From contig DATKHY010000007.1 in assembly GCA_035544215.1 (NCBI GenBank), positions 806,001 to 870,000 of the forward strand: 64,000 bases of DNA, read 5' to 3'. The notes under the pieces were generated by a model that saw only the letters and a list, made by a program, of their open reading frames with translations, was not told the origin of the DNA and searched no databases. Each line of letters begins with the position of its first letter. The stretch's first letter is position 1. A program made the translations under genes and the position numbers. The stretch comes from Candidatus Binatia bacterium. Lineage in GTDB: Bacteria > Vulcanimicrobiota > Vulcanimicrobiia > Vulcanimicrobiales > Vulcanimicrobiaceae. Positions 1-64,000 of this stretch are shown piece by piece.

Positions 1-1315
1 CCGGATACTCGCGGGTCGGCTTGGGCAGCTCGTTGGGAATGCCCATCTTTACGGAGCTTCCGCTTACATGGAATCGCGCGATGGCGAACTTCCCGCCCAT
101 AGACGGGAAAACGTCGCGCGTTGCCAGTGAGGATAGAGTGTACGTTCCTTCGGTCTTCGGCGCTCTCACGAGCAGCTCGAACCGGTTCCCTTCCACCAAC
201 AGCCCGATTGGCGCCGTAAAGAGGTTCTGGCGGGTGACCTCGGTCACGCCGCTTCCACTCATGTCGAACTGGAAGGCTGTGAGCGTATTGATGCCGTCGA
301 GCCCAATCTCCCATGTCTCGAATCCCGGCAGCGCCATGAACAGCGGCGCACTGTTCATGCCGTTGAGGAACCGTAGGCGAAGGACCTCTCCGGGCCGGAC
401 CTGGTACTCGGGCACCCCTAGCGGCGTGAACGTAGCGGGTGCGCCCTTTGGGTTGTGGACCCAGTACGCCGCCTCCCCGTTGACGGTCAACATCGTGAAC
501 TCGGTCCCGAAATCGTATCCGCCCTGCGCGGGCGTCTTGTAGGCGCGGTACTCGCGCTCGTAGAGGTCGGGATGCGTCTTGCTGCGGTTTACGTTGAGCG
601 TCTGGACGACGAGGAAGATCTCTCGCGCTGCGGCGATCTCCGGGACTTCGTCGATCGGCCCCCGGACCACGATCAGGCCGGCCATACCTCCGCTGACCTG
701 CACATCGGTCGAGCCGTGATGGTGCGGATGGTACCAGTGCAGCCCGCTCGGATGGTCGGACGGTATCGGAAAATGATAGAGGAAGTCGTGGCCCGGCCGG
801 ATCGCCAGCATCTCCGCGGTCGGGTCGCTCGTGCCGATCGGCGCGAAGATGTGCGGAACGGTTTGCAGACCGTGCACGTGGAGGTTCGTCGTGTTGAATC
901 CGTGTGGGTTGTTCATGGGGTCGATGTGCCGCGACGGCTTCACGTCCGGCCGGATCGTCGCGTCCATGGCCTCCATGGAGTCCCGCACGTTGGGTAGCAA
1001 AACCTCACCTTCCGGCGGCCGCTCAGGCCCATTGGGCGGGAAGCGGTTAATTACGTGGACGCTCAACGTTTCGCCCGGACGCGTGTGGAGCATGGGCCCG
1101 ACCGTGCGACCGTTGAACGTGCGCGTTCGCAGGCGGTAGCCCTTCATATTCGTCGTCGCGTACTGCGTCGTGAGCTCGTAAACGCGACCCGACGGCGCCG
1201 GCGGAAGCGGGATCGGTGCGGGACCGCTCGAGCTGGAAGAGCACGAGTCGGTAACCAGGGCGCCCCCGACCACGCCAGCAGAAATGCCGGTAACGATAAA
1301 GTGGCGTCGATTCAT
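1..1315 (-). CDS. Multicopper oxidase, N-terminal 438 residues (cut by window edge)
   Basis: Secreted multicopper oxidase, expected to oxidise a substrate or metal and reduce O2 to water outside the membrane. Read on the minus strand from ATG at 1315, preceded by a good ribosome site (AGGAGAA, 8 bases away). The N-terminus starts M-N-R-R-H-F followed by a hydrophobic stretch and a Cys-Ser rich segment, so a Tat or lipoprotein-type signal is likely. Cupredoxin domain 1 carries L-H-V-H-G near residue 145 and H-W-Y-H-P-H-H-H-G near residue 195, the first two of the four copper-binding motifs. The second cupredoxin domain follows. The C-terminal motifs lie outside the window, so the exact class (bilirubin oxidase-like, CotA-like or other) cannot be fixed. 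The frame is open to the window edge. Confidence 0.9.
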   Translation of the reverse strand, partial: MNRRHFIVTGISAGVVGGALVTDSCSSSSSGPAPIPLPPAPSGRVYELTTQYATTNMKGYRLRTRTFNGRTVGPMLHTRPGETLSVHVINRFPPNGPERPPEGEVLLPNVRDSMEAMDATIRPDVKPSRHIDPMNNPHGFNTTNLHVHGLQTVPHIFAPIGTSDPTAEMLAIRPGHDFLYHFPIPSDHPSGLHWYHPHHHGSTDVQVSGGMAGLIVVRGPIDEVPEIAAAREIFLVVQTLNVNRSKTHPDLYEREYRAYKTPAQGGYDFGTEFTMLTVNGEAAYWVHNPKGAPATFTPLGVPEYQVRPGEVLRLRFLNGMNSAPLFMALPGFETWEIGLDGINTLTAFQFDMSGSGVTEVTRQNLFTAPIGLLVEGNRFELLVRAPKTEGTYTLSSLATRDVFPSMGGKFAIARFHVSGSSVKMGIPNELPKPTREYP

Positions 1316-1348
1316 TTGCGGCTTCTCCTGTTTTTAAGCAAGCCGAAG

Positions 1349-1366
1349 GCCCGCTTATTAGCGGGC
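1349..1366. promoter_or_regulatory. Perfect hairpin in the leader of the multicopper oxidase
   Basis: GCCCGCT and AGCGGGC form a perfect 7-bp stem with a 4-base loop, 34 bases upstream of the oxidase ATG. On the minus strand it would lie in the mRNA leader between promoter and ribosome site. It could be an attenuator or a processing/stability hairpin; no function can be assigned from sequence alone. Confidence 0.35.
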
Positions 1367-1445
1367 TAGCAAAACCTGCTACAAAAGTCCCGTCCCTCCT
1401 GCAAGCGGACGCCCCTTTGGTACAACAAACGCCTCCTCAAAAAGG

Positions 1446-1560
1446 GGGAGGAACGACGGTTCTTCCAGCTACGGTGTGGTCTTCGTGGTGAGCACGTCAG
1501 GCAAGGAGCATGTGCTCTATCGCTTCAAGGGTGGCAGAGACGGCGAGTTCCGCCCGAACG
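1446..1560 (+). pseudogene. Fragment of a GloVer-repeat (TIGR03803-type) secreted protein
   Basis: One reading frame through this stretch gives a segment containing Y-G-V-V-F-V-V-S-T-S-G-K-E-H-V-L-Y and R-F-K-G-G-R-D-G. This matches the repeat unit of the 'choice-of-anchor tandem repeat GloVer' family, whose usual form is G-T-V-F-K-V-T-x-S-G-x-E-x-V-L-Y-S-F-K-G-G. The upstream frame lacks the expected signal peptide and further repeats, and the match stops abruptly where the tRNA-like sequence begins at 1560. It is therefore a relic of about one repeat rather than a gene. Identification rests on motif memory; the fragment is short. Confidence 0.55.
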
Positions 1561-1590
1561 GTCGGGGATTCGAGTCCCCCGTCTCCACCA
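1560..1590 (+). other. tmRNA/tRNA-like 3' end (possible integration-site scar)
   Basis: The stretch has a T-arm-like element (GGGG, loop containing TTCGAGT, CCCC), then a seven-base acceptor-like strand CGTCTCC, discriminator A and CCA, ending at 1590. The ending CTCCACCA is typical of bacterial tmRNA. No matching 5' half exists upstream: that space holds the GloVer fragment and the divergent oxidase gene. Such displaced 3' ends are usual att sites of integrated elements. The A opposite C at the base of the T-loop is a flaw for a functional tRNA. No integrase is visible nearby. From here to 1733 nothing else is recognised. Confidence 0.42.
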
Positions 1591-1733
1591 TTGGAAGCGC
1601 GTGATTCTGTGAGGAATTCTCGCGTTTTTGTTTTGCGCGGCAGCGCGAAGAGAGCCGCTGCATTTACGACAATCGTACGGCGGGGCGATCGCGAGCGGAT
1701 CGGCGAGGCGAAAGACGAGCCAGACGTTCCACG

Positions 1734-2609
1734 CTATTGTGATTGGATGGTCAAGTTGTCGACGTTGACTGCGTAGTTGCCGGCAGCGACGCGGCTGTTC
1801 GGATTCGCGCAAATGATGCCGAAGCTCGGCCCGTAGATGACGACCAGGCCGGACGGCCCGCACTGAACCTGTTGCAGACCGTAGTTAGAAAGCAAGGTCG
1901 CACCGGGGCTGCTGCTTTGGACGCGGTAGGACGTATATGTCTGGTTCGCATAGACGATGGAACCCATGACTGCCGCGGTCGCGGCTCCGACTGCGAACGG
2001 CCCCCAGAATCCTCCGCCCCAATAGCCTCCGACCGGTGCCCAAACGACACCGCGATTCCATCCCCAAGCAGGGTAGTGGACGGGGTTGACGATGACGCGA
2101 CCTGTGTAATAGTAGCCGTTCCTGCCGCTACTATTGTAATGATACTTCGAGGTCGTGCCCGTATTCTTATTGTATACCGTCATGTTGCCGGTGTTCTTGT
2201 TGTACACGGCGGCGTTGCCGGTATTCCTATTGTAGGCGCCGGCGGAGTTCGCGCCGTTGTACGCGCCGCTGTTCCTATTGTATGTGGTGGCGTTGTTTGT
2301 GTTCTTATGATACTGCGTAGCGGTATTCGTACTCTTATTGTAGGTCGTGGCGGTGCCGGTGTTCCTATTGTACGCGGCGGCGTTGCCGGTGTTCTTATTG
2401 TAGGCCGCAGACCCGTTACTGCCCCTCACCGCCTGACTCGGTACGTCGTTGCTCATATTAAAGCCGCGACCCTGGTTTGGCGCCGAGCGGGACGCGCCGC
2501 CAGCGTGCTGCCCCGAGCGGGACGCGCCGCCTCCACCGCGCTGCTGCGCGGGGGCTGCCAACGGCGCAGCCGCGAGCACGACTGCGAGGACTATGGACAG
2601 GTTTCTCAT
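1734..2609 (-). CDS. Secreted protein with 10-residue Y-N-K-N-T-G repeats
   Basis: Unknown function, 291 residues. A clear signal peptide (hydrophobic residues 5-20, then A-P-A-Q) precedes a Gly/Ser/Arg-rich linker. Residues 70-160 hold about eight decapeptide units of the form Y-N-(K/R)-N-T-G-N-A-A-x. The rest (about 165-250) is Tyr/Gly/Trp-rich with a hydrophobic G-A-A-T-A-A-V-M-G-S segment, and the C-terminal 40 residues contain two Cys. Proteins of this repeat type are known as hypothetical exported proteins. The ATG overlaps the stop of the upstream gene (ATGA at 2606-2609), so the two are translationally coupled. Its role may be structural at the cell surface; that is inference. Confidence 0.75.
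   Translation of the reverse strand: MRNLSIVLAVVLAAAPLAAPAQQRGGGGASRSGQHAGGASRSAPNQGRGFNMSNDVPSQAVRGSNGSAAYNKNTGNAAAYNRNTGTATTYNKSTNTATQYHKNTNNATTYNRNSGAYNGANSAGAYNRNTGNAAVYNKNTGNMTVYNKNTGTTSKYHYNSSGRNGYYYTGRVIVNPVHYPAWGWNRGVVWAPVGGYWGGGFWGPFAVGAATAAVMGSIVYANQTYTSYRVQSSSPGATLLSNYGLQQVQCGPSGLVVIYGPSFGIICANPNSRVAAGNYAVNVDNLTIQSQ
2130..2402 (-). repeat. Tandem 30-bp coding repeats (Y-N-K-N-T-G units)
   Basis: Within the secreted protein gene, 30-bp units encoding Y-N-(K/R)-N-T-G plus four variable residues recur about eight times. One unit around residues 115-125 is expanded and irregular (G-A-Y-N-G-A-N-S-A-G-A). The DNA copies differ at synonymous positions, so they are not recent exact duplications. 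Confidence 0.7.
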
Positions 2610-3046
2610 TGTGCGGGCTCCTGGTCGAGCTTGCCGTTTCCGGTGACCGACGTTCCCTTCGCCGTCTTCACGGCAAAGATCACGGAGTGCGGGGCGATTT
2701 TCGTCGTCGAGCGCGGAAGCAGTTGTTCTTGATCTGTGAGGTTAAAGTAAAATGTGGCCGTCTTAAACGCGACGGTGTGCCGCTTACCGTCCTGGAGGAG
2801 CGAGAAGCCTCCGCCCACGCACCGAACGATTGCGCCGTCGTGAGCGCAGTCGGCACCGCTGATGACGACCGTCGAGACCTTGTCGGCCGATATCAAGGTC
2901 AGCGTCTTGTTCGCCACCTTCAACGTTACGCCCGTATATGTTTGTACCGAGCCGTCTCTTTGCTGGATCCGCACGGTCCCGGTCGCCAGCGCCGGCGCGT
3001 TCAAAGCGAGTATAAACGCGGTGACGATCAATCCAACTGCCCTCAT
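2606..3046 (-). CDS. Small exported protein of unknown function
   Basis: About 146 residues starting M-R-A-V-G-L-I-V; the start was chosen at 3046 because AAAGGA lies 6 bases upstream and it begins a clean signal peptide ending near A-L-A-T. The mature part has a pattern of short beta strands (V-R-I-Q-Q-R-D-G-S, T-L-K-V-A-N-K-T-L-T-L), two Cys, and resembles a small secreted beta-rich domain; no family is recognised. It is the first gene of a two-gene operon: its TGA overlaps the ATG of the Y-N-K-N-T-G repeat protein. The 294 bases upstream (3047-3340) show no gene. Confidence 0.7.
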   Translation of the reverse strand: MRAVGLIVTAFILALNAPALATGTVRIQQRDGSVQTYTGVTLKVANKTLTLISADKVSTVVISGADCAHDGAIVRCVGGGFSLLQDGKRHTVAFKTATFYFNLTDQEQLLPRSTTKIAPHSVIFAVKTAKGTSVTGNGKLDQEPAQ

Positions 3047-3340
3047 GCTTGAATCCTTTCGTCGGCGCACGTGACTCGAGCGCGCAGCGAGGCGGTGCGT
3101 CCGAACGTTTGCTAAGCTCTCGTTTGCCTAGGGTACTCCATCCTACCACCCAACCAGTTCGCGTGAAAGCTACCTCAGCCCGGGGCTCAGTTGTCAAAGC
3201 ACCGTATCGGCAGTGGCTCGCTCGAGTCACGAACAAGCGTCGCGATCAAGTGAGACCGATCGGGACGGTCCCCGACAGCTTCCTTTGTGGGGAGGCCCCG
3301 GGCCAATCGTTTCCCGCCAGCCGAAAGCTCGGCATGGCCT

Positions 3341-3583
3341 TCACTGCCGGCCGTTCGTTTTCTCTCGAAGGCGGATGGCGAAGCGTTTTCGGCGGCTTCG
3401 AGCTCCGCCGACCAGCTCGACGGCGCCCCGCGGAACGCCGTATGCGACCGCGAGCGCGCGAATGCACGCATCATTCGCCGCACCCTCGATCGCACGTTCG
3501 CGGACGCGCAGGACCAGCGCCCCGTTTTCCTCCGAGAGTCCCGCCTGCTTCGATCCAGGCTTGACGATAAGTTCGAGTATCAT
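3341..3583 (-). CDS. DUF167 (YggU/UPF0235) family protein
   Basis: 80 residues covering the whole DUF167 domain. Conserved marks are V-K-P-G-S-K near the start, V-R-E-R-A-I-E-G-A-A-N in the middle, and G-A-R-S-R-R-K near the end. The family is a small alpha/beta fold found in bacteria, archaea and eukaryotes with no firmly established role. It lies between the exported-protein operon and the sulfatase on the same strand, with no overlap to either. Length is normal for the family. Confidence 0.85.
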   Translation of the reverse strand: MILELIVKPGSKQAGLSEENGALVLRVRERAIEGAANDACIRALAVAYGVPRGAVELVGGARSRRKRFAIRLREKTNGRQ

Positions 3584-3631
3584 TTGTGCCGTGCGGTAGC
3601 GGGTGGGCGGGGTTCGCTGCGGTGCCGAGTA

Positions 3632-6034
<2,403 letters not shown>

Positions 6035-6248
6035 GGTGAGTCCTTTCCGAGGCACGGTGATGGTAGAACGCTGGAAGTTACTTCTGCCGCACGCTCGCTC
6101 CCCCATCCGTTAAGGACATTAAGTTTATTGGCGAACGCGCGAAACTACGGACCTTGACCGGCCATTTGCTCGATCGGTAGTATCGAGGCCGGTCTTTCGG
6201 CGCAGTGAATAGGATCGCGCGCCTTGGCTTCCGGCAATGACCTATTGA

Positions 6249-7004
6249 ATGATGCCGATAGCGCGGGCGGCGACGACGACGACAGTGATAAGAGAGATGA
6301 TGCTTTGGAGCATCACCACCTTCGGTGCGACGGCGCAAAGCGGCCGCGTCAACTTGTATAACGGCGGCGGTGAGTTCTTCAGCATCTGCGGACACTTCGC
6401 ATTTGCGGGCGATCACGCTGACGTACTGTTGGGTATCTTGCCGCCTATCGTGCACCTTTACAGGGAATCTGATAAGGCATCGTTGCGCTGGTGCGTGGAC
6501 CAGATTATGTATGAGCTGCAGGAACCGCGGCCAGGAAACTCCTTAGTCTTGGAATACCTCGCGCATATGATGCTCATTCAAGCGTTACGACTTCACATAA
6601 CTTCCGGTTCGAAAGGCAGCGCAGGCTTTCTCTTCGCCCTCGCGGACAGAGAGGTCAGCGTCGCGATCAAGTGTATGCACGATGATCCGGCTCGACGCTG
6701 GACGCTACGGTCGCTAGCCGAATCCGCTGCCATGTCGCGAACGGCGTTTACCGTTAAGTTCAAGAAAGTGGTCGGGACGACCCCGATGGAGTACCTGACC
6801 CAGTGGCGCATGCTGCTCGCTGCGGACAAGCCGTCGAATGCCCGCAACTCCGTTTCGATGATATCTGCTTCGCTCGGATACGAGTCGGAGAGTGCATTTA
6901 GCACGGCGTTCAAGAGAATCGTCGGATTTTCGCCGCGCGAATTTAGCCGTCGTCAGAACCTGCCTGCCGGTCACGACCAGCGCCCCGCAGCCACAGTGAA
7001 TTGA
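6249..7004 (+). CDS. AraC-family transcriptional regulator, N-terminally short
   Basis: 251 residues. The C-terminal 100 residues are a full AraC-type double helix-turn-helix (W-T-L-R-S-L-A-E-S-A-A-M-S-R and S-A-F-S-T-A-F-K-R-I-V-G-F-S-P-R-E-F). The middle part matches the region after the cupin in the 'cupin_6' AraC group, which usually runs to about 300 residues. Here the N-terminal cupin is mostly missing: a TGA at 6246-6248 sits directly before the first ATG. It may be a truncated allele that still binds DNA but has lost effector sensing. It is divergent from the sulfatase. Nothing resembling the missing half was found in the other upstream frames. Confidence 0.8.
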   Translation: MMPIARAATTTTVIREMMLWSITTFGATAQSGRVNLYNGGGEFFSICGHFAFAGDHADVLLGILPPIVHLYRESDKASLRWCVDQIMYELQEPRPGNSLVLEYLAHMMLIQALRLHITSGSKGSAGFLFALADREVSVAIKCMHDDPARRWTLRSLAESAAMSRTAFTVKFKKVVGTTPMEYLTQWRMLLAADKPSNARNSVSMISASLGYESESAFSTAFKRIVGFSPREFSRRQNLPAGHDQRPAATVN

Positions 7005-7221
7005 GCGACTGCCTGATCTGACCAAAGAGACGACTCTTGGTCACGCGTCACCGTCCGCGAGAAAAGGTCTCCGGCGCACGATCATTCCGCGTTTGAAGCA
7101 AAAAGGTGATTCTAGGGGTAAGCGACGGCCTTGAGCGTCACGTTATTCCTCAATCGCGGCCGAAAATGGAGCCCAGCCGATAAACCCCCATCCGAAACGT
7201 CGGGCAAAACGTTCAAGGGAT

Positions 7222-7689
7222 ATGAATGTTTGCTTTTCCGTCATCTTACTGGCCCAGAGCGTTTTTGCTCCGCTTTTCAACGCCCCGCAGTGGATCGGGA
7301 CGCGACCTAGTGTCGCGTCGTACACAGGTAAGGTCGTCATTGTCGACATCTTTACGTTCGATTGTATCAACTGTAAGCACGTCGTGCCGGAATTGAGGTC
7401 TTTGCGCGCTCGCTACCCCACGAAGGATCTGCTCATCGTAGGTATCCATACGCCGGAAACGCCCTTTGAACACGTTCGGGCGTCTGTCGTTCAGGCGCTC
7501 GCGATGCAAGGCATCTCTTGGCCGGTCGCGATCGACAACGACGAGAAGCTCTGGAATGCTTACAGCACTCAGTACTGGCCGACGCAGCTGATCTTCGATC
7601 GGCACGGACGCCTCCGAAAAACCGTTATCGGGGAGGGCCAGGACGACGAAGTCACCTCAACGGTCGCCGCTCTGGCGGCAGAGCGATGA
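7222..7689 (+). CDS. Exported thioredoxin-fold protein (TlpA/DipZ-like)
   Basis: 155 residues. A short hydrophobic N-terminus (C-F-S-V-I-L-L-A-Q-S-V-F-A) precedes a thioredoxin fold of the TlpA/redoxin type. The redox site is F-D-C-I-N-C-K, the form seen in DipZ-like domains (C-I-N-C). The cis-Pro region is Y-W-P-T-Q-L-I-F-D. It probably acts outside the membrane in thiol exchange. It overlaps the next gene by ATGA (7686-7689). The 217 bases upstream show no gene. The start has a ribosome-site-like AAGGGA that is unusually close. Confidence 0.8.
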   Translation: MNVCFSVILLAQSVFAPLFNAPQWIGTRPSVASYTGKVVIVDIFTFDCINCKHVVPELRSLRARYPTKDLLIVGIHTPETPFEHVRASVVQALAMQGISWPVAIDNDEKLWNAYSTQYWPTQLIFDRHGRLRKTVIGEGQDDEVTSTVAALAAER

Positions 7690-7976
7690 TTTCGCTCGCT
7701 CTCGCAGCTACTCTAACGTCGATGCAAGGAGCGTTCGCCTATCAAATAGCGGTGCGCGGTCCGGCAGGCTCTTCCGTTATCGTGGCAGCGCAGCCTCCGC
7801 CCGGCTGGACGGCGGCATTCTGTACCCAGCGTCTTTGCGCCATAGGGCGCGTACCCGTCAAAATCGCCACTAATGGGGCCTCTTTCGTAGACTTGCATCT
7901 TTACCCTACGGCTCACCCTACGCACGGAACCGCGTTTGTTAGTGCTCGGGGTAGAACGTTGCGCCTGAGAGTATAA
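7686..7976 (+). CDS. Small exported protein coupled to the thioredoxin-like gene
   Basis: 96 residues, starting in the ATGA overlap with the thioredoxin-like gene. Residues 1-18 form a signal peptide. The mature part is beta-rich with two Cys (F-C-T-Q-R-L-C) and ends in a short strand pattern; no family is recognised. The overlap and the exported Cys pair suggest it is a partner or substrate of the thioredoxin-like protein; this is inference. Confidence 0.65.
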   Translation: MISLALAATLTSMQGAFAYQIAVRGPAGSSVIVAAQPPPGWTAAFCTQRLCAIGRVPVKIATNGASFVDLHLYPTAHPTHGTAFVSARGRTLRLRV

Positions 7977-8357
7977 TTGCGCTTATCCAAAGTTAGCTGC
8001 ACGGCGTTCTGGATTGAAAAGCGTTTTTCGCAACAACCACCGTGAAGCGCTCCTCCCCGGCTGATGCATTTGTATCATCGTCTCCATAATGTAGCGCCTC
8101 GCATCGGAGGGAGCTACACATTTCTAGTTGGCAAGTCTGCCTCCTCGCTATTTAAACTCCGATCAAACGATCCTACACGATGACGACGGGGCTGCGGCGG
8201 CGGACCGGACGTTTCGCCGACGCAGTCGAGACCCACACAGAACTGAATTTAGGGTTTCTTCACAATTTTATGGGACTAATTCGGCTAAGACTGCTGTTAA
8301 TGGACGAAAGCGGGCAATCCGCCTGGCAATTCAGCGCAGCTTTTTCAGGAGGTACCC
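7977..8357. other. Intergenic region, no gene recognised
   Basis: 381 bases between the small exported gene and the LolA-like gene. No coding frame with plausible composition and no stable hairpin stands out. It presumably holds the promoter of the downstream gene, whose ribosome site AGGAGGT lies at 8347-8353. Confidence 0.5.
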
Positions 8358-9017
8358 GTGAATTTCAAAGCTTCGTTATCGCTGTTCGGCGCGCTCGTCG
8401 GCACCAGTTGCGTCGCAGCTAGCGCGGCCAACCAGGCGCCCGCGATCGCGGCCTTCGACCGGACGTATACCGGCGTCACCGACTACACGTGCGTTCTTCG
8501 CGTTCACGAGGCGAAGGGAAGGCAAACGCAAGACCGCGTCTATCAGTATTCGTTTATGAATCCACACTACGTCAAAACGCTGATCCTCGACGGCGATGGT
8601 AAAGGATCGGGCGGCGTCTGGGTTGGCGGCGACCAGGTGAGCGGCCATTTGGGCGGCATCCTTTCCGGCATCCATTTGAAAATCGACCTGCACGATCCGC
8701 GCGCCGTCTCGCTGCGCGGCGTCACGATTCCCGATGGTCTACTGCCGCGCGTCATCGACGATTACGGGACCATCCCGGGAAAACTCACGCAGACCAGCGG
8801 CGGTAAAATCGGAGGCATCGAAACTGACCGTTTGGACCTCAGGGTCGCCGATCCGGCGTCGAACCACGACATCACCGAACAGATCCTGTATCTTTCGACG
8901 GAGACGCATTGGCCGATTCGGCAGATCATGTACACGGGGTCACAGATCGTGCTCGACGAATCGATCAGCGACATAAAAGCAAACGTGGGCCTAACGAAAA
9001 ATGACTTTCCGTTCTAG
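8358..9017 (+). CDS. Exported LolA-like protein (DUF1571 type)
   Basis: 219 residues from a GTG start with a consensus AGGAGGT five bases upstream. Signal peptide residues 1-24. The mature protein starts with a helix then Y-T-G-V-T-D-Y-T-C-V-L-R-V-H-E, a hallmark of DUF1571/outer-membrane lipoprotein-sorting-like proteins with a half-barrel fold. The G-D-G-K-G-S-G-G-V-W segment and I-D-L-H-D-P-R also fit. Such proteins are thought to bind lipids in the periplasm; substrate unknown. Convergent with the anti-sigma gene 15 bases downstream. Confidence 0.72.
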   Translation: MNFKASLSLFGALVGTSCVAASAANQAPAIAAFDRTYTGVTDYTCVLRVHEAKGRQTQDRVYQYSFMNPHYVKTLILDGDGKGSGGVWVGGDQVSGHLGGILSGIHLKIDLHDPRAVSLRGVTIPDGLLPRVIDDYGTIPGKLTQTSGGKIGGIETDRLDLRVADPASNHDITEQILYLSTETHWPIRQIMYTGSQIVLDESISDIKANVGLTKNDFPF

Positions 9018-9032
9018 GCAGCGGAGGGGAAC

Positions 9033-9677
9033 CTAATATGCTAGCTTAGCCGAGGCGACGTTCGTGCCGGCGCGCTGCAAGACGATCGACTGGATGCGCT
9101 CGCGCGGATGCACCAGCAGCGTCGCCGTTTCGCCGGCACTCCCCAATACGCCGAGATCGGCGACGCCGGCCGTCGTGCGCGCGATCGCGTGCAGGGCGCC
9201 CACGGGCTTATCGGCGATGATGTAAATCCACGAGCCGTCTCGCGCGTAAAGAATCTTTGCTGCAACGGGGTTCGCGGACTCGGGGTTCATCGAGACGTGG
9301 TTGAAATGGCTGTGGACCATGGTTACAAGCGCGACATCTTCGGCCGCTAGCCGTTGCCGTAACAGAAGTGTTTGCAACCCGAGGCCAAGGAAAGCTAACA
9401 CGAACGCTGCCGCAATTGCGAAGCGAAAGACGTTGGCGCTCAGTTTGCGCGCGCCAAGCTGTGGTCGTGCGGATTCGCGCAGGCGGCGCTCCAACGTCGG
9501 CGACGGCGTGGCCAGCGGCAGTGCCGCTGCCAACGACGCCGCGACGGCTTCTGCTTGTGCAACGCGCTCGGCGCATTCCGAGCAGAACGCAACGTGGCGC
9601 TCGACGTTTCGCGCCGCGTCGTCGTCGAGGATCCCAAGCGGATAGAGTTCCGCGTCTTCGCCCAAATGTTCGATCAC
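9033..9677 (-). CDS. Anti-sigma factor (zinc-finger, RskA-like)
   Basis: 214 residues. The cytoplasmic N-terminus has the zinc-binding pattern H28-x3-C-x2-C (H-V-A-F-C-S-E-C). One transmembrane helix spans about residues 84-108, and the extracytoplasmic part is a RskA-type beta domain. It should hold the adjacent sigma factor inactive until an envelope signal arrives. Its ATG overlaps the sigma factor stop (9674-9677), the usual coupling that keeps the pair in balance. Confidence 0.88.
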   Translation of the reverse strand: MIEHLGEDAELYPLGILDDDAARNVERHVAFCSECAERVAQAEAVAASLAAALPLATPSPTLERRLRESARPQLGARKLSANVFRFAIAAAFVLAFLGLGLQTLLLRQRLAAEDVALVTMVHSHFNHVSMNPESANPVAAKILYARDGSWIYIIADKPVGALHAIARTTAGVADLGVLGSAGETATLLVHPRERIQSIVLQRAGTNVASAKLAY

Positions 9678-10213
9678 GAGCGGGTTCCTCCGGAGCTTGC
9701 CAATTCCGTATGCAACTTGCGCATCGCCATCGAGATGCGGCTCTTGATCGTGCCCAGCGGAACGCTCAGCTCCTGCGCGATCTCGACGTGGGTCTTGTTT
9801 CCGTAGTACGCAAGTGTGAGCGCCCTTCGCTGTTCCTCGGGAAGCCTCCCGAGGGCGGCCTGCAGCCGTTGCGTCTCGACAGGATCGACCACCGGCGGAT
9901 CGACCGATGTTACGGGCGCAAGGCGGGCCGCTTTTAATTCGCGCGCGTCGCGGCGTCCCTCACGACGAACCATCCCGAGCGACTCGTTGCGCACGCAGGT
10001 AATTAAGTACGCTTTCAGCATCTCGCGGTTGCCCTCAAAACGGTTGGGGTTCCGCCAGACGCGCATGAGCGCGTCGTGCACGCAATCTTCAGCTTGGCCG
10101 CTATCGGCGATGACATGACGAGCGACGCTGAAGAATAGACGCGACCACAGCGCGTAAACTTGCTCGAGGCCCGACGGCCTGCGCGCTGCAAAGTCGTCGA
10201 CGAGCTGGTCCAT
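9674..10213 (-). CDS. ECF-type RNA polymerase sigma factor
   Basis: 179 residues with sigma region 2 (V-H-D-A-L-M-R-V-W-R-N) and region 4 (L-P-E-E-Q-R-R-A-L then V-E-I-A-Q-E-L-S-V-P-L-G-T-I-K-S-R). Length and lack of region 3 mark it as an extracytoplasmic-function sigma factor. It is followed by its coupled anti-sigma gene and is divergent from the cupredoxin/phosphoesterase pair, which are plausible targets. Pairs of this kind often answer oxidative or envelope stress; the actual signal is not visible. Confidence 0.92.
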   Translation of the reverse strand: MDQLVDDFAARRPSGLEQVYALWSRLFFSVARHVIADSGQAEDCVHDALMRVWRNPNRFEGNREMLKAYLITCVRNESLGMVRREGRRDARELKAARLAPVTSVDPPVVDPVETQRLQAALGRLPEEQRRALTLAYYGNKTHVEIAQELSVPLGTIKSRISMAMRKLHTELASSGGTRS

Positions 10214-10322
10214 CTAGGGGAAGACATACGGCCTCGCTCGTTTCACACCCTTGAAATGCCGCCGTCCCAGCCGACGGATGGCCCACCAATCCGGCGACGG
10301 CTCCAGCGGCATATGCACCCAC

Positions 10323-10679
10323 ATGAGTAGATTATTTCTGGCCCTACAGGGAGCGCTGCTGTCCGCCGCCCTGACGGCAGGCGCGAGCGCCGCCGCTCCA
10401 CCTCTCCTTCCTTCCGTCGCAACCGTGCACATCAAAGACTTTAAGTACCATCCGCCCGCGCTCACCGTGCACGTGGGCGAGCGCGTCACGTTTATCAACG
10501 ACGACGACGAGGCGCACACCGTGACGGCCACCGACAAGTCCTTCGATTCCGAAGGCCTCGACACCGGGGGCACGTGGCAGCACGTGTTTACCAAACCCGG
10601 TACCTACAACTATTTCTGCGAGCTGCATCCATACATGAAAGCGACCATCGTCGTCCTGCCGGCAGCGCCGGCACAGTAA
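10323..10679 (+). CDS. Exported cupredoxin (amicyanin/plastocyanin-like)
   Basis: 118 residues: signal peptide to about residue 25, then a single cupredoxin domain. Ligands can be read as His65 (D-E-A-H-T) and Cys99, His102, Met105 in C-x2-H-x2-M, the spacing of amicyanin. It should carry one electron in the periplasm. The start at 10323 was preferred to a longer frame because it begins the signal peptide. The phosphoesterase follows 12 bases later with its own ribosome site (AGGAG), so the two form an operon, divergent from the ECF sigma factor. Confidence 0.88.
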   Translation: MSRLFLALQGALLSAALTAGASAAAPPLLPSVATVHIKDFKYHPPALTVHVGERVTFINDDDEAHTVTATDKSFDSEGLDTGGTWQHVFTKPGTYNYFCELHPYMKATIVVLPAAPAQ

Positions 10680-10691
10680 AAGGAGCCAACT

Positions 10692-11573
10692 ATGAAACGC
10701 GACGACTTTCTCAAACACGTTGCTTGGACCGGGAGCGGTATCGCGTGGTCCCTGTCTAGCGGCGGCTTATTCAATGCTCAAAAGGCGCTGGCGGCGGATG
10801 GTGCCATTTCGTTCGTTCAAATCAGCGATAGCCACATCGGCTTTGCGCGCCCTGAAAATATGGACGTAACGGGAACGCTTCAAAAGACCATCGCCGCGAT
10901 CAACGCCATGCCGGTGCAGCCGACATTTGTCGTTCACACCGGTGACGTGACCCATCTTTCCAAACCCACACAGTTCGATACGGCGAAGCAAATCCTCGGA
11001 ACGCTCAAGGCTCCGCTCGTCGTCCTGCCCGGAGAACACGACGTCATCGGCACGTCGGCGGCGTTTTTCGACGCCTTCCGGCGAAGCGACGCCCCCAAGG
11101 GATGGTTCTCGTGGGACCAAGGCGGCGCGCACTTCCTCTCGCTCGTCAACGTCTTCAACTTCGAAATCGACGGGAAGCTCGGTACCGAGCAGATCGATTT
11201 CGTCGAGAAGGACCTCGCGGCGCAGAAGAGCTCGACGCCGATCGTCGTCTTCGCTCACGTTCCGCTCTACGCGCTCTTTCCGCCATGGGGCTGGACCACG
11301 GAGGACGGCTCGCGCGTCCTGGCCGCGCTGCGTCGCTTCAATGCGGTAACCGTATTGAACGGGCATATCCATCAGATCGTCCAGCACACCGACGGCAACA
11401 TCCGGTTCGCAACCGCCGCTTCCACCGCGTATCCGCAGCCCGCGCCGGGCACCGCGGACAAACCGGGCCCGTTAAAGGTGCCGGACAGCAAGTTACTGAG
11501 CGTGCTGGGCTACCGTAGCGTGGAGATCGCACGCAATACTGCAACGATCGCCGACCACTCACTACAAACGTAG
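10692..11573 (+). CDS. Exported metallophosphoesterase
   Basis: 293 residues of the calcineurin-like phosphoesterase fold. Metal-binding motifs in order: I-S-D-S-H-I-G, H-T-G-D-V, P-G-E-H-D, F-A-H-V-P-L and N-G-H-I-H. GEHD replaces the more usual GNHD. The N-terminus (M-K-R-D-D-F-L-K then a hydrophobic stretch ending A-L-A-A) looks like a signal sequence without a twin Arg. Sits directly after the cupredoxin gene. Substrate unknown; homologs are often called 'metallophosphoesterase' in sigma/anti-sigma/cupredoxin neighbourhoods. Confidence 0.88.
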   Translation: MKRDDFLKHVAWTGSGIAWSLSSGGLFNAQKALAADGAISFVQISDSHIGFARPENMDVTGTLQKTIAAINAMPVQPTFVVHTGDVTHLSKPTQFDTAKQILGTLKAPLVVLPGEHDVIGTSAAFFDAFRRSDAPKGWFSWDQGGAHFLSLVNVFNFEIDGKLGTEQIDFVEKDLAAQKSSTPIVVFAHVPLYALFPPWGWTTEDGSRVLAALRRFNAVTVLNGHIHQIVQHTDGNIRFATAASTAYPQPAPGTADKPGPLKVPDSKLLSVLGYRSVEIARNTATIADHSLQT

Positions 11574-11649
11574 CTTTTATACTTTCTTAATTACATCGCC
11601 TTATCATTATAAAATTGACACACACCAACATCACTTAAAGGAGACCCAG

Positions 11650-12666
11650 ATGAAACCACCTTATCACATTGGAGCCGTCTGCATAGCCATGGCGCTTGCA
11701 GCGTGCTCCGGTGCGCAAACCGGCGTTTCGCCAAATACTCTACCCGCGGCCGGCGCGCCGCAGACTTCCCCCCTCTTCGGCGCCCACAAGGCGACTACAG
11801 CGCTCATGCTCGTCGCTAACGAAGGCGCCGGCATGGGCGGTTCGATCCTCGAATTCCCCGAAGCCGCAAACGGGAACGTCGCCCCGAGTTCAGTCATCGC
11901 GAAAAACCGCGGCATACCCGGACCATTCGCCGTGGGCTTCAACTCAACGCAAGGCATCGCCATCGCGGACGGCAACATCGACTCGAGCGGCTTGTTTGGC
12001 GCCGAAACGTTCGCTTTCTCGACCGGCGATTTCTTGACGGGAATCACGTGCTTCGGCAAACCCAGTCAGACGAACGCCGTGGCGTTCGATAGCAAGGGTC
12101 AGCTCTTCGTTTCCGCGTTCTTACCAGAGGGCGGCCGCGCCGTCGAAGTATTCGCGCCTGGCGCAAACGGCTGCGTTAAACCTAAGCGTACCATCTCCGA
12201 CGAAGGCGGTCTGGCCATCGACAGCAACAACCTCCTCTACGTGGCGAACTCGAAGACGGCAACGATCGATCTCTTTCCGGCGGGATCCTCCACTAGGCAG
12301 GCGCAGATCGGCGGAAGCAACACCGGGCTAGTAGCTCCGGGTACGGTCGCACTCGACGCTTCGCGCAACGTCTACGTCTTCGATACGAAGACTGCGACGA
12401 TCAGCGAGTTCGCCGCCGGAGCGCGCGGCAACATCGCCCCGATCCGCACGATTTCCGGTTCGAACACCGGACTGGGCGGAGGGAACGGTTTCAGTTTTGG
12501 GCTAGCGGTCAGTAAGGCGAGCGGTAAGATATTCGTCTCTAACCCGGGCTCAAACGCGATCCTCGGCTTCGCAGCGACTGCAAGCGGCAACGTTGCGCCG
12601 ATCCAAACGATCGCCGGCAGCGCCACGAGGCTTGCCGACCCACTGGGCCTTGTGGTAACGGAGTAA
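11650..12666 (+). CDS. Lipoprotein with NHL-like beta-propeller repeats
   Basis: 338 residues; ribosome site AAAGGAG eight bases before ATG. Lipobox L-A-A-C at residues 17-20 marks a lipid-anchored surface protein. The rest consists of repeated blade-like units, with recurring N-G-N-V-A-P-S, R-G-N-I-A-P-I-R-T-I-S-G-S-N-T-G-L and S-G-N-V-A-P-I-Q-T-I-A-G-S. Such propellers bind ligands or sugars, or have lactonase-like activity in some families; none can be claimed here. Two other lipoproteins in the window (21250-22269 and 48882-49892) share this general design. Confidence 0.75.
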   Translation: MKPPYHIGAVCIAMALAACSGAQTGVSPNTLPAAGAPQTSPLFGAHKATTALMLVANEGAGMGGSILEFPEAANGNVAPSSVIAKNRGIPGPFAVGFNSTQGIAIADGNIDSSGLFGAETFAFSTGDFLTGITCFGKPSQTNAVAFDSKGQLFVSAFLPEGGRAVEVFAPGANGCVKPKRTISDEGGLAIDSNNLLYVANSKTATIDLFPAGSSTRQAQIGGSNTGLVAPGTVALDASRNVYVFDTKTATISEFAAGARGNIAPIRTISGSNTGLGGGNGFSFGLAVSKASGKIFVSNPGSNAILGFAATASGNVAPIQTIAGSATRLADPLGLVVTE

Positions 12667-12780
12667 CGTTTACGGCAGAGCCTAACCACTCCATCAGAGC
12701 GATGCGAGGTGCGACTCCCTCGCTTTCCCCGCAGACGGCTTCGCAATCGCGAAGCCGTCGTTGCATTGCCGCTGCGAGCG

Positions 12781-13271
12781 CCACGGCCGACAGTTTAGGT
12801 TTCCTTCCTGCGAGGCCCGAGCGTTTCGGTCCGCCTGAACGTAACTTCCGGACGCGCTATCCATCGTGCGGGCCCAGAGGTTCATCTTCGAACCGAGTTT
12901 AGAGGTGGGCACTTCCAGCGCGATCGAACAGACGTTTTTGTCGGCGAAGAAATCATCTCCGGTGAACTTCAAACCATTTATAGGCGCCCGCTGCTCCCTC
13001 GACGACAACCACCCCTTCATCGCCCGAGCGCTCGGATCGCGTGCCGTCTATGCGACGGACGGTTGCGGTCAGCCCGCCTCCCTTGGATGCGGCAAAGCGC
13101 ACGCCATAAGCGATCTCGGCAATCGCATCGCTATCCGTGTCGATCATCAGCTCATATCAGGATCGTTTTGCTAGCATCCCCAGGCTTCGGGAACACGTAC
13201 AGATCGGTGCAGTTTAAGCGAGCGTCCTTGTTGGGAAACGCAAAGTTCGGACCGGAGTAATGGTGGGACAT
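12781..13271 (-). pseudogene. Decayed DUF4331 family gene
   Basis: Reading from ATG at 13271 gives M-S-H-H-Y-S-G-P-N-F-A-F-P, then D-L-Y-V-F-P-K-P-G-D, the canonical start of DUF4331 proteins, but a stop follows K-T-I-L-I. The match resumes in another frame as E-L-M-I-D-T-D-S-D-A-I-A, and again in a third as F-T-G-D-D-F-F-A-D-K-N-V then A-L-E-V-P-T-S-K-L-G. Segments expected between these blocks are missing. The C-terminal part ends in unrelated sequence near 12781. So the gene has lost at least two internal pieces and is shifted twice. About 160 codons remain of a usual 250-450. Confidence 0.72.
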
Positions 13272-13336
13272 AGCTTACCTTCTCCTTCGCGAAAAGATAC
13301 CTCAGAATAAATACCCCAGATTTCGGCGACGCTGCG

Positions 13337-13675
13337 CTATCCATCCGGACAGGCGCGATTACCGGCTTTAATTGCTTCCTTTTCGCACGTGTAGGCCCCG
13401 CGTTTCGTGCGCCCGTACGAGCGATCGCCTTTGTAGTAGTAAATGCCGGTTTCGCTGTCGAGCCATACGACGGCACTTCCGCAAGACCATATGGGCTCGC
13501 GCCAGCCGGACGCTTCCCGATTCGTTGCAACGCGTACGAGTTTGGTTAGATCTTCGGATCTAGCTAGCAAAGGCCGACTAATTGAAATGGCGCTCGCAGT
13601 TGCCGCTGCCACCATAAAAAAGCTTCTCTTCATTTCAGCCCTGCCACTCTCTCCGCTCAATCTGGGATTCGCCAT
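13337..13675 (-). CDS. Small exported Cys-containing protein
   Basis: 112 residues from ATG at 13675, chosen because GAGGAG lies eight bases upstream; an inner Met (13633) would also give a signal peptide. Signal region residues 15-40. The mature part has E-P-I-W-S-C-G-S-A-V-V-W-L-D, then G-I-Y-Y-Y-K-G-D-R-S-Y-G-R-T and a terminal pair of Cys. This V-W-(L/V)-(D/N) ... Y-Y-Y-K-G pattern is common in hypothetical secreted bacterial proteins. No function is known to me. Confidence 0.65.
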   Translation of the reverse strand: MANPRLSGESGRAEMKRSFFMVAAATASAISISRPLLARSEDLTKLVRVATNREASGWREPIWSCGSAVVWLDSETGIYYYKGDRSYGRTKRGAYTCEKEAIKAGNRACPDG

Positions 13676-14009
13676 ACGTTTTTCTCCTCGGAGAGCCTTC
13701 GTGCACGAACGTAACACGCCGCGCGAGCGCTGTCTGGCCAGCAAAAGTGGGCAAAACTCGGTTTGACCGCTTTTGGTCCTCGGACACGCTGTCAGCCTGC
13801 GTCCACAGCCGCCCAAGCGAGCGCTTGGGCCGGAGGGCGGCCGGATTAAACGGTGGCGACCCGAAAAGGACTGCCGGATGGGGAATCCGAGATGAGCAAC
13901 CCGGTTACGCCCGTACGGTCTCACGATTGACCGTACTGGAGAGATCGACGTCGTAAACCAGACGGACTGATCGCGCCGCTCCGAAAATCTCGAGGGATGT
14001 GCACGGCAA
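13676..14009. other. Intergenic region with one hairpin
   Basis: 334 bases between divergent genes. GCCCAAGC and GCTTGGGC at 13811-13830 form an 8-bp stem with a 4-base loop but no T-tract follows. No coding frame looks real; long open frames here are noise upstream of the minus-strand gene. Confidence 0.4.
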
Positions 14010-14657
14010 ATGTTTAGCGGACCTAGAGGGACGGACGATCTAACGATCCTTATGACTGAGCATTTCACCCTTCAGAGCTCGCGTCAGTTGTGTCTACAAG
14101 ATATGCAGGGCCGCGCGACAATGTTTTTGACCATCGTATCGGCTTCGCTCATTGCAATCGGCTTTTTCGGGACCGCAACACACTTCGGCGGCGGCTTCGT
14201 ATTCTTCGTGCTAGCACTGTTAACTTCGCTATGGGTCCTTGGCGCCTTCACATTTGTGCGTGTCCTGCAGGGCGCCGTGGAGGACACGATCATTTGCTTC
14301 GGGATTGCCCGTATTCGGCATCGGTACACGGAAATCGCGCCGAACCTTCGCCACGAACTTGTGAGATCAATTCACGATGACTTCACTGGCGTAAGTGCTG
14401 AAATGGGTTCGAGCATGAGCTGGTGGCAGAGACTCATGCCTACTTACGTGGTAATTTCTTTCGTAACGAGCGTCCTCGCTGGCGCTCAGGTCGCGTTTGC
14501 ACTCGGCGAAGCCTTCGGAATTAGTCCGAGCGTTCAGGCGGCGGCGGCGATCGCAACGTTTGCCATCAACGCCGTCGGGTTTCGAGTTGTTGCAAGCCGC
14601 GTTTGGAGCAGCATCCCTCGCCTGTTCCCCACACGCTATCCTTCAAACGCAAAATAG
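14010..14657 (+). CDS. Integral membrane protein of unknown function
   Basis: 215 residues. After a leader ending L-T-E-H-F-T-L-Q-S-S-R there are two closely paired hydrophobic helices (about 38-58 and 62-85), a cytoplasmic-type middle segment with a conserved-looking R-H-R-Y-T-E-I-A-P, and another two helices (about 145-165 and 172-195). Proteins of this shape are frequent unannotated membrane proteins in actinobacteria and uncultured phyla. Stands alone, convergent with the hydrolase 30 bases downstream. Confidence 0.65.
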   Translation: MFSGPRGTDDLTILMTEHFTLQSSRQLCLQDMQGRATMFLTIVSASLIAIGFFGTATHFGGGFVFFVLALLTSLWVLGAFTFVRVLQGAVEDTIICFGIARIRHRYTEIAPNLRHELVRSIHDDFTGVSAEMGSSMSWWQRLMPTYVVISFVTSVLAGAQVAFALGEAFGISPSVQAAAAIATFAINAVGFRVVASRVWSSIPRLFPTRYPSNAK

Positions 14658-14687
14658 GACAACGGCGACCTGAAATCGCCGCTGGAG

Positions 14688-15671
14688 CTATTGGCGTTCG
14701 AGGAATTTTGTGAGAGCAGCCATCGTTTCGCGCGGGCTCTCTTCTATAAGCCAGTGGCCGACGTTCTTGAGCACGACGACCGTAACATCGTTCGAAATCA
14801 GGTGGGCTTGCGCGCCAAGCGGAACGCCCAGCGATTTCTCGCCGCCGATCGAAAGCACGGGTATGTTGAGTTTGGTAGTGCCGAGCTTGGCAAAATCGAC
14901 CGCGGTACGCGGAAAAGATTCAAAGTAGGCCCAGCCCGCGACCATTCGTCCTGGGCGGGAATACGCCGCGACGTATTGGCTACGGTCTGTTTGCGAGAGC
15001 GAACGGTTCGGATCGGCAGCGAACTCGTTCCAGTAATAGTCGAAATAGATTCGCTCGCGGCCTGCAACCAGCGCTAGCGGCGTCGAGCCGTGAAAGCGGA
15101 AATGCCAGAGGTTGGGATTATTATAGATCGGTTCCCAGCCGGCGATCCCCGGCAGGAACGCGTCCATCAAAGCGAGCCGGTCGACTTCGTGCGGATACAT
15201 AGCGGCATACGCATAGGCAACCATCAAGCCGATGTCGTGCCCAACCACGCTCACTCGCCGAAAGCCCAGAATGCGCACGGCGTCGTGCACGCGTTGCGCC
15301 GCGGTCTTCATGTCGGAGCCCTTCGAAGGGATCGAGGAGTTCCCGATTCCGGGAAGGTCGGGAGCAATGACCGTGAATCGAGGGGCGAGCGCTACCGCGA
15401 GCGGCTTCCACATCCGTGAATCTTCCGCGTAGCCGTGCAGCAGCAGCACTGCTGACCCGCGCCCTCCAACGGTTACGCTGACGACGTCGCCGGCAACGCT
15501 CACGCGATGCGTCACGAAACCTGGGCCGAAATCTACTGCGAACGCAGCCACGGTCTGGGGAAGGAGAGTTGCGACAGCCAGCGTCGTCGCGGCAAGTATC
15601 GCAGCCCGCGTTCTAAGGCCGATGCGCGGAGGTCGATCAGCAGCGGTACCGGGGACCCTCACGTACTCCAT
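14688..15671 (-). CDS. Exported alpha/beta hydrolase (epoxide hydrolase/dehalogenase type)
   Basis: About 327 residues. The start at 15671 has GGAGG five bases upstream; nine codons further is another ATG without a site. A hydrophobic segment (residues 20-45) suggests export or membrane anchoring. Core motifs: L-L-H-G-Y (oxyanion), nucleophile elbow V-G-H-D-I-G with Asp as nucleophile, and terminal V-G-H-W for the catalytic His. An Asp nucleophile points to an epoxide hydrolase or haloalkane dehalogenase-like reaction. The Cif-type pattern G-H-D-I-G fits. Confidence 0.83.
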   Translation of the reverse strand: MEYVRVPGTAADRPPRIGLRTRAAILAATTLAVATLLPQTVAAFAVDFGPGFVTHRVSVAGDVVSVTVGGRGSAVLLLHGYAEDSRMWKPLAVALAPRFTVIAPDLPGIGNSSIPSKGSDMKTAAQRVHDAVRILGFRRVSVVGHDIGLMVAYAYAAMYPHEVDRLALMDAFLPGIAGWEPIYNNPNLWHFRFHGSTPLALVAGRERIYFDYYWNEFAADPNRSLSQTDRSQYVAAYSRPGRMVAGWAYFESFPRTAVDFAKLGTTKLNIPVLSIGGEKSLGVPLGAQAHLISNDVTVVVLKNVGHWLIEESPRETMAALTKFLERQ

Positions 15672-15953
15672 TGCGTCCTCCAGCGAGCGGCGTGCCAAGC
15701 AATTACGCTACCTTACCCACGGCTCACCGCAGTGCCTGCGGCGACCTGCGGTTGCTCGCAACGCGAAGCGTGGTAACAGCGGTTAATTTTATGGTCGCGT
15801 ATGCTATCGGGCAATTGTGAAAAAATCCTGAAGAGATTTCGTTTTCCGAATGCCACAAGCGACGGCGCCAGAGCTTTATGCTTTCTTCATTTGGAACGCG
15901 TATGCTGCCGTGAATCAAGCACCAATCGTTTAACAGGAGACTTACAAGGCGAA

Positions 15954-16433
15954 ATGTTCAGAGAATCTTTAGGAATCTCCGCACTGGTCGGCGCAATGAC
16001 GCTGGCCTCGTGCGGCGGAGGCGGCGCCGGCGGCGGTGCCACGGGCGGCGGGGGCTTCTATGGCGGCCCGCCTCCAACGTCCCCGCCGCAACAGCACTCT
16101 AACGTTCCCGTTCGTCAGACCGTCGCAGGCAAACCGGCCTTCGTCGATCCATCTAAGAATCACACGCTCTACTTCTTAGACGTCGACACGCGGACGGGCG
16201 GCGCGTGCACCGGCGGCTGTCTTTCGGTTTGGTTTCCTCTCGTCCCGAGCCAAGGATCGCGTACGCAAGGCGCCTTTACGATCGTAAATCGATCCGACGG
16301 CACAAGCGCGCAGTGGGATTACAGAGACCATCCGCTCTACAAATACTCCGGCGATAACGGGCCGGATCAAGCGAACGGAAACGGCATCCCATTCGCCGGT
16401 GGCCATTGGCACATCGCGCGCCCGACGCCCTAA
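15954..16433 (+). CDS. COG4315-type lipoprotein (secreted repeat of unknown function)
   Basis: 159 residues. Lipobox L-A-S-C is followed by a Gly-rich linker and then the COG4315 domain: Y-F-L-D-V-D-T, A-C-T-G-G-C-L-S-V-W-F-P-L, D-H-P-L-Y-K-Y-S-G-D and G-H-W-H-I-A. AAGG lies five bases before the chosen ATG at 15954; a longer frame reaches back to 15801 but without a signal sequence. The family is exported, sometimes linked to metal or electron transfer, with no proven role. The 282 bases upstream hold no recognised gene. Confidence 0.8.
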   Translation: MFRESLGISALVGAMTLASCGGGGAGGGATGGGGFYGGPPPTSPPQQHSNVPVRQTVAGKPAFVDPSKNHTLYFLDVDTRTGGACTGGCLSVWFPLVPSQGSRTQGAFTIVNRSDGTSAQWDYRDHPLYKYSGDNGPDQANGNGIPFAGGHWHIARPTP

Positions 16434-16545
16434 CGTTTCGGATGCGGCCGCGGCGCGCGATTCACGAATTCCTTAGATGTTTGCCTATAATTGTGGATAC
16501 GGGCGGAATCGTTCGCGGTTCCGCCCTAGGAGAGAGGTGAACATC

Positions 16546-16734
16546 ATGACGGGCATCATCCGGTTCCGTTCCCTAGCCGAAGCGATACGCCAGGGCTACC
16601 AGGTATATGACGTAACCCGCACAGGCTATCTGCTACGAATAATGACCGCTGGAGGTTGGGCCATGGCCCTGTGCGAGTTATCTTGCATATCACCATTATG
16701 CCACGAAGCTGACACTCGTGCTCGATGTAGCTGA
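16546..16734 (+). CDS. Small conserved-looking protein
   Basis: 62 residues from ATG at 16546 with AGGAGAGAGGTG upstream. The first 40 residues (S-L-A-E-A-I-R-Q-G-Y-Q-V-Y-D and G-Y-L-L-R-I-M-T-A-G-G-W-A-M-A-L) have the look of a small globular alpha/beta protein. Similar tiny proteins are common in uncultured soil phyla, but no family name can be given. The Cys-rich tail may be noise past a decayed end. Confidence 0.5.
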   Translation: MTGIIRFRSLAEAIRQGYQVYDVTRTGYLLRIMTAGGWAMALCELSCISPLCHEADTRARCS

Positions 16735-16752
16735 GTTTACGCGTACGTAGCA

Positions 16753-17649
16753 GTGAGTGATAGACGCGATACTCGCAGCGCGGCTGAAAACCTCGAACTG
16801 TTGTTAACGCTTTTTGCGGTAATCGCCGGATCGATTGCCGCAACGGGTGCTTTTTTGGGTGCGTCGTACGAAAGGGACCGGGTCGCGCTGGAAAAGCGGC
16901 CGGCCGTGCTCCTCTCGTGCGAACCGGAATTCCGCACGCTCGATATCGCTGAAGGGACCAGGCCGCCCACCAATACGATCGTGCTTACGCCCAAAGGGGC
17001 ACGCTGGATACACATCGTGAGCGACCGTCGCGGCGATGTTCCGCAACCATTCGCTCGTTGTGCTTTGACGAGTTACGGCCAGCTTCCAGTCTTCAATCTG
17101 CGCGTTGCCCTGAAGCTCGAAATACTCGACCTGCCCGGTAAGGAACCGAAGACGGTCGATTCTTCATTTGACGTTCCGGGTCTGACGCCGTCTCAGCCTT
17201 ATCCCTTCGGACTAATCAACGGCACGCATGCGAATATCAGACTCAACTTCGACCGTACGCTGAGGCTCACGCCCGTCGACAGCGGGACGGCAACGGTCGA
17301 AACGCTATTCCTGGATCAAGGCTTGCTCAATGTCCAGCAACAGCCCGTGCAGCCGGAAGAGGCGGCGGCCGAGTCCGGCATGATGGGACCCTCAGCAAAC
17401 GGAACCATGGTGCGCGTTCGGGAGTTTTTGTATGCGCCGAATTCGCTGTACGTCCACACGAACCAGACGGTAACGTTTATTAACGACGATGCCGAGGCCC
17501 ACACGGTGACCGGACCGGCTGGTTCCTTCGATTCGGGCACCATCGATCCGCAAGGAGAATGGCGCCACTCGTTTTTACGCCCCGGGGTGTACTATTACAC
17601 GTGTTCCTTCCACCCGTACATGCGCGGGCGAATCGTCGTCTCCAAATAA
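16753..17649 (+). CDS. Membrane-anchored protein with C-terminal cupredoxin domain
   Basis: 298 residues from GTG. One transmembrane helix at about 18-40, a beta-rich middle region of unknown family (about 55-200), then a cupredoxin domain in the last 90 residues. The copper ligands are visible as D-A-E-A-H-T and C-S-F-H-P-Y-M (C-x2-H-x2-M). The domain is close to the free cupredoxin at 10323 (both share V-T-F-I-N-D-D). The protein would hold a copper electron carrier at the outer face of the membrane; its partner is not apparent. Confidence 0.78.
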   Translation: MSDRRDTRSAAENLELLLTLFAVIAGSIAATGAFLGASYERDRVALEKRPAVLLSCEPEFRTLDIAEGTRPPTNTIVLTPKGARWIHIVSDRRGDVPQPFARCALTSYGQLPVFNLRVALKLEILDLPGKEPKTVDSSFDVPGLTPSQPYPFGLINGTHANIRLNFDRTLRLTPVDSGTATVETLFLDQGLLNVQQQPVQPEEAAAESGMMGPSANGTMVRVREFLYAPNSLYVHTNQTVTFINDDAEAHTVTGPAGSFDSGTIDPQGEWRHSFLRPGVYYYTCSFHPYMRGRIVVSK

Positions 17650-17816
17650 CCTGCGGCCGGACCACGCGACCCCGCGAATGGACCCCGGGCCAACGGCCGG
17701 CTCCGTCACGGGAGGGCTAGCTGCGGCCGAGCACCCCTTGTAAAACGGAGGGTGACCGACTTTGAACGAAGAGGCTGAGTTCTTCGATCACTAGCGACCT
17801 GGGAAGGGTTTTTTGT

Positions 17817-18860
17817 GTGACTGGGTTGCGCGGATGGGTGACTGCCGCAGCTGTTTTTGCGGGAGCGTTCCTATTGTGGAACGTAGTCTCGGGAGCGCTT
17901 TCTGCGCTGCTGCTGCTCTTCACCGCGGTGCTTCTTTCGGCGGGCCTGCGACCGATCGTTGATCGGATGAGCAAGCGCGTTTCGTTCGGAGCGGCTGTCG
18001 CTCTCGCATTTGGCGGACTAATGACGGCCGTCGTAGCGCTTGGGTTCGTGCTCGTGCAGCCGGTTGGAGTAGAGCTCGCTAAGCTCATTCAGGCGATACC
18101 CGGCTACGCAAGTTCGCTGCAGGAACAGCTCGCCGCGGCGCAACGTTACATCGAAAACGACCAAATGGCACGTCAGCTCGCGTCGCTTCTCGCCAACGGT
18201 GCCGGCAATGTGGTAAGTGCGATCGGGCCTCATCTGCTCGGCGGTCCCCAGCTCGTTATCGGATCGATTGGTGACGCCGTATTGATCGTTTTGCTCGCGA
18301 TCGGCTGGATGCTCGCGTCGGACGAACTCGAGCAGTTCGTTTTGAGTTTGATACCAAGCAGCGTGCGAGATGATTGGCACAACGCGATTACGGACATCGG
18401 TGCGCGGCTCAGCGCATACGTTCAGGGTGTCGTGCTCAATGGGGCGGTAGTCGGCGTGGTAGTTGGTTCCTCGCTCGCCGTGATCGCCGTTCCGTACGCA
18501 CTGCTACTCGGTTTCATTGCGGCACTCTTCCAGGCGATACCACTGGTTGGAGCCGTCATCTCCGGCCCCATCATTCTATTGGTGGTTTTGGCTACTAGCG
18601 GCTGGGAAAAGATGCTGATCACTCTCGCCGTCTTCGTCGTCGTCCAAGTCATCGATCAAAACGTTCTCTCGCCGATCATCTTCGGCCAACGAGTTCAGCT
18701 GAGTTTTTTGCTCATCATTCTCGCGACGGTCATCGGCGGGACTTTGCTGGGTATCGCCGGAGCCTTTCTCGCGGTTCCGGCCGCAGCCGCGCTTCAAGTA
18801 CTCGTCGTGCGGATCGTGGCGCCGGCAATTCGCCGGGCGAACGGCAGCTCGCCACCCTGA
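17817..18860 (+). CDS. AI-2E family transporter (PerM/YdiK type)
   Basis: 347 residues from GTG, with GGGAAGGG upstream. Seven to eight hydrophobic helices in the usual arrangement: two near the N-terminus, a long soluble segment (about 85-150), then the C-terminal helices including P-L-V-G-A-V-I-S-G-P and Q-N-V-L-S-P-I-I-F-G. These match the AI-2E transporter family (UPF0118), whose members export autoinducer-2, ions or unknown compounds. Convergent with the TetR gene, which starts right after its stop. Confidence 0.88.
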   Translation: MTGLRGWVTAAAVFAGAFLLWNVVSGALSALLLLFTAVLLSAGLRPIVDRMSKRVSFGAAVALAFGGLMTAVVALGFVLVQPVGVELAKLIQAIPGYASSLQEQLAAAQRYIENDQMARQLASLLANGAGNVVSAIGPHLLGGPQLVIGSIGDAVLIVLLAIGWMLASDELEQFVLSLIPSSVRDDWHNAITDIGARLSAYVQGVVLNGAVVGVVVGSSLAVIAVPYALLLGFIAALFQAIPLVGAVISGPIILLVVLATSGWEKMLITLAVFVVVQVIDQNVLSPIIFGQRVQLSFLLIILATVIGGTLLGIAGAFLAVPAAAALQVLVVRIVAPAIRRANGSSPP

Positions 18861-19454
18861 TCAAATTCGACGAGGCACGAGCGCCAACCGTAATAAATCG
18901 AACTCCGCCCGGACGTATTTCGCGAGTTGACGCGCAGCGCCGTCCTCGCGCCACTTTTCCATGGCGAGCCGCAGCGCGCCGAACGCAAGCATGGAGATGG
19001 TTCGAAGCATTTGGGATTTCTCATCGGGATACCGCTCGCGCAGGACGCGGTACACGATCGCTTCCATCTCGACGAAACTTGCCTGCTTTCTCGCGCGAAG
19101 TGCCTCCGTCGATTGCATCATTTGGTCCACGACGATCGACCGATCGGTTTCGTATCGAGAAACGAGCTTGAGAATGGTGTCGCGAGTAGCTTGCAGTGGA
19201 CTCTTCTCGCGCGCCTCGCCTGCGAGCGTCGGCCCGAGCGAGGTAAAGAAGCTGTCGTCCCGCCAGTACTGGAGCAGCTCTTCCTTCGTCCTGAAATAGT
19301 AGAAGAGCGTGCGCGCAGAGATGCCTGCCGCGGTGGCGACTGCTTCCAGCGTGGTTGCCTCAAAGCCGTCTTTGACGAACAGCCGCAGACCGTTCTCGGC
19401 GATCCGCACGAGCGTTTCGCGCCGCTTGCGTTCGCGAAGGCCATCCCCTTGCAT
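18861..19454 (-). CDS. TetR/AcrR-family repressor
   Basis: 197 residues. The N-terminal helix-turn-helix (A-T-T-L-E-A-V-A-T-A-A-G-I-S-A-R-T-L-F-Y-Y-F) is intact; the C-terminal ligand domain is of ordinary size. The ATG at 19454 lies at the edge of an inverted repeat that spans the divergent promoter region to the SnoaL-like gene, so it should repress both itself and that gene. Ligand unknown. Confidence 0.9.
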   Translation of the reverse strand: MQGDGLRERKRRETLVRIAENGLRLFVKDGFEATTLEAVATAAGISARTLFYYFRTKEELLQYWRDDSFFTSLGPTLAGEAREKSPLQATRDTILKLVSRYETDRSIVVDQMMQSTEALRARKQASFVEMEAIVYRVLRERYPDEKSQMLRTISMLAFGALRLAMEKWREDGAARQLAKYVRAEFDLLRLALVPRRI

Positions 19455-19508
19455 TTTTACAGTGACTGCAGTATAACATAGTTACCAAAATTGCAGTTAC
19501 TGTAAAAA
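19454..19508. promoter_or_regulatory. Operator (18-bp inverted repeat) between TetR and SnoaL-like genes
   Basis: Left arm TTTTTACAGTGACTGCAG (19454-19471) and the complement of the right arm (19491-19508) agree at 16 of 18 positions, with a 19-base AT-rich centre. For the plus-strand gene, TTGCAG (19491) and GATAAT (19513) at 16-base spacing are a possible promoter, putting the right arm between -35 and -10. The predicted transcript start is close to the ATG at 19525. This is where a TetR dimer pair would block both directions. Confidence 0.72.
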
Positions 19509-19524
19509 TAAGGATAATCGCTCC

Positions 19525-19989
19525 ATGAGCGTGCACGCCAGTATCTCGCCTGCCGAAGCCGCCGATCGCCTTGCCATCCGCGAGCTCGTTGAGGCCTACG
19601 CTCACTGCGCCGATCGGCGCGATGCCAAGGGTCAGATGTCTCTATTTACTCCGGACGCACACTTCGTCGTCTACATGAACGCCAAGGACCCGGCACCATC
19701 GCAGGACCTGCACTCCCGCGACGCGCTCGTCCCTGTCTTTGAGAACCTCAATCAGTACGCCGCTACCACGCACTTCGTCGGACAGACAACGATCTCGACG
19801 CTTTCGGACGACCGGGCATCCGCGGAAAGCTATTGCCTGGCGCACCACATTACGATTCAGGGTGCGAAGCGACGCCTGATGCTCGCCTCTCTTCGCTATC
19901 TCGACACGTTCGCAAAAATCAACGGAACTTGGCTGTTTGCCGAGCGCCTGCTCTATGTCGACTGGCAGGAAGAACGTGACCTCTCATGA
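19525..19989 (+). CDS. SnoaL-like (NTF2-fold) protein
   Basis: 154 residues of the SnoaL_4 type: N-terminal helix with L-A-I-R-E-L-V-E-A-Y-A-H-C-A-D-R-R-D, then the curved beta sheet including T-H-F-V-G-Q-T-T-I and A-H-H-I-T-I-Q-G. Members are small enzymes or binding proteins (aldol condensation, dehydration, hydrolysis). The divergent TetR and shared operator suggest induction by a small molecule that this protein may act on. Confidence 0.82.
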   Translation: MSVHASISPAEAADRLAIRELVEAYAHCADRRDAKGQMSLFTPDAHFVVYMNAKDPAPSQDLHSRDALVPVFENLNQYAATTHFVGQTTISTLSDDRASAESYCLAHHITIQGAKRRLMLASLRYLDTFAKINGTWLFAERLLYVDWQEERDLS

Positions 19990-20004
19990 CGTCGACGGCG
20001 TGGC

Positions 20005-20601
20005 TTGAGTAGGTCGCGATTTGAAAGCTTCTCGGACGGCGTCTTCGCCTTTGCGATCACGCTGTTGGTCCTCGGGATCGCGCTGCCCGGCAGCCGTTAC
20101 GCGTCCAATCACGCGCTGACGTCAGCCTTGTTACGCTTGTGGCCGAACCTGATCGCATACTGTCTCAGCTTCGCCGTAATAGGCCTCATATGGCAGAACC
20201 ATCACGCGCTCTTTCGCCTCGTGGAGCGAATCGATCGGAAAACGGTCCTGATAAACCTCTCGCTCCTCGCGGGAACGGCGTTCATTCCATTTGCGACCAG
20301 CACGCTCGGGTCGTATCCGACGATGCGTGCCTCCACATTTCTCTACGGGGCCGCGCTCCTGCTTTGCGCGTCGGCGAATAACCTGATGCTCGCGCACCTC
20401 GTGCGCCGTAAAGCGTTCCGCGGCGACGTCGCGGATGCCGCGATCGCGCAGACGTTTCGCGGCTATTGTGGCGCTTGGATTACTTACGCCCTCGCTATGT
20501 TGCTCGCGCTATTCGTGCCGATTGCGAGCTTCGCAGCGTACGTTGCGATCGTGTTCTATTTCCTTGTTCCGCGTGGCGTTGACGCTGATCTCTTAGGCTA
20601 A
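20005..20601 (+). CDS. TMEM175/DUF1211-family membrane protein
   Basis: 198 residues from a TTG start. The family signature R-F-x-S-F-S-D-G-V-F-A-F-A-I-T-L-L-V-L is at residues 5-23, followed by five further hydrophobic helices, the normal six-helix unit. Bacterial TMEM175 proteins can form potassium-permeable channels. It starts 15 bases after the SnoaL-like gene and may be co-transcribed. No upstream ribosome site is obvious, so the TTG is chosen because it places the signature correctly. Confidence 0.85.
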   Translation: MSRSRFESFSDGVFAFAITLLVLGIALPGSRYASNHALTSALLRLWPNLIAYCLSFAVIGLIWQNHHALFRLVERIDRKTVLINLSLLAGTAFIPFATSTLGSYPTMRASTFLYGAALLLCASANNLMLAHLVRRKAFRGDVADAAIAQTFRGYCGAWITYALAMLLALFVPIASFAAYVAIVFYFLVPRGVDADLLG

Positions 20602-20638
20602 CGAGGGCAACCGAGGCTGCCCTCTCCCATTGACGATT

Positions 20639-21109
20639 TCAGCAGCCGCCCTTCATCCCGAACACCAGCACGCCGGAGTCGATCTCTTCCCCGGCGAGGA
20701 CCCCCTCGTAGAATCCCTTGCCGATGTTACCGTTGGCGGCGGAGGCCGCGAACACCAAGCCTTCGTCCTGACCGTTTCCTCCTGGTGACTGGATAGTGAC
20801 TGCGAGGTCACCGTCGATGAGCTGGAATGTGCCGAAAGTGTACTTTGTACCGTTAAACGTGAGCGACGCCTGGCCGCTGTGGCGCCAGCCTAGGCTGCCG
20901 TTGTCGGTCAAGGTCAGGCAGCCCGTGCCGTTAGCGCCACGCGAATGCGTCACGGTCACCGGCCAGTTGCCGCTGTAGTTCTGAGCCGCGGCGGGGCTGA
21001 AGATGCGCGCCATGGTAGGGCTGTAGCCTCGCGCCACGGCTGCGTTGGCTGGGACAACCATAGCAGCGGCGACGGCGATAGTAACTAAGGTACGTTTCGG
21101 AAATCGCAA
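20639..21109 (-). CDS. Small exported protein of unknown function
   Basis: About 156 residues from a TTG at 21109, chosen because AAGGAGAA lies 6-7 bases upstream and the reading begins R-F-P-K-R-T then a signal peptide ending A-N-A-A-V-A-R-G. The mature part is beta-rich (Y-S-G-N-W-P-V-T-V-T, L-T-L-T-D-N-G-S-L-G-W, F-Q-L-I-D-G-D-L-A-V-T-I) and ends in G-G-C. It resembles a small secreted beta sandwich; no family is recognised. The longer frame back to 21196 lacks a site. Confidence 0.6.
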   Translation of the reverse strand: MRFPKRTLVTIAVAAAMVVPANAAVARGYSPTMARIFSPAAAQNYSGNWPVTVTHSRGANGTGCLTLTDNGSLGWRHSGQASLTFNGTKYTFGTFQLIDGDLAVTIQSPGGNGQDEGLVFAASAANGNIGKGFYEGVLAGEEIDSGVLVFGMKGGC

Positions 21110-21249
21110 GATCGGTTCTCCTTGAATCGAAGTGTGACAAACGCGCCGAGTGTGAACGACCGGGATGAAAAAACTCTGAAGCGCATCTCTCGTCACTCCT
21201 GCGAGCTTTCTTCACACTTTCCTAATCATCGCTTCCTACGCTGCGGCGC

Positions 21250-22269
21250 ATGAAGTTTACAACTCTCTCAACTTGTTGTATGTGCGCCGTTGCGGCGCTT
21301 TCGACGCTCCTCGGCGGCTGCGGCGGTTCGCAAAGCGCCGGATCGGCTTTGATCCCGCAGCACGCCATGGCCAATCAGAGCACCATCCCTCAACAGCGCG
21401 CACGCTCGTCGATGGCTCCTGATGCAAAGCGCCAGGATCTGCTCTACGTTTCGGAATACGGCGACGGAATAATCGACGTATTCTCGTTCCCAAAGGGCAA
21501 GTTCGTAGGGTCGCTCACGGGATTTAGCAACCCGCAGGGTGAGTGCGTAAACAAGAAGGGCGACGTTTGGATCGTCAGCCCCAACGGCGGCCAGCCGGGA
21601 GCCGTAGAGTTTGCGCATGGCGGCACCAGTCCGATTGGGACCGTAAGCGCTCCGGATCAAGATCCCTACGCCTGCTCCGTCGACCCGAAGAGCGGCACGC
21701 TCGCCGTCACCAACGAAGAAACGGGCAGCGTCGCGCTTTACGCGAACGAAGCTGGATCCCCGAAAATCCTTACCGATCCGAACATGGACCTCATGCTCTG
21801 GTGCGGCTACGATCGCGCTGGTAACCTATTCGTAGATGGACTGAACCCGAGCGTCCAGCCGGAATTCGACGAACTTTCGGCCGGAGCGAGCACGTTTACG
21901 AAGATCACGCTGAACCAATCCGTCGGCTTCCCCGGTAACATTCAATGGGACGGTTCGCACCTCACGCTAGACGACGTGATGTACAAAGGACAAAACACGT
22001 CGGCGATTTACCAACTGCAGATCTCCGCTGCGACCGCCACGATCGTACGAACGACGCAACTCGGCGGCTCCCAAGAGGTCTTCGGCACGTGGGTCTCGGG
22101 CAAGCGGGTCGTCGCGCCCGAGGACGGATCCTCCCAAGGGCGGTCCACCGACGCCGTAAAGTATTGGCCGTATCCCCAAGGCGGAAATCCGGTGAAAGCC
22201 CTCGATAAACCCGGCAGCGATTTCTTCGACGGACCGTTCGGTGCCGCGGTGAGCCCAGCGCGCCGCTAG
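21250..22269 (+). CDS. Beta-propeller lipoprotein
   Basis: 339 residues; lipobox L-G-G-C at residues 21-24. Blades with D-L-L-Y-V-S-E-Y-G-D, G-D-V-W-I-V-S-P-N-G-G and G-N-L-F-V-D-G-L make an NHL-like six-bladed propeller. Same class as the lipoproteins at 11650 and 48882 but not a close duplicate. Such genes are strongly expanded in some uncultured soil phyla. No catalytic motif is evident. Confidence 0.72.
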   Translation: MKFTTLSTCCMCAVAALSTLLGGCGGSQSAGSALIPQHAMANQSTIPQQRARSSMAPDAKRQDLLYVSEYGDGIIDVFSFPKGKFVGSLTGFSNPQGECVNKKGDVWIVSPNGGQPGAVEFAHGGTSPIGTVSAPDQDPYACSVDPKSGTLAVTNEETGSVALYANEAGSPKILTDPNMDLMLWCGYDRAGNLFVDGLNPSVQPEFDELSAGASTFTKITLNQSVGFPGNIQWDGSHLTLDDVMYKGQNTSAIYQLQISAATATIVRTTQLGGSQEVFGTWVSGKRVVAPEDGSSQGRSTDAVKYWPYPQGGNPVKALDKPGSDFFDGPFGAAVSPARR

Positions 22270-22376
22270 CGCGGCGCTGGTCACGACGCGCTTTACACTT
22301 TATTCATAGCGAGCCGGTAGACTCGGGCAAAACACACACAACGTACTCCCTACCCGCGGTTGACTCGGATTTGGCG

Positions 22377-22596
22377 ATGACCGCTACCGTTCCGAAAGAC
22401 GCCAACGGCGAAGAGCTCCCCGGAGAGGGCGTCGGATCGATCAAGTCGTCGGTATGGAAGGCGACGCTAGGCGGATTCACGCAAACGCAGCGCTCGCAGT
22501 CGCTCGCCTTTCCCCGTGCTCGTTGTTAAAGACGGCGCGAAGCCCGGACCCCAAGCCACTCCGCCAACTCTCAGCGCAATGCCGACGCGGACCTAA
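22377..22596 (+). pseudogene. Internally deleted gene for a small cupredoxin-like exported protein
   Basis: The frame from 22377 gives G-V-G-S-I-K-S-S-V-W-K-A-T-L-G-G-F-T-Q-T-Q-R-S-Q and then stops. The C-terminal signature V-L-V-V-K-D-G-A-K-P-G-P-Q-A-T-P-P follows at once in another frame and ends with a stop at 22594-22596. In intact relatives, as I remember them, 70-80 residues with the His/Cys copper site lie between these parts. The gene is thus a deletion relic of about 70 codons. The rest of 22270-22685 holds no other recognisable gene. Confidence 0.5.
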
Positions 22597-22685
22597 CGGA
22601 ACAACGGTTACGGCAAAGCCAGGCGCCCCACCACCACAATGCGAGGCCAGGCGGCGGGAAGCGCCTGGCGGCCGGGAAAAACGCC

Positions 22686-22715
22686 TTGACAAAATAATAC
22701 GACCGGTCATAGTAT
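22686..22715 (+). promoter_or_regulatory. Promoter with embedded TetR operator, upstream of the TetR gene
   Basis: TTGACA (22686-22691) and TAGTAT (22710-22715) are 18 bases apart. Between them lies an imperfect palindrome centred on ACCGGT, whose half-site AATACGACC is the same as in the second site at 23404. This is the likely autoregulatory site of the TetR protein encoded from 22746. Confidence 0.75.
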
Positions 22716-22745
22716 CACTACGATGAGCCTAGAAGAAAGGTCCGC

Positions 22746-23357
22746 GTGGCACAACTGAGCGTCCGCGAAAAGATCGTAGCGGCAGCGGCGGAGCGTTTTC
22801 ACACGCTTGGGTACAACGCGTGCGGCGTCCAAGAGATCGTCGACGCAGCCGGTGTCCCGAAGGGTTCGTTCTATAACTATTTCAAAGCCAAAGAACTGCT
22901 GGCGCGCGAGGTCTTAGATAATTACTGGGCCGATGCGGGGTTGGATGTACTTGCCGACAAGACGATCGCTCCACTGGAGCGCCTGCGTCGACACTTCCGG
23001 CACATCGCCGCGCGATATAAGAAGTTCGGCTTTGAAAACGGCTGTCTGGTCCCGAAGTTCATGCATGAGGTTTCGGATTCGACACCGCTTTTGCGGACAG
23101 ATCTCCGTAGACAGGTCGCTCGCTGGACGGGACTGATTGGCGAAGCCATTCGCGAGGGGCAGGCCGACCAAACCATCTCGAATTCGCTCGACGCCGATAC
23201 AACGGCTCGCTTCCTTGTCGAGAGTTGGGGCGGCGTAACGGGCGCCATGAAGCTCGCCGCGAGCCGTGCGCCGATCGACGATTTCTTTTCCGTCGCTTTC
23301 GGCGCACTGCTGCAGCCGAGCGCGCCCACGTCGAGGCAGCGCAAAACTCGAGTTTAG
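22746..23357 (+). CDS. TetR/AcrR-family repressor of the downstream cluster
   Basis: 203 residues from GTG (AGAAAGG upstream). The HTH reads C-G-V-Q-E-I-V-D-A-A-G-V-P-K-G-S-F-Y-N-Y-F, the pattern of the AcuR/NemR-like group of TetR repressors. The C-terminal domain includes N-G-C-L-V, where NemR-type regulators carry a redox-active Cys. The half-site AATACGACC in both flanking promoters resembles the sites of such regulators. It probably responds to electrophiles and controls the SnoaL-SDR-hydrolase genes that follow. Confidence 0.9.
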   Translation: MAQLSVREKIVAAAAERFHTLGYNACGVQEIVDAAGVPKGSFYNYFKAKELLAREVLDNYWADAGLDVLADKTIAPLERLRRHFRHIAARYKKFGFENGCLVPKFMHEVSDSTPLLRTDLRRQVARWTGLIGEAIREGQADQTISNSLDADTTARFLVESWGGVTGAMKLAASRAPIDDFFSVAFGALLQPSAPTSRQRKTRV

Positions 23358-23398
23358 GGCGATCTTATCCCATTTTACTGGTTTCGACTCTTCACGTC

Positions 23399-23428
23399 TT
23401 GACATAATACGACCGGTCGTATTATCAT
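23399..23428 (+). promoter_or_regulatory. Promoter with perfect 22-bp TetR operator
   Basis: TTGACA (23399-23404) and TATCAT (23423-23428) at 18-base spacing enclose a perfect palindrome at 23404-23425 centred on ACCGGT. It shares its half-site with 22694-22715. It should place the SnoaL-like gene at 23482 and the genes after it under the TetR repressor encoded just upstream. Confidence 0.8.
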
Positions 23429-23481
23429 CTAGGCCTGCCGCGTACCTGCGGTGACACTCGAGAAGCATCTGGAGGCAGCCG

Positions 23482-23895
23482 ATGACCGAAATCGCAGAAG
23501 CCACAAATAAGTCACTCGTGCTCCAAGCCTTTGAGACCCTGTTCAACAAACGGGACTACATCGCGGCCGAGAGGTTTTGGTCGCCGAACTATATTCAGCA
23601 TAGCGCGCATATTCCGCCGGGGCGTGATGGCCTATTCGATCTGATCCGGAGTCTGCCGCCCACGCTGAGGTACGAGAATGGCTTGATCCTCGCCGAGGGC
23701 GACATGCTGATGCTGCACGGCCGGTTTAGCGGCATTGGCCAACCTGCAAACTGGATTACACTCGACATCGTGCGCATCGAAGACGGGCGTCTTGCCGAAC
23801 ACTGGGATGTCATTGAGGACGAAGCTACGCGCGAGCAATCTGCAAGCGGATTGCCGATGTTCGGCGCAAGCTTCCCCCAATTTAGAGAAGAGTAG
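23482..23895 (+). CDS. SnoaL-like polyketide cyclase-type protein
   Basis: 137 residues. Signature parts: L-V-L-Q-A-F-E-T-L-F-N-K-R-D-Y, W-S-P-N-Y-I-Q-H-S-A-H-I-P-P-G-R and G-R-L-A-E-H-W-D-V. These match the predicted SnoaL-like aldol-condensation group. The preceding promoter carries the TetR operator, and the gene ends one base before the GTG of the SDR relic. A GGAGGCAG ribosome site precedes the ATG. Confidence 0.85.
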   Translation: MTEIAEATNKSLVLQAFETLFNKRDYIAAERFWSPNYIQHSAHIPPGRDGLFDLIRSLPPTLRYENGLILAEGDMLMLHGRFSGIGQPANWITLDIVRIEDGRLAEHWDVIEDEATREQSASGLPMFGASFPQFREE

Positions 23896-23896
23896 C

Positions 23897-24298
23897 GTGA
23901 GTACTCCAGTGGTCTTGATCACCGGTGGACTTACCGGCATTGGGCGCGCCGCCGCCATCGCCTTCGCAAAGAAGGGCGCGCAGGTGGTTGTTGGCGGTCG
24001 GCGCGAGGACGCCGGCAGCAAGCACGCCGTCGAAGGCATCACGAAATCGGTGGCGCTCGAGGCGGCTAAGTCGGGAATACGTGTGAACGCCGTTGCGCCT
24101 GGTCCGACCGATACCGGCATGTTGACCCGCTTCACGGGCACACCGGAAAACAAGGCGGCTCTGACCGCGACGGTTCCAATGAATCGCCTCGGCCGAACTG
24201 ACGAGGTTGCCGAGGCGATCGTCTTCCTTGCGTCGGACGAAGCCTCATTTATCACGGGCGATATCCTCGACGTCGACGGCGGCAAGACCGCTAACTGA
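23897..24298 (+). pseudogene. Short-chain dehydrogenase with in-frame internal deletion
   Basis: 133 codons from GTG instead of the usual 245-255. The N-terminal NAD(P) motif T-G-G-L-T-G-I-G is present, and the C-terminal half from S-K-H-A-V-E-G through P-G-P-T-D-T-G-M and D-V-D-G-G is intact. The middle 115 or so residues are gone. The join reads E-D-A-G-S-K, where the family has Y-A-G-S-K: the catalytic Tyr (and the Ser and N-A-G before it) is lost while the Lys remains. The frame stays open, so a short protein may be made but should not be an active dehydrogenase. The shared A-G codons at both edges suggest deletion at a short direct repeat. Confidence 0.82.
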
Positions 24299-24329
24299 CT
24301 TTGATCTTCAATTCAGAAAGAGGTTCACT

Positions 24330-25046
24330 ATGGAGAGTTCTTCAGCATCTAAAAGAATCAACACGGTCGTTCTCGTGCACGGCGGTTTTGTGGATGGCTC
24401 CGGTTGGCGGGGCGTCTACGACATCCTCAGCGATGATGGGTTCGACGTAAGCGTTGTTCAGATTCCTACGACGTCGCTCCAAGGCGACGTTTCCGTCACG
24501 AAGCTCGCGCTAGACGAGCAGGTGGGTCCGGTCGTGTTAGTCGGGCACTCGTATGGCGGCAACGTTATTACTGAGGCTGGCAGCCATCCTAAAGTCGAAA
24601 GGCTTGTCTACATCACCGCATTCGCACCGGACAAGGGAGAGTCGGTGAACGCGTTAATCGCTAATCCTCCGCCCGGTGCGCCCGTTCCGCCGATCTTGCC
24701 GCCAAGAGATGGGTACCTTTACCTCGACAAATCAAAATTTGCAGCCTCGTTCGCGGCTGACGTGGACCCGAAGGCTGCAGAGTTCATGGCTATTTCACAA
24801 GTGCAGTGGGGCATCGAAGCGCTTGGCGGACAAATTACTGAACCGGCCTGGAAAACGAAACCGAGTTGGTATTTGCTCGTTACCGACGATAAGATGATTC
24901 CCATAGCCGCCCAGCGCCTCATGTGTGAACGCGCCGGCTCGAAGACTATGGAAGTGCCCGGCAATCACGCAATCTACGTGTCCAATCCACGCGCAGTTGC
25001 AACTCTTATCCAAACGGCCGCAAGCGCGGAGTTAGCGGTTCGCTAG
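24330..25046 (+). CDS. Alpha/beta hydrolase
   Basis: 238 residues. Core motifs: V-L-V-H-G-G-F, nucleophile elbow V-G-H-S-Y-G-G (Ser), and C-terminal G-N-H-A-I-Y-V-S-N-P with the catalytic His. This is the EstC-like small hydrolase group often next to SnoaL and SDR genes. The start at 24330 is preceded by AAGAGG. It is the last gene of the TetR-controlled run. The 3' tail of a close paralog occurs at 46732-46827. Confidence 0.88.
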   Translation: MESSSASKRINTVVLVHGGFVDGSGWRGVYDILSDDGFDVSVVQIPTTSLQGDVSVTKLALDEQVGPVVLVGHSYGGNVITEAGSHPKVERLVYITAFAPDKGESVNALIANPPPGAPVPPILPPRDGYLYLDKSKFAASFAADVDPKAAEFMAISQVQWGIEALGGQITEPAWKTKPSWYLLVTDDKMIPIAAQRLMCERAGSKTMEVPGNHAIYVSNPRAVATLIQTAASAELAVR

Positions 25047-25102
25047 TGGGTCTGGGCCGAACCCATTCTTCACGCTATAACGGTATCCGGCCCACTGTCG
25101 TT

Positions 25103-25558
25103 TTACCCATATTTTAAACCCGCCTTGCTTTGCCCGACTTCGATGATGTAACCATCAGGATCGCGTATGTAGCATCGCGTCTCGCCGTACTTTTCTATTG
25201 GTTCGGTCAAGAACGTCGCTCCCCGGCTTCGCCAGAGCTCGTAGCATGCCTGAATATCAGCTACGCGGATATTCATGAAGCTGCTGATTTCGTCGGGATT
25301 AGGAGGGGGCCGGAGCGTTACGGTCGGCTTATCGGGTGTTGGACCGCCCCCGACGTTGACAATAAGCCAAGTATTCGCGATTTTTATGTACGGCGGTGCA
25401 CCTTTTTCGTCACCTCTGCTCATAACTTCGCCTCCGAAAACCTTAGTGTAGAATTCAACGGATCGCTCGATGTCGGCCACTGTGAGGAAGTGCGCGATGG
25501 TGAACCCTTCCTGTGGTGGCATCTGATAGCTGGATTGCTCGACTTGAACTTCGTCCAT
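25103..25558 (-). CDS. Glyoxalase/VOC-fold protein
   Basis: About 151 residues; the start at 25558 has GGAGGG four bases upstream. A single VOC module pair: H-F-L-T-V-A-D-I-E-R-S-V-E-F-Y at the front and R-C-Y-I-R-D-P-D-G-Y-I-I-E-V near the end, with the metal-ligand Glu in I-I-E-V. Members include glyoxalase I, fosfomycin-resistance and extradiol-type enzymes; the substrate is unknown. It overlaps no neighbour and lies 27 bases after the hydrolase on the same strand. Confidence 0.85.
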   Translation of the reverse strand: MDEVQVEQSSYQMPPQEGFTIAHFLTVADIERSVEFYTKVFGGEVMSRGDEKGAPPYIKIANTWLIVNVGGGPTPDKPTVTLRPPPNPDEISSFMNIRVADIQACYELWRSRGATFLTEPIEKYGETRCYIRDPDGYIIEVGQSKAGLKYG

Positions 25559-25585
25559 TGGTCCCTCCACTTGCTGTCATTGCAC

Positions 25586-26458
25586 TTAATAGGGCGCCCA
25601 CGGGGCGTCAGAGGCTAAAAATGCCGTCACCTGCCGCGTGAAAGAGTCGTGGAACTGGAACAGGGATCCGTGCCCCAAATCAGGGTACGTCATCAGAACC
25701 GCGTTGGGAAGATTTGCGCTCAGCCAGTACGAATTATATACCGGAATCATTTCGTCGAAGATTCCGTTCACGACCAGCGTTGGTTGTCGAATGCTCTTTA
25801 GGTCGGCGAAGCGATCTCCCGTAAACTGCTCCCAGTCGCGAAAGGCAGCCATCTGTGCCCCTGCGACGGCCGGACCGGAAACCGGATCCCGATCGTCCTT
25901 GCGCTGCGCAAGTCGCTCAATGAATGCTTTCCCAGCAGATTGGCTCGTCGCCGTTGGCGCGAAAAAGATCTTTTGCAGCACCTCATAGCCGTGCAGCTCC
26001 GGATCGTTTATGTATTTCGCTAAGCTCGGCTTCTCGAGGTGCATGACGTCCTCTCCGCCGCGCGGAGCCGTGCCGACGAGAATCATCTTCCTGAAGATCG
26101 GCGGTTTGTCTTGGACCATCTGCTGGGCCACCATCCCGCCTAGAGAGTAGCCAAGAACGTCGCACGTCTTGATATCAAGCGCCTCGAGAAACGCGAGCGC
26201 GTGTTGCGCCATTCCGCCCACGGTTTTCGGCACCTCGCCGCTTGAGCGGCCGATGCCCGCGTTATCGAAGAGAACTAGGTCTCTTTCGATCGCAAGCCGG
26301 TCGGTTACGGCCGGATCCCAATTATCCAGCGTTCCCGTAAAGTGCTGAAGCAACAGCAGCGGATATGCGCTGGGTTTTCCGAAGCGGCGAAAAGCATACC
26401 GCTCCGTTTTAGCGTCGATGAGTTGAGTGGGAGCGGTAACGTTGCTGCCGGCTTTCAT
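25586..26458 (-). CDS. Alpha/beta hydrolase
   Basis: 290 residues. Motifs: L-L-L-Q-H-F-T-G (oxyanion loop, H-F in place of H-G), F-D-N-A-G-I-G-R-S-S-G, nucleophile elbow L-G-Y-S-L-G-G-M-V-A-Q (Ser), acid N-G-I-F-D-E-M and L-G-H-G-S for His. The pattern fits the esterase/proline iminopeptidase-like group. Sits between the VOC gene and the chloroperoxidase-like hydrolase, all on the minus strand with gaps of 27 and 39 bases. Confidence 0.87.
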   Translation of the reverse strand: MKAGSNVTAPTQLIDAKTERYAFRRFGKPSAYPLLLLQHFTGTLDNWDPAVTDRLAIERDLVLFDNAGIGRSSGEVPKTVGGMAQHALAFLEALDIKTCDVLGYSLGGMVAQQMVQDKPPIFRKMILVGTAPRGGEDVMHLEKPSLAKYINDPELHGYEVLQKIFFAPTATSQSAGKAFIERLAQRKDDRDPVSGPAVAGAQMAAFRDWEQFTGDRFADLKSIRQPTLVVNGIFDEMIPVYNSYWLSANLPNAVLMTYPDLGHGSLFQFHDSFTRQVTAFLASDAPWAPY

Positions 26459-26497
26459 CGTGTCCAGGGACTCAAAAGCTCCGAACTTTCGCGGCCG

Positions 26498-27343
26498 TCA
26501 GACCGTCGCCAGCGAGGGCATGAACGCTAATATCGCGTCATTGACTAGGCTAGCGTGCGTCCAGGGGATCGCGTGCGGCCCACCCTCGATTACCACGGTT
26601 CGCGCACCCTTTATCAATGCATCCAGCCGCGCGCCGGTCTTTGCATAGGGCAGTACTCGGTCTTCGTCGCCCTGGATGACCAGCATCGGCACGTCGATCT
26701 TGGGTAGGTCGGCACGGAAGTCCGTGAGCCACGTCGGAATGCAGGCGACGGCAGCGGCGGCTGAGGCGGTTACGGCGAGATTCCAGTTGGCCCGATAGGC
26801 CTGATCGCTGACGAGCGTGCCACGCAGCTTATCGATGTTGAAAAAATTGTCGAGGAAGCCCTTCATCCACGCCGGAGTATCTTTTTTTGCGGCATCGATA
26901 AAGCCGTCGAAGAGACTCGCCGGGAGGCCGTCCGGATTGTCCGGCGTTTGTAGAAGGAACGGCGGTATCGGAGATACCAGCACACCTCTCGCGATTCGCT
27001 CGGATCCGAAGCGGCCGAGATATCGCGTCACCTCGCCGGTGCCCATCGAGTGACCGACGAGCGTGACGTCGCGCAGATCCAGCTCCTCTAAGAGCCGGAA
27101 GAGATCATCAGCGAACGTATCGTAGTCGTAGCCGGTCGTCGGCTGGCTCGACTTGCCAAAGCCGCGCCGGTCGTAGGCAATCACGCGGAAACCGCGCTCG
27201 AGCAGTGCCGGGACCTGTTTGTCCCAGGCGCGGCCGCTGAGCGGATAGCCGTGGATGAGAACGATCGGCAGTCCGTCGCCATGGTCTTCATAGTAAAGAT
27301 TGATTTCACCGGAGTTCTCCCGGCCGACCTTAATGTAGGGCAT
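26498..27343 (-). CDS. Alpha/beta hydrolase, non-heme chloroperoxidase-like
   Basis: 281 residues from ATG at 27343, which has GAGGAGG seven bases upstream; an upstream extension to 27475 is not supported. Motifs: I-H-G-Y-P-L-S-G-R-A-W, Y-D-R-R-G-F-G-K-S-S-Q-P, nucleophile elbow V-G-H-S-M-G-T-G-E-V, acid Q-G-D-E-D-R and terminal G-G-P-H-A-I for His. This is the cofactor-free haloperoxidase/aryl esterase group. First gene of a three-gene run. Confidence 0.9.
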   Translation of the reverse strand: MPYIKVGRENSGEINLYYEDHGDGLPIVLIHGYPLSGRAWDKQVPALLERGFRVIAYDRRGFGKSSQPTTGYDYDTFADDLFRLLEELDLRDVTLVGHSMGTGEVTRYLGRFGSERIARGVLVSPIPPFLLQTPDNPDGLPASLFDGFIDAAKKDTPAWMKGFLDNFFNIDKLRGTLVSDQAYRANWNLAVTASAAAAVACIPTWLTDFRADLPKIDVPMLVIQGDEDRVLPYAKTGARLDALIKGARTVVIEGGPHAIPWTHASLVNDAILAFMPSLATV

Positions 27344-27752
27344 TAGATTCCTCCTCATTGTCGTTGGGCCAAGGTGACCTTGAGCTATTGTAGCCCCATC
27401 CATCCGGCTCGTAACATGACTTGCGAGTTCAGGTATCGGGCCCCTCGGCCCGCGGCGGACGGCTCTGACAGTCAACCACGCAACCGCTCGTCCGAACGTC
27501 CCGGAGGAACGGCTAGAACGACCTATAAGGCTGCCGCGAGGACTTTGAGATTGGGCGAGACTGAGCGCCGGGCGGCCCTCCGGGCGTTCTTGCGCGAACG
27601 CATCGCAACGGTGTCCGCATTGGTCGAGCTAGCGGGGACTCAGCCCTCGGCCGGGCTCAGTTCTCGGCGGTGCCTTCCGCAGCGGGCCGCGACTTCCCAA
27701 ACGGCGAGCCCTCTTTGATGCACGCCGCCGGTGCCAACGTGAACTGACCGCC
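27344..27752. other. Intergenic region, no gene recognised
   Basis: 409 bases between divergent genes. An open frame (27374-27718) contains T-L-R-L-G-E-T-E-R-R-A-A-L-R-A-F-L-R-E-R, which could be a helical protein tail, but has no start signal or known family. I do not call it. Confidence 0.4.
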
Positions 27753-28154
27753 GTGAACCGTAGTAGCGTGGTGCAGCTCGGCATTCTCGTGTGTGCGCTA
27801 TTGGGCGTTTTGAGCACTGTCCCCGCACTTCGAGCCAGAAGCGCGTCTTCTGAACATGCGTTCATCTCAGCGATGAACGCGGTGATGGCAACAATGATGG
27901 CAAAGATGCAAATCCAACCATCGCACGACGTCGATAGAGATTTTGTCGATATGATGGTGCCGCACCACAGAGGTGCCATCGGGATGGCAGAGGCCGAGCT
28001 GCGCTACGGACACAACGAACGAACGCGGCGCATTGCCGAAGAGATCATTGTGACACAGCAGGAGGAGATCACCGCCATGAAGCTTTCCGTCGGCGAGCCA
28101 CTTCCGGCGTCGGAGCCCGCACCGGATCAAATCCCTTACAGAAAAGGGCGCTAG
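27753..28154 (+). CDS. DUF305 family exported protein
   Basis: 133 residues from GTG with an N-terminal signal or anchor (residues 8-28). The DUF305 core reads F-V-D-M-M-V-P-H-H-R-G-A-I-G-M-A-E, followed by a helix with T-Q-Q-E-E-I-T-A-M-K. The H-H pair and flanking Met residues are typical; DUF305 proteins are ferritin-like helical bundles often found with copper proteins. Two bases separate its stop from the next ATG, so it heads a tight three-gene operon. Confidence 0.88.
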   Translation: MNRSSVVQLGILVCALLGVLSTVPALRARSASSEHAFISAMNAVMATMMAKMQIQPSHDVDRDFVDMMVPHHRGAIGMAEAELRYGHNERTRRIAEEIIVTQQEEITAMKLSVGEPLPASEPAPDQIPYRKGR

Positions 28155-28156
28155 CC

Positions 28157-29665
28157 ATGCGAAGATTCCTGAGTGGAGCGGCATCGTTGTCGTGCCTCGC
28201 TCTTATCGCCTTAGCTCCTGCGTCCGCTGGTCAGGTTCCATTTTCAGCAGCAGCGCCGGACATCCCAATCAGCCATCGCGATCGCGTCTATGCGGCCGAG
28301 CAGTACTCGAATACCGTCTCGGTGATCGATCCCGCGAGCAACAAGCTCCTCGGCGTCATTCGTCTAGGCGATCCGAACCCCGCGAGTTTGAGCCCGCTTT
28401 ACATCGGCCAGTTGCTCGTCCACGGGATGGGGTTCTCGCCCGATCGCCGCACCCTCGCCGTCGTTGCGATCGGCTCCAACGCCGTCAACTTCATCGACAC
28501 GGCGACGAATAGGGTCACCCACGTCACCTACGTTGGGCGCTCGCCTCACGAAGCTTTCTTCACGCCGGATGGCTCGGAGGTGTGGGTGACCGTCCGCGGC
28601 GAGGACTACGTATCCGTCCTGGATGGCACGACCTATCAAGAAAAGACCCGGATCATCGTTCCAGACGGGCCGGGCATGCAGATTTTCTCCCCCGATGGAA
28701 AATACGGTTACGTTTGTTCCTCTTTTAAGCCCGAGACCGTGGTTATTACGGTAGCCGATCACAAGGTCGTCGGCCGGGTCCCCCAAGCAAGTCCTTTCTG
28801 TCCAAACATCGCAGCGACACCGGACGGTACCCAGGTTTGGTTCACGCTGAAGGACACGGGTAAGACTCAGGTCTTTGACGCTCGCCCGCCGTTCACCGTG
28901 CTGCGAACGATCGATACGGGACCGATCACGAATCACGTCAACATCGTCCACAACGCTCACGGAACGTTCGCCTACGTGACGGTGGGCGGGCTCAACGAAG
29001 TCAAGGTGTTCCGGACCGATGACTTCGCTCGAGTCGCCACCATCCCAACCGGCAAGTTACCGCACGGCATTTGGCCGTCCGGCGACGGAACACGCGTCTA
29101 CGTGGGCCTCGAAAGTTCCGATCAAATGGCCGCGATCGACACGCTGACCAACCGAGTCATCGCGACCATTCCCATCGGCCAGGCAGCCCAAGCGGTCGTG
29201 TACGTTCCCGGCGCGGTGCCCGGCGCCGACGGCGCACGAGGACTGCAACCTCTGGGCGCGGCCGCCAACGCCGTCCACCTTACGCTCCTCGCGGTATCGC
29301 AGAATGCCGCGACACGCGGCAGATCGCCAACGAGTGTTTCGCTGTACGATCAGGGCCTCGTCCAGGTACTCGAAGCCGCGGTAACCGGACTTCGACCGAA
29401 GGAATCGTATGTGCTCGCGCTTTCGAGCCGGCCCGACGGTAGCGGAACTCTGCAACCGCTCAGCTCATTCAAAACGAATGCGGCCGGCGCACAGGTAGTC
29501 AATGCTATAGGGCCGATTCGACAGCTCGTTCGTGGCGAGCACACGAGCGTACGCCGATATATTGTGATCGTTTCCGGGACCCCGAGCCATCTCGGAAGTC
29601 TCGTGCAAGTTCAGGCAGGCGCGATCGAGGCGCCCTACAAACCTGGGTATACCGGGGCGCCTTAG
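28157..29665 (+). CDS. Exported YVTN-type beta-propeller protein
   Basis: 502 residues with a signal peptide (residues 1-24). Blade repeats such as Y-S-N-T-V-S-V-I-D-P-A-S-N-K, N-A-V-N-F-I-D-T-A-T-N-R and D-Q-M-A-A-I-D-T-L-T-N-R-V-I-A-T-I-P-I-G mark a seven-bladed YVTN propeller. The last 130 residues form a separate beta-rich domain. It starts two bases after the DUF305 gene and ends directly before the MBL-fold gene. Likely a scaffold or binding protein. Confidence 0.86.
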   Translation: MRRFLSGAASLSCLALIALAPASAGQVPFSAAAPDIPISHRDRVYAAEQYSNTVSVIDPASNKLLGVIRLGDPNPASLSPLYIGQLLVHGMGFSPDRRTLAVVAIGSNAVNFIDTATNRVTHVTYVGRSPHEAFFTPDGSEVWVTVRGEDYVSVLDGTTYQEKTRIIVPDGPGMQIFSPDGKYGYVCSSFKPETVVITVADHKVVGRVPQASPFCPNIAATPDGTQVWFTLKDTGKTQVFDARPPFTVLRTIDTGPITNHVNIVHNAHGTFAYVTVGGLNEVKVFRTDDFARVATIPTGKLPHGIWPSGDGTRVYVGLESSDQMAAIDTLTNRVIATIPIGQAAQAVVYVPGAVPGADGARGLQPLGAAANAVHLTLLAVSQNAATRGRSPTSVSLYDQGLVQVLEAAVTGLRPKESYVLALSSRPDGSGTLQPLSSFKTNAAGAQVVNAIGPIRQLVRGEHTSVRRYIVIVSGTPSHLGSLVQVQAGAIEAPYKPGYTGAP

Positions 29666-30508
29666 ATGACGTTTCAGTACGACGTCTACGTCACGGCGGG
29701 CATTCCAATCGTCACGCCCGATCGGCCGCCGGACGTGAGTGAGACGTTTTTTCAGGCGATGGCGGCGACACTGATCCAGGGTGAGCGCGATGCGGTGCTC
29801 GTCGATGCCTTCCTGACGGTCAAGCAGGCCGGCGCACTCGCGGATTGGGTCGCGTCGAAACGCAAGAACTTGACGACGATTTACATCACGCACGGTCACG
29901 GCGATCACTGGTTCGGCGCCGGCACTCTCCTCGAGCGTTTTCCGAAGGCACGGGTCCTGGCGACGCACGACACGGTGGGCGTGATGCGCGAGAACTCCTC
30001 GCCGCAAGCGCTCCAGTCTGTGTGGGGAGCCGGGTTCCCCGGTCAGATACCAAAGAACCTCGTGATCGCGCAAGAACTCGAGGGCGACACAATCGATCTA
30101 GAAGGTCAGCAACTGCGCGCACTCGAGGTCGGGCACACCGATACGGACCATACGACCTGTCTGCACGTTCCTTCGATCGGGCTTATCGTTGCCGGGGATG
30201 TGGCCTACAACGGCGTTCACCTGTATCTTGCTGAATCCAACGCACAAACGCGTCAGGAGTGGATCGCTGCGCTCGATCGAATTGAAGCGCTGCGGCCGCG
30301 CGCGGTCGTGGCTTCGCACAAACGACCGGAGAACGATGACAAGCCAGCAATCATCGAAGAAACGCGGCAGTACATCCGCGATTTCGATCGGCTCGTTGCA
30401 TCGACGCGCACAGCGCAGGAACTGTACGGCCAGATGCTGGCGCTGTATCCGAAGCGCGTGAATCCGGGTTGGGCGCTCTGGAGTTCGGCGCGCGCCGCCA
30501 AGAAGTAG
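29666..30508 (+). CDS. MBL-fold metallo-hydrolase
   Basis: 280 residues. The metal site H-G-H-G-D-H-W is intact, with later ligands in L-E-V-G-H-T-D-T-D-H, A-G-D-V-A-Y and V-A-S-H-K-R-P. No signal peptide. ATG follows the stop of the propeller gene directly, so both are on one transcript. This MBL subgroup (near glyoxalase II/lactonases) acts on unknown esters or lactones. Confidence 0.9.
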   Translation: MTFQYDVYVTAGIPIVTPDRPPDVSETFFQAMAATLIQGERDAVLVDAFLTVKQAGALADWVASKRKNLTTIYITHGHGDHWFGAGTLLERFPKARVLATHDTVGVMRENSSPQALQSVWGAGFPGQIPKNLVIAQELEGDTIDLEGQQLRALEVGHTDTDHTTCLHVPSIGLIVAGDVAYNGVHLYLAESNAQTRQEWIAALDRIEALRPRAVVASHKRPENDDKPAIIEETRQYIRDFDRLVASTRTAQELYGQMLALYPKRVNPGWALWSSARAAKK

Positions 30509-30591
30509 CGCTAGCGCGAAAGGTAGCCGGGGCAGGTTTGTGGTAGCCTCACCAATCCCCCCGCCAGACTGTCATTTGAAAGGTGAGTGAA

Positions 30592-31674
30592 TTGAAACCT
30601 TCACGACTAGTTCTGATCGGGATCCTTTCCATTGCTCTAACGGCTTGTTCGAATGTCACGCCGTTTCAGCCACGCGAAAGCGCGGAGAACTCTTCCGGCA
30701 AGCCCGCCGCGTCTATGGAGTCCTGGCACTTTGCGCTGACGCAAAACCAATTACCGGGCGCTGGATGCTTTAAGGCCGCGTATCCGTCAACGCAATGGGA
30801 TCGCGTCGATTGCTCCGCTCCGCCGCATCACTGGTACCCGGTTCCGCCCTCACTCCGCCGGGGGTTGGGGCAAGTTGTCGGTGGCGGCCTCGATTATACG
30901 GCTGACACGGACCCAAATCTCATCTCCAAGGCCATCGGCGCGTTTCCTAAGGTCGAAGGCGTAAAAAGGGTGCGCAGTGTAGGCTGCTGTGGCGTGCAGG
31001 GTCTAAACAGCTATACGCTGCAGCTGAACTCGGACTTCTTCCCGACGTCCGCGTGCGGCAGCATTCCATATTGCGGTGGCTGGGAACAGTTCGTCTTCGA
31101 AAATCCGTCGCGTTCAAGGCGAGGCTTCCTCTTCATCGAGGATTGGCTCGTTCCAATGCCGATCGGAAGAGGAAGCTTGAGCGGCTGCCCTCCCAGCGCA
31201 GGTTGGATCTACGTTGAAATTGGATGTTATCAGAATTCCCAGGCCGTTAGAATTCCTAACGTCTCCATCAAGGATCTCGGCCAATTGATCGAAACCGGCC
31301 GTGCGGCCTTGAGCGGCGATAGCATCTATCTTTCCGTGGGCACCACGGAATACGGCATGCGGAAGATTCAAAGCGACGGCATCGTCGATCTCGCTGCCAA
31401 CTGGGACGGCGCCGAGTTCAACATTTTCGGTGACGCCGGCGGCGACGTCGCGAACTTCAATCCGGGGTCGAGGATCACCGTGAGCCTGCAGACGGACATC
31501 GGACTCAAAACGAAACCGACGTGCCTGCCCGACAGCGGAACCACTGGTGAAACGAACAACCTCTTTTTCGTAAAAGCTCCCAAGAATCCGCCGCAGTTAC
31601 CGTATCCCTCAATCGAGTTCACTATGAGCAGCACTAGCGGCAGTCCATCGTGCGACGCGGTGAAAGGCACTTAG
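30592..31674 (+). CDS. Lipoprotein of unknown function
   Basis: About 360 residues; start at TTG 30592, with AGG 8 bases upstream (a GTG nine bases earlier is possible). Lipobox L-T-A-C near residue 20. The mature part has C-F-K-A-A-Y-P-S-T-Q-W, a hydrophilic region with several Cys (V-G-C-C-G-V, C-G-S-I-P-Y-C-G-G-W) and Y-T-L-Q-L-N-S-D-F-F. I recall exported proteins with this pattern in actinobacteria and relatives but know no function. Cys pairs suggest disulfides outside the cell. Confidence 0.65.
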   Translation: MKPSRLVLIGILSIALTACSNVTPFQPRESAENSSGKPAASMESWHFALTQNQLPGAGCFKAAYPSTQWDRVDCSAPPHHWYPVPPSLRRGLGQVVGGGLDYTADTDPNLISKAIGAFPKVEGVKRVRSVGCCGVQGLNSYTLQLNSDFFPTSACGSIPYCGGWEQFVFENPSRSRRGFLFIEDWLVPMPIGRGSLSGCPPSAGWIYVEIGCYQNSQAVRIPNVSIKDLGQLIETGRAALSGDSIYLSVGTTEYGMRKIQSDGIVDLAANWDGAEFNIFGDAGGDVANFNPGSRITVSLQTDIGLKTKPTCLPDSGTTGETNNLFFVKAPKNPPQLPYPSIEFTMSSTSGSPSCDAVKGT

Positions 31675-31708
31675 TCGAGAGCCCCACATCGTCATAGCGC
31701 AACCCCTA

Positions 31709-31736
31709 GAAGCCGACGTCCCCGGGCGTCGGCTTC
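31709..31736. terminator. Strong hairpin between convergent genes
   Basis: GAAGCCGACG and CGTCGGCTTC form a perfect 10-bp stem with an 8-base loop, 35 bases after the lipoprotein stop. The T-tract after it is weak (TTCG), so it may work as a bidirectional or Rho-assisted terminator between the lipoprotein and the TetR gene. Confidence 0.55.
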
Positions 31737-31871
31737 TTCGCTTCGCTCCGCCGCTGCTTGACGCGCTTCTCCAAAACTGTCCTCTTGGCAACGGACCAGC
31801 GCGGCATGCCCCGGCCGGACCGGCATGACGGGAGGGGCTGTGACATTGGAGCCTACGAGAGCCAATAGGCA

Positions 31872-32444
31872 CTACTTTCCCGCGCTCACTAATTTCAGCT
31901 CGTTTAGCGAATCGCGCATGATGATCGCAAGGCTGCGGTCGCCTTTCTCGTTGATCCAACGGCCGAATGCGACTCGGAAAACGGTGACGCCCATCTCCGC
32001 GGCGAGGCTCGCTGCCATATCGCCGGCGCCGCGCCGACGCAATCCGTCCGCTAGCGCGGACGCGAGCGACGCCAACTTGATGCGCTCTCGCTCCTGCAGC
32101 TCCGCGCTCTCGGCAATCACCGCCTGCCGCTTGCGAGCAAAGTCTTTACGTTCTTCAAAGAGGTCGGCTGCCGCCTCGACGGCCGCGCCGACCGAGTCGA
32201 TCGGAGAGAGCGCTCTTGGCGCGTTGTCCAGTGCGCTAACGAGCAGCTGCCGTAGCGCATCGCCGCCGGAGAACAAAACCTCGCGCTTGTCGGCAAAATA
32301 GCGAAAGAACGTTCGCTCGGTAAGTCCGGCGCGCTCGGCAATTTCAGCAACGGTAGTTTGGGCAAAACCGTGCTCTCTATAAAGCGCGAGCGCTGCCCTC
32401 TCGAGGCGCGACCGCGCGTCCGGCTTCCATCGACCCATGGACAT
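31872..32444 (-). CDS. TetR/AcrR-family repressor
   Basis: 190 residues. HTH: T-T-V-A-E-I-A-E-R-A-G-L-T-E-R-T-F-F-R-Y-F-A-D-K-R-E-V-L-F. The start could also be the second Met two codons in. It is divergent from the epimerase gene; the 88-base gap has an inverted repeat and a promoter, so it likely represses the epimerase and itself. Confidence 0.9.
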   Translation of the reverse strand: MSMGRWKPDARSRLERAALALYREHGFAQTTVAEIAERAGLTERTFFRYFADKREVLFSGGDALRQLLVSALDNAPRALSPIDSVGAAVEAAADLFEERKDFARKRQAVIAESAELQERERIKLASLASALADGLRRRGAGDMAASLAAEMGVTVFRVAFGRWINEKGDRSLAIIMRDSLNELKLVSAGK

Positions 32445-32490
32445 AGTATAACATGAGTGATGACAGTGGTTGACATAGATGGTATACTAT
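32443..32490 (+). promoter_or_regulatory. Promoter and inverted repeat for the epimerase gene
   Basis: ATGACA (32460-32465) and TATACT (32483-32488) are 17 bases apart, a good sigma-70 promoter. ATAGTATA (32443-32450) and TATACTAT (32483-32490) are exact inverted repeats, the second covering the -10 box. A partial direct repeat, GATGACAG (32459 and 32493), flanks the -10. Probable target of the TetR protein encoded on the other strand. Confidence 0.6.
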
Positions 32491-32532
32491 CCGATGACAG
32501 CAACTGACATCGATCCAAGCGAGGGATTCTTC

Positions 32533-33442
32533 ATGCGAGTCTTCGTCACCGGCGCCACAGGCTTCATCGGCTCAGCCGTCGTCCAAGAGTTCATCCGCGC
32601 GGGGCACCGCGTCCTCGGGCTCGCGCGTTCCGGAGCTGCGGCAGCGTCGCTTGTCGCGGCGGGCGCCGAAGTGCACCGCGGCTCGCTCGACGACCTCGAG
32701 AGTTTACGCAGCGGAGCGGCTGGGTCGGATGGCGTCGTTCACACCGCCTTCATCCACGATTTCGCGAATTACGGAGCCGCGGCCGCCGCGGACGCGCGGG
32801 CGATCGAGGTGCTCGGCGAAACGCTCGCCGGGTCCGAGCGGCCTTTAGTCGTCACCTCGGGCACGGCAACTCGTCGCGCCGGGACGTGTGGCGACGGAAG
32901 ACGACCAACCCGATCCGGCATTAGCCGCAAATTGGCCCCGCAAATCCGAAGAAACGGCGCTGGCTATGGTCGCCCGCGGAGTTTGCGCCTCAGTCGTTCG
33001 GCTTCCACCTTCCGTGCACGGCGACGGCGACCACGGATTCGTTCCACTCCTCATCGGCATCGCACGTGAAAAGGGTGTCTCGCCCTACGTCGCCGACGGG
33101 CTCAACCGTTGGGCAGCAGTACATAGGCTCGACGCCGCGCGCCTCTTCCGACTCGCGGTCGAACAGCGTTCCTCAGGCGCGCGCTATCACGGAGTCGCCG
33201 ACGAGGGCGTGCCCTTTCGAGAGATCGCCGGCATCATAGGACGCCACCTAAACGTCCCGGTGGTGCCGAAATCGAGCGAAGAGGCCTCCGATCACTTCGG
33301 ATTCCTCGCGCTTTTCGCCGCGCTGGACGTCCCCGCGTCGAGTGCGTCGACGCAGCAGCGGCTGGGATGGCGCCCGAATCAGCCGGGACTGCTCGCGGAT
33401 CTTGACCGCGGGCACTACTTCGAGAAAGCGGCGGTTGCGTAG
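32533..33442 (+). pseudogene. NAD-dependent epimerase/dehydratase with a one-base frameshift
   Basis: The start has GAGGG upstream and gives [15 protein letters not shown], the Rossmann motif of extended SDRs. The frame continues to V-V-T-S-G-T-A near 32865 and then loses sense. The expected continuation [12 protein letters not shown] follows in the +1 frame up to the stop at 33442. One extra A at 32868-32869 explains everything; no segment is missing. Joined, the protein is about 302 residues, normal for the group. It may be a real mutation or a sequencing error. The second half could restart at GTG 32888. Confidence 0.82.
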
Positions 33443-33443
33443 C

Positions 33444-34310
33444 ATGAAAACACTCCCCGGCGGAACGTTCACGATGGCAAACGACCTAACGGTCACGCGC
33501 GTGGGTTACGGCGCTATGCAGCTAGCCGGGCCGCACGTTTTCGGGCCGCCCGCCGATCGCGCGGCTGCCGTTGCAGTATTGCGTGAAGCGATCGAGCTTG
33601 GCATCACGCACATCGATACGAGCGATTATTATGGTCCTCACGTCACGAACCAGATCATCAAGGAAGCGTTGTACCCATACCCGGACAACCTGCACATCGT
33701 TACTAAAGTGGGCGCGCGCCGCGATGCGACAGGCGGCTGGCCCCAGGCGTTAACACCCCAAGAGTTGCGTCGAGCCGTCGACGACAACCTCAAGAATCTC
33801 AGCCTCGACGCGCTCGATGTCGTCAATCTGCGCGTCGGCGGGTTCAGCAGTCCCGGCCCCGGCTCCATTGCAGAACCGTTTAGCGTGCTCGCGCAGTTGC
33901 AGCAGGAAGGTTCGATCAAACACCTCGGTGTCAGCAACGTCTCGGCCGAGCAGATTGCCGAAGCACGGTCTATCGCCCCCATCGTCTGCGTGCAAAACTT
34001 CTACAACATCGCGCATCGCGTCGACGATGCATTAATCGACACTCTTGCAGCGCAGGGAGTCGCCTACGTTCCCTTCTTCCCGCTCGGCGGTTTCACGCCG
34101 CTGCAATCCGACACCCTAAACTCGATCGCTCGCCGACTGGACGCAACCCCCATGAGCGTTGCGCTCGCGTGGCTCTTGCAGCGCTCGCCCAATATTCTTC
34201 TGATCCCAGGCACTTCATCAGTTGCGCATCTGCGCGAGAACGTATCCGGTGCCGCGCTCGACCTGCCGGAGGATGCGCTCGGCGTACTTAACGCATTGTC
34301 ACCCGTTTAG
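33444..34310 (+). CDS. Aldo/keto reductase (YdbC-like)
   Basis: 288 residues, ATG one base after the epimerase stop. TIM-barrel AKR marks: I-T-H-I-D-T-S-D-Y-Y-G-P (Asp, Tyr), I-V-T-K-V-G (Lys). At the usual catalytic His the sequence is V-V-N-L-R-V, as in the YdbC-like group. C-terminal NADP(H) site L-L-I-P-G-T-S-S-V-A-H-L-R-E-N. Co-transcribed with the epimerase, under the divergent TetR. Confidence 0.9.
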   Translation: MKTLPGGTFTMANDLTVTRVGYGAMQLAGPHVFGPPADRAAAVAVLREAIELGITHIDTSDYYGPHVTNQIIKEALYPYPDNLHIVTKVGARRDATGGWPQALTPQELRRAVDDNLKNLSLDALDVVNLRVGGFSSPGPGSIAEPFSVLAQLQQEGSIKHLGVSNVSAEQIAEARSIAPIVCVQNFYNIAHRVDDALIDTLAAQGVAYVPFFPLGGFTPLQSDTLNSIARRLDATPMSVALAWLLQRSPNILLIPGTSSVAHLRENVSGAALDLPEDALGVLNALSPV

Positions 34311-34332
34311 TCGAGCAACGTACCATCTGTCC

Positions 34333-34348
34333 GCGGGCCTAGGCCCGC
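34333..34348. terminator. Perfect 16-base palindrome after the aldo/keto reductase
   Basis: GCGGGCCTAGGCCCGC is a perfect palindrome followed by TTT. With no real loop unless the centre opens (4-base CTAG), it is a moderate hairpin; it lies 23 bases past the stop and could end the epimerase/AKR transcript. Confidence 0.4.
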
Positions 34349-34387
34349 TTTGCAGGCGACGGCAAGGCGAGGGTGTAGACTCAGTTC

Positions 34388-34603
34388 ATGGCAAGACATA
34401 ACGTTCCGTGGGCGGAGCTCAAGCTCGGCGACCGCGTACGGATTCCCGCAGAGGACCTTGAGGGGCGCGTCGTCGGCGTGCATCCGCACAAAGTCGAGGT
34501 CGAAGTGCTCGTCGACGGCAACAACGAGCGCCGTCACTACGCCTACGAATCCGTCGTACGCGTTCCGACTCTGGATGAGGCGTCGAAGTACGTGGACCAT
34601 TGA
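34388..34603 (+). CDS. Small basic protein, possible SH3-like fold
   Basis: 71 residues. Pattern L-K-L-G-D-R-V-R-I-P, G-R-V-V-G-V-H-P-H-K-V-E-V-E-V-L-V-D-G and R-R-H-Y-A-Y-E-S-V-V-R-V suggests a five-stranded SH3-like barrel. No family is recognised. It is 10 bases upstream of the DUF4260 gene and may be co-transcribed. Confidence 0.6.
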   Translation: MARHNVPWAELKLGDRVRIPAEDLEGRVVGVHPHKVEVEVLVDGNNERRHYAYESVVRVPTLDEASKYVDH

Positions 34604-34613
34604 GCGGGTAGAC

Positions 34614-34979
34614 ATGAACCCGACGCGGATCTTAAGGCTCGAGGCCCTCTTGCTCTTGGCGGGCCTTTTCGTTCTGTACTGGTGGCTGCACGCCAGCTGG
34701 ATTCTCTTCGTCGCATTGATCCTCGCGCCCGACACCGCAATGCTCGGATATCTTCGCGACACCCGAATCGGGGCGCTGTGTTACAACGCCTTTCACAGCT
34801 ACGTGGGACCGGTGCTGTTGGGGGCCGCTGCAGTCTTCTCGCGTCCGCTGCTGCCGTTCGCCGTCATCTGGGCGGCGCACATTGCGATGGACCGCGCCTT
34901 GGGCTATGGGCTCAAGTACGATGACTCCTTTCAACACACGCATCTCGGGACGATCGGCCGCTCCGCCACTCGAACATAG
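34614..34979 (+). CDS. DUF4260 membrane protein
   Basis: 121 residues with four hydrophobic helices. DUF4260 marks: R-L-E-A-L-L-L-L at the start, P-D-T-A-M-L-G-Y, G-A-L-C-Y-N-A-F-H-S-Y and H-I-A-M-D-R-A-L-G-Y-G-L-K-Y. Function unknown in the literature as far as I know. The longer open frame back to 34350 runs through the preceding small gene in another frame and is not used. Confidence 0.85.
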   Translation: MNPTRILRLEALLLLAGLFVLYWWLHASWILFVALILAPDTAMLGYLRDTRIGALCYNAFHSYVGPVLLGAAAVFSRPLLPFAVIWAAHIAMDRALGYGLKYDDSFQHTHLGTIGRSATRT

Positions 34980-35008
34980 CCGCAGCGAATACGTAAAAGC
35001 TCGCTTGG

Positions 35009-35037
35009 TTTACATCGAATTGAGCCCAAGTTATACT
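35009..35037 (+). promoter_or_regulatory. Near-consensus promoter for the ABM-domain gene
   Basis: TTTACA (35009-35014) and TATACT (35032-35037) at exactly 17 bases. The predicted transcript start (about 35044) lies after the first GTG (35040) but before the second (35052). If the promoter is real, translation must begin at 35052 with a very short or absent leader. Confidence 0.6.
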
Positions 35038-35051
35038 TTGTGATCCAAGCC

Positions 35052-35339
35052 GTGCTCATCGCCTCCATCGTATTTACGTTCGCTGCCCAAGACGCCGACA
35101 AAGCGGAGACGATGTTTCGCGAGCTGCGCGACGCCTCGGCCCAGGAACCCGGGGTCGTCCGGTTCGAGGTCGGTCGCAGCCAAGAAAAGCCCAACGTCTT
35201 TGCCCTGTGGGAAGTTTATCGCGATCGAGAAGCCTTGGAGGCTCACCAAGGCACGAAACATTTCCAGCGACTCGTCGTTGACGGCATCCGCCCTCTGGCG
35301 CGGCAGCGCAATATCGAGACCGTGATCCCGATCTCGTGA
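35052..35339 (+). CDS. ABM-domain putative quinol monooxygenase
   Basis: 95 residues from GTG 35052 (or 99 from GTG 35040). A single ABM (antibiotic biosynthesis monooxygenase) ferredoxin-like domain: F-T-F-A-A-Q-D-A-D-K-A-E, E-P-G-V-V-R-F-E-V, A-L-W-E-V-Y-R-D and H-Q-G-T-K-H-F-Q. These small dimeric proteins (YgiN-like) act on quinols or bind heme; the substrate here is unknown. The stop overlaps the GTG of the SDR relic (35336-35339). Start choice rests on the upstream promoter. Confidence 0.8.
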   Translation: MLIASIVFTFAAQDADKAETMFRELRDASAQEPGVVRFEVGRSQEKPNVFALWEVYRDREALEAHQGTKHFQRLVVDGIRPLARQRNIETVIPIS

Positions 35340-35915
35340 ACGGCCTCCAAGGACAGACCGTCGTCGTTATCGGCGGCAGTTCCGGGATTGGAAAGGCTCG
35401 AGAGCGTCGCGCTCGAGCTGCAGGCGCGTCAAACGGCCGTCTTCGATGCGGCCGATTTAAGCCGGCTCGAGCAGTTTTTCAAAGACTTGCCCAGCGCCGT
35501 CGATCACGTCATGCTGACGGCCGGAGGGCCCGCGTACATGCCGTTGTCCTCGATGAACCTGGACGACGCTCGACGGCATCTCGATGAACGGTTGTCGGTA
35601 ATGCTCGGCATCGCGCTGTTTTCACGCGGGAAAATACGACCTGGTGGATCGCTGCTTTTCGCCGCAAATCTGGCCGTCGAGCTCGCCCCTACGCGCGTCA
35701 ACGTCATCGCACCGGGCTTCGTCGACACTCCGCTTTCAGCGACGCTGCTTGGCGACCAAATCGATGCGAGGCGCGAACAATTGCGTGAAACGCTGCCGAT
35801 CGGGCGCGTCGTGGGGGCGGCCGACGTCGCTGCGCTGGCCATCCAGGCGATGAGCAACGGCGCGATCACGGGCGCAACACTCGACGTCGACGGCGGCCAG
35901 CAGCTCGCACAATGA
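35336..35915 (+). pseudogene. Short-chain dehydrogenase broken by two deletions
   Basis: GTG overlaps the ABM gene stop. The frame begins V-V-V-I-G-G-S-S-G-I-G-K-A (NAD(P) motif), then the sequence jumps into the frame that reads E-R-L-E-S-V-A-L-E-L-Q; about 20 residues (helix and second strand) are missing and the frame shifts. The DNA at the join, GAAAGGCT, fits both sides, so the deletion fell at a short direct repeat. Further on, G-G-S-L-L-F-A-A is followed directly by N-L-A-V-E-L-A-P-T-R-V-N, which omits the segment with the catalytic Tyr and Lys. The end D-V-D-G-G is intact. It is not functional as a dehydrogenase. Confidence 0.8.
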
Positions 35916-35979
35916 GATTCCGAACTAGTTGAAAATAGCGGAAGGCTATGACGTCGTAAGCGCGTAGCCTGGCGTAGCG

Positions 35980-37509
35980 ATGGAACAGCGGTTTGCCGCC
36001 CCCGAAGTCCGTCCACTGCCGCAGACCGGCTGGCGCGGGATTGCGATCGGTACGGCGGCGGCGTTCATCATGGTCGTCGACGGTACGGCGGCAAATACCA
36101 TCAACGCCGGGCTGCCGTACTTGGAAGGCAGGTCGGCGGCGACTCCCGACGAGGCGTCGTGGATTCTCACCGCGTTTAACTCGGCCTATTACTCGACGAT
36201 ACTCTTTAGTCCGTGGCTTTACGCGCGCTTCGGCCGCAAGCCGCTCTTAATGACCGGACTGCTCGGCTTCGCCGCGATGTCGCTGCTCCTGGTTGCGGCA
36301 CGGCCCCTCGACCTGGTCGTTGTCTTGCGTTTCCTCCAGGGGCTCTGCCTCGGTTGCATCTTCGTTCCCGCCGCCGCACTGCTCTTCACCTCGTTGCCGC
36401 TGAGGCTGCTCCCGCTGGCGCCGCCGCTCTTTGCGGCGATCGTCCTCGGCTCGGCCACCATGGGGAGCTTCATCGGCGGCTACTTGAGCGAAAGCTACGG
36501 AGGTGCAGCCGTCTACGTTCCGGGCGCTATCGCCACGTTGGCGTGCGCGATACTCCTATACCGAGCGGCGCCAAGCGTCGACAAGCCGCAGCCGGAACTG
36601 CGTCCTGACATCACGGGGCTAGTTTTCGCGCTCGTGTGTTTCGGCGCGCTGCAGTACCTGGCAAACGAGGGAGAACGGCGCAATTGGTTCGACGACGGCA
36701 CGGTCACCGTCGCGCTCGGTCTGCTGGTTGTGGCTGCCTGTGCATTTGTGATTTGGGAGCTGTATTTCACCCAGACTCCGCTCATCAACTTGCGGCTGCT
36801 CGCCCAGAAGCGTAATCTTGCGGTCGGCGCCGTGATGAACCTGATTCTCGGCGTGGTAGGATATTCGGTGCTCAATTTCGTCGTGTATCTCGAGACGATC
36901 ACCTCTGCAACCGCCACGCTCGCCGGCGCAATGATTCTGCTGCGGCTTACGACCTACATCGTGGGAATCGTCGTGGCATTCGCGTTGGTGAGGCAACACA
37001 TCCTCAGCGTCCGCGCCGTGATCGTCATCGCCGCGCTAGGAAGCGCACTCGCCTTCTTGAGTTTCGCGGCGAATATGACACCGACGGCGGAGGCCGGAAA
37101 CTTCATTGTGATCTCGCTGCTCTTCGGTCTGTTCTTTTCCGCGCTCAATCAGCCCGTACCGGCCATCGTGCTCGGCACCCTTGGATTGAACGATCTCGCG
37201 GCAGGCCTGTCGTTGTACAAGCTGTCGGCCCCAATCGGCCTCTCGATCGGCACCGGCGTCTTTCAGACCCTGCTCGACCATCGCGCCGCGTCGCACGGCG
37301 CCGATCTGGCCGGCTTCGTCACGCCGGCGAACGTTCCGATCGCGCAGTACCTCTCCGGCGGTGGAAGCGTCGGTAGCTTGGCTTCGCTCGTCAGCGGTCA
37401 GGCTCAAACGCTCGCGTTTGACGACGTAATGCGTGCTTTCGCGGTCTGCGTGCTTCTCGCAATTCCTCTGATCTTCGTTGCCGATACCCGCCCCGCACCT
37501 GCCAAATGA
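35980..37509 (+). CDS. MFS transporter, DHA2 (EmrB/QacA-like) drug exporter
   Basis: 509 residues with about 14 hydrophobic helices, typical of DHA2 exporters. Conserved parts: D-G-T-A-A-N-T-I-N-A-G-L near helix 1, W-I-L-T-A-F-N-S-A-Y-Y and A-R-F-G-R-K-P-L-L-M-T-G (motif A) after helix 2, and R-F-L-Q-G-L-C-L-G in helix 4. Substrate unknown. Its stop overlaps the ATG of the universal stress gene (ATGA, 37506-37509). Confidence 0.9.
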   Translation: MEQRFAAPEVRPLPQTGWRGIAIGTAAAFIMVVDGTAANTINAGLPYLEGRSAATPDEASWILTAFNSAYYSTILFSPWLYARFGRKPLLMTGLLGFAAMSLLLVAARPLDLVVVLRFLQGLCLGCIFVPAAALLFTSLPLRLLPLAPPLFAAIVLGSATMGSFIGGYLSESYGGAAVYVPGAIATLACAILLYRAAPSVDKPQPELRPDITGLVFALVCFGALQYLANEGERRNWFDDGTVTVALGLLVVAACAFVIWELYFTQTPLINLRLLAQKRNLAVGAVMNLILGVVGYSVLNFVVYLETITSATATLAGAMILLRLTTYIVGIVVAFALVRQHILSVRAVIVIAALGSALAFLSFAANMTPTAEAGNFIVISLLFGLFFSALNQPVPAIVLGTLGLNDLAAGLSLYKLSAPIGLSIGTGVFQTLLDHRAASHGADLAGFVTPANVPIAQYLSGGGSVGSLASLVSGQAQTLAFDDVMRAFAVCVLLAIPLIFVADTRPAPAK

Positions 37510-38339
37510 CGTTCTTTAAGAGAGTTCTCGTCGCGGTCGACGATTCGACTCCCTCGCAATACGCGATTGACGCGAGCCTTAGAGTCGGACGCGCAGATGG
37601 TGCCGCGCTGGTCTTTGCGGTCGTTCTAGATCCTTGTCTGTTATCGGAAGACTGCAGCTTCGCTTCGATACGACAGCTCGCTGAAGAGACTGCCTCAAGG
37701 ATCCTACACGAAGCCTGCACTCGTGCCGAGCAGATCGGAATCGAAGCGACCTCGCAGGTGTTTTTTGACGATCCCGTTCACGGGATCATCGCTTTGGCGG
37801 CGTCCGGCGATACTGGGCTCATCGTTATGGGAACGCACACGCGTTCCGGTATCACTCGCGCGCTCAATCGCAGCATCGCGGAAGCGGTGCTCCGCCAAAC
37901 GACGACGCCGCTTTGCGTGGTTCGCAAACAGCCTGTCGGGGAACGACATCGCCACCTGCTGGTAGCGATCGCGAACGACGATCTATCGGCGTACACGATA
38001 GAGTACGCGACGCAGGCCGCCAAGTCGCTGGGGAGCCACCTGACGTTCTGCACCGTAGCAGCAACTCGTACGGACGAGACCGAGCAGTATTTGAGGTCCG
38101 CGCAGGAACATGCCGTCGAGGCCGGCGTGCAGGCCGACTGGATCGTTGTGCCGCGCCTGGGAGATCTTTCCGGGGACATACTTCAACAGGCGCAAGTGGG
38201 CGAATGCGATGCAATCGTAATGGCGAGCCACGCCCGGGACGGCCTTTCGCGCCTCATCGAGGGAAGCGTCGCTGAAACGGTTATCCGTTACAGCGATCTG
38301 CCGGTCGTCGTTCTCCGCGAGAGCCGGCGCTTGGCCTGA
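37506..38339 (+). CDS. Universal stress protein with two UspA domains
   Basis: 277 residues: two tandem Usp modules (about 1-140 and 145-277). Each ends with the nucleotide-binding pattern G-(x2)-R-S-G-(x9)-S: M-G-T-H-T-R-S-G-I-T-R-A and later M-A-S-H-A-R-D-G-L-S-R, with G-S-V-A-E-T-V. The second module has Asp in place of Ser in the R-S-G motif. Translationally coupled to the MFS exporter, so the two are made together, perhaps under stress from the exported compound. Confidence 0.9.
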   Translation: MTFFKRVLVAVDDSTPSQYAIDASLRVGRADGAALVFAVVLDPCLLSEDCSFASIRQLAEETASRILHEACTRAEQIGIEATSQVFFDDPVHGIIALAASGDTGLIVMGTHTRSGITRALNRSIAEAVLRQTTTPLCVVRKQPVGERHRHLLVAIANDDLSAYTIEYATQAAKSLGSHLTFCTVAATRTDETEQYLRSAQEHAVEAGVQADWIVVPRLGDLSGDILQQAQVGECDAIVMASHARDGLSRLIEGSVAETVIRYSDLPVVVLRESRRLA

Positions 38340-38400
38340 AGGCCGGTAAACGCCGCACTTCCTACGTCATCCGTTCGGCCAGTTCGGACGTTTAGAGAGC

Positions 38401-38589
38401 ATGAGACTTGATTTTACGGCGGCGCTGCTCGTAACGGTGCTGGCTTTCGTTGTCATCGCGTCGGCGCAATTCTTGAACGGTTTACCCAGCGCCGAACGCG
38501 GGTTGCTCTTATTCGAAAAGGCTTGCCCGATTCATAGCAATCGGCTGCCCCCACAGAGCGTCGGCCTCCTAGGCGGGGGGCGCGATTTA
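38401..38589 (+). pseudogene. Possible truncated small membrane protein
   Basis: An ATG preceded by AGAGAGC opens a frame with a convincing hydrophobic segment (residues 8-24) and then N-G-L-P-S-A-E-R-G-L-L-L-F. After about 60 codons it runs into the convergent SnoaL-like gene, where its continuation is a shadow. It may be the 5' part of a small membrane protein gene cut off when the neighbouring gene arrived, or chance. Confidence 0.28.
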
Positions 38590-39024
38590 CTCTTGAAGTC
38601 CGAGCTGTCTCATATACGTGGCGTTGTCCCAGAAGAGGTACTCTTCTACCATTACACCGCTGTCGTTCCAACGCCCAACCGTGCACATTGGAAGCCTGAA
38701 GGACTTGCCGGTCGGAGGTATTGTCTTGCCATTGCCGGCCAGAATCGGTTTGGTAAACGTACCTTCCATCACGCCGACGACGCACGTCCATTCGCCCGAA
38801 CCGAACTTCACCGGATGCTGCTTGATACGGGTGTCGGGCGCGTAGACGAACAGCGCTTTCAAGTCGTCGATGTGCTGTTTGATTCCCGTCGTTGAATGGC
38901 CGTCGGGCCAATGGACGATGATGTCTTGCGCATGACTCTTCGAAAGGTCGCCCCACGCCTGATCCGAGAAAACGCGAAAATCTAGGTCGTCGAACGTGCG
39001 AATGTGCTCTGCGACTGCGTCCAT
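38587..39024 (-). CDS. SnoaL-like ester cyclase
   Basis: 145 residues, ribosome site GGAGAGG 6 bases upstream of ATG. Marks: F-S-D-Q-A-W-G, D-I-I-V-H-W-P-D-G-H-S-T-T-G-I, and F-R-L-P-M-C-T-V-G-R-W with V-E-E-Y-L-F-W-D-N. These fit the ester cyclase branch of the NTF2 superfamily. Third SnoaL-like gene of the window, standing alone. The 150 bases upstream contain no gene. Confidence 0.82.
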   Translation of the reverse strand: MDAVAEHIRTFDDLDFRVFSDQAWGDLSKSHAQDIIVHWPDGHSTTGIKQHIDDLKALFVYAPDTRIKQHPVKFGSGEWTCVVGVMEGTFTKPILAGNGKTIPPTGKSFRLPMCTVGRWNDSGVMVEEYLFWDNATYMRQLGLQE

Positions 39025-39177
39025 GGTGTACCTCTCCGTTTCATTTTACCAACGTTCTTTCCGAGTAACAACACAGCCCCGTCCTCTAAAGTCTCGCCGA
39101 TCTCGAGACGAAGCCGCCTCCGCAAGGGGGCGCTCGAGTGGTGACACCAGGAACGATATGTGCTGCGATTGCACTAG

Positions 39178-39345
39178 TTCGTTTCGAAGAGGCCTCGTTT
39201 TTCCGATAAGGAGCATCGCGAAATCGAACACATTATCGAGAGTGAGGAAGAGCGCGGCGAGTCGCCCGAGGAGGCGGAACGAATCGGTTACGCGACGGTC
39301 AACAAACACCGCGGCGAGCAGCTCGATAAGGAGGAAGCAGAATGA
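39178..39345 (+). pseudogene. Small acidic-helix protein gene lacking a normal start codon
   Basis: The frame after a TAG at 39175 gives R-F-S-D-K-E-H-R-E-I-E-H-I-I-E-S-E-E-E-R-G and A-T-V-N-K-H-R-G-E-Q-L-D-K-E-E-A-E, then a TGA overlapping the ATG of the DUF6582-like gene (39342-39345). The E-S-E-x-E-R-G-x-S-P-E-E-A-x-x-I-(G/A)-x-A-T-V-N-K core is that of a widespread small stress-related family. No ATG, GTG or TTG lies in frame between the stop and the conserved core, so either the start region is mutated or an unusual codon is used. The overlap with the next gene argues it was real. Confidence 0.45.
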
Positions 39346-39620
39346 AGACTACTTGGGAACCGCACGAAAAGCATGGGAACCTTACTACACAGAGCGATTT
39401 ACCGGACAGCGTTTTTGCTTTTCCAAAGCAGCGCAAGGAGCCGCTGACCGACGCGTCTCACGTTCGCAACGCGGTAGCTCGCTTCGATCAAGTCATCGGC
39501 GTCTCCGATGAAGATCGCGCCCTTGCCTTCGCCAACATTAAAAAGGCAGCACAGTATTATGGCGTCGACGTCTCCGAAGCGTCATGGCAGGAACTAGGCG
39601 CTCATCCGCAGCCCCATTAG
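39342..39620 (+). CDS. DUF6582-like small protein
   Basis: 92 residues, with a strong AAGGAGG seven bases before ATG. The core D-S-V-F-A-F-P-K-Q-R-K-E-P-L-T-D, H-V-R-N-A-V-A-R-F-D-Q-V and A-F-A-N-I-K-K-A-A-Q-Y-Y-G-V is well known in bacteria (DUF6582), of unknown function and often near stress or DNA-end proteins. Convergent with the HAD gene, overlapping by four bases. Confidence 0.8.
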   Translation: MKTTWEPHEKHGNLTTQSDLPDSVFAFPKQRKEPLTDASHVRNAVARFDQVIGVSDEDRALAFANIKKAAQYYGVDVSEASWQELGAHPQPH

Positions 39621-40306
39621 GCGTCAGTCGCGGAGCCACCGCTCGAAGAACTTGATCTGAGCACCTCTCGAACAAGGGCGGCATTGAGGTCGTCGAGGTT
39701 GGCGACGACGCGCGACGCAAGCGATAGCGCCTCGGCTTCCGGCGGAAACGCGCGGTTCGGGATCGCGACGACCGCAATCCGCGCGGCGTACGCGGAGCGA
39801 ATACCGTTGGCCGAGTCTTCGACGGCGGCAGTTTGCGAGGGATCCGCGTCGAGCAGTTCGAGGGCGAGCAGGTAAACGTCCGGCTCCGGCTTCCCGCGCG
39901 GAACTTCGTCGGCCGATACAACGACCGCGAAGAGAGAGTCCCAGCCCGTCGCCGCCAGGACGGTCTGCGCAACCTCGACCGCCGCAGACGACGCCAGCCC
40001 GAGCGTAAACTCGCTCGCAAGCCGACGGAGCGCCGCGTCCGCGCCAGGGAGAACCGGCGGAGTCTTGAGCCGCCCGGCGACCGACTCGACGACGCGCTTG
40101 GCAATCTCAGACGGCGCCGGCGCCGCGCCGAGTTCGTCGTGCATGTAACGCGCCCACTCATCGGTTCGCATGCCGATCATCGCGGCCGCTGCGTCAGGTT
40201 TCCAGCGGCCGCCATTCGCAACCACGAACTCGTGCCGTACGTCGCGCCAAATCTGCTCGCTTTCGATCAGCGTTCCGTCGAGATCGAACACGACGCACTC
40301 CTTCAC
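39617..40306 (-). CDS. HAD-superfamily hydrolase (beta-phosphoglucomutase/phosphatase type)
   Basis: 229 residues. HAD motifs in order: V-F-D-L-D-G-T-L (motif I, D8 and D10), A-S-S-A (II), R-G-K-P-E-P-D (III, Lys) and V-E-D-S-A-N-G-I (IV). A four-helix cap sits between I and II, as in the sugar-phosphate mutase/phosphatase group. The ATG overlaps the stop of the small upstream gene by ATGA (40303-40306). Confidence 0.9.
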   Translation of the reverse strand: MKECVVFDLDGTLIESEQIWRDVRHEFVVANGGRWKPDAAAAMIGMRTDEWARYMHDELGAAPAPSEIAKRVVESVAGRLKTPPVLPGADAALRRLASEFTLGLASSAAVEVAQTVLAATGWDSLFAVVVSADEVPRGKPEPDVYLLALELLDADPSQTAAVEDSANGIRSAYAARIAVVAIPNRAFPPEAEALSLASRVVANLDDLNAALVREVLRSSSSSGGSATDA

Positions 40307-40554
40307 AAGGCTGCCAGCGCGCGCTCAACCTCGTCCGGATCAGGCAACGTCTTCCACTGGAAGAGCTCGGCGTTGTCTTCGATGACGCCGTCGACCGGAA
40401 GGGGGAGATCAACGGGAAACTCTGGATGGAGCTGTTGCAAGGCGTCGATGACTTGCAACTCGCCGACCCACAGCTGCGAGAGCTCCGTCCAACGGGCGGA
40501 AGTTCGGTCTCGACGGTACGCTTCCAGAGCCAGCCTGACGTCGTTGGGTATCAT
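40303..40554 (-). CDS. Small protein coupled to the HAD hydrolase
   Basis: 83 residues from ATG at 40554, with GGGAGAA upstream. The sequence I-P-N-D-V-R-L-A-L-E-A-Y-R-R-D-R-T and P-L-P-V-D-G-V-I-E-D-N has no family I recognise. It overlaps the HAD gene by ATGA and so is made with it. Divergent from the candidate selenoprotein gene across 110 bases. Confidence 0.65.
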   Translation of the reverse strand: MIPNDVRLALEAYRRDRTSARWTELSQLWVGELQVIDALQQLHPEFPVDLPLPVDGVIEDNAELFQWKTLPDPDEVERALAAL

Positions 40555-40664
40555 CGTTTTTCTCCCTTTAAGTGCGCTATCGGGGTAAACCATCGCGACT
40601 GCGGCGCGGATGCACCGGTGCGAAGAGTGTTCGGTCGCTTAGCCCGTGCTATGATGAGTCGATC

Positions 40665-41255
40665 ATGGAGCGCGTGATCAACATCTGGGCCGACGTTATT
40701 TGACCGTTTTGCTACCTCGGCTCAGTTTGGGCCGAAGAAGCGGCGCGAGAACTGGGCGCTAAGCTGCGTTGGCTTCCCTTCGAGATTCATCCGGACACGC
40801 CGCCCGAAGGAGCACCGAAGCCGATTCCGCCGCAGGAGTGGCCCCGAGCTCGCGCGAGGCTCGAGCGTCTGGCGCGAGAGGTCGGGCTTCCAATCGACCC
40901 GCCGCAACGTAACGTAAACTCGCGTTTCGCGCTAGAGACAGCCGAGCTCGTGCGAGCCACGAGGGGCGACGATGCTGCGGGCGTCTTTTATCACGACGCT
41001 TCGCGCGAGTTCTTCACCCAACACGCCGATGTCTCGAAACTCGAGGTCATCGCCCCGATCGCCGGACGCTTCGGCGTCTCGGCTTCAGAGGTCGGGGCTG
41101 CGTGGCGCGAGCGACGGTTCTCTCACGCCGTTGACGCCTCTATCCAAGAGGCCCACAAGGCCGGCGTCACCGGGGTCCCGGCCATAGGATGGCCGCATCG
41201 GCGCGCAATCGTCGGAATGATGCGACCCGAGGATCTCGTAGGATACCTGCGCTAG
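40665..41255 (+). CDS. DsbA/FrnE-family oxidoreductase with TGA at active-site Cys (candidate selenoprotein)
   Basis: Reading from ATG 40665 gives I-N-I-W-A-D-V-I, a TGA codon at 40701-40703, then P-F-C-Y-L-G-S and an intact frame to the stop at 41255 (196 codons counting the TGA). FrnE-like DsbA proteins have W-(S/A)-D-x-x-C-P-(W/F)-C-Y-x-G here, so the TGA sits exactly on the first redox Cys, giving U-P-F-C. Later marks are also intact: L-P-F-E-I-H-P-D-T-P, N-S-R-F-A-L-E-T-A-E and the cis-Pro T-G-V-P-A-I. A hairpin suited to a bacterial SECIS follows. A plain nonsense mutation of TGC/TGT is the alternative. Automated calling would report only a fragment from 40950. No SelA/B/C/D genes are in the window. 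Confidence 0.78.
40716..40737 (+). promoter_or_regulatory. SECIS-like hairpin downstream of the TGA
   Basis: CTCGGCTC (40716-40723) pairs with GGGCCGAAG (40729-40737) in an 8-bp stem with one G-U pair and one bulged A, closing a loop AGTTT. It begins 12 bases after the TGA; 20 bases separate TGA and loop. Known bacterial SECIS elements sit at about this distance and have a G in the first two loop positions, as here. Folding was done by eye. Confidence 0.5.
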
Positions 41256-41641
41256 GCATAACGCCGCGCCAGCGCCTCGATCTCGCCGAGCAATATCGCC
41301 GACAAATCAGCATCTTCCGTAGCAACGACTCGATCGGCGATCTCCTTATGCCGCTCCTTCAGGTATTCAACGAAGTAGCGCATCGCGCTGCTCTTGCCCG
41401 TCGCGTCGCCGAGGATGAGAATCGAGGCCGCATTTTTTAGCCGTGCCGCGACGCGCTCGTAGAACTCGTCGGCCTCGGGGGTACGCTGTCCCGAGTAGTC
41501 GGCTTCCTTTCGGTGCTCGAGGTGGCGACGAAACCCGTGCGGATCGAGCGGTTCGAGATGTCCGCCCTCAACGAGGCCGCCCGCCGTCGGCGCGGGATCG
41601 AAGAAACGGGCGCGGTGGTGGTCGAGGAGGAGCACCGTCAT
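41252..41641 (-). CDS. eRF1-domain-like/'translational machinery protein' homolog
   Basis: 129 residues from ATG at 41641. It starts V-L-L-L-D-H-H-R-A-R-F-F and has a His-rich middle (H-G-F-R-R-H-L-E-H-R) and the C-terminal unit E-F-Y-E-R-V-A-A-R-L-K-N-A-A-S-I-L-I-L-G-D-A-T-G-K, then L-A-R-R-Y. That unit is the same as in small proteins annotated as translational machinery protein or bacterial eRF1-like. Role unknown. Convergent with the candidate selenoprotein, overlapping its stop by four bases. The long frame upstream to 42112 is a shadow of the AKR gene. Confidence 0.65.
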   Translation of the reverse strand: MTVLLLDHHRARFFDPAPTAGGLVEGGHLEPLDPHGFRRHLEHRKEADYSGQRTPEADEFYERVAARLKNAASILILGDATGKSSAMRYFVEYLKERHKEIADRVVATEDADLSAILLGEIEALARRYA

Positions 41642-41688
41642 CCGAAGCTCATTCTTGAAGGCGTTCTGAGAACCCCGGGCGATGGGGA

Positions 41689-42711
41689 TCAGTTCTCGGG
41701 CGGAATGCGCGCGTCGTTTTCGATCAAACCCTCGGATCGAAGATCCGACCAAAATTCGGCCGGAATCCGCGTCTCGAGCGACGTGTAGTCCGCGAGCACT
41801 TGCTGAGGATCTGAGCAGCCGACGACCAGCGCCACGGCGACGTCCGGCGCGCTCGAGAACCGCAGTGCGGCGGTACGGAGGTCCACGCCGTACCGCGCCG
41901 CGACGGCGCGCAGGCGGTCGCGTTTCTCGATCGCCCAGGCGGGAATCTTGTAATTGTCCCTGCCGTAGTTGTAGCGCGCGCTCCCGCTGATGAAGCCCGC
42001 GTTGAGCGACGAACCGACGACGAACCTCATTCCGGAGTCGCGCGCCTTCGGAAAGACCTCGTGAAGCGCCCTCGCATGATCGATCAGCGAGTATTGTCGC
42101 GCCAAGAGGCACACGTTCGCGTCGGCGACATCCATGAGCTTAAGGATCGGTTCGGGCGAGTTGACGCCGAGTCCCCAGCCCTTGATGAGGCCCCCGTCGC
42201 GCATCTTGCTCAGCGCCGGAAACGCGCCTTTGCGCGCGATCTCGAACTGCTCTTCCCACGGTGCCGGCAGCCAAGGATTATCCGGTGAGAGATCGTGAAC
42301 GAAGACGACGTCGAGCGCGTCCACTCCAATGCGCTGCAGACTGTCTTCGACCGACCTCTTGACGCCGTCGGCAGTGTAATCGTAGCGGAGGTTGTTCGGC
42401 GACGACGTGAACGGAAAGTACTCTTTCGCGTTGTTGTCGCGCGACGCCGTGAGCAACTTGCCGACCTTCGAGGATAGGACGTACTCGCTGCGTGTCTGGT
42501 TATGCAGAAAGGTGCCCAGACGCCGCTCTGCCAGTCCGAGGCCGTACCACGGAGAGGTGTCGTAGTAGCGGACTCCGGCGTTCCACGCCGCCTCGATCGT
42601 AGCGTGCGCAACTTCGTCGGTGACATATGCGAACTCGTTGCCGAACGGCACGCCCCCGAGGCCGAACGTGCGCCGCTCGAAGATTTCAGACGCGTTCATG
42701 AAAGCGCTCAT
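41689..42711 (-). CDS. Aldo/keto reductase (L-fucose/galactose dehydrogenase-like)
   Basis: 340 residues. AKR tetrad: R-Y-Y-D-T-S-P-W-Y-G (Asp, Tyr), V-L-S-S-K-V-G (Lys) and V-V-F-V-H-D (His). Further marks L-G-L-A-E-R-R-L-G and G-W-G-L-G-V-N-S fit the D-threo-aldose/L-fucose dehydrogenase group. C-terminal cofactor site V-V-G-C-S-D-P-Q-Q-V. Divergent from the PQQ-type dehydrogenase. Confidence 0.88.
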   Translation of the reverse strand: MSAFMNASEIFERRTFGLGGVPFGNEFAYVTDEVAHATIEAAWNAGVRYYDTSPWYGLGLAERRLGTFLHNQTRSEYVLSSKVGKLLTASRDNNAKEYFPFTSSPNNLRYDYTADGVKRSVEDSLQRIGVDALDVVFVHDLSPDNPWLPAPWEEQFEIARKGAFPALSKMRDGGLIKGWGLGVNSPEPILKLMDVADANVCLLARQYSLIDHARALHEVFPKARDSGMRFVVGSSLNAGFISGSARYNYGRDNYKIPAWAIEKRDRLRAVAARYGVDLRTAALRFSSAPDVAVALVVGCSDPQQVLADYTSLETRIPAEFWSDLRSEGLIENDARIPPEN

Positions 42712-42818
42712 TCACCGGCGTCCGGACCGGAACCAAGTAAGGACCAGCCTCCGCGCGGCACAGAACGAAATGTGGGTAAGCTGACCTTACTCAATCCCGC
42801 AGCATCGAGGAGTCCGTG

Positions 42819-44873
42819 ATGAGAACATCTTGCGCACTCGCCGCCGCCATTTTGATGCTTGCCGCCTGTTCGGGCGGCAACGGGGGGAACAAGGTAGCCT
42901 CGGATTCCGCATTGCTGGCAGCGGGATCCGACGACGCAAATTGGATCATTCCGGGCAAGACGTATGCCGGGAATCGCGTAACGGGTCTCGACGAGATCAC
43001 CCCGGCAAACGTCTCGCAGCTCAAGAAGGCGTGGATTACAGCCGTAAAGGACAACGGCGAAGAAGAGGCCTCGCCGATCGTTTGGAATGGAACGGTCTAC
43101 GTCTCGACCTCGCACGACAACGTGCTCGCGCTCGACGGTAAGTCGGGCGCCCTGCAGTGGGCCTTCCCCTACAGCCCGCCGTACGAGCTGCAATATCCGG
43201 TCAACCGCGGCGTGGGCCTGAGTAACGGCCGGCTGTACCTCGTCACGCAGGATTGCCGGCTCGTGGCAATCGACGCCGCGACGGGCAAGCAGATCTTCAA
43301 CGTGCCGGCCTGCCACGACACGACGAACACGTGGTATTCGATGGCCGCCTACGTCTACAAGGATAAAGTGATCGTCGGGACTTCCGGGGGCGATCTCGGC
43401 GGCAGCGGTCTGGTCAGCGCCTTTAGCGGGCAGGACGGCTCGCGGCTTTGGGATTGGCATACCGTCGCCCAACCGGGCGAACCCGGGCACGAAACGTGGC
43501 CCGGGAATTCCTACATCCACGGCGGCGCGGCGGTGTGGTCGGGGCTTTCGATCGATCAAGCGACGGACACGCTCTATGCCGCACCCGGCAACCCGGGACC
43601 GAACCTCACCGAATACGGACGCAAGGGGCTGAATCTCTACGCCGATACCGTCGTCGCGCTCGACATTTCCGGCGCGCGCCCGCGCCTCAAGTGGTATTAC
43701 AAAGTCTCTCCAAACGACGTGCACGACAACGATCCGTCGATGCCGCCGGTGCTCTTTGATGGAACGGTGAGCGGTTCGCCGCGGCAGCTGTTGGCCGTCG
43801 GTGACAAGGCGGGCGATTTTGCGATCCTCGACCGCACGAACGGAAAGCCCGTCGACCGGTTAGCCGTCAGTAATCAGCAGGGCATTTTTACCACGGTTCC
43901 GACGGTAGCCGGAAGCTTCGCGTGCCCGAATCACGGCGGCGGCATCGAATGGAACGGCGGCTCGTACGACCAGACGACGAATCTCTTCTTCATCCCGAGC
44001 ACGCAAGAGTGCGCGATCTGGAAAATCATCGACACCGCGACCGTACCGTACGTTCCGGGACAGGCCTACACTGCGGGACCGCTGCCCAAGCGTCAGCCCG
44101 CGACCGGCGTTTTCACAGCGGTCGACGTTGCCACCGGCAAGCCGGCGTGGACGAAGCAGTTTCCGTATCCGGGTGAGGGAGGCGCGCTCGTCACGCGCAA
44201 CGGCCTGGTCTTCACGACCGACACCGGCGGCGACATTTACGCCTTCGATACCAAGACCGGCAAGCTGCTCTGGCACGACGACGTGGGGTCCGCGATCGTC
44301 GCGCCGATCACCGCGTACCGTACGAGTGACGGGCACGAGTATCTCGTCGTTGAGGGGGGTGAAGGCGGCAACCAGCAGACGCCCAACCTCCCGCCTTCAC
44401 ACGGAGCGCGCGTCGTCGCGTACAGCTTGAACTCGGCGCAGACGATCGTCAACGACGTGACCGGGCAGCCGGCGGTCGCGGCCGCGACCGCGGGAAAGAC
44501 CGAGAGCGCCTCAGGCACGGTAACGCTCCCGTATACGCCGGCGCAAGTGGCGAGCGGAGCGACGGTCTATGCGAAGTATTGCTTGTCGTGTCACGGGACG
44601 CACTTGCAAGGAGTCTCGGGTCCCGCCTTAACCGGACCGGGTTTCGCACACGCGAATCTGAACGTGGCGCAGATCTACGGCATCGTCGCGCAGCAGATGC
44701 CGCTCACGGCGCCAGGATCGCTTTCGAAGGCCAACTACGCGGCCGTCATGGCCTACGTCCTCTCCTACGATTGCGTGAAATCGGCGGGCGGCGGCACGCC
44801 GTTTCCGACTACTGTGACCCCGCAGCTTTCAACGGTAAAACCGACGGACCAGACGTGTCCAGCGCATCAATAG
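42819..44873 (+). CDS. PQQ-type quinoprotein dehydrogenase lipoprotein with C-terminal cytochrome c
   Basis: 684 residues; ATG chosen with GAGGAG six bases upstream. Lipobox L-A-A-C at residues 14-17. An eight-bladed propeller of quinoprotein alcohol-dehydrogenase type (tryptophan-docking parts such as G-A-L-Q-W-A-F-P, G-S-R-L-W-D-W, G-K-P-A-W-T-K, G-K-L-L-W-H-D) fills residues 35-540. A cytochrome c domain follows with C-L-S-C-H-G and a later Met. Adjacent Cys as in some alcohol dehydrogenases is not evident. It should oxidise an alcohol or sugar outside the cell and pass electrons to its own heme. Confidence 0.88.
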   Translation: MRTSCALAAAILMLAACSGGNGGNKVASDSALLAAGSDDANWIIPGKTYAGNRVTGLDEITPANVSQLKKAWITAVKDNGEEEASPIVWNGTVYVSTSHDNVLALDGKSGALQWAFPYSPPYELQYPVNRGVGLSNGRLYLVTQDCRLVAIDAATGKQIFNVPACHDTTNTWYSMAAYVYKDKVIVGTSGGDLGGSGLVSAFSGQDGSRLWDWHTVAQPGEPGHETWPGNSYIHGGAAVWSGLSIDQATDTLYAAPGNPGPNLTEYGRKGLNLYADTVVALDISGARPRLKWYYKVSPNDVHDNDPSMPPVLFDGTVSGSPRQLLAVGDKAGDFAILDRTNGKPVDRLAVSNQQGIFTTVPTVAGSFACPNHGGGIEWNGGSYDQTTNLFFIPSTQECAIWKIIDTATVPYVPGQAYTAGPLPKRQPATGVFTAVDVATGKPAWTKQFPYPGEGGALVTRNGLVFTTDTGGDIYAFDTKTGKLLWHDDVGSAIVAPITAYRTSDGHEYLVVEGGEGGNQQTPNLPPSHGARVVAYSLNSAQTIVNDVTGQPAVAAATAGKTESASGTVTLPYTPAQVASGATVYAKYCLSCHGTHLQGVSGPALTGPGFAHANLNVAQIYGIVAQQMPLTAPGSLSKANYAAVMAYVLSYDCVKSAGGGTPFPTTVTPQLSTVKPTDQTCPAHQ

Positions 44874-44892
44874 GGGGCCCGCGCACGAGTCA

Positions 44893-45852
44893 TCAGCCGG
44901 CGCCTCCGATTATAATTCCAGTCAAGAAGACGAGCACGCCGCCAACCACGACCTGAAAGGCGGCGCGCAACAGCGGCGTGTCCATGTAACGATTGCGGAT
45001 CCACGAGATCGCGGCTAGCTCAACCGCGACGACGAGGACTGCGATGAGCAGCGCGGTGCGAAACTCCGGGATGATGAACGGCATCGTGTGGCCCAGTCCG
45101 CCGAGCGTCGTCATCGCCCCGGTTACGATGCCGCGCAACACCGGACTGCCGCGTCCCGTGAGGCTGCCGTCGTCGCTCGCAGCCTCCGCGAACGCCATCG
45201 AGATGCCCGCGCCGATCGACGCCGCCAGTCCGACCACGAAGGCATCGTGCGACTGCCGCGTCGCGAAGGCTGCGGCGAAAATCGGCGCGAGCGTCGAGAC
45301 CGAGCCGTCCATGAGCCCGGCCAGGCCCGGCTGTACGATCTGCAAGACGAAGAGCCTGCGCTGCGTCTCGTCCTCGGCTTCGCGCTCTTTCGGCGCCACG
45401 TGTTCGTCGAGCAGGCTTTCCGCTTTGGATTCGTGCCGGCGCTCTTCGGCAGCCAGATCGTCGAAGAGCTGGCGCAGCGAGGCATCTTTGCTGTGCCGCG
45501 CGGCGTTGCGGTAGAACCGCCGGCTCTCCATTTCCATACCTTCCACTTGTTGGCGGATCTTATCGAGGGCGAAGGGACGGAAGAGCCAGACCGACTGGCG
45601 TTTCATGAATCCGCGCACGTCGGTGCGGCGGATCAGCGGAATGAAGTCGCCGAACTTTTGGCGGTAGAGCTCGATGAGGCGCTGTCGATGCCCGCTTTCC
45701 TCCTCGGACATCGCGGCAAAGACCGCCGCGGTTGCGGGGTAGTTAGGCTCGAGATAGTGCGCGTAGTTGTCGTAGGTGCGCTCGTCCTCTTCTTCCAGCG
45801 ATATCGCCAGCGCGAGCACCTCCCGCTCGTTGAGCTCCGAGAAATTCCTCAC
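44893..45852 (-). CDS. mbfA: Membrane ferritin MbfA (rubrerythrin-VIT1 fusion)
   Basis: 319 residues. An N-terminal ferritin-like di-iron domain has E-E-E-D-E-R-T-Y-D-N-Y, E-E-E-S-G-H-R-Q-R and E-E-R-R-H-E-S-K, giving the E-x2-H ligands. From about residue 165 the VIT1/CCC1 membrane domain follows, with D-G-S-V-S-T-L-A-P and several helices to the C-terminus. MbfA proteins export or store iron and protect against iron and peroxide stress. Its ATG overlaps the stop of the upstream dehydrogenase (45849-45852). Confidence 0.9.
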   Translation of the reverse strand: MRNFSELNEREVLALAISLEEEDERTYDNYAHYLEPNYPATAAVFAAMSEEESGHRQRLIELYRQKFGDFIPLIRRTDVRGFMKRQSVWLFRPFALDKIRQQVEGMEMESRRFYRNAARHSKDASLRQLFDDLAAEERRHESKAESLLDEHVAPKEREAEDETQRRLFVLQIVQPGLAGLMDGSVSTLAPIFAAAFATRQSHDAFVVGLAASIGAGISMAFAEAASDDGSLTGRGSPVLRGIVTGAMTTLGGLGHTMPFIIPEFRTALLIAVLVVAVELAAISWIRNRYMDTPLLRAAFQVVVGGVLVFLTGIIIGGAG

Positions 45853-46712
45853 GCTAGCTCGGCGGCCTCGAGCGCAAGCGCAAGTGCGATGTAGTCGCGG
45901 TCGCCCAGCCCCTTCGCCGCTCCCGCTTCGAACTGCGGCAGCACGTTTTCCATTATCGGGACGGCGACGTGCTCGCGCTGCGCCGCATCTCGCGCGAGCC
46001 GAAGATCTTTGAGGAGCGCGTTGAGCGAAAACCGAGGTGCGGTGTCGCGGTCAACTATCTGTTGCGTTTTGCCGGTGGCCACGCGTCCTAACGCGAGCGA
46101 GATGATGTCGATAGCGAGTCGGCGATCCACTCCCGCGCTTTCGCAGAACCCGAGTAGTTCGCCCCACGTCGCGGCCCCGATGCCGAGGATCGTGTTGCTC
46201 GTGAGCTTCAAGTAGGCGCTGGCGGTGGGTGAGCCCGTGTAGGTCACGGTGCTCCCCATCGCCGCGAGGAGATCGCGTGCCTGGTCGAAGGCGGCCTGCT
46301 CGCCTCCGGGCAGGATGGTCAAGGTACCCTGTCGAGCCGCGTCCACGCTGCCGATAACGGGCGCGGCCAGAAAGCCGATCTCCCGTTCGGACGCCGCCTT
46401 CGCGAGCGTTTCGTACATTTGCGGAGAGAGGGTCGACGTCTCGATCACGACGTTGTCTTTGCGGGCGGACGGAATCACTCGCCCGAGGCTCACCTCGCGT
46501 GCGACGTTATCGTCCCAGAGCATGACGATGACGTCGTCGACAGCTCCGACGAGCGCTTCAGGCGACTCGCGCGCCGCCGCGCCGGCGGCCACGAGTTCCT
46601 GAATCGGCCCAGACGATCGGTCCCAGACAGAGACGTCGTAGCCGCGTGCGAGCAGATTCCGCGCTATCGCGCTACCCATCTTACCGAGACCAATAACTCC
46701 AACTCGTTTCAT
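45849..46712 (-). CDS. NAD(P)-dependent oxidoreductase of the 3-hydroxyisobutyrate dehydrogenase family
   Basis: 287 residues. N-terminal Rossmann motif I-G-L-G-K-M-G-S-A-I-A-R-N-L, substrate segment F-L-A-A-P-V-I-G-S-V-D-A-A and catalytic-type helix S-A-Y-L-K-L-T-S-N (Lys). The C-terminal all-helical domain is complete. A clear paralog is at 58535-59392 (shared I-A-R-N-L-L-(A/D)-R-G-Y, I-L/M-W-D-D-(N/D)-V-A-R-E-(V/I)-S-L-G-R-(V/I)-I). It is coupled to mbfA by an ATGA overlap. Confidence 0.9.
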   Translation of the reverse strand: MKRVGVIGLGKMGSAIARNLLARGYDVSVWDRSSGPIQELVAAGAAARESPEALVGAVDDVIVMLWDDNVAREVSLGRVIPSARKDNVVIETSTLSPQMYETLAKAASEREIGFLAAPVIGSVDAARQGTLTILPGGEQAAFDQARDLLAAMGSTVTYTGSPTASAYLKLTSNTILGIGAATWGELLGFCESAGVDRRLAIDIISLALGRVATGKTQQIVDRDTAPRFSLNALLKDLRLARDAAQREHVAVPIMENVLPQFEAGAAKGLGDRDYIALALALEAAELA

Positions 46713-46731
46713 GTCATCGTTGTCCTTCGGG

Positions 46732-46827
46732 ATGGTACCCGGCAGTCACGCGATCTACGTGTCCAATCCGAGCGCTGTAGCGAGATGCATCGAGGCCGCG
46801 GCGGATGCAGAGTTAGCAGTTCACTAG
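46732..46827 (+). pseudogene. 3' tail of an alpha/beta hydrolase gene
   Basis: 32 codons reading M-V-P-G-S-H-A-I-Y-V-S-N-P-S-A-V-A-R, then A-E-L-A-V-H and a stop. This corresponds residue by residue to the last 30 positions of the hydrolase at 24330-25046 (V-P-G-N-H-A-I-Y-V-S-N-P-R-A-V-A and A-E-L-A-V-R), including its catalytic His. Nothing upstream resembles the rest of the hydrolase; the oxidoreductase gene begins 19 bases before it on the other strand. It is a leftover of a second copy, almost entirely removed. Confidence 0.8.
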
Positions 46828-48242
46828 CGATACACGACTTCGGTCATCATGCCGTCCAGCTCGTGCACCGCGTTGTGACAATGCAGCAGCCAGCGCCCCG
46901 CCGGTGAGTTCGCGGTAAAACGCCAGGTCAGCGTGCCGCCGTTTCCGCGCACCAGCGCCGTGTCTTTGGCGAGCGGACGCGCCAGCGTCTTGCCCTCCAC
47001 CTCGATCACGTCGACGACGTGGCCGTGCAGGTGCATCGGATGGTCCATGCCGGTCTTGTTGGTGAAGCGGACCGCTACGACGTCGTTGCGCGCCACGTAG
47101 ACCTTCGGCGTCTTCGGATAGACGGCGCCGTTGATCGTCCACTGGTCGCTTCCGTACGCGCCCCCGCCCAGAGTAAAGTCGTGGGCAGGGACGCCGCTAT
47201 CGGGGGCGCTGGATGTCATGCCGCCCGCCGCTTCGTACGTGAAATACTCGATGCCCGCAACGCTTGCAGGCAAGCCGAGCGGCGACGCGCGTTCGAATCC
47301 GGGCGTGTGCACGACTACTGCCTGCTCGTACGCGAGCGGACCGGTCGACAAGCCTTGCAGCAGCCACGCGCCCGGCTCGGTCACCTCAAACCACGCGTCG
47401 TAACGTTCCGCTACGCCGACGCGCAGTGCGTCGACCGTCAGCGGCTGCGCCAGAGGATTGCCGTCGGAATGAGTGACGGTCAGGCGGTGGCCCGCGAGGC
47501 GGATGTAGCGCGTCTGCGTGAGGTTCGCATTGAGGATGCGTAAGCGAACGCGCTGCCCGACCTGCACGCGCAGCGGAGTGGTCGACGGGTAGCTTGCGCC
47601 GTTGATGCAGTGCGCCTCGTAAGCGACCTCGTCGCCCATCCGGTCGTTCGGCGCCATGTCCATCAGCTCGGGTGAGCCGAGCGGATCCCCCATGCCCGCG
47701 CCGCTCGTTCCGTGCATCGCGGCCACGATCGTCGACAGGCGCGGCACGTCGTGAAACACCAGCGCGAACTCGGCGTCGGCGCGCGGCTCATTCGGATCCT
47801 CGACGATGAAGAGACCGAACATGCCGCGCTCCAACCCGCGACCGACGTGATCGTGATACCAGCGCGTGCCGGGCGGTCCCGGCACAAACTCGTAGACGAA
47901 CGACCCGCCGTCGGGCACCGCCGGCTGCGTTACGTTCTCCGCGCCGTCCATGGCGTTGGGGAGGATCATGCCATGCCAGTGCACGGTCGCGCCGTAGCCG
48001 CTGCGATTGACGAGGGTTGCGCGAAGGCGCTGACCGTGGACGACGCGCAGCACCGGGCCCGGGATTGTTCCGTTGAAGGCAATGCCGCCGAAATCCAGTC
48101 CCGGCACCGGCGAGAAACGCAGCGGAGCAGCGGTCAGCGTGACCTCGACGACGTCGTCAGCCCGCGCCGCATCGCGCAGCGGCGGCAACACGGCCACCGC
48201 CATCGTTCCGGCGGCAGCACCAATGAATGCCCCGCGCCGCAT
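46824..48242 (-). CDS. Multicopper oxidase
   Basis: 472 residues with all four copper motifs: H-W-H-G (about 88), W-Y-H-D-H (about 128), H-P-M-H-L-H-G-H (about 403) and H-C-H-N-A-V-H-E-L-D-G-M-M (about 450). The N-terminus M-R-R-G-A-F-I-G-A-A-A-G is a short Tat-like signal. Three cupredoxin domains. Likely an extracytoplasmic copper or phenol oxidase. Its ATG shares one base with the cytochrome stop (TAATG, 48240-48244), so it is coupled to that gene and could receive electrons from it. Confidence 0.93.
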   Translation of the reverse strand: MRRGAFIGAAAGTMAVAVLPPLRDAARADDVVEVTLTAAPLRFSPVPGLDFGGIAFNGTIPGPVLRVVHGQRLRATLVNRSGYGATVHWHGMILPNAMDGAENVTQPAVPDGGSFVYEFVPGPPGTRWYHDHVGRGLERGMFGLFIVEDPNEPRADAEFALVFHDVPRLSTIVAAMHGTSGAGMGDPLGSPELMDMAPNDRMGDEVAYEAHCINGASYPSTTPLRVQVGQRVRLRILNANLTQTRYIRLAGHRLTVTHSDGNPLAQPLTVDALRVGVAERYDAWFEVTEPGAWLLQGLSTGPLAYEQAVVVHTPGFERASPLGLPASVAGIEYFTYEAAGGMTSSAPDSGVPAHDFTLGGGAYGSDQWTINGAVYPKTPKVYVARNDVVAVRFTNKTGMDHPMHLHGHVVDVIEVEGKTLARPLAKDTALVRGNGGTLTWRFTANSPAGRWLLHCHNAVHELDGMMTEVVYR

Positions 48243-48838
48243 TACGAACCGACGTTGAGCGGTACGCTCATCGTGTTGCCGTCGTACTCGATCTGCACCG
48301 CCCAGGGTCCGCCCATCGAAAAACGGACGCGTCCGGTGAAAACGTGCGGATCGGTCGCCGACGGATGCAGCGTCACCGTCGGCGTGCTCGCCGGTCCTTT
48401 GGCCATCTGCATGACGGGTTGAGCTCTGACGGCCCGCGGCGGCGTGCCGGAGAACGTGACCGCAATAGTCGCTTCCTCGGTGGGTACGGACGGCTTGAAC
48501 ACGACGACGGGGCGCCGCCGCACGCCGGCGCTGCCATCGAGACCCGAGATGTAAGCGACGATGCCGGCGATCTGCGTATCGGTAAAGCCGTTGTTGGGCA
48601 TCGGCGCGGTTGGGTTCTTGATATGGGACGCGATCTGCGCGGCAGACAGCCGGTGCTCAATGCCGTAGAGCGCCGGTCCGAGCCCGCCTTGGAACTGCGC
48701 GCCGTGACAGCCGGCGCACCCGTTGGCCTGCACGAGTTGCGCGCCGGCACTTGCATCGCCCGTGCTTGACGCGCTAGGCGCCAGCGCGCTCGACGTGGCG
48801 AAAACGGTTATGGCCGCAATGATTGCTCTGGCGCGCAC
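48242..48838 (-). CDS. Cytochrome c fused to a YtkA/FixH-like domain
   Basis: About 198 residues from GTG 48838. Signal peptide (R-A-R-A-I-I-A-A-I-T-V-F-A), then a class I cytochrome c domain with the heme site C-A-G-C-H-G, axial Met in A-P-M-P-N-N-G-F and a typical I-A-G-I-V-A-Y-I helix. The last 80 residues, with V-T-L-H-P-S-A-T-D-P-H-V-F and F-S-M-G-G-P-W-A-V-Q-I, look like a YtkA/FixH-type beta sandwich. It is in the middle of a lipoprotein/cytochrome/oxidase operon. The start is chosen from the signal peptide. Confidence 0.78.
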   Translation of the reverse strand: MRARAIIAAITVFATSSALAPSASSTGDASAGAQLVQANGCAGCHGAQFQGGLGPALYGIEHRLSAAQIASHIKNPTAPMPNNGFTDTQIAGIVAYISGLDGSAGVRRRPVVVFKPSVPTEEATIAVTFSGTPPRAVRAQPVMQMAKGPASTPTVTLHPSATDPHVFTGRVRFSMGGPWAVQIEYDGNTMSVPLNVGS

Positions 48839-48881
48839 GAGTGCCGCCCGAATTTCGGAGCGCGAGTAGGCCGCGCCTCCG

Positions 48882-49892
48882 TTAGTAGGGAGCCGGCGGC
48901 GCGGGCGCCACGCCCGTGACCAATCCGCTCGGAGACAGATCGGCGGTGTCGCTGTACAGGTAGGTTCCCGACGGATACGCATACACGTCCACGGACCCGT
49001 TCGCGCCGTCGCCGCAGTAGATATGCCGCTCCTGGCGATCCAGCGGACACCAGATTGACGCACCCATCATAGTGTATGTCTTCGGGGCGCTATCGTAGGG
49101 CGGGGCGAAGACGTTGATCGTCAGGTGCTCCCAGTCGCCGATTACGAGATTGTCCTTCGAATCGAATGCCGGCACGCCGGGGAGACCAAGAGTGACGCCC
49201 GCTAACTGTTTCCCCGGCATCTTGCCCTGCGCAAATTCCACCACGATGCCCTGATTGCCGCTCGTCAAATTCGAAACGAAGACGTCGCCCTTGGTGTCGC
49301 TCTCGACGCCCATCGGCACGGAGAACGACGAATCGCTCAGTGTGCGAATATGCTTGCCCGACGTCGTATACACGTTGACGGTCGGCAGACCGCTCTTGTT
49401 GTTGAGATTCATGATATAGACGTGACCGAACCCGTCGAAGGCCACGTCCGCCGGCTCGCCGGTCGGATCGGGAATCGTCAACTTTGCGGCGCCGCACTTC
49501 GGCGCGTACTCCGTCGTCGTATTGGCGCGGCCATCCGGCACCCACAGATTTCCGGCACGGTCGATGCGGATTCCGTTCGTCGAATCCGCCGGCTCGCAGA
49601 CGGCCGGCGGCTGATTCTTAGGGTTATTCGCCTTGAACCAGAGGACGCTCGTCGTCCCAAACTGCGCCACCGCGATGTTGGTCGTCCGCCGGCTGTTTGC
49701 CGGGGCGGCCTTCATCCAACCCGGCCGCGCGAGATTCGGCCGAAACCAGGCAGGGTAGACCGCGGCACTTCTGCTCGGCGAAGCAGCCGTACCGATACCT
49801 GCGACCGGCTGCAGGTTCTCAGAACAAGCCGTAAGCAGACCAAGCGTCACTGCAGCGCCGGCTAGCGCAAGAGGAAAAGCTGATACACGCAC
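48882..49892 (-). CDS. Beta-propeller lipoprotein heading the cytochrome/oxidase operon
   Basis: 336 residues. Lipobox L-T-A-C at residues 20-23. Blade units such as I-R-I-D-R-A-G-N-L-W-V-P-D-G, V-A-F-D-G-F-G-H-V-Y-I-M-N and V-E-S-D-T-K-G-D-V-F-V-S-N make an NHL-like propeller. It is 44 bases upstream of the cytochrome gene on the same strand. Related in design to those at 11650 and 21250. A role in docking the oxidase or its substrate is possible but unproven. Confidence 0.75.
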   Translation of the reverse strand: MRVSAFPLALAGAAVTLGLLTACSENLQPVAGIGTAASPSRSAAVYPAWFRPNLARPGWMKAAPANSRRTTNIAVAQFGTTSVLWFKANNPKNQPPAVCEPADSTNGIRIDRAGNLWVPDGRANTTTEYAPKCGAAKLTIPDPTGEPADVAFDGFGHVYIMNLNNKSGLPTVNVYTTSGKHIRTLSDSSFSVPMGVESDTKGDVFVSNLTSGNQGIVVEFAQGKMPGKQLAGVTLGLPGVPAFDSKDNLVIGDWEHLTINVFAPPYDSAPKTYTMMGASIWCPLDRQERHIYCGDGANGSVDVYAYPSGTYLYSDTADLSPSGLVTGVAPAPPAPY

Positions 49893-49986
49893 GCGAGCAA
49901 TCTCCTACAGAGGTGGTGTTTTCGTTTCCGATACGTTTGGCTAAGGGGCCGCATGGGTCCGCCGGCTAAAGTCTCACGTTAGTCCC

Positions 49987-51513
49987 ATGTCAAAGCGTAA
50001 ACGGGTCACGGCGCAGCTGCGCGACTTGCAATGGCGGCACCCAGGTGCTCGTCGCGACGAGTTGGGCGCGGCGCTTCCCGCCGTCGCCGATCGACTCGTC
50101 GAGGAACTCGCCGCGGAATCGGAGCAACAGCGCCGGCGCTTCACGGTTTTGCGCCGCAGTGACCTGCTGGGTCACGCGCACTCCGACATCGCCCGCGATG
50201 TCGGGTTATCGCGCAGTCAGTTCTATCGCGACCTGCACGAAGCGCGCGAACGATTCGGAGCGGCCCTCGAAGGCGCATTTAGCGTTCGAGCCGTCACGCC
50301 GGGTCTGCTGCAGCGTGGCGTCGCCGCTCGACGCGTTACCATCGAAGCGCTGCGCAACGGCGGCCACTACGACCACGCGCGCGATTCCGCTACCGAGAGC
50401 CTGCATGCCGCCGAACCCGCGGAAGCGATCGAGCTGCTGTGCCTTCGCGCGGAGCTGGAGACCGAATGCGGCGACTTTGCCGCCGCGCAGCAAACGACGA
50501 TGCAAGCCCGCGCGATATTGCCGCAGATCGCCGATGACCGGCTGCGCGACCTGCTCGCCGTCACCTGCGACCTCGCCGACTTTGAATCGGCGCACTGCCG
50601 TGGAACCCCGATCGACCCTGGGCGGCGCAAAAGCCGGATCGCCGATCTGCGCCGGCACCACGCGGCCGGCGACCACGCGTATGCCTCGCCGCTCGTCAGG
50701 GCCCTCGTCGCGGAAGCGTCCCTACTCTTTGCTTGCAGTGACGAGCCAAGCGCGCTCGCGCTCATCGAGGAAGCGTCGTCGCTCGTGCGCCGCGAACCGT
50801 CCGTCGACGTGCGCGTCGCCGTCGACGTCCAGGTGCGCGCCTCGGGATTGCACGCTCTCGGCGGCGACGCGATGGCAACGGCCTTGGACGAAGCGGCACG
50901 GATCGCCGAAGCCGGAATGCGCTGGCGCGACGCGCACACGCTGCGGCTCGGATTGCAAAGCATGTCGGCGCATCTCCTAACGGTAGGGCGTCTTGACGAG
51001 GCGAGGGAGTACGCACTGCAGGCGCGCTCGCTCATCGATCTCTTCGGCAGCCCTCTCGATCGCACGATCGTTCTCTCGAATCTCGCCCGCATCGACGTCC
51101 ATCGCGGAGACGGCGCTCAGGCCTTGCGTTGGGCCCGGCTCGCGCGCGACGGCGGATGCGATGCGTTTCCGATCACGCAGGCCATCGCCATCTCCGAGGC
51201 CGAGGCACTCGCCTTGATCGATCAACCCGATCGGGGCGTAGAGATGGCGCGCGTGTCAGGCGCGCGCGTCCGCGACTGGCCGCGGCTGCATGCGCGGGCC
51301 AAGCTCGCCGAAGCGATCGCGCTCGCAAAACTCGCGCCGAGCCGCGAGGCGGAGTCGTGCAGCGACGAAGCCGTAGAGCTCTCGCGTGCGGGCGGTGGTC
51401 CGCTGGTGGAGCTTCGAGCGTTGGATCTCAAAGTGAAACTGACGGGCGATGCCGCATCTCGACGCGCGTTACGAGACCTTCGAGCCAAGTTGACCTCGCC
51501 AGAAAAATACTAG
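49987..51513 (+). CDS. HTH regulator with helical-repeat C-terminus
   Basis: 508 residues. Residues 50-95 contain a sigma-70 region 4-like helix-turn-helix (H-S-D-I-A-R-D-V-G-L-S-R-S-Q-F-Y-R-D-L-H-E-A-R). The rest (110-500) is Ala/Leu/Glu-rich paired helices of TPR kind, with periodic A-x-x-x-A-R and L-x-x-L-G patterns. Such proteins act as transcription factors sensing through the repeat domain; no ligand is known. It is divergent from the lipoprotein operon across 94 bases. Confidence 0.72.
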   Translation: MSKRKRVTAQLRDLQWRHPGARRDELGAALPAVADRLVEELAAESEQQRRRFTVLRRSDLLGHAHSDIARDVGLSRSQFYRDLHEARERFGAALEGAFSVRAVTPGLLQRGVAARRVTIEALRNGGHYDHARDSATESLHAAEPAEAIELLCLRAELETECGDFAAAQQTTMQARAILPQIADDRLRDLLAVTCDLADFESAHCRGTPIDPGRRKSRIADLRRHHAAGDHAYASPLVRALVAEASLLFACSDEPSALALIEEASSLVRREPSVDVRVAVDVQVRASGLHALGGDAMATALDEAARIAEAGMRWRDAHTLRLGLQSMSAHLLTVGRLDEAREYALQARSLIDLFGSPLDRTIVLSNLARIDVHRGDGAQALRWARLARDGGCDAFPITQAIAISEAEALALIDQPDRGVEMARVSGARVRDWPRLHARAKLAEAIALAKLAPSREAESCSDEAVELSRAGGGPLVELRALDLKVKLTGDAASRRALRDLRAKLTSPEKY

Positions 51514-51549
51514 GCGGATTCGGTTACTCCGTCGCGAACGGACGACGGC

Positions 51550-52959
51550 ATGCTTTCGCGCCGCGATATGCTCCGCGCAACGGCCGGCATCGCCGCCGCT
51601 GGACTGATGCCTTCGCCGACGACCGCTGCATCCTCCGACGCGGCGCTCTTCAGGGAGCTCGACAAGCGCATCGAGGCCGCGATGCAACGCTACCACGTTC
51701 CGGGCGTCGCCGTCGCGGTTTTTTACAAGGGCCGCGAGTACGTACGCGGCTACGGCAAGACGAGCGTCGATCGTCCGGTCGGAGTCGACGGCGATACGCT
51801 CTTTCGCATCGGCTCGATCACGAAGACGTTTACGGGTACCGCCATGATGCGGCTCGTCGAGCAGGGGAAAGTAAATCTCGACGCGCCGGTCCGCTCGTAT
51901 CTCCCGGGCCTCCAGCTCGCCGACGAATCGGTCGCGCGGCGCGTTACCGTGCGGCAGCTCCTCAACCACAGCGCCGGCTGGCTCGGCGACGATTACGTAA
52001 CTTACGGATCTGGCGACGACGCGCTGGCAAAGTACGTCACCGGAATGCGCGCGCTGCCGCAGCTCACCCCGCTGGGCCAAATTCTCGCCTACAACAACGC
52101 CGCCGTCGATCTAGCCGGCCGCGTGATCGAGGTGGTGACGAACGCGCCATACGAGCGCGCCGTCGAGCTGCTCGTGCTGCGGCCGCTGCGCTTGAGTCAC
52201 TCGGGCTTCTTCACCGAAAGCCTAACACAGTACCGCATCGCCCAGTCACACGACGTCAAGAACGGCAAACCCCTGGTCGACGCCGCGTCCTGGAACTTTC
52301 CGCGCTCGCTCAACCCGACCGGCGGCCTAATCTCCAGCGCGCGCGACCAGCTGCGCTACGCTCGATTTCATCTCGACTATCCGGTAATGCAGAAAGACCC
52401 CGGGCCGGGCGGAACGCTCAGCTTCGAAGTCGACGGCGTGTGCGTCACGTGGTGGCAGCGGCGCACGGCTGAGGGCGTCCCCGTATTTGCGCACATGGGG
52501 TCGTGGGGCGGGCAAAACGCGGACCTCTTGCTCGTTCCGGCGCGCGGGTTTGCGATGTCTATCTTGACCAACTCCACCACGGGCCCGATGGTCATCGCAG
52601 ATATCGATCGCTCGGGTTGGGCGTTGAGCCGGTTCGCCGGACTGCATAACCCGCCGGCGGTTCCGAAGGCGTTATCGCCGAGCGCGCTCGCGCCGTACGA
52701 AGGACGCTACGAGGGCTGGATCGTACCGCCCGACGGGTCCCCAGAGAAGCCCGAAAAGCTCGCCGTCGAATTGCGCAGGGAGGACGGGGGCCTGCGCGCC
52801 GCCGGCGACCTCGAGATATCGCTGGCGTTCTACCGGAACGATTACGTCGTGACGACGGACGCGCAAGGTTTATCCAAGCGCAGCGATTTCGTGCGCGGTG
52901 CGGACGGACGCGTCGCCTGGTACCGCGATAACGGCCGAATCTTCAAGCGCGTAGGCTAG
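51550..52959 (+). CDS. Exported serine hydrolase of the beta-lactamase/DD-peptidase fold
   Basis: 469 residues. Tat signal S-R-R-D-M-L-R (residues 3-9) with an Ala-rich hydrophobic region. The catalytic S89-I-T-K92 (SxxK) and a Y-N-N triad in L-A-Y-N-N-A are present, with N-H-S-A-G-W as in class C/esterase EstB-like enzymes. The last 100 residues form a separate beta domain. It may be an esterase or peptidase rather than an antibiotic resistance enzyme. Ends in a four-base convergent overlap with the next gene. Confidence 0.87.
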   Translation: MLSRRDMLRATAGIAAAGLMPSPTTAASSDAALFRELDKRIEAAMQRYHVPGVAVAVFYKGREYVRGYGKTSVDRPVGVDGDTLFRIGSITKTFTGTAMMRLVEQGKVNLDAPVRSYLPGLQLADESVARRVTVRQLLNHSAGWLGDDYVTYGSGDDALAKYVTGMRALPQLTPLGQILAYNNAAVDLAGRVIEVVTNAPYERAVELLVLRPLRLSHSGFFTESLTQYRIAQSHDVKNGKPLVDAASWNFPRSLNPTGGLISSARDQLRYARFHLDYPVMQKDPGPGGTLSFEVDGVCVTWWQRRTAEGVPVFAHMGSWGGQNADLLLVPARGFAMSILTNSTTGPMVIADIDRSGWALSRFAGLHNPPAVPKALSPSALAPYEGRYEGWIVPPDGSPEKPEKLAVELRREDGGLRAAGDLEISLAFYRNDYVVTTDAQGLSKRSDFVRGADGRVAWYRDNGRIFKRVG

Positions 52960-54476
52960 CTCTTCTTCGGGCAGAGCGTCGTGCGCGGCGTCGAGGATGG
53001 ATCGTCGAGAAAGTGCCACTCCGCTTCGAACGCGCAGTGCGAGAGCAGCCAGCTCTGATGCCCGTCGACGTCGGCGATGAGCAGGCGCGCCCGCGGAATC
53101 TGCAGCCACACGTTGACCGCACTCGCCAGCGGTGTGGCCGGATCGTAGATCGGGTTTGCGACCATCACGTTGGGGTGCGGGCCGACGTCGAGCTTGTGCG
53201 GCGGATTGATCGCCGGCCACGGCCATCCCGCGCAGTCCGGTACGCCGAGCGAGGCGTGCGCGATGGGGTACGGATCCCAGAACTTCCAGACGAAGCGCGG
53301 CGCTTCGGCGGCCAGCGCGCCGGCGGTCGGCAGTAGCGCGTTGTAGTCATTCTGCGGTCCGTAGTCGGCGCAGAAGACTCCGGGAAAAAGCCCGTTCTTG
53401 CCGGCGCGAAGGCTCCGATCTTGCGACGCGCTCTCCATGGCCGCAGCCCCGGTCTGCGTCAGAGATTTGAGCATCGCGGTATCGCCGCGGCTGAGCTGTC
53501 CCATCATCTTCGCGATGACCGGCCAGCCGAAATCGGGGTCGCGGCCGGCGGCCAAAAACTGCGCCACGAGCACCCGCGTTTCCGGCCTCTTCGCCGTGAT
53601 GGAGTCGTAGACGGCGCCGGCGTTTTGGCCGTGCAGCGCGCAGGAGGAATCGCTGTTGCACCAGCGTTCGAAGCGATCGAACGAGTCGCCGACCGACGCG
53701 ACGTTGCGCGCCGATAGCGCCGCCAAGTCGATGCTGTGATCGACGACCGCATCGATCACCATCGCCTTTACGCGATCGGGGTAGCGCTCGAGATACGCTG
53801 CTCCGTAAGCCGAGCCATAGGATCCGCCGTACGCAATCAGACCCTGATGAGGTGCGAGGGCGAGGCGCATTTGCTCGACGTCCGCCGCGGTATCCATGGC
53901 CGACAGGTGCCGGAAGAGCTCGCCCGTCAATGCGACGCAGCTCTTGAAGAGCGCCGCATTCGCGTCGGCGATCGCCTTGAACTCGTCTGCCGTCGGCGGT
54001 TGGCCGGACGGCGGCCTCGGCGACGGAACGGCGTCCGGAGCGCAGCGGATCGGATTGCTCTCACCGATGCCGCGCGGATCGAAGGTCACGACGTCGTACT
54101 CCCGCCGAAGCTCGTCCACATGGTGCTCCTTGCGCAGATAGCCGGCGAGAATTGACGCGATGCCGGCGCCGGGGCCGCCGGGGAGAAAGATCAGCACGCC
54201 CTTCTTGCGGCCGGGATCGAGCGCCGGCACGCGCGCGATGCGTAGCGCGAACTTCGGGCCCTGCGGATTCGCGGGATCGACCGGCACGCCCAAACCGGCG
54301 CACTGCGTGTTCGGAACGTCGTCACACGTGGCCCAGTGCAGCTTTGCCGGCGCCTGTTGAGCCGCCGCCGTTTGACTGGCAGTGGTTTGCGTTCCACTCG
54401 AGCATGCCGACAAAACAACGAGAACGGCGGCAACTTCAAACGCGAGCTGCCTCAGTAAACGGCCGGGTTTGTGCAT
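52956..54476 (-). CDS. Exported alpha/beta hydrolase of the tripeptidyl aminopeptidase type
   Basis: About 506 residues; a lipobox-like L-S-A-C lies near residue 25. Motifs: L-P-G-G-P-G-A-G (oxyanion), F-D-P-R-G-I-G-E-S-N, nucleophile elbow Y-G-G-S-Y-G-S (Ser), acid D-P-A-T-P near 445 and G-H-Q-S for His. Length, the late D-P-x-T-P and the C-terminal lid match secreted tripeptidyl aminopeptidases (SlpD/E-like). It probably trims peptides outside the cell. Confidence 0.88.
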   Translation of the reverse strand: MHKPGRLLRQLAFEVAAVLVVLSACSSGTQTTASQTAAAQQAPAKLHWATCDDVPNTQCAGLGVPVDPANPQGPKFALRIARVPALDPGRKKGVLIFLPGGPGAGIASILAGYLRKEHHVDELRREYDVVTFDPRGIGESNPIRCAPDAVPSPRPPSGQPPTADEFKAIADANAALFKSCVALTGELFRHLSAMDTAADVEQMRLALAPHQGLIAYGGSYGSAYGAAYLERYPDRVKAMVIDAVVDHSIDLAALSARNVASVGDSFDRFERWCNSDSSCALHGQNAGAVYDSITAKRPETRVLVAQFLAAGRDPDFGWPVIAKMMGQLSRGDTAMLKSLTQTGAAAMESASQDRSLRAGKNGLFPGVFCADYGPQNDYNALLPTAGALAAEAPRFVWKFWDPYPIAHASLGVPDCAGWPWPAINPPHKLDVGPHPNVMVANPIYDPATPLASAVNVWLQIPRARLLIADVDGHQSWLLSHCAFEAEWHFLDDPSSTPRTTLCPKKS

Positions 54477-54529
54477 CACGGCCGACGTTCTTCTAGCGTC
54501 GGCCGTGAGCCTCTCCCGATCGATGCGCT

Positions 54530-55864
54530 TTAGGCGCTTCGGACGGACCGGAACGTAGCGCGAACGTCTTCGGAGAAGAGTTGCGGCTGCTCCCAGGCGG
54601 CGAAATGGCCGCCGACGTCGTGTTTCTTGTAATAGACCAGCTTGGGATAGGCCTTCTCCGACCAGCTCCGCGGCGCCGTATAGAGCTCGTGCGGAAAGGC
54701 GCTGACGCCGACCGGAATGGTGACGCCCTTCACGTCGAAGAAGTCGAGCTTATTCTCCCAGTACAAGCGCGCCGATGAGATGCCCGTCTTCGTCAACCAG
54801 TACATCGTGATGTTGTCGAGCACGTCGTCACGCGAAAGGCCGCCGGGATGCCCCGCAAAGGCCGGCGCGATCATCTCGTAACTGTCCTTGTCGTGATCGA
54901 GAATCCAGGCTGCGAGACCGATCGGCGAATCCATCAGTCCGTAGAGGGTCTGCGGGCGATTGCTCATCTCGACGGCATAGCCGAGATGATGACCATAGAA
55001 ATCTTTCAGCTGCTCGAACGCGTTCAGCTCGTCGCCGGAGAGGCCCGCCGGCGCGGGCTGGCCCGATTTGGCGGCCGCTAGGATGTCGGCGGGAACGGTG
55101 CCCGGCATATTGCTGTGAATGGCCTGCACCTGCGCCGGCGCGAGCAACGCGATCTCCTGCGTAACGGAAGCGCCCCAGTCGCCGCCTTGCGCCACGAACT
55201 TCGAATAGCCAAGCCGTTCCATCAGCACGACCCACGCCTTTGCGACGCGCACCGGGTCCCATCCAAGGGTCGCCGGCTCAGGCGAATACCCGTAGCCTGG
55301 TATCGACGGAATCACCAAATGGAACGCATCCGATGCGCTCGCACCGTGCGCCGTGGGATCGGTGAGCAGGCCGATGATCTTCGTCTGCTCGATGTAAGAG
55401 CCGGGCCACCCGTGCGTGACGACGAGCGGCAGCGCGTTTTCGTGCTTGGAGCGCTGGTGGATGAAATGAATGTCCTGGCCGTCGATCTCCGTCACGAACT
55501 GCGGGATCGCGTTGAGCTTTGCCTCGCACTTGCGCCAGTCGTAATCCGTCGACCAATAGGCCGCGAGCGCCTGAGTTGTGGCCAGCTGCACGCCTTGCGA
55601 TTGGTCCGAAACGAGCTCCAGCGTGGGCCATCGCATGGCTTTGATGCGAGCGCGGAGCTCCACGAGCTCCGCCTCCGGAACGTTCAGCTTGGGAAACGGG
55701 CGGACGGCGGTCGTTCCACCGGCCGTGGGCTCTTGGACTTGCGTCATGGCCGTGTTCCTTTCGGTGTTGGCTTGCGTGGAGTTCGAGCGCGCGCAGCCAA
55801 GGATTGCGAGCTGTGTGGCTGCGAGACCGGCGGTGGCGGTACCGACGAAGTTGCGACGATCCAA
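54530..55864 (-). CDS. Epoxide hydrolase, exported
   Basis: 444 residues. N-terminal M-D-R-R-N-F-V-G-T-A-T-A-G-L-A is a Tat-like signal ending near I-L-G-C. An EHN domain (W-S-T-D-Y-D-W-R-K) precedes the hydrolase core: H-G-W-P-G-S-Y, I-P-G-Y-G-Y-S, and nucleophile elbow Q-G-G-D-W-G-A with Asp as nucleophile. C-terminal D-V-G-G-H-F-A-A-W-E holds the His. Matches microsomal-type epoxide hydrolases. Separated from the TIR-STAND gene by 70 bases. Confidence 0.92.
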   Translation of the reverse strand: MDRRNFVGTATAGLAATQLAILGCARSNSTQANTERNTAMTQVQEPTAGGTTAVRPFPKLNVPEAELVELRARIKAMRWPTLELVSDQSQGVQLATTQALAAYWSTDYDWRKCEAKLNAIPQFVTEIDGQDIHFIHQRSKHENALPLVVTHGWPGSYIEQTKIIGLLTDPTAHGASASDAFHLVIPSIPGYGYSPEPATLGWDPVRVAKAWVVLMERLGYSKFVAQGGDWGASVTQEIALLAPAQVQAIHSNMPGTVPADILAAAKSGQPAPAGLSGDELNAFEQLKDFYGHHLGYAVEMSNRPQTLYGLMDSPIGLAAWILDHDKDSYEMIAPAFAGHPGGLSRDDVLDNITMYWLTKTGISSARLYWENKLDFFDVKGVTIPVGVSAFPHELYTAPRSWSEKAYPKLVYYKKHDVGGHFAAWEQPQLFSEDVRATFRSVRSA

Positions 55865-55934
55865 TTGCGAAAGTCCCTCAGCTCGGGTCGCGTCAGAGAG
55901 ATTGGGGTCTGTATGCTAGCACACTAGCGGCCCG

Positions 55935-58550
55935 TTAGGGAAGGCTGGTCAGTTCTTCCCTAACGGATTCCGCTAGTACGTGCTCCGTCCCGAGCGCTTT
56001 CTCGCGGATTGCCAGGGCCCTGCGCAAGATCGACTCGGCCTCTTCGTAGCGCGCCTGGCGGCGATATAACGCTGCGAGGTCGCATAGGCATGACGCAACG
56101 TAGAGGTGATCGTCGCCGACGGCCTTTTCCAGAATCTCGAGCGCGCGCCGATGCAGGCCTTCCGCGTCGTCGTAGCGGCCCTGTTCGCGGTACACGGTCG
56201 CCAGCGCGTTGAAACCGCGCGCGACGTGCGGGTGCGCCGGGTCAAGGGCCTTCTGCCAAATCGCCAAGGCTCGCGCGTGCAGACGTTCCGCCTCGTCGTA
56301 GCGCGCCTGGTCGCGACGCAGGTTGGCGAGGCCGTGGAGGCTCAGGCCGACCTCGGGATGGTCCGGTCCGAGCGTCTTCTCTCGAATCGCCAGCGCGCGC
56401 AGGTGGAGGCTCTCAGATTGCGGATAGCGTCCGAGGTTGCGCTGCACGACGGCGAGGTTCTCAACGGTATAGGCGACGTTGGGATGATCCGGGCCGAGCC
56501 TCTTCTCTTTCAGTGCGAGCGCTCGCGCAAGTACCTTCTCCGCTTCGACGTCGTCGCGGTCGACGTAGACCCCCGCGAGATTGTTGAGGATGCGGCCGAA
56601 CTCCGGGTGATCTTCGCCGAAAGCGTTCTCGAGAATCGCCAGCGTCCGCCGGTACAGGCGTTCCGCCTCGTCGAACCGGCTTTGCTCGCGGCAGATCACG
56701 GCAAGGTTGTTGAGGACGTCGGCGAGATCGGATTGATCGTGGCCCGGAGCTTCGCAGATCGTAAGGGCGCGGGCCAGCAGCGCTTCAGCTTCATCGTAGC
56801 GGTACTGATCTACATACACCTTTGCAAGGTGACTCAGGATCGGCGCGACGCCCCGGTCCGCTAGGCCGCACGCCTGCTCGCGGATTGCGAGCGCGCGCAG
56901 ATACAGCTGCTCCGACGCGCTGAACTCGGCTCGCCTCCAGAGGTACAGGCCGCACTTTTCAGCGAGCCGGCTTCCCGGCAAGAACGCGCTGTCGCCGGGC
57001 AAGTTCCCCAAGGCCGCACGTGCGTGCGGCAGAAGCCGCGAGCAAGCCGGCCAGTTCTCGAACTCGACCTTCGGAAAAGCTGCATCGGCCGCGGCTACTG
57101 CGCATTCGTGCCAGGCGAGCGATTCTGCCGCGAGCGTATCGCGGGACGCGAGTTGAACGAGCCGGTGGATGGCGTAGGTGCGAGCGGTCTCCGAGAAGTC
57201 GAGCAGCGACAGCCGATTAAGCGCGCCGAGCGCCTCATCCAACTCGAAGTCGTCGGCGGGCAATTTTCCCTGGTAGCCATCCACGGGCTGCCGGAAGAGT
57301 TCGTCGGGAATCGCATCGGGCGCGAAGAGCGCCGCGAAACGCAGTACGGCCGCGGCACCCGGAGATTCGCCTTCGGCTTGCTCGATCGCCGCGTTGAAGG
57401 TCGCGAACACGGATTGCGGATACTCCGACGCTCGCGGCGCGTGCTTCAGGTGGTCGGCGACACGCTCCAGGTACCGCTCGGGCGTGACCATCCGTTGGTT
57501 ACGCAGCGCCGCCGCGGCGTGCGAGAGCGCGAGGGGAAGCGCGCCGAGCGCCTCGGTGATCGCGCGCGCGGCGGAGTCGCTCACGTCGTCGCGCCCGCTC
57601 TCGCGCCGAAGATAAGCAGCCGCGGTTTCGACGTCCCACGCGTGCAGCGGAAGCGCCGTGACCTGGGGGCCCCACGACGCGTTCCGCGAGGTAACCAACG
57701 CGCGTGCCCCGTTCCGCGGCAGCCAGCTGCGCAGCAACCGCTCGTCTTCGAGATTGTCAAAGATCAGCAGCGCGGGTTTAGCGAAGCCGCTCAGTATCGA
57801 TCCGATTACGCGTTGTGCAGCGGCGCGGCGATCGGCAAGCTCATCGATTCCGCGGACGAAGGCCGCCCCGAGGCGCACGAGGCCTTCGATGATGCCCTCT
57901 TCGGTCTGCGCGGCGAGCCACGCGATGACCGAATAACGTTCGCGATCGCGCCACGCGTACTCGCGCGCTATCGACGTCTTGCCGACGCCGCCCAATCCGT
58001 ATACCGCGGCAATCGCTCCGTCACCGGAAAGAGCCGCGGCGATTTCGGCGAGCTCCTCTTCGCGCGCGCTAAAGCTGGGAACGGGACGGATCGCTTCGCT
58101 GTCGACGACGGTGTGGGCAGGCCGCCAGTACGGACCGCTCGGGGCGGCATCCCGCCGCTCTTCCCGCACCGCGTCGAGCACGATTTCCCGCAGTAGGGCG
58201 CGATCGTCGCGCACCGGAACGAGATCCCAATAGGCGAGCCCGGAAAGGAGGCCGAACGGCTCGCATTCGGCGACGCGCAATAAGATCAGCCGCGATTTGT
58301 TGTTAAGCGGATCGTCGGCGATCGCATTCTGGCATTCGGCCTGGCAGTGCGCGCTGCCCAAATATTCCGGCGACAGCAACGCGACGACGCGGGCGCCCCC
58401 GGCCAGCGCCGCGTGCATGCGCTCCATGAAGTTCCGGTTGGCGAAATCCCACTGCTGAAGGACGACCGTGTGACCGGCCGACTCCAAAATCTTGCCGACG
58501 ACTGCGGCGAAGTCAGCATCCGCTCCCGCCCTGCTTATGAAGAGAGGCAT
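55935..58550 (-). CDS. TIR-STAND ATPase-TPR protein
   Basis: 871 residues. A TIR domain (1-130; F-I-S-R-A-G-A-D, then V-V-A-L-L-S-P-E-Y-L-G-S and C-Q-A-E-C) is followed by a STAND/NB-ARC NTPase with Walker A Y-G-L-G-G-V-G-K-T (Lys191) and Walker B L-L-I-F-D-N-L-E-D. TPRs (about 530-860) repeat the kinesin-light-chain pattern A-L-A-I-R-E-K-x-L-G-x-D-H-P. Such proteins couple ligand sensing to a TIR NADase in bacterial immunity or signalling. It overlaps the upstream dehydrogenase gene by 16 bases. Catalytic Glu cannot be fixed by eye. Confidence 0.88.
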   Translation of the reverse strand: MPLFISRAGADADFAAVVGKILESAGHTVVLQQWDFANRNFMERMHAALAGGARVVALLSPEYLGSAHCQAECQNAIADDPLNNKSRLILLRVAECEPFGLLSGLAYWDLVPVRDDRALLREIVLDAVREERRDAAPSGPYWRPAHTVVDSEAIRPVPSFSAREEELAEIAAALSGDGAIAAVYGLGGVGKTSIAREYAWRDRERYSVIAWLAAQTEEGIIEGLVRLGAAFVRGIDELADRRAAAQRVIGSILSGFAKPALLIFDNLEDERLLRSWLPRNGARALVTSRNASWGPQVTALPLHAWDVETAAAYLRRESGRDDVSDSAARAITEALGALPLALSHAAAALRNQRMVTPERYLERVADHLKHAPRASEYPQSVFATFNAAIEQAEGESPGAAAVLRFAALFAPDAIPDELFRQPVDGYQGKLPADDFELDEALGALNRLSLLDFSETARTYAIHRLVQLASRDTLAAESLAWHECAVAAADAAFPKVEFENWPACSRLLPHARAALGNLPGDSAFLPGSRLAEKCGLYLWRRAEFSASEQLYLRALAIREQACGLADRGVAPILSHLAKVYVDQYRYDEAEALLARALTICEAPGHDQSDLADVLNNLAVICREQSRFDEAERLYRRTLAILENAFGEDHPEFGRILNNLAGVYVDRDDVEAEKVLARALALKEKRLGPDHPNVAYTVENLAVVQRNLGRYPQSESLHLRALAIREKTLGPDHPEVGLSLHGLANLRRDQARYDEAERLHARALAIWQKALDPAHPHVARGFNALATVYREQGRYDDAEGLHRRALEILEKAVGDDHLYVASCLCDLAALYRRQARYEEAESILRRALAIREKALGTEHVLAESVREELTSLP

Positions 58551-59392
58551 CGCTCCAGCGCCAGCGCCACGGTGATGTAATCCTCGTCACCCACGCCCGT
58601 CGCGATAGCTTTTCCGAACTCCGCGAGCGCACAGTCCATCAACGGCGCATCCACCTGAAGTCCTTCCCTGGCGGCGCGAGCCAGAAGCAGGTCTTTGAGC
58701 AGCGCGCTCGCGGAGAAGCGCGGTTGCGTGTCATTCTCTTGCAGTTGTTGCCGCTTGGTGGCTGCGCGCTCGAGCATGTACACGAGCGTTTCGACCGCGA
58801 GAGCACGATCGACGCCGGCTCGCGCCAGAATGCCGAGCAGTTCTCCGAGCGAGTCGGCGATCACGGCCAGCACGCAGTTGCTCGCGAGCTTGAGATGGCC
58901 GCTGGCCGCGGGCGAACCGGTAAACTTGATGGTAGAACCCATCGTGCCGAGGAGTTCCCGTGCGCGCTCGAAGGCCTGCGCGCTGCCCCCCGGATAGAGC
59001 GTCAGCCCGCCCGTGCGCGCGCCGTCGACGCTGCCGATGACCGGACACGCGAGAAAGTCGACGCCGCGCCGCGCCGCCGCCTCCGCCAGCGACGCGTACA
59101 TCTGCGGCGAGAGCGTGGTTGACTCGATCACGAGCTGGCCGCTGCGCGCGGCCGGAATGATCCGGCCGAGAGAGATTTCCCGCGCGACGTCGTCGTCCCA
59201 GAGTATCGCGACGACCGCATCCACGCTGGCTACCATGGATTCGACGTCATCGAACGGCGTCGCGCCCGCGACGACGAGCGGCTCCATCGGATCGCGATCG
59301 ATGTTCCAAGCGGAGACCTGGTAGCCGCGATCGAGCAAGTTGCGCGCGATCGCGCTTCCCATCTTTCCCGTGCCCGCGATTCCAACGTGCAT
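58535..59392 (-). CDS. NAD(P)-dependent oxidoreductase, paralog of the one at 45849
   Basis: 285 residues from ATG 59392. I-A-G-T-G-K-M-G-S-A-I-A-R-N-L, I-L-W-D-D-D-V-A-R-E, F-L-A-C-P-V-I-G-S-V-D and S-G-H-L-K-L-A-S-N (catalytic Lys) show the 3-hydroxyisobutyrate dehydrogenase family. By eye roughly half the residues equal those of the mbfA-linked copy. It lies 14 bases after the DUF2182 gene and overlaps the TIR-STAND start by 16 bases. The very long frame running upstream of it to 60025 is a shadow of DUF2182. Confidence 0.9.
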   Translation of the reverse strand: MHVGIAGTGKMGSAIARNLLDRGYQVSAWNIDRDPMEPLVVAGATPFDDVESMVASVDAVVAILWDDDVAREISLGRIIPAARSGQLVIESTTLSPQMYASLAEAAARRGVDFLACPVIGSVDGARTGGLTLYPGGSAQAFERARELLGTMGSTIKFTGSPAASGHLKLASNCVLAVIADSLGELLGILARAGVDRALAVETLVYMLERAATKRQQLQENDTQPRFSASALLKDLLLARAAREGLQVDAPLMDCALAEFGKAIATGVGDEDYITVALALERCLSS

Positions 59393-59406
59393 CCTCAGCG
59401 CGTCAT

Positions 59407-60183
59407 CTACAAACCGGGGATCGCCGCGGGAGCCAAGAGCGCGATGGCCGCCAAAACACCGAGCGCCGCGCCGACCGGCGCCACGACCCGGTTCCCCGCG
59501 GGCGTCGCCTTCTCGACGAACATGATCGCCGCCAGCACGCCCATCCAGGCCAAGTGCGCGACGCCCGCCGCAAACATCACGAGCATCAGCGCCCAGCAGC
59601 AGCCGAGGCAATAGAGCGCGTGGCCGAAACCGATGCGCAGCCCGTTGAAGGCGCCGCGCCGATAGTGGCGCAGCAGATACATGGCCGGATGACGACACGC
59701 CTTGAGGCAGGCGTCCTTGAGCGGCGTAAACTGATAGACTGCGGCAAGGCCGAGCGTGGCGGCCGGTATCAGCGTCGCGTGCGCTGCAAGCCAGGGCCAA
59801 ACATCGACGATGCGGTGCACCTGCATATCGCCCGTAAATGCCGCGAGCGCAAATGCCGTCCAGACGGCGAAGTAGCCGCCTAAGAAAAGGATCAGCGCGA
59901 GTGGAAAATCGGGTGCGCGCCCCGCGGTCGCCGCATACAGGCGGATGAATCCAAGCGAAGAGGGCAGCATCATTGCGGCTGTCATGAGCTGCCACGCTGC
60001 CAGCACGAGGAGCGCGGCAAACCAAAACGGCCGCCCGCTTTCATAGAGCGCGTGGTGATGAACGTGCGCCGCGTTGCCGCTCATCTCCGCCCACACGCAG
60101 ACCGCCCACGCGGCGACGATCGCGCACCCGAGAACGCCGATCGTACTGAAGCGCACGTACCGGTACGCGGCGTTTGCCGCCAC
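59407..60183 (-). CDS. DUF2182 integral membrane protein
   Basis: 258 residues with seven hydrophobic helices. Family marks: A-A-M-M-L-P-S in helix 2, F-T-P-L-K-D-A-C-L-K-A-C-R-H-P in a loop, and G-L-G/C-C-C-W-A-L-M in a later helix, with Cys and His suited to metal binding ('predicted metal-binding membrane protein'). It is four bases after the DUF1326 gene; DUF1326-DUF2182 pairs recur in bacteria, so they probably work together. Confidence 0.9.
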   Translation of the reverse strand: MAANAAYRYVRFSTIGVLGCAIVAAWAVCVWAEMSGNAAHVHHHALYESGRPFWFAALLVLAAWQLMTAAMMLPSSLGFIRLYAATAGRAPDFPLALILFLGGYFAVWTAFALAAFTGDMQVHRIVDVWPWLAAHATLIPAATLGLAAVYQFTPLKDACLKACRHPAMYLLRHYRRGAFNGLRIGFGHALYCLGCCWALMLVMFAAGVAHLAWMGVLAAIMFVEKATPAGNRVVAPVGAALGVLAAIALLAPAAIPGL

Positions 60184-60187
60184 TACG

Positions 60188-60829
60188 TTATGCCTCTAGC
60201 AGAAAATCGCCCTGGATAGCGTTGCGATCCTTAAACGTCCAGACCATTCCGTGCTCGGGAATGTTGACGACGTGTTCCGAGGCTTTCGCAACGTATGCGG
60301 GCGCGCCGGGTATCGTGCTGAAGATGCTGTCGCGCAGCGTCGTGACCGCCCCGTATGCGCTGCGGTACGGGGCCATCGTCGCGCGAACTTTGTCGCCGAC
60401 GACGAGCGTGCCTTCGCCGCCCCTGGTATTGTGTTCGATCGGCATCGTTTCGATCGCGACGTCCTCGGCGATTAAGCCGTTGAGGTCGGCAAGCGGTCCG
60501 CCCAAGCGGCCGTGCCAGGCGTCGAGAATCGCGGCCCGCTGTTCGTCCGTTGCTCGCGCATCCACATAGGTCACGCGCTTCCAGCTCTTCGGCGTAAGAA
60601 CGTTGCCCGGAATCTTGAAGACTCCCACGTAGTTTAGCCCCGTTACGTCTACGCCGTTGATCTCGCCCTTATCGATGTGATACGCGAGGAACGAATCGCA
60701 CGCGCCGCCGTCGGGATCCTCGCCGATCCAGCACCGGCAGAGCGTCCGGCACGAACATGCTTCGATTAGCGTACCTTCCAGCGTGTAGGCTTTTCCGGAA
60801 GCCTTGGGGGCAGGCTGAGTCTGGGTCAT
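60188..60829 (-). CDS. DUF1326 family protein
   Basis: 213 residues. Marks: L-I-E-A-C-S-C-R-T-L-C-R-C-W-I-G (four Cys), then D-G-G-A-C-D-S-F-L-A-Y-H and late N-A-I-Q-G-D-F. No signal peptide. Function unknown; the Cys cluster suggests metal binding. First gene of the DUF1326-DUF2182-oxidoreductase-TIR run, 59 bases after katG on the same strand, so read-through from katG is possible. Confidence 0.9.
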   Translation of the reverse strand: MTQTQPAPKASGKAYTLEGTLIEACSCRTLCRCWIGEDPDGGACDSFLAYHIDKGEINGVDVTGLNYVGVFKIPGNVLTPKSWKRVTYVDARATDEQRAAILDAWHGRLGGPLADLNGLIAEDVAIETMPIEHNTRGGEGTLVVGDKVRATMAPYRSAYGAVTTLRDSIFSTIPGAPAYVAKASEHVVNIPEHGMVWTFKDRNAIQGDFLLEA

Positions 60830-60888
60830 AGTATGGTCCCTCCTCGGCCGCTAGTCTTCCAGGAGGCGCCGCCGCTCCCCTTAGGTCG

Positions 60889-63099
<2,211 letters not shown>

Positions 63100-63165
63100 C
63101 TACTTCTCCGATCCGGTAAAGAGTGAAGGCACGCGGGCAGCCGAGCAGGCGCCCCGGCGTGTGAA

Positions 63166-63178
63166 AGTGAATGTCACT
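63166..63178. promoter_or_regulatory. Fur/PerR-like operator
   Basis: AGTGA-ATG-TCACT is a perfect inverted repeat with a 3-base centre, between katG and the Fur-family gene and four bases before the chosen ATG of the latter. It would suit autoregulation by a Fur/PerR dimer; the katG promoter should lie between it and 63093. Confidence 0.5.
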
Positions 63179-63181
63179 CTC

Positions 63182-63598
63182 ATGCGCAGGATACCGCTGC
63201 AAACGCCCGCCGTCAAGCTGCCGAAAAACTATCAGCTCATCTACGAGATCGTCGAAGAGAGCGGGCTGGGCCGCCACCTCACGCCCTCCGAGATCTACGC
63301 CAAGGCGCTGCGGCGGCAGCCGGGCATCGGATTCTCGACGGTCTATCGCGGCCTCGAACGCCTGCGCGTCCTCGGCTTAGTGTCCGAGCTCAACGTCCCC
63401 GGCATCGACGCCGCGACGTACGAGCCGGCTGGACCGCGGCACGCCCACTTCCGCTGCAGCAAGTGCGGAGAGATCGAAGACGTACCCTACGCGATTCCCG
63501 CGCGAACGATCAAAGCGCTCGCGCTGCAGCACGGCTTCGAGATCGAAAGCGAACGCGTGACATTCGAGGGCCGCTGCACGGCCTGCAGTGCAGCCTGA
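63182..63598 (+). CDS. Fur/PerR-family transcriptional regulator
   Basis: 138 residues from ATG 63182; an in-frame GTG at 63161 would lie on the operator. Winged helix: L-T-P-S-E-I-Y and G-I-G-F-S-T-V-Y-R-G-L-E-R-L. Regulatory site: H-A-H-F-R-C-S-K-C-G-E-I-E-D, with the structural zinc pairs C-S-K-C and C-T-A-C. Divergence from katG indicates a peroxide sensor (PerR) rather than an iron regulator, but this is inference. Confidence 0.9.
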   Translation: MRRIPLQTPAVKLPKNYQLIYEIVEESGLGRHLTPSEIYAKALRRQPGIGFSTVYRGLERLRVLGLVSELNVPGIDAATYEPAGPRHAHFRCSKCGEIEDVPYAIPARTIKALALQHGFEIESERVTFEGRCTACSAA

Positions 63599-63615
63599 CG
63601 ACGACAACACCAGAC

Positions 63616-64000
63616 GTGCGCGAACGCCTGATTGGAGCCTGGCGCCTTGTCTCATGGGATTGGCGCGACGAAGCGGGAAAGGTGGATTCCCCTCTCGGCG
63701 ACGATCCCATCGGTCAACTGATGTATGACGGCTCCGGCAGCGTTTCGGCGCAACTCATGCGCCCGAACCAGCCACGTTTTGTCGATGACGATTGGCGTCG
63801 CGCTCAACCCGCGGAAAGAGCGGCGGCATGGCTCGGCTACTTTTGTTACTTCGGAACCTACACGCTCGACGAAGCCGCCGGCACCGTCACCCATCGCGTC
63901 GAGGGAAGCTCGTTCCCAAATCTCGTCGGCACCGACCAGCTCCGCTACTTCACGCTGGCTGAGAATCGCCTCTCGCTGACCGCTCAAACGCCTTGGGGCC
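63616..64000 (+). CDS. Lipocalin-like domain protein (cut by window edge)
   Basis: 128 residues visible from GTG 63616. The start R-L-I-G-A-W-R-L-V-S-W-D and the following G-Q-L-M-Y-D-G-S-G-S-V-S-A-Q-L-M-R, then Y-F-G-T-Y-T-L-D-E and F-P-N-L-V-G-T, are typical of the lipocalin-like (Lipocalin_5) family, usually about 140-150 residues. Only its last part is missing. It lies 17 bases after the Fur-family stop and may share its transcript. Confidence 0.8.
   Translation, partial: MRERLIGAWRLVSWDWRDEAGKVDSPLGDDPIGQLMYDGSGSVSAQLMRPNQPRFVDDDWRRAQPAERAAAWLGYFCYFGTYTLDEAAGTVTHRVEGSSFPNLVGTDQLRYFTLAENRLSLTAQTPWG

Follow-up and report, generated by a model that had tools for sequence, protein, structure and literature searches.

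Evidence for selenocysteine in the active site of an FrnE-type oxidoreductase from an uncultured Vulcanimicrobiota lineage

The gene at positions 40665..41255 (+ strand) of the window (the whole 64,000-nucleotide stretch of DNA analyzed here) very probably uses an in-frame TGA at codon 13 to place selenocysteine (Sec) in an FrnE/DsbA-type active site. We are close to certain that its 196-residue product is a thiol/disulfide oxidoreductase of the FrnE type, with a predicted cytoplasmic location, in which the UGA at codon 13 would be decoded as Sec. The U-P-F-C active site with Sec put forward in the original prediction is supported by the Sec machinery genes, conservation of the TGA, a covarying hairpin, and a second Sec gene in the same genome.

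Translation confirmed the predicted frame of 196 codons, which runs from an ATG at 40665 to a TAG at 41253-41255 and is broken only by the TGA (40701..40703, + strand). The product begins MERVINIWADVI-U-PFCYLGSVW..., in which the TGA corresponds to Sec13 of the motif U13-P-F-C16 and the partner expected to resolve it, Cys16, is encoded by a TGC at 40710..40712 (+ strand), the sole Cys codon in the frame. With the TGA read as Cys, the Pfam DSBA family (PF01323) matched residues 5-195 (E = 6.8e-26; 91.7 bits versus a cut-off of 25.6), and no NCBIfam family scored above its cut-off for this product. U13, C16, and P172 are invariant in the family alignment. The cis-proline of thioredoxin-fold proteins lies opposite the active site, and Pro172 (TGV-P-A; codon 41178..41180, + strand), the cis-proline of the invariant pair V171-P172, would face it here; the rest of the frame is intact with its cis-Pro loop, as had been proposed. 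In the list of open reading frames (table 11), no intact frame appears: the only one in this frame begins at 40950, far 3' of the start, and standard table-11 gene calling would truncate or miss the gene. Relative to same-genus orthologs, dN was ~0.13 and dS ~0.55 downstream of the TGA, which indicates purifying selection and constraint at the protein level on this part of the sequence; with dN so low relative to dS, the downstream part must be translated. Upstream of the gene, TGCTATGAT at 40647-40664 resembles an extended -10 element, and about 9 bases separate the end of this element from the ATG. If it acts as a -10, the mRNA would be leaderless; the element is kept only partly in relatives, and a promoter consensus scan at the FrnE-like gene found no promoter.

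Whether close homologs carry TGA or Cys at this position had been posed as a question by the original prediction, and the alignment answered with TGA, both within the phylum and in a second one. Among 198 related genomes, 15 (a count that includes the window's own genome and one of another phylum) contained a full-length homolog with one internal TGA. The TGA was present in 14 of the 14 full-length close orthologs from the phylum, the window gene included, and Cys in none of the 14; these orthologs (identity at least 53%, spanning 53-77%) have exactly one TGA each, at the identical codon, within the motif W-[AS]-D-V-[IV]-U-P-[FY]-C-Y-L-G-S-V-W. Two genomes of the other phylum (loci L025 and L123) also encode a Sec-FrnE with TGA at this codon; the motif of the other-phylum homolog among the 15 is F-S-D-Y-V-U-P-W-C-Y. 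No Cys version was found among close orthologs in 149 genomes of the phylum, where the only matches lacking TGA were a fragment at a contig end and a distant homolog at 35% identity. The TGA aligns with Cys in distant homologs and in FrnE, and the family profile sets position 13 against the Cys of Deinococcus radiodurans FrnE, in agreement with the proposal that the TGA sits at the first active-site Cys of the FrnE type. Named records gave a matching division, with TGA in 13 of 13 best loci and Cys in the remaining 67 of 67, at 22-32% identity. Most of these 13 loci are labeled Candidatus Eremiobacterota or candidate division WPS-2 (the current phylum name in the NCBI taxonomy is Vulcanimicrobiota); a few carry the labels Acidobacteria, Chthoniobacterales, Rhodospirillales, or simply bacterium, and are probably misassigned MAGs. 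The window itself is placed in this phylum by way of its relatives.

The distribution of the gene is patchy. Within the window genus it is absent from 14 of 18 genomes, although 12 of those 14 have selB, and across 13 relatives (3-kb flanks) there was no conserved neighborhood, the Sec gene itself being all that was common with the window. In one close relative (L046, 3001-3240), a second TGA occupies the conserved Trp59 codon (3175-3177) in addition to the Sec TGA, which may point to decay or misassembly of that copy.

A bacterial SECIS-like hairpin of 7 pairs, recognized by folding and alignment, follows the TGA (stem 40717-40723/40729-40735, loop AGUUU at 40724-40728, + strand). The hairpin with loop AGTTT that had been predicted is therefore present, though it starts 13 rather than 12 bases after the TGA. 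Its fold z-score of -2.4 for 51 bases is only moderately unusual by itself, and no signal emerged when 91 bases were folded (z = -0.4), so the case for a SECIS element rests on the alignment. Across 17 aligned sequences, all 119 of 119 stem cells were standard pairs, with two-sided changes in 3 of the 7 pairs; none of 500 shuffles reached this result, and pairing fell to 13-56% in slid controls. Many of the aligned rows represent one family, so that the two-sided changes depend on two sequences, L017 and L025, the latter from the other phylum. In L025 the stem is preserved with different letters (TTCAGTAC / GTATTGAA); L123 likewise differs from the main clade in stem sequence, and the hairpin geometry is unchanged in both. 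Most members have the loop GGTCT (AGTTT occurs in the window and L046), and its GU is invariant in every sequence, L123 included. A guanosine within a small apical loop is common to published bacterial SECIS elements (PMC1088965). An Rfam scan of 38000-44000 (E up to 10) returned chance matches only and no SECIS model. Of the 1491 TGA trinucleotides in the window, only 8 are followed by a hairpin that roughly fits this type, and conservation of the TGA and of the hairpin across about 16 genomes is stronger evidence against chance than this rarity.

The window's genome encodes the machinery that Sec insertion would require. A search for the four sel genes, as the original prediction had suggested, recovered all of them: selB (70 bits), selA (444 bits), selD (384 bits, over its cut-off), and selC, the tRNA-Sec, as one tRNA at 70.5 bits versus a cut-off of 47, which ARAGORN also calls as tRNA-Sec with anticodon TCA. 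These genes lie close together (contig C7, about 1190-1225 kb). Sec machinery was likewise detected in 13 of the 15 TGA-gene genomes of the first search; in the other two (91% and 83% complete; G016 and G083), selA, selB, and selC were undetected alongside the TGA gene, a gap that likely reflects missing contigs since the sel genes are near one another in the window's genome. SelB was found in 144 of 198 genomes, and because it is common with or without the TGA gene, co-occurrence is weak evidence.

The same genome contains a second selenoprotein, encoded by a formate dehydrogenase alpha-like gene (fdhA; C7:1288883-1290154, within the stretch examined as L040 1447-3375, or C7 about 1288830-1290760). 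This gene has one in-frame TGA, in SCNRT-U-HAPS, which is the known Sec site of FdhA, where Sec serves as a metal ligand; decoding of UGA as Sec thus serves a second, classic protein here. FdhA is a molybdopterin enzyme unrelated to the FrnE-like protein, yet its TGA is also followed by a 7-pair hairpin, with the 5-base loop GGTCT found in most FrnE orthologs. The compensatory changes in the one hairpin and the similar hairpin in fdhA both support the proposal of a SECIS element just downstream of the UGA.

Other readings of the TGA fare poorly against these data. The original prediction named a simple nonsense mutation, leaving a dead stop in a decaying frame, as the main alternative. The frame alone was compatible with such a pseudogene prior to comparison, and the second TGA of L046 suggests that some copies may decay, but all close orthologs at 53-77% identity keep the TGA, and purifying selection downstream and the covarying hairpin also argue against it. 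Conservation across orders and two phyla rules this alternative out for practical purposes, and we consider it extremely improbable. A sequencing or assembly error converting a Cys codon to TGA would take one base (TGC or TGT to TGA), but TGA stands at this codon in numerous assemblies made independently of one another, and the coding frame has no other defect; these assemblies refute an error, to which we give a negligible chance. UGA might instead be reassigned, or read through by a near-cognate tRNA, as another residue such as Trp or Cys, given that a few bacteria decode TGA as Trp or Gly and that ordinary tRNAs read through UGA at a low level. TGA nevertheless appears to be a normal stop elsewhere (several orthologs of the FrnE-like gene end in it), Trp is encoded by TGG within the FrnE-like protein, position 13 aligns with Cys rather than Trp, and the genome has tRNA-Sec(UCA) and SelB; a residue other than Sec is accordingly very improbable.

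The assignment to FrnE draws on both sequence and structure. Searched with the family profile, D. radiodurans FrnE was the best solved relative (5cnw/5cp1, E = 7e-25), and an AlphaFold model built with Cys in place of Sec (pLDDT 92.8) was closest to structures of the same protein (TM 0.85-0.86; 5co3, TM 0.85). FrnE of D. radiodurans (DR_0659; PDB 5cnw, 5co3, 5coh, 5cp1, 5xwh) and SCO1869 (3gl5) were thus the best matches by sequence and fold, sharing an N-terminal CPWC aligned with the window's UPFC, a cis-Pro loop, and a helical insertion. The window protein differs from FrnE in having Sec for the first Cys and a single Cys, and in lacking the C-terminal CXXXXC pair; aligned by fold, the two share about 22% identity. 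The D. radiodurans protein is described as a disulfide reductase of the cytoplasm that also acts as an isomerase and reduces insulin, and its C-terminal CXXXXC aids regeneration (PMC8945050). Many FrnE members, though not all, have the CXXXXC pair. The FrnE proteins of S. roseofulvus and D. maricopensis are also without this pair (PMC8945050), which is therefore not a required feature of FrnE.

It is also conceivable, though unlikely, that Sec is inserted into an enzyme resembling HCCA isomerase or GST kappa, or into one that detoxifies metals or electrophiles, rather than into a disulfide reductase. HCCA isomerase and GST kappa belong to the same fold superfamily, and a review describes the functions of such selenoproteins as mostly uncharacterized (PMC13188914). 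However, both were weaker matches than FrnE, the closest solved relative in sequence and fold, and they have Ser replacing the redox Cys together with a glutathione site, whereas UPFC with an invariant Cys16 and cis-Pro constitutes a redox motif; the disulfide isomerase and insulin reduction activities of D. radiodurans FrnE (PMC8945050) likewise favor a reductase.

For an FrnE-type disulfide reductase, we propose that SelB would bring Sec-tRNA(Sec) and bind the hairpin just 3' of the UGA, leading the ribosome to insert Sec instead of stopping. Sec13 would then attack a substrate disulfide to form a mixed selenide-sulfide, which Cys16 would resolve, and the resulting Sec13-Cys16 bond would need reduction by a cellular reductant. 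With Cys16 the sole Cys and CXXXXC missing, regeneration would have to come from outside the protein. The cytoplasmic location is presumed; translation and the predicted model place no N-terminal extension ahead of strand 1, leaving no room for a signal peptide.

The 16 main-clade Sec sequences stand apart from the two of the other phylum in our tree, which needs two label changes and unites the Sec groups in no bootstrap tree. The deep forks are weakly supported, and Sec-FrnE may therefore have arisen once and later been lost, been passed on by transfer, or originated twice. With somewhat less than even probability, the clade is an obligate-Sec branch of FrnE, in which Sec was fixed in the ancestor with no known Cys ortholog and a single Sec-Cys pair works without C-terminal shuttle cysteines; a separate origin in the second phylum may apply.

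DsbA-like UxxC selenoproteins (PF01323) have been in the literature since 2005, also from bacterial genomes, and resemble the window protein in having a DSBA thioredoxin domain, Sec as the first residue of UxxC, and a downstream SECIS with a small G-containing loop. Some were listed under COG2761, the FrnE group. They include nine Sargasso Sea sequences under that COG (PMC1088965), the DsbA 1 selenoprotein set of the GOS survey (PMC2398784), and the "DsbA-like protein form 1" (NIP15863.1) of a 2026 review (PMC13188914), and the suggestion that Sec use was undescribed for this protein does not hold at the family level. As for this kind of organism, literature searches on Eremiobacterota/Vulcanimicrobiota with selenocysteine and on WPS-2 with selenoprotein found no relevant paper linking the phylum to selenocysteine. 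Compared by description, the window clade differs from the known family in its lineage (Candidatus Eremiobacterota/WPS-2/Vulcanimicrobiota plus another phylum). What is new is this lineage, the absence of a Cys ortholog from the clade, and the absent C-terminal cysteines of FrnE. With our analysis, an uncultured, little-studied phylum of soil and peat gains a well-supported selenoprotein. Being compact and having a single Sec-Cys pair, this Sec-FrnE is suited to testing the contribution of Sec to a disulfide reductase of the cytoplasm.
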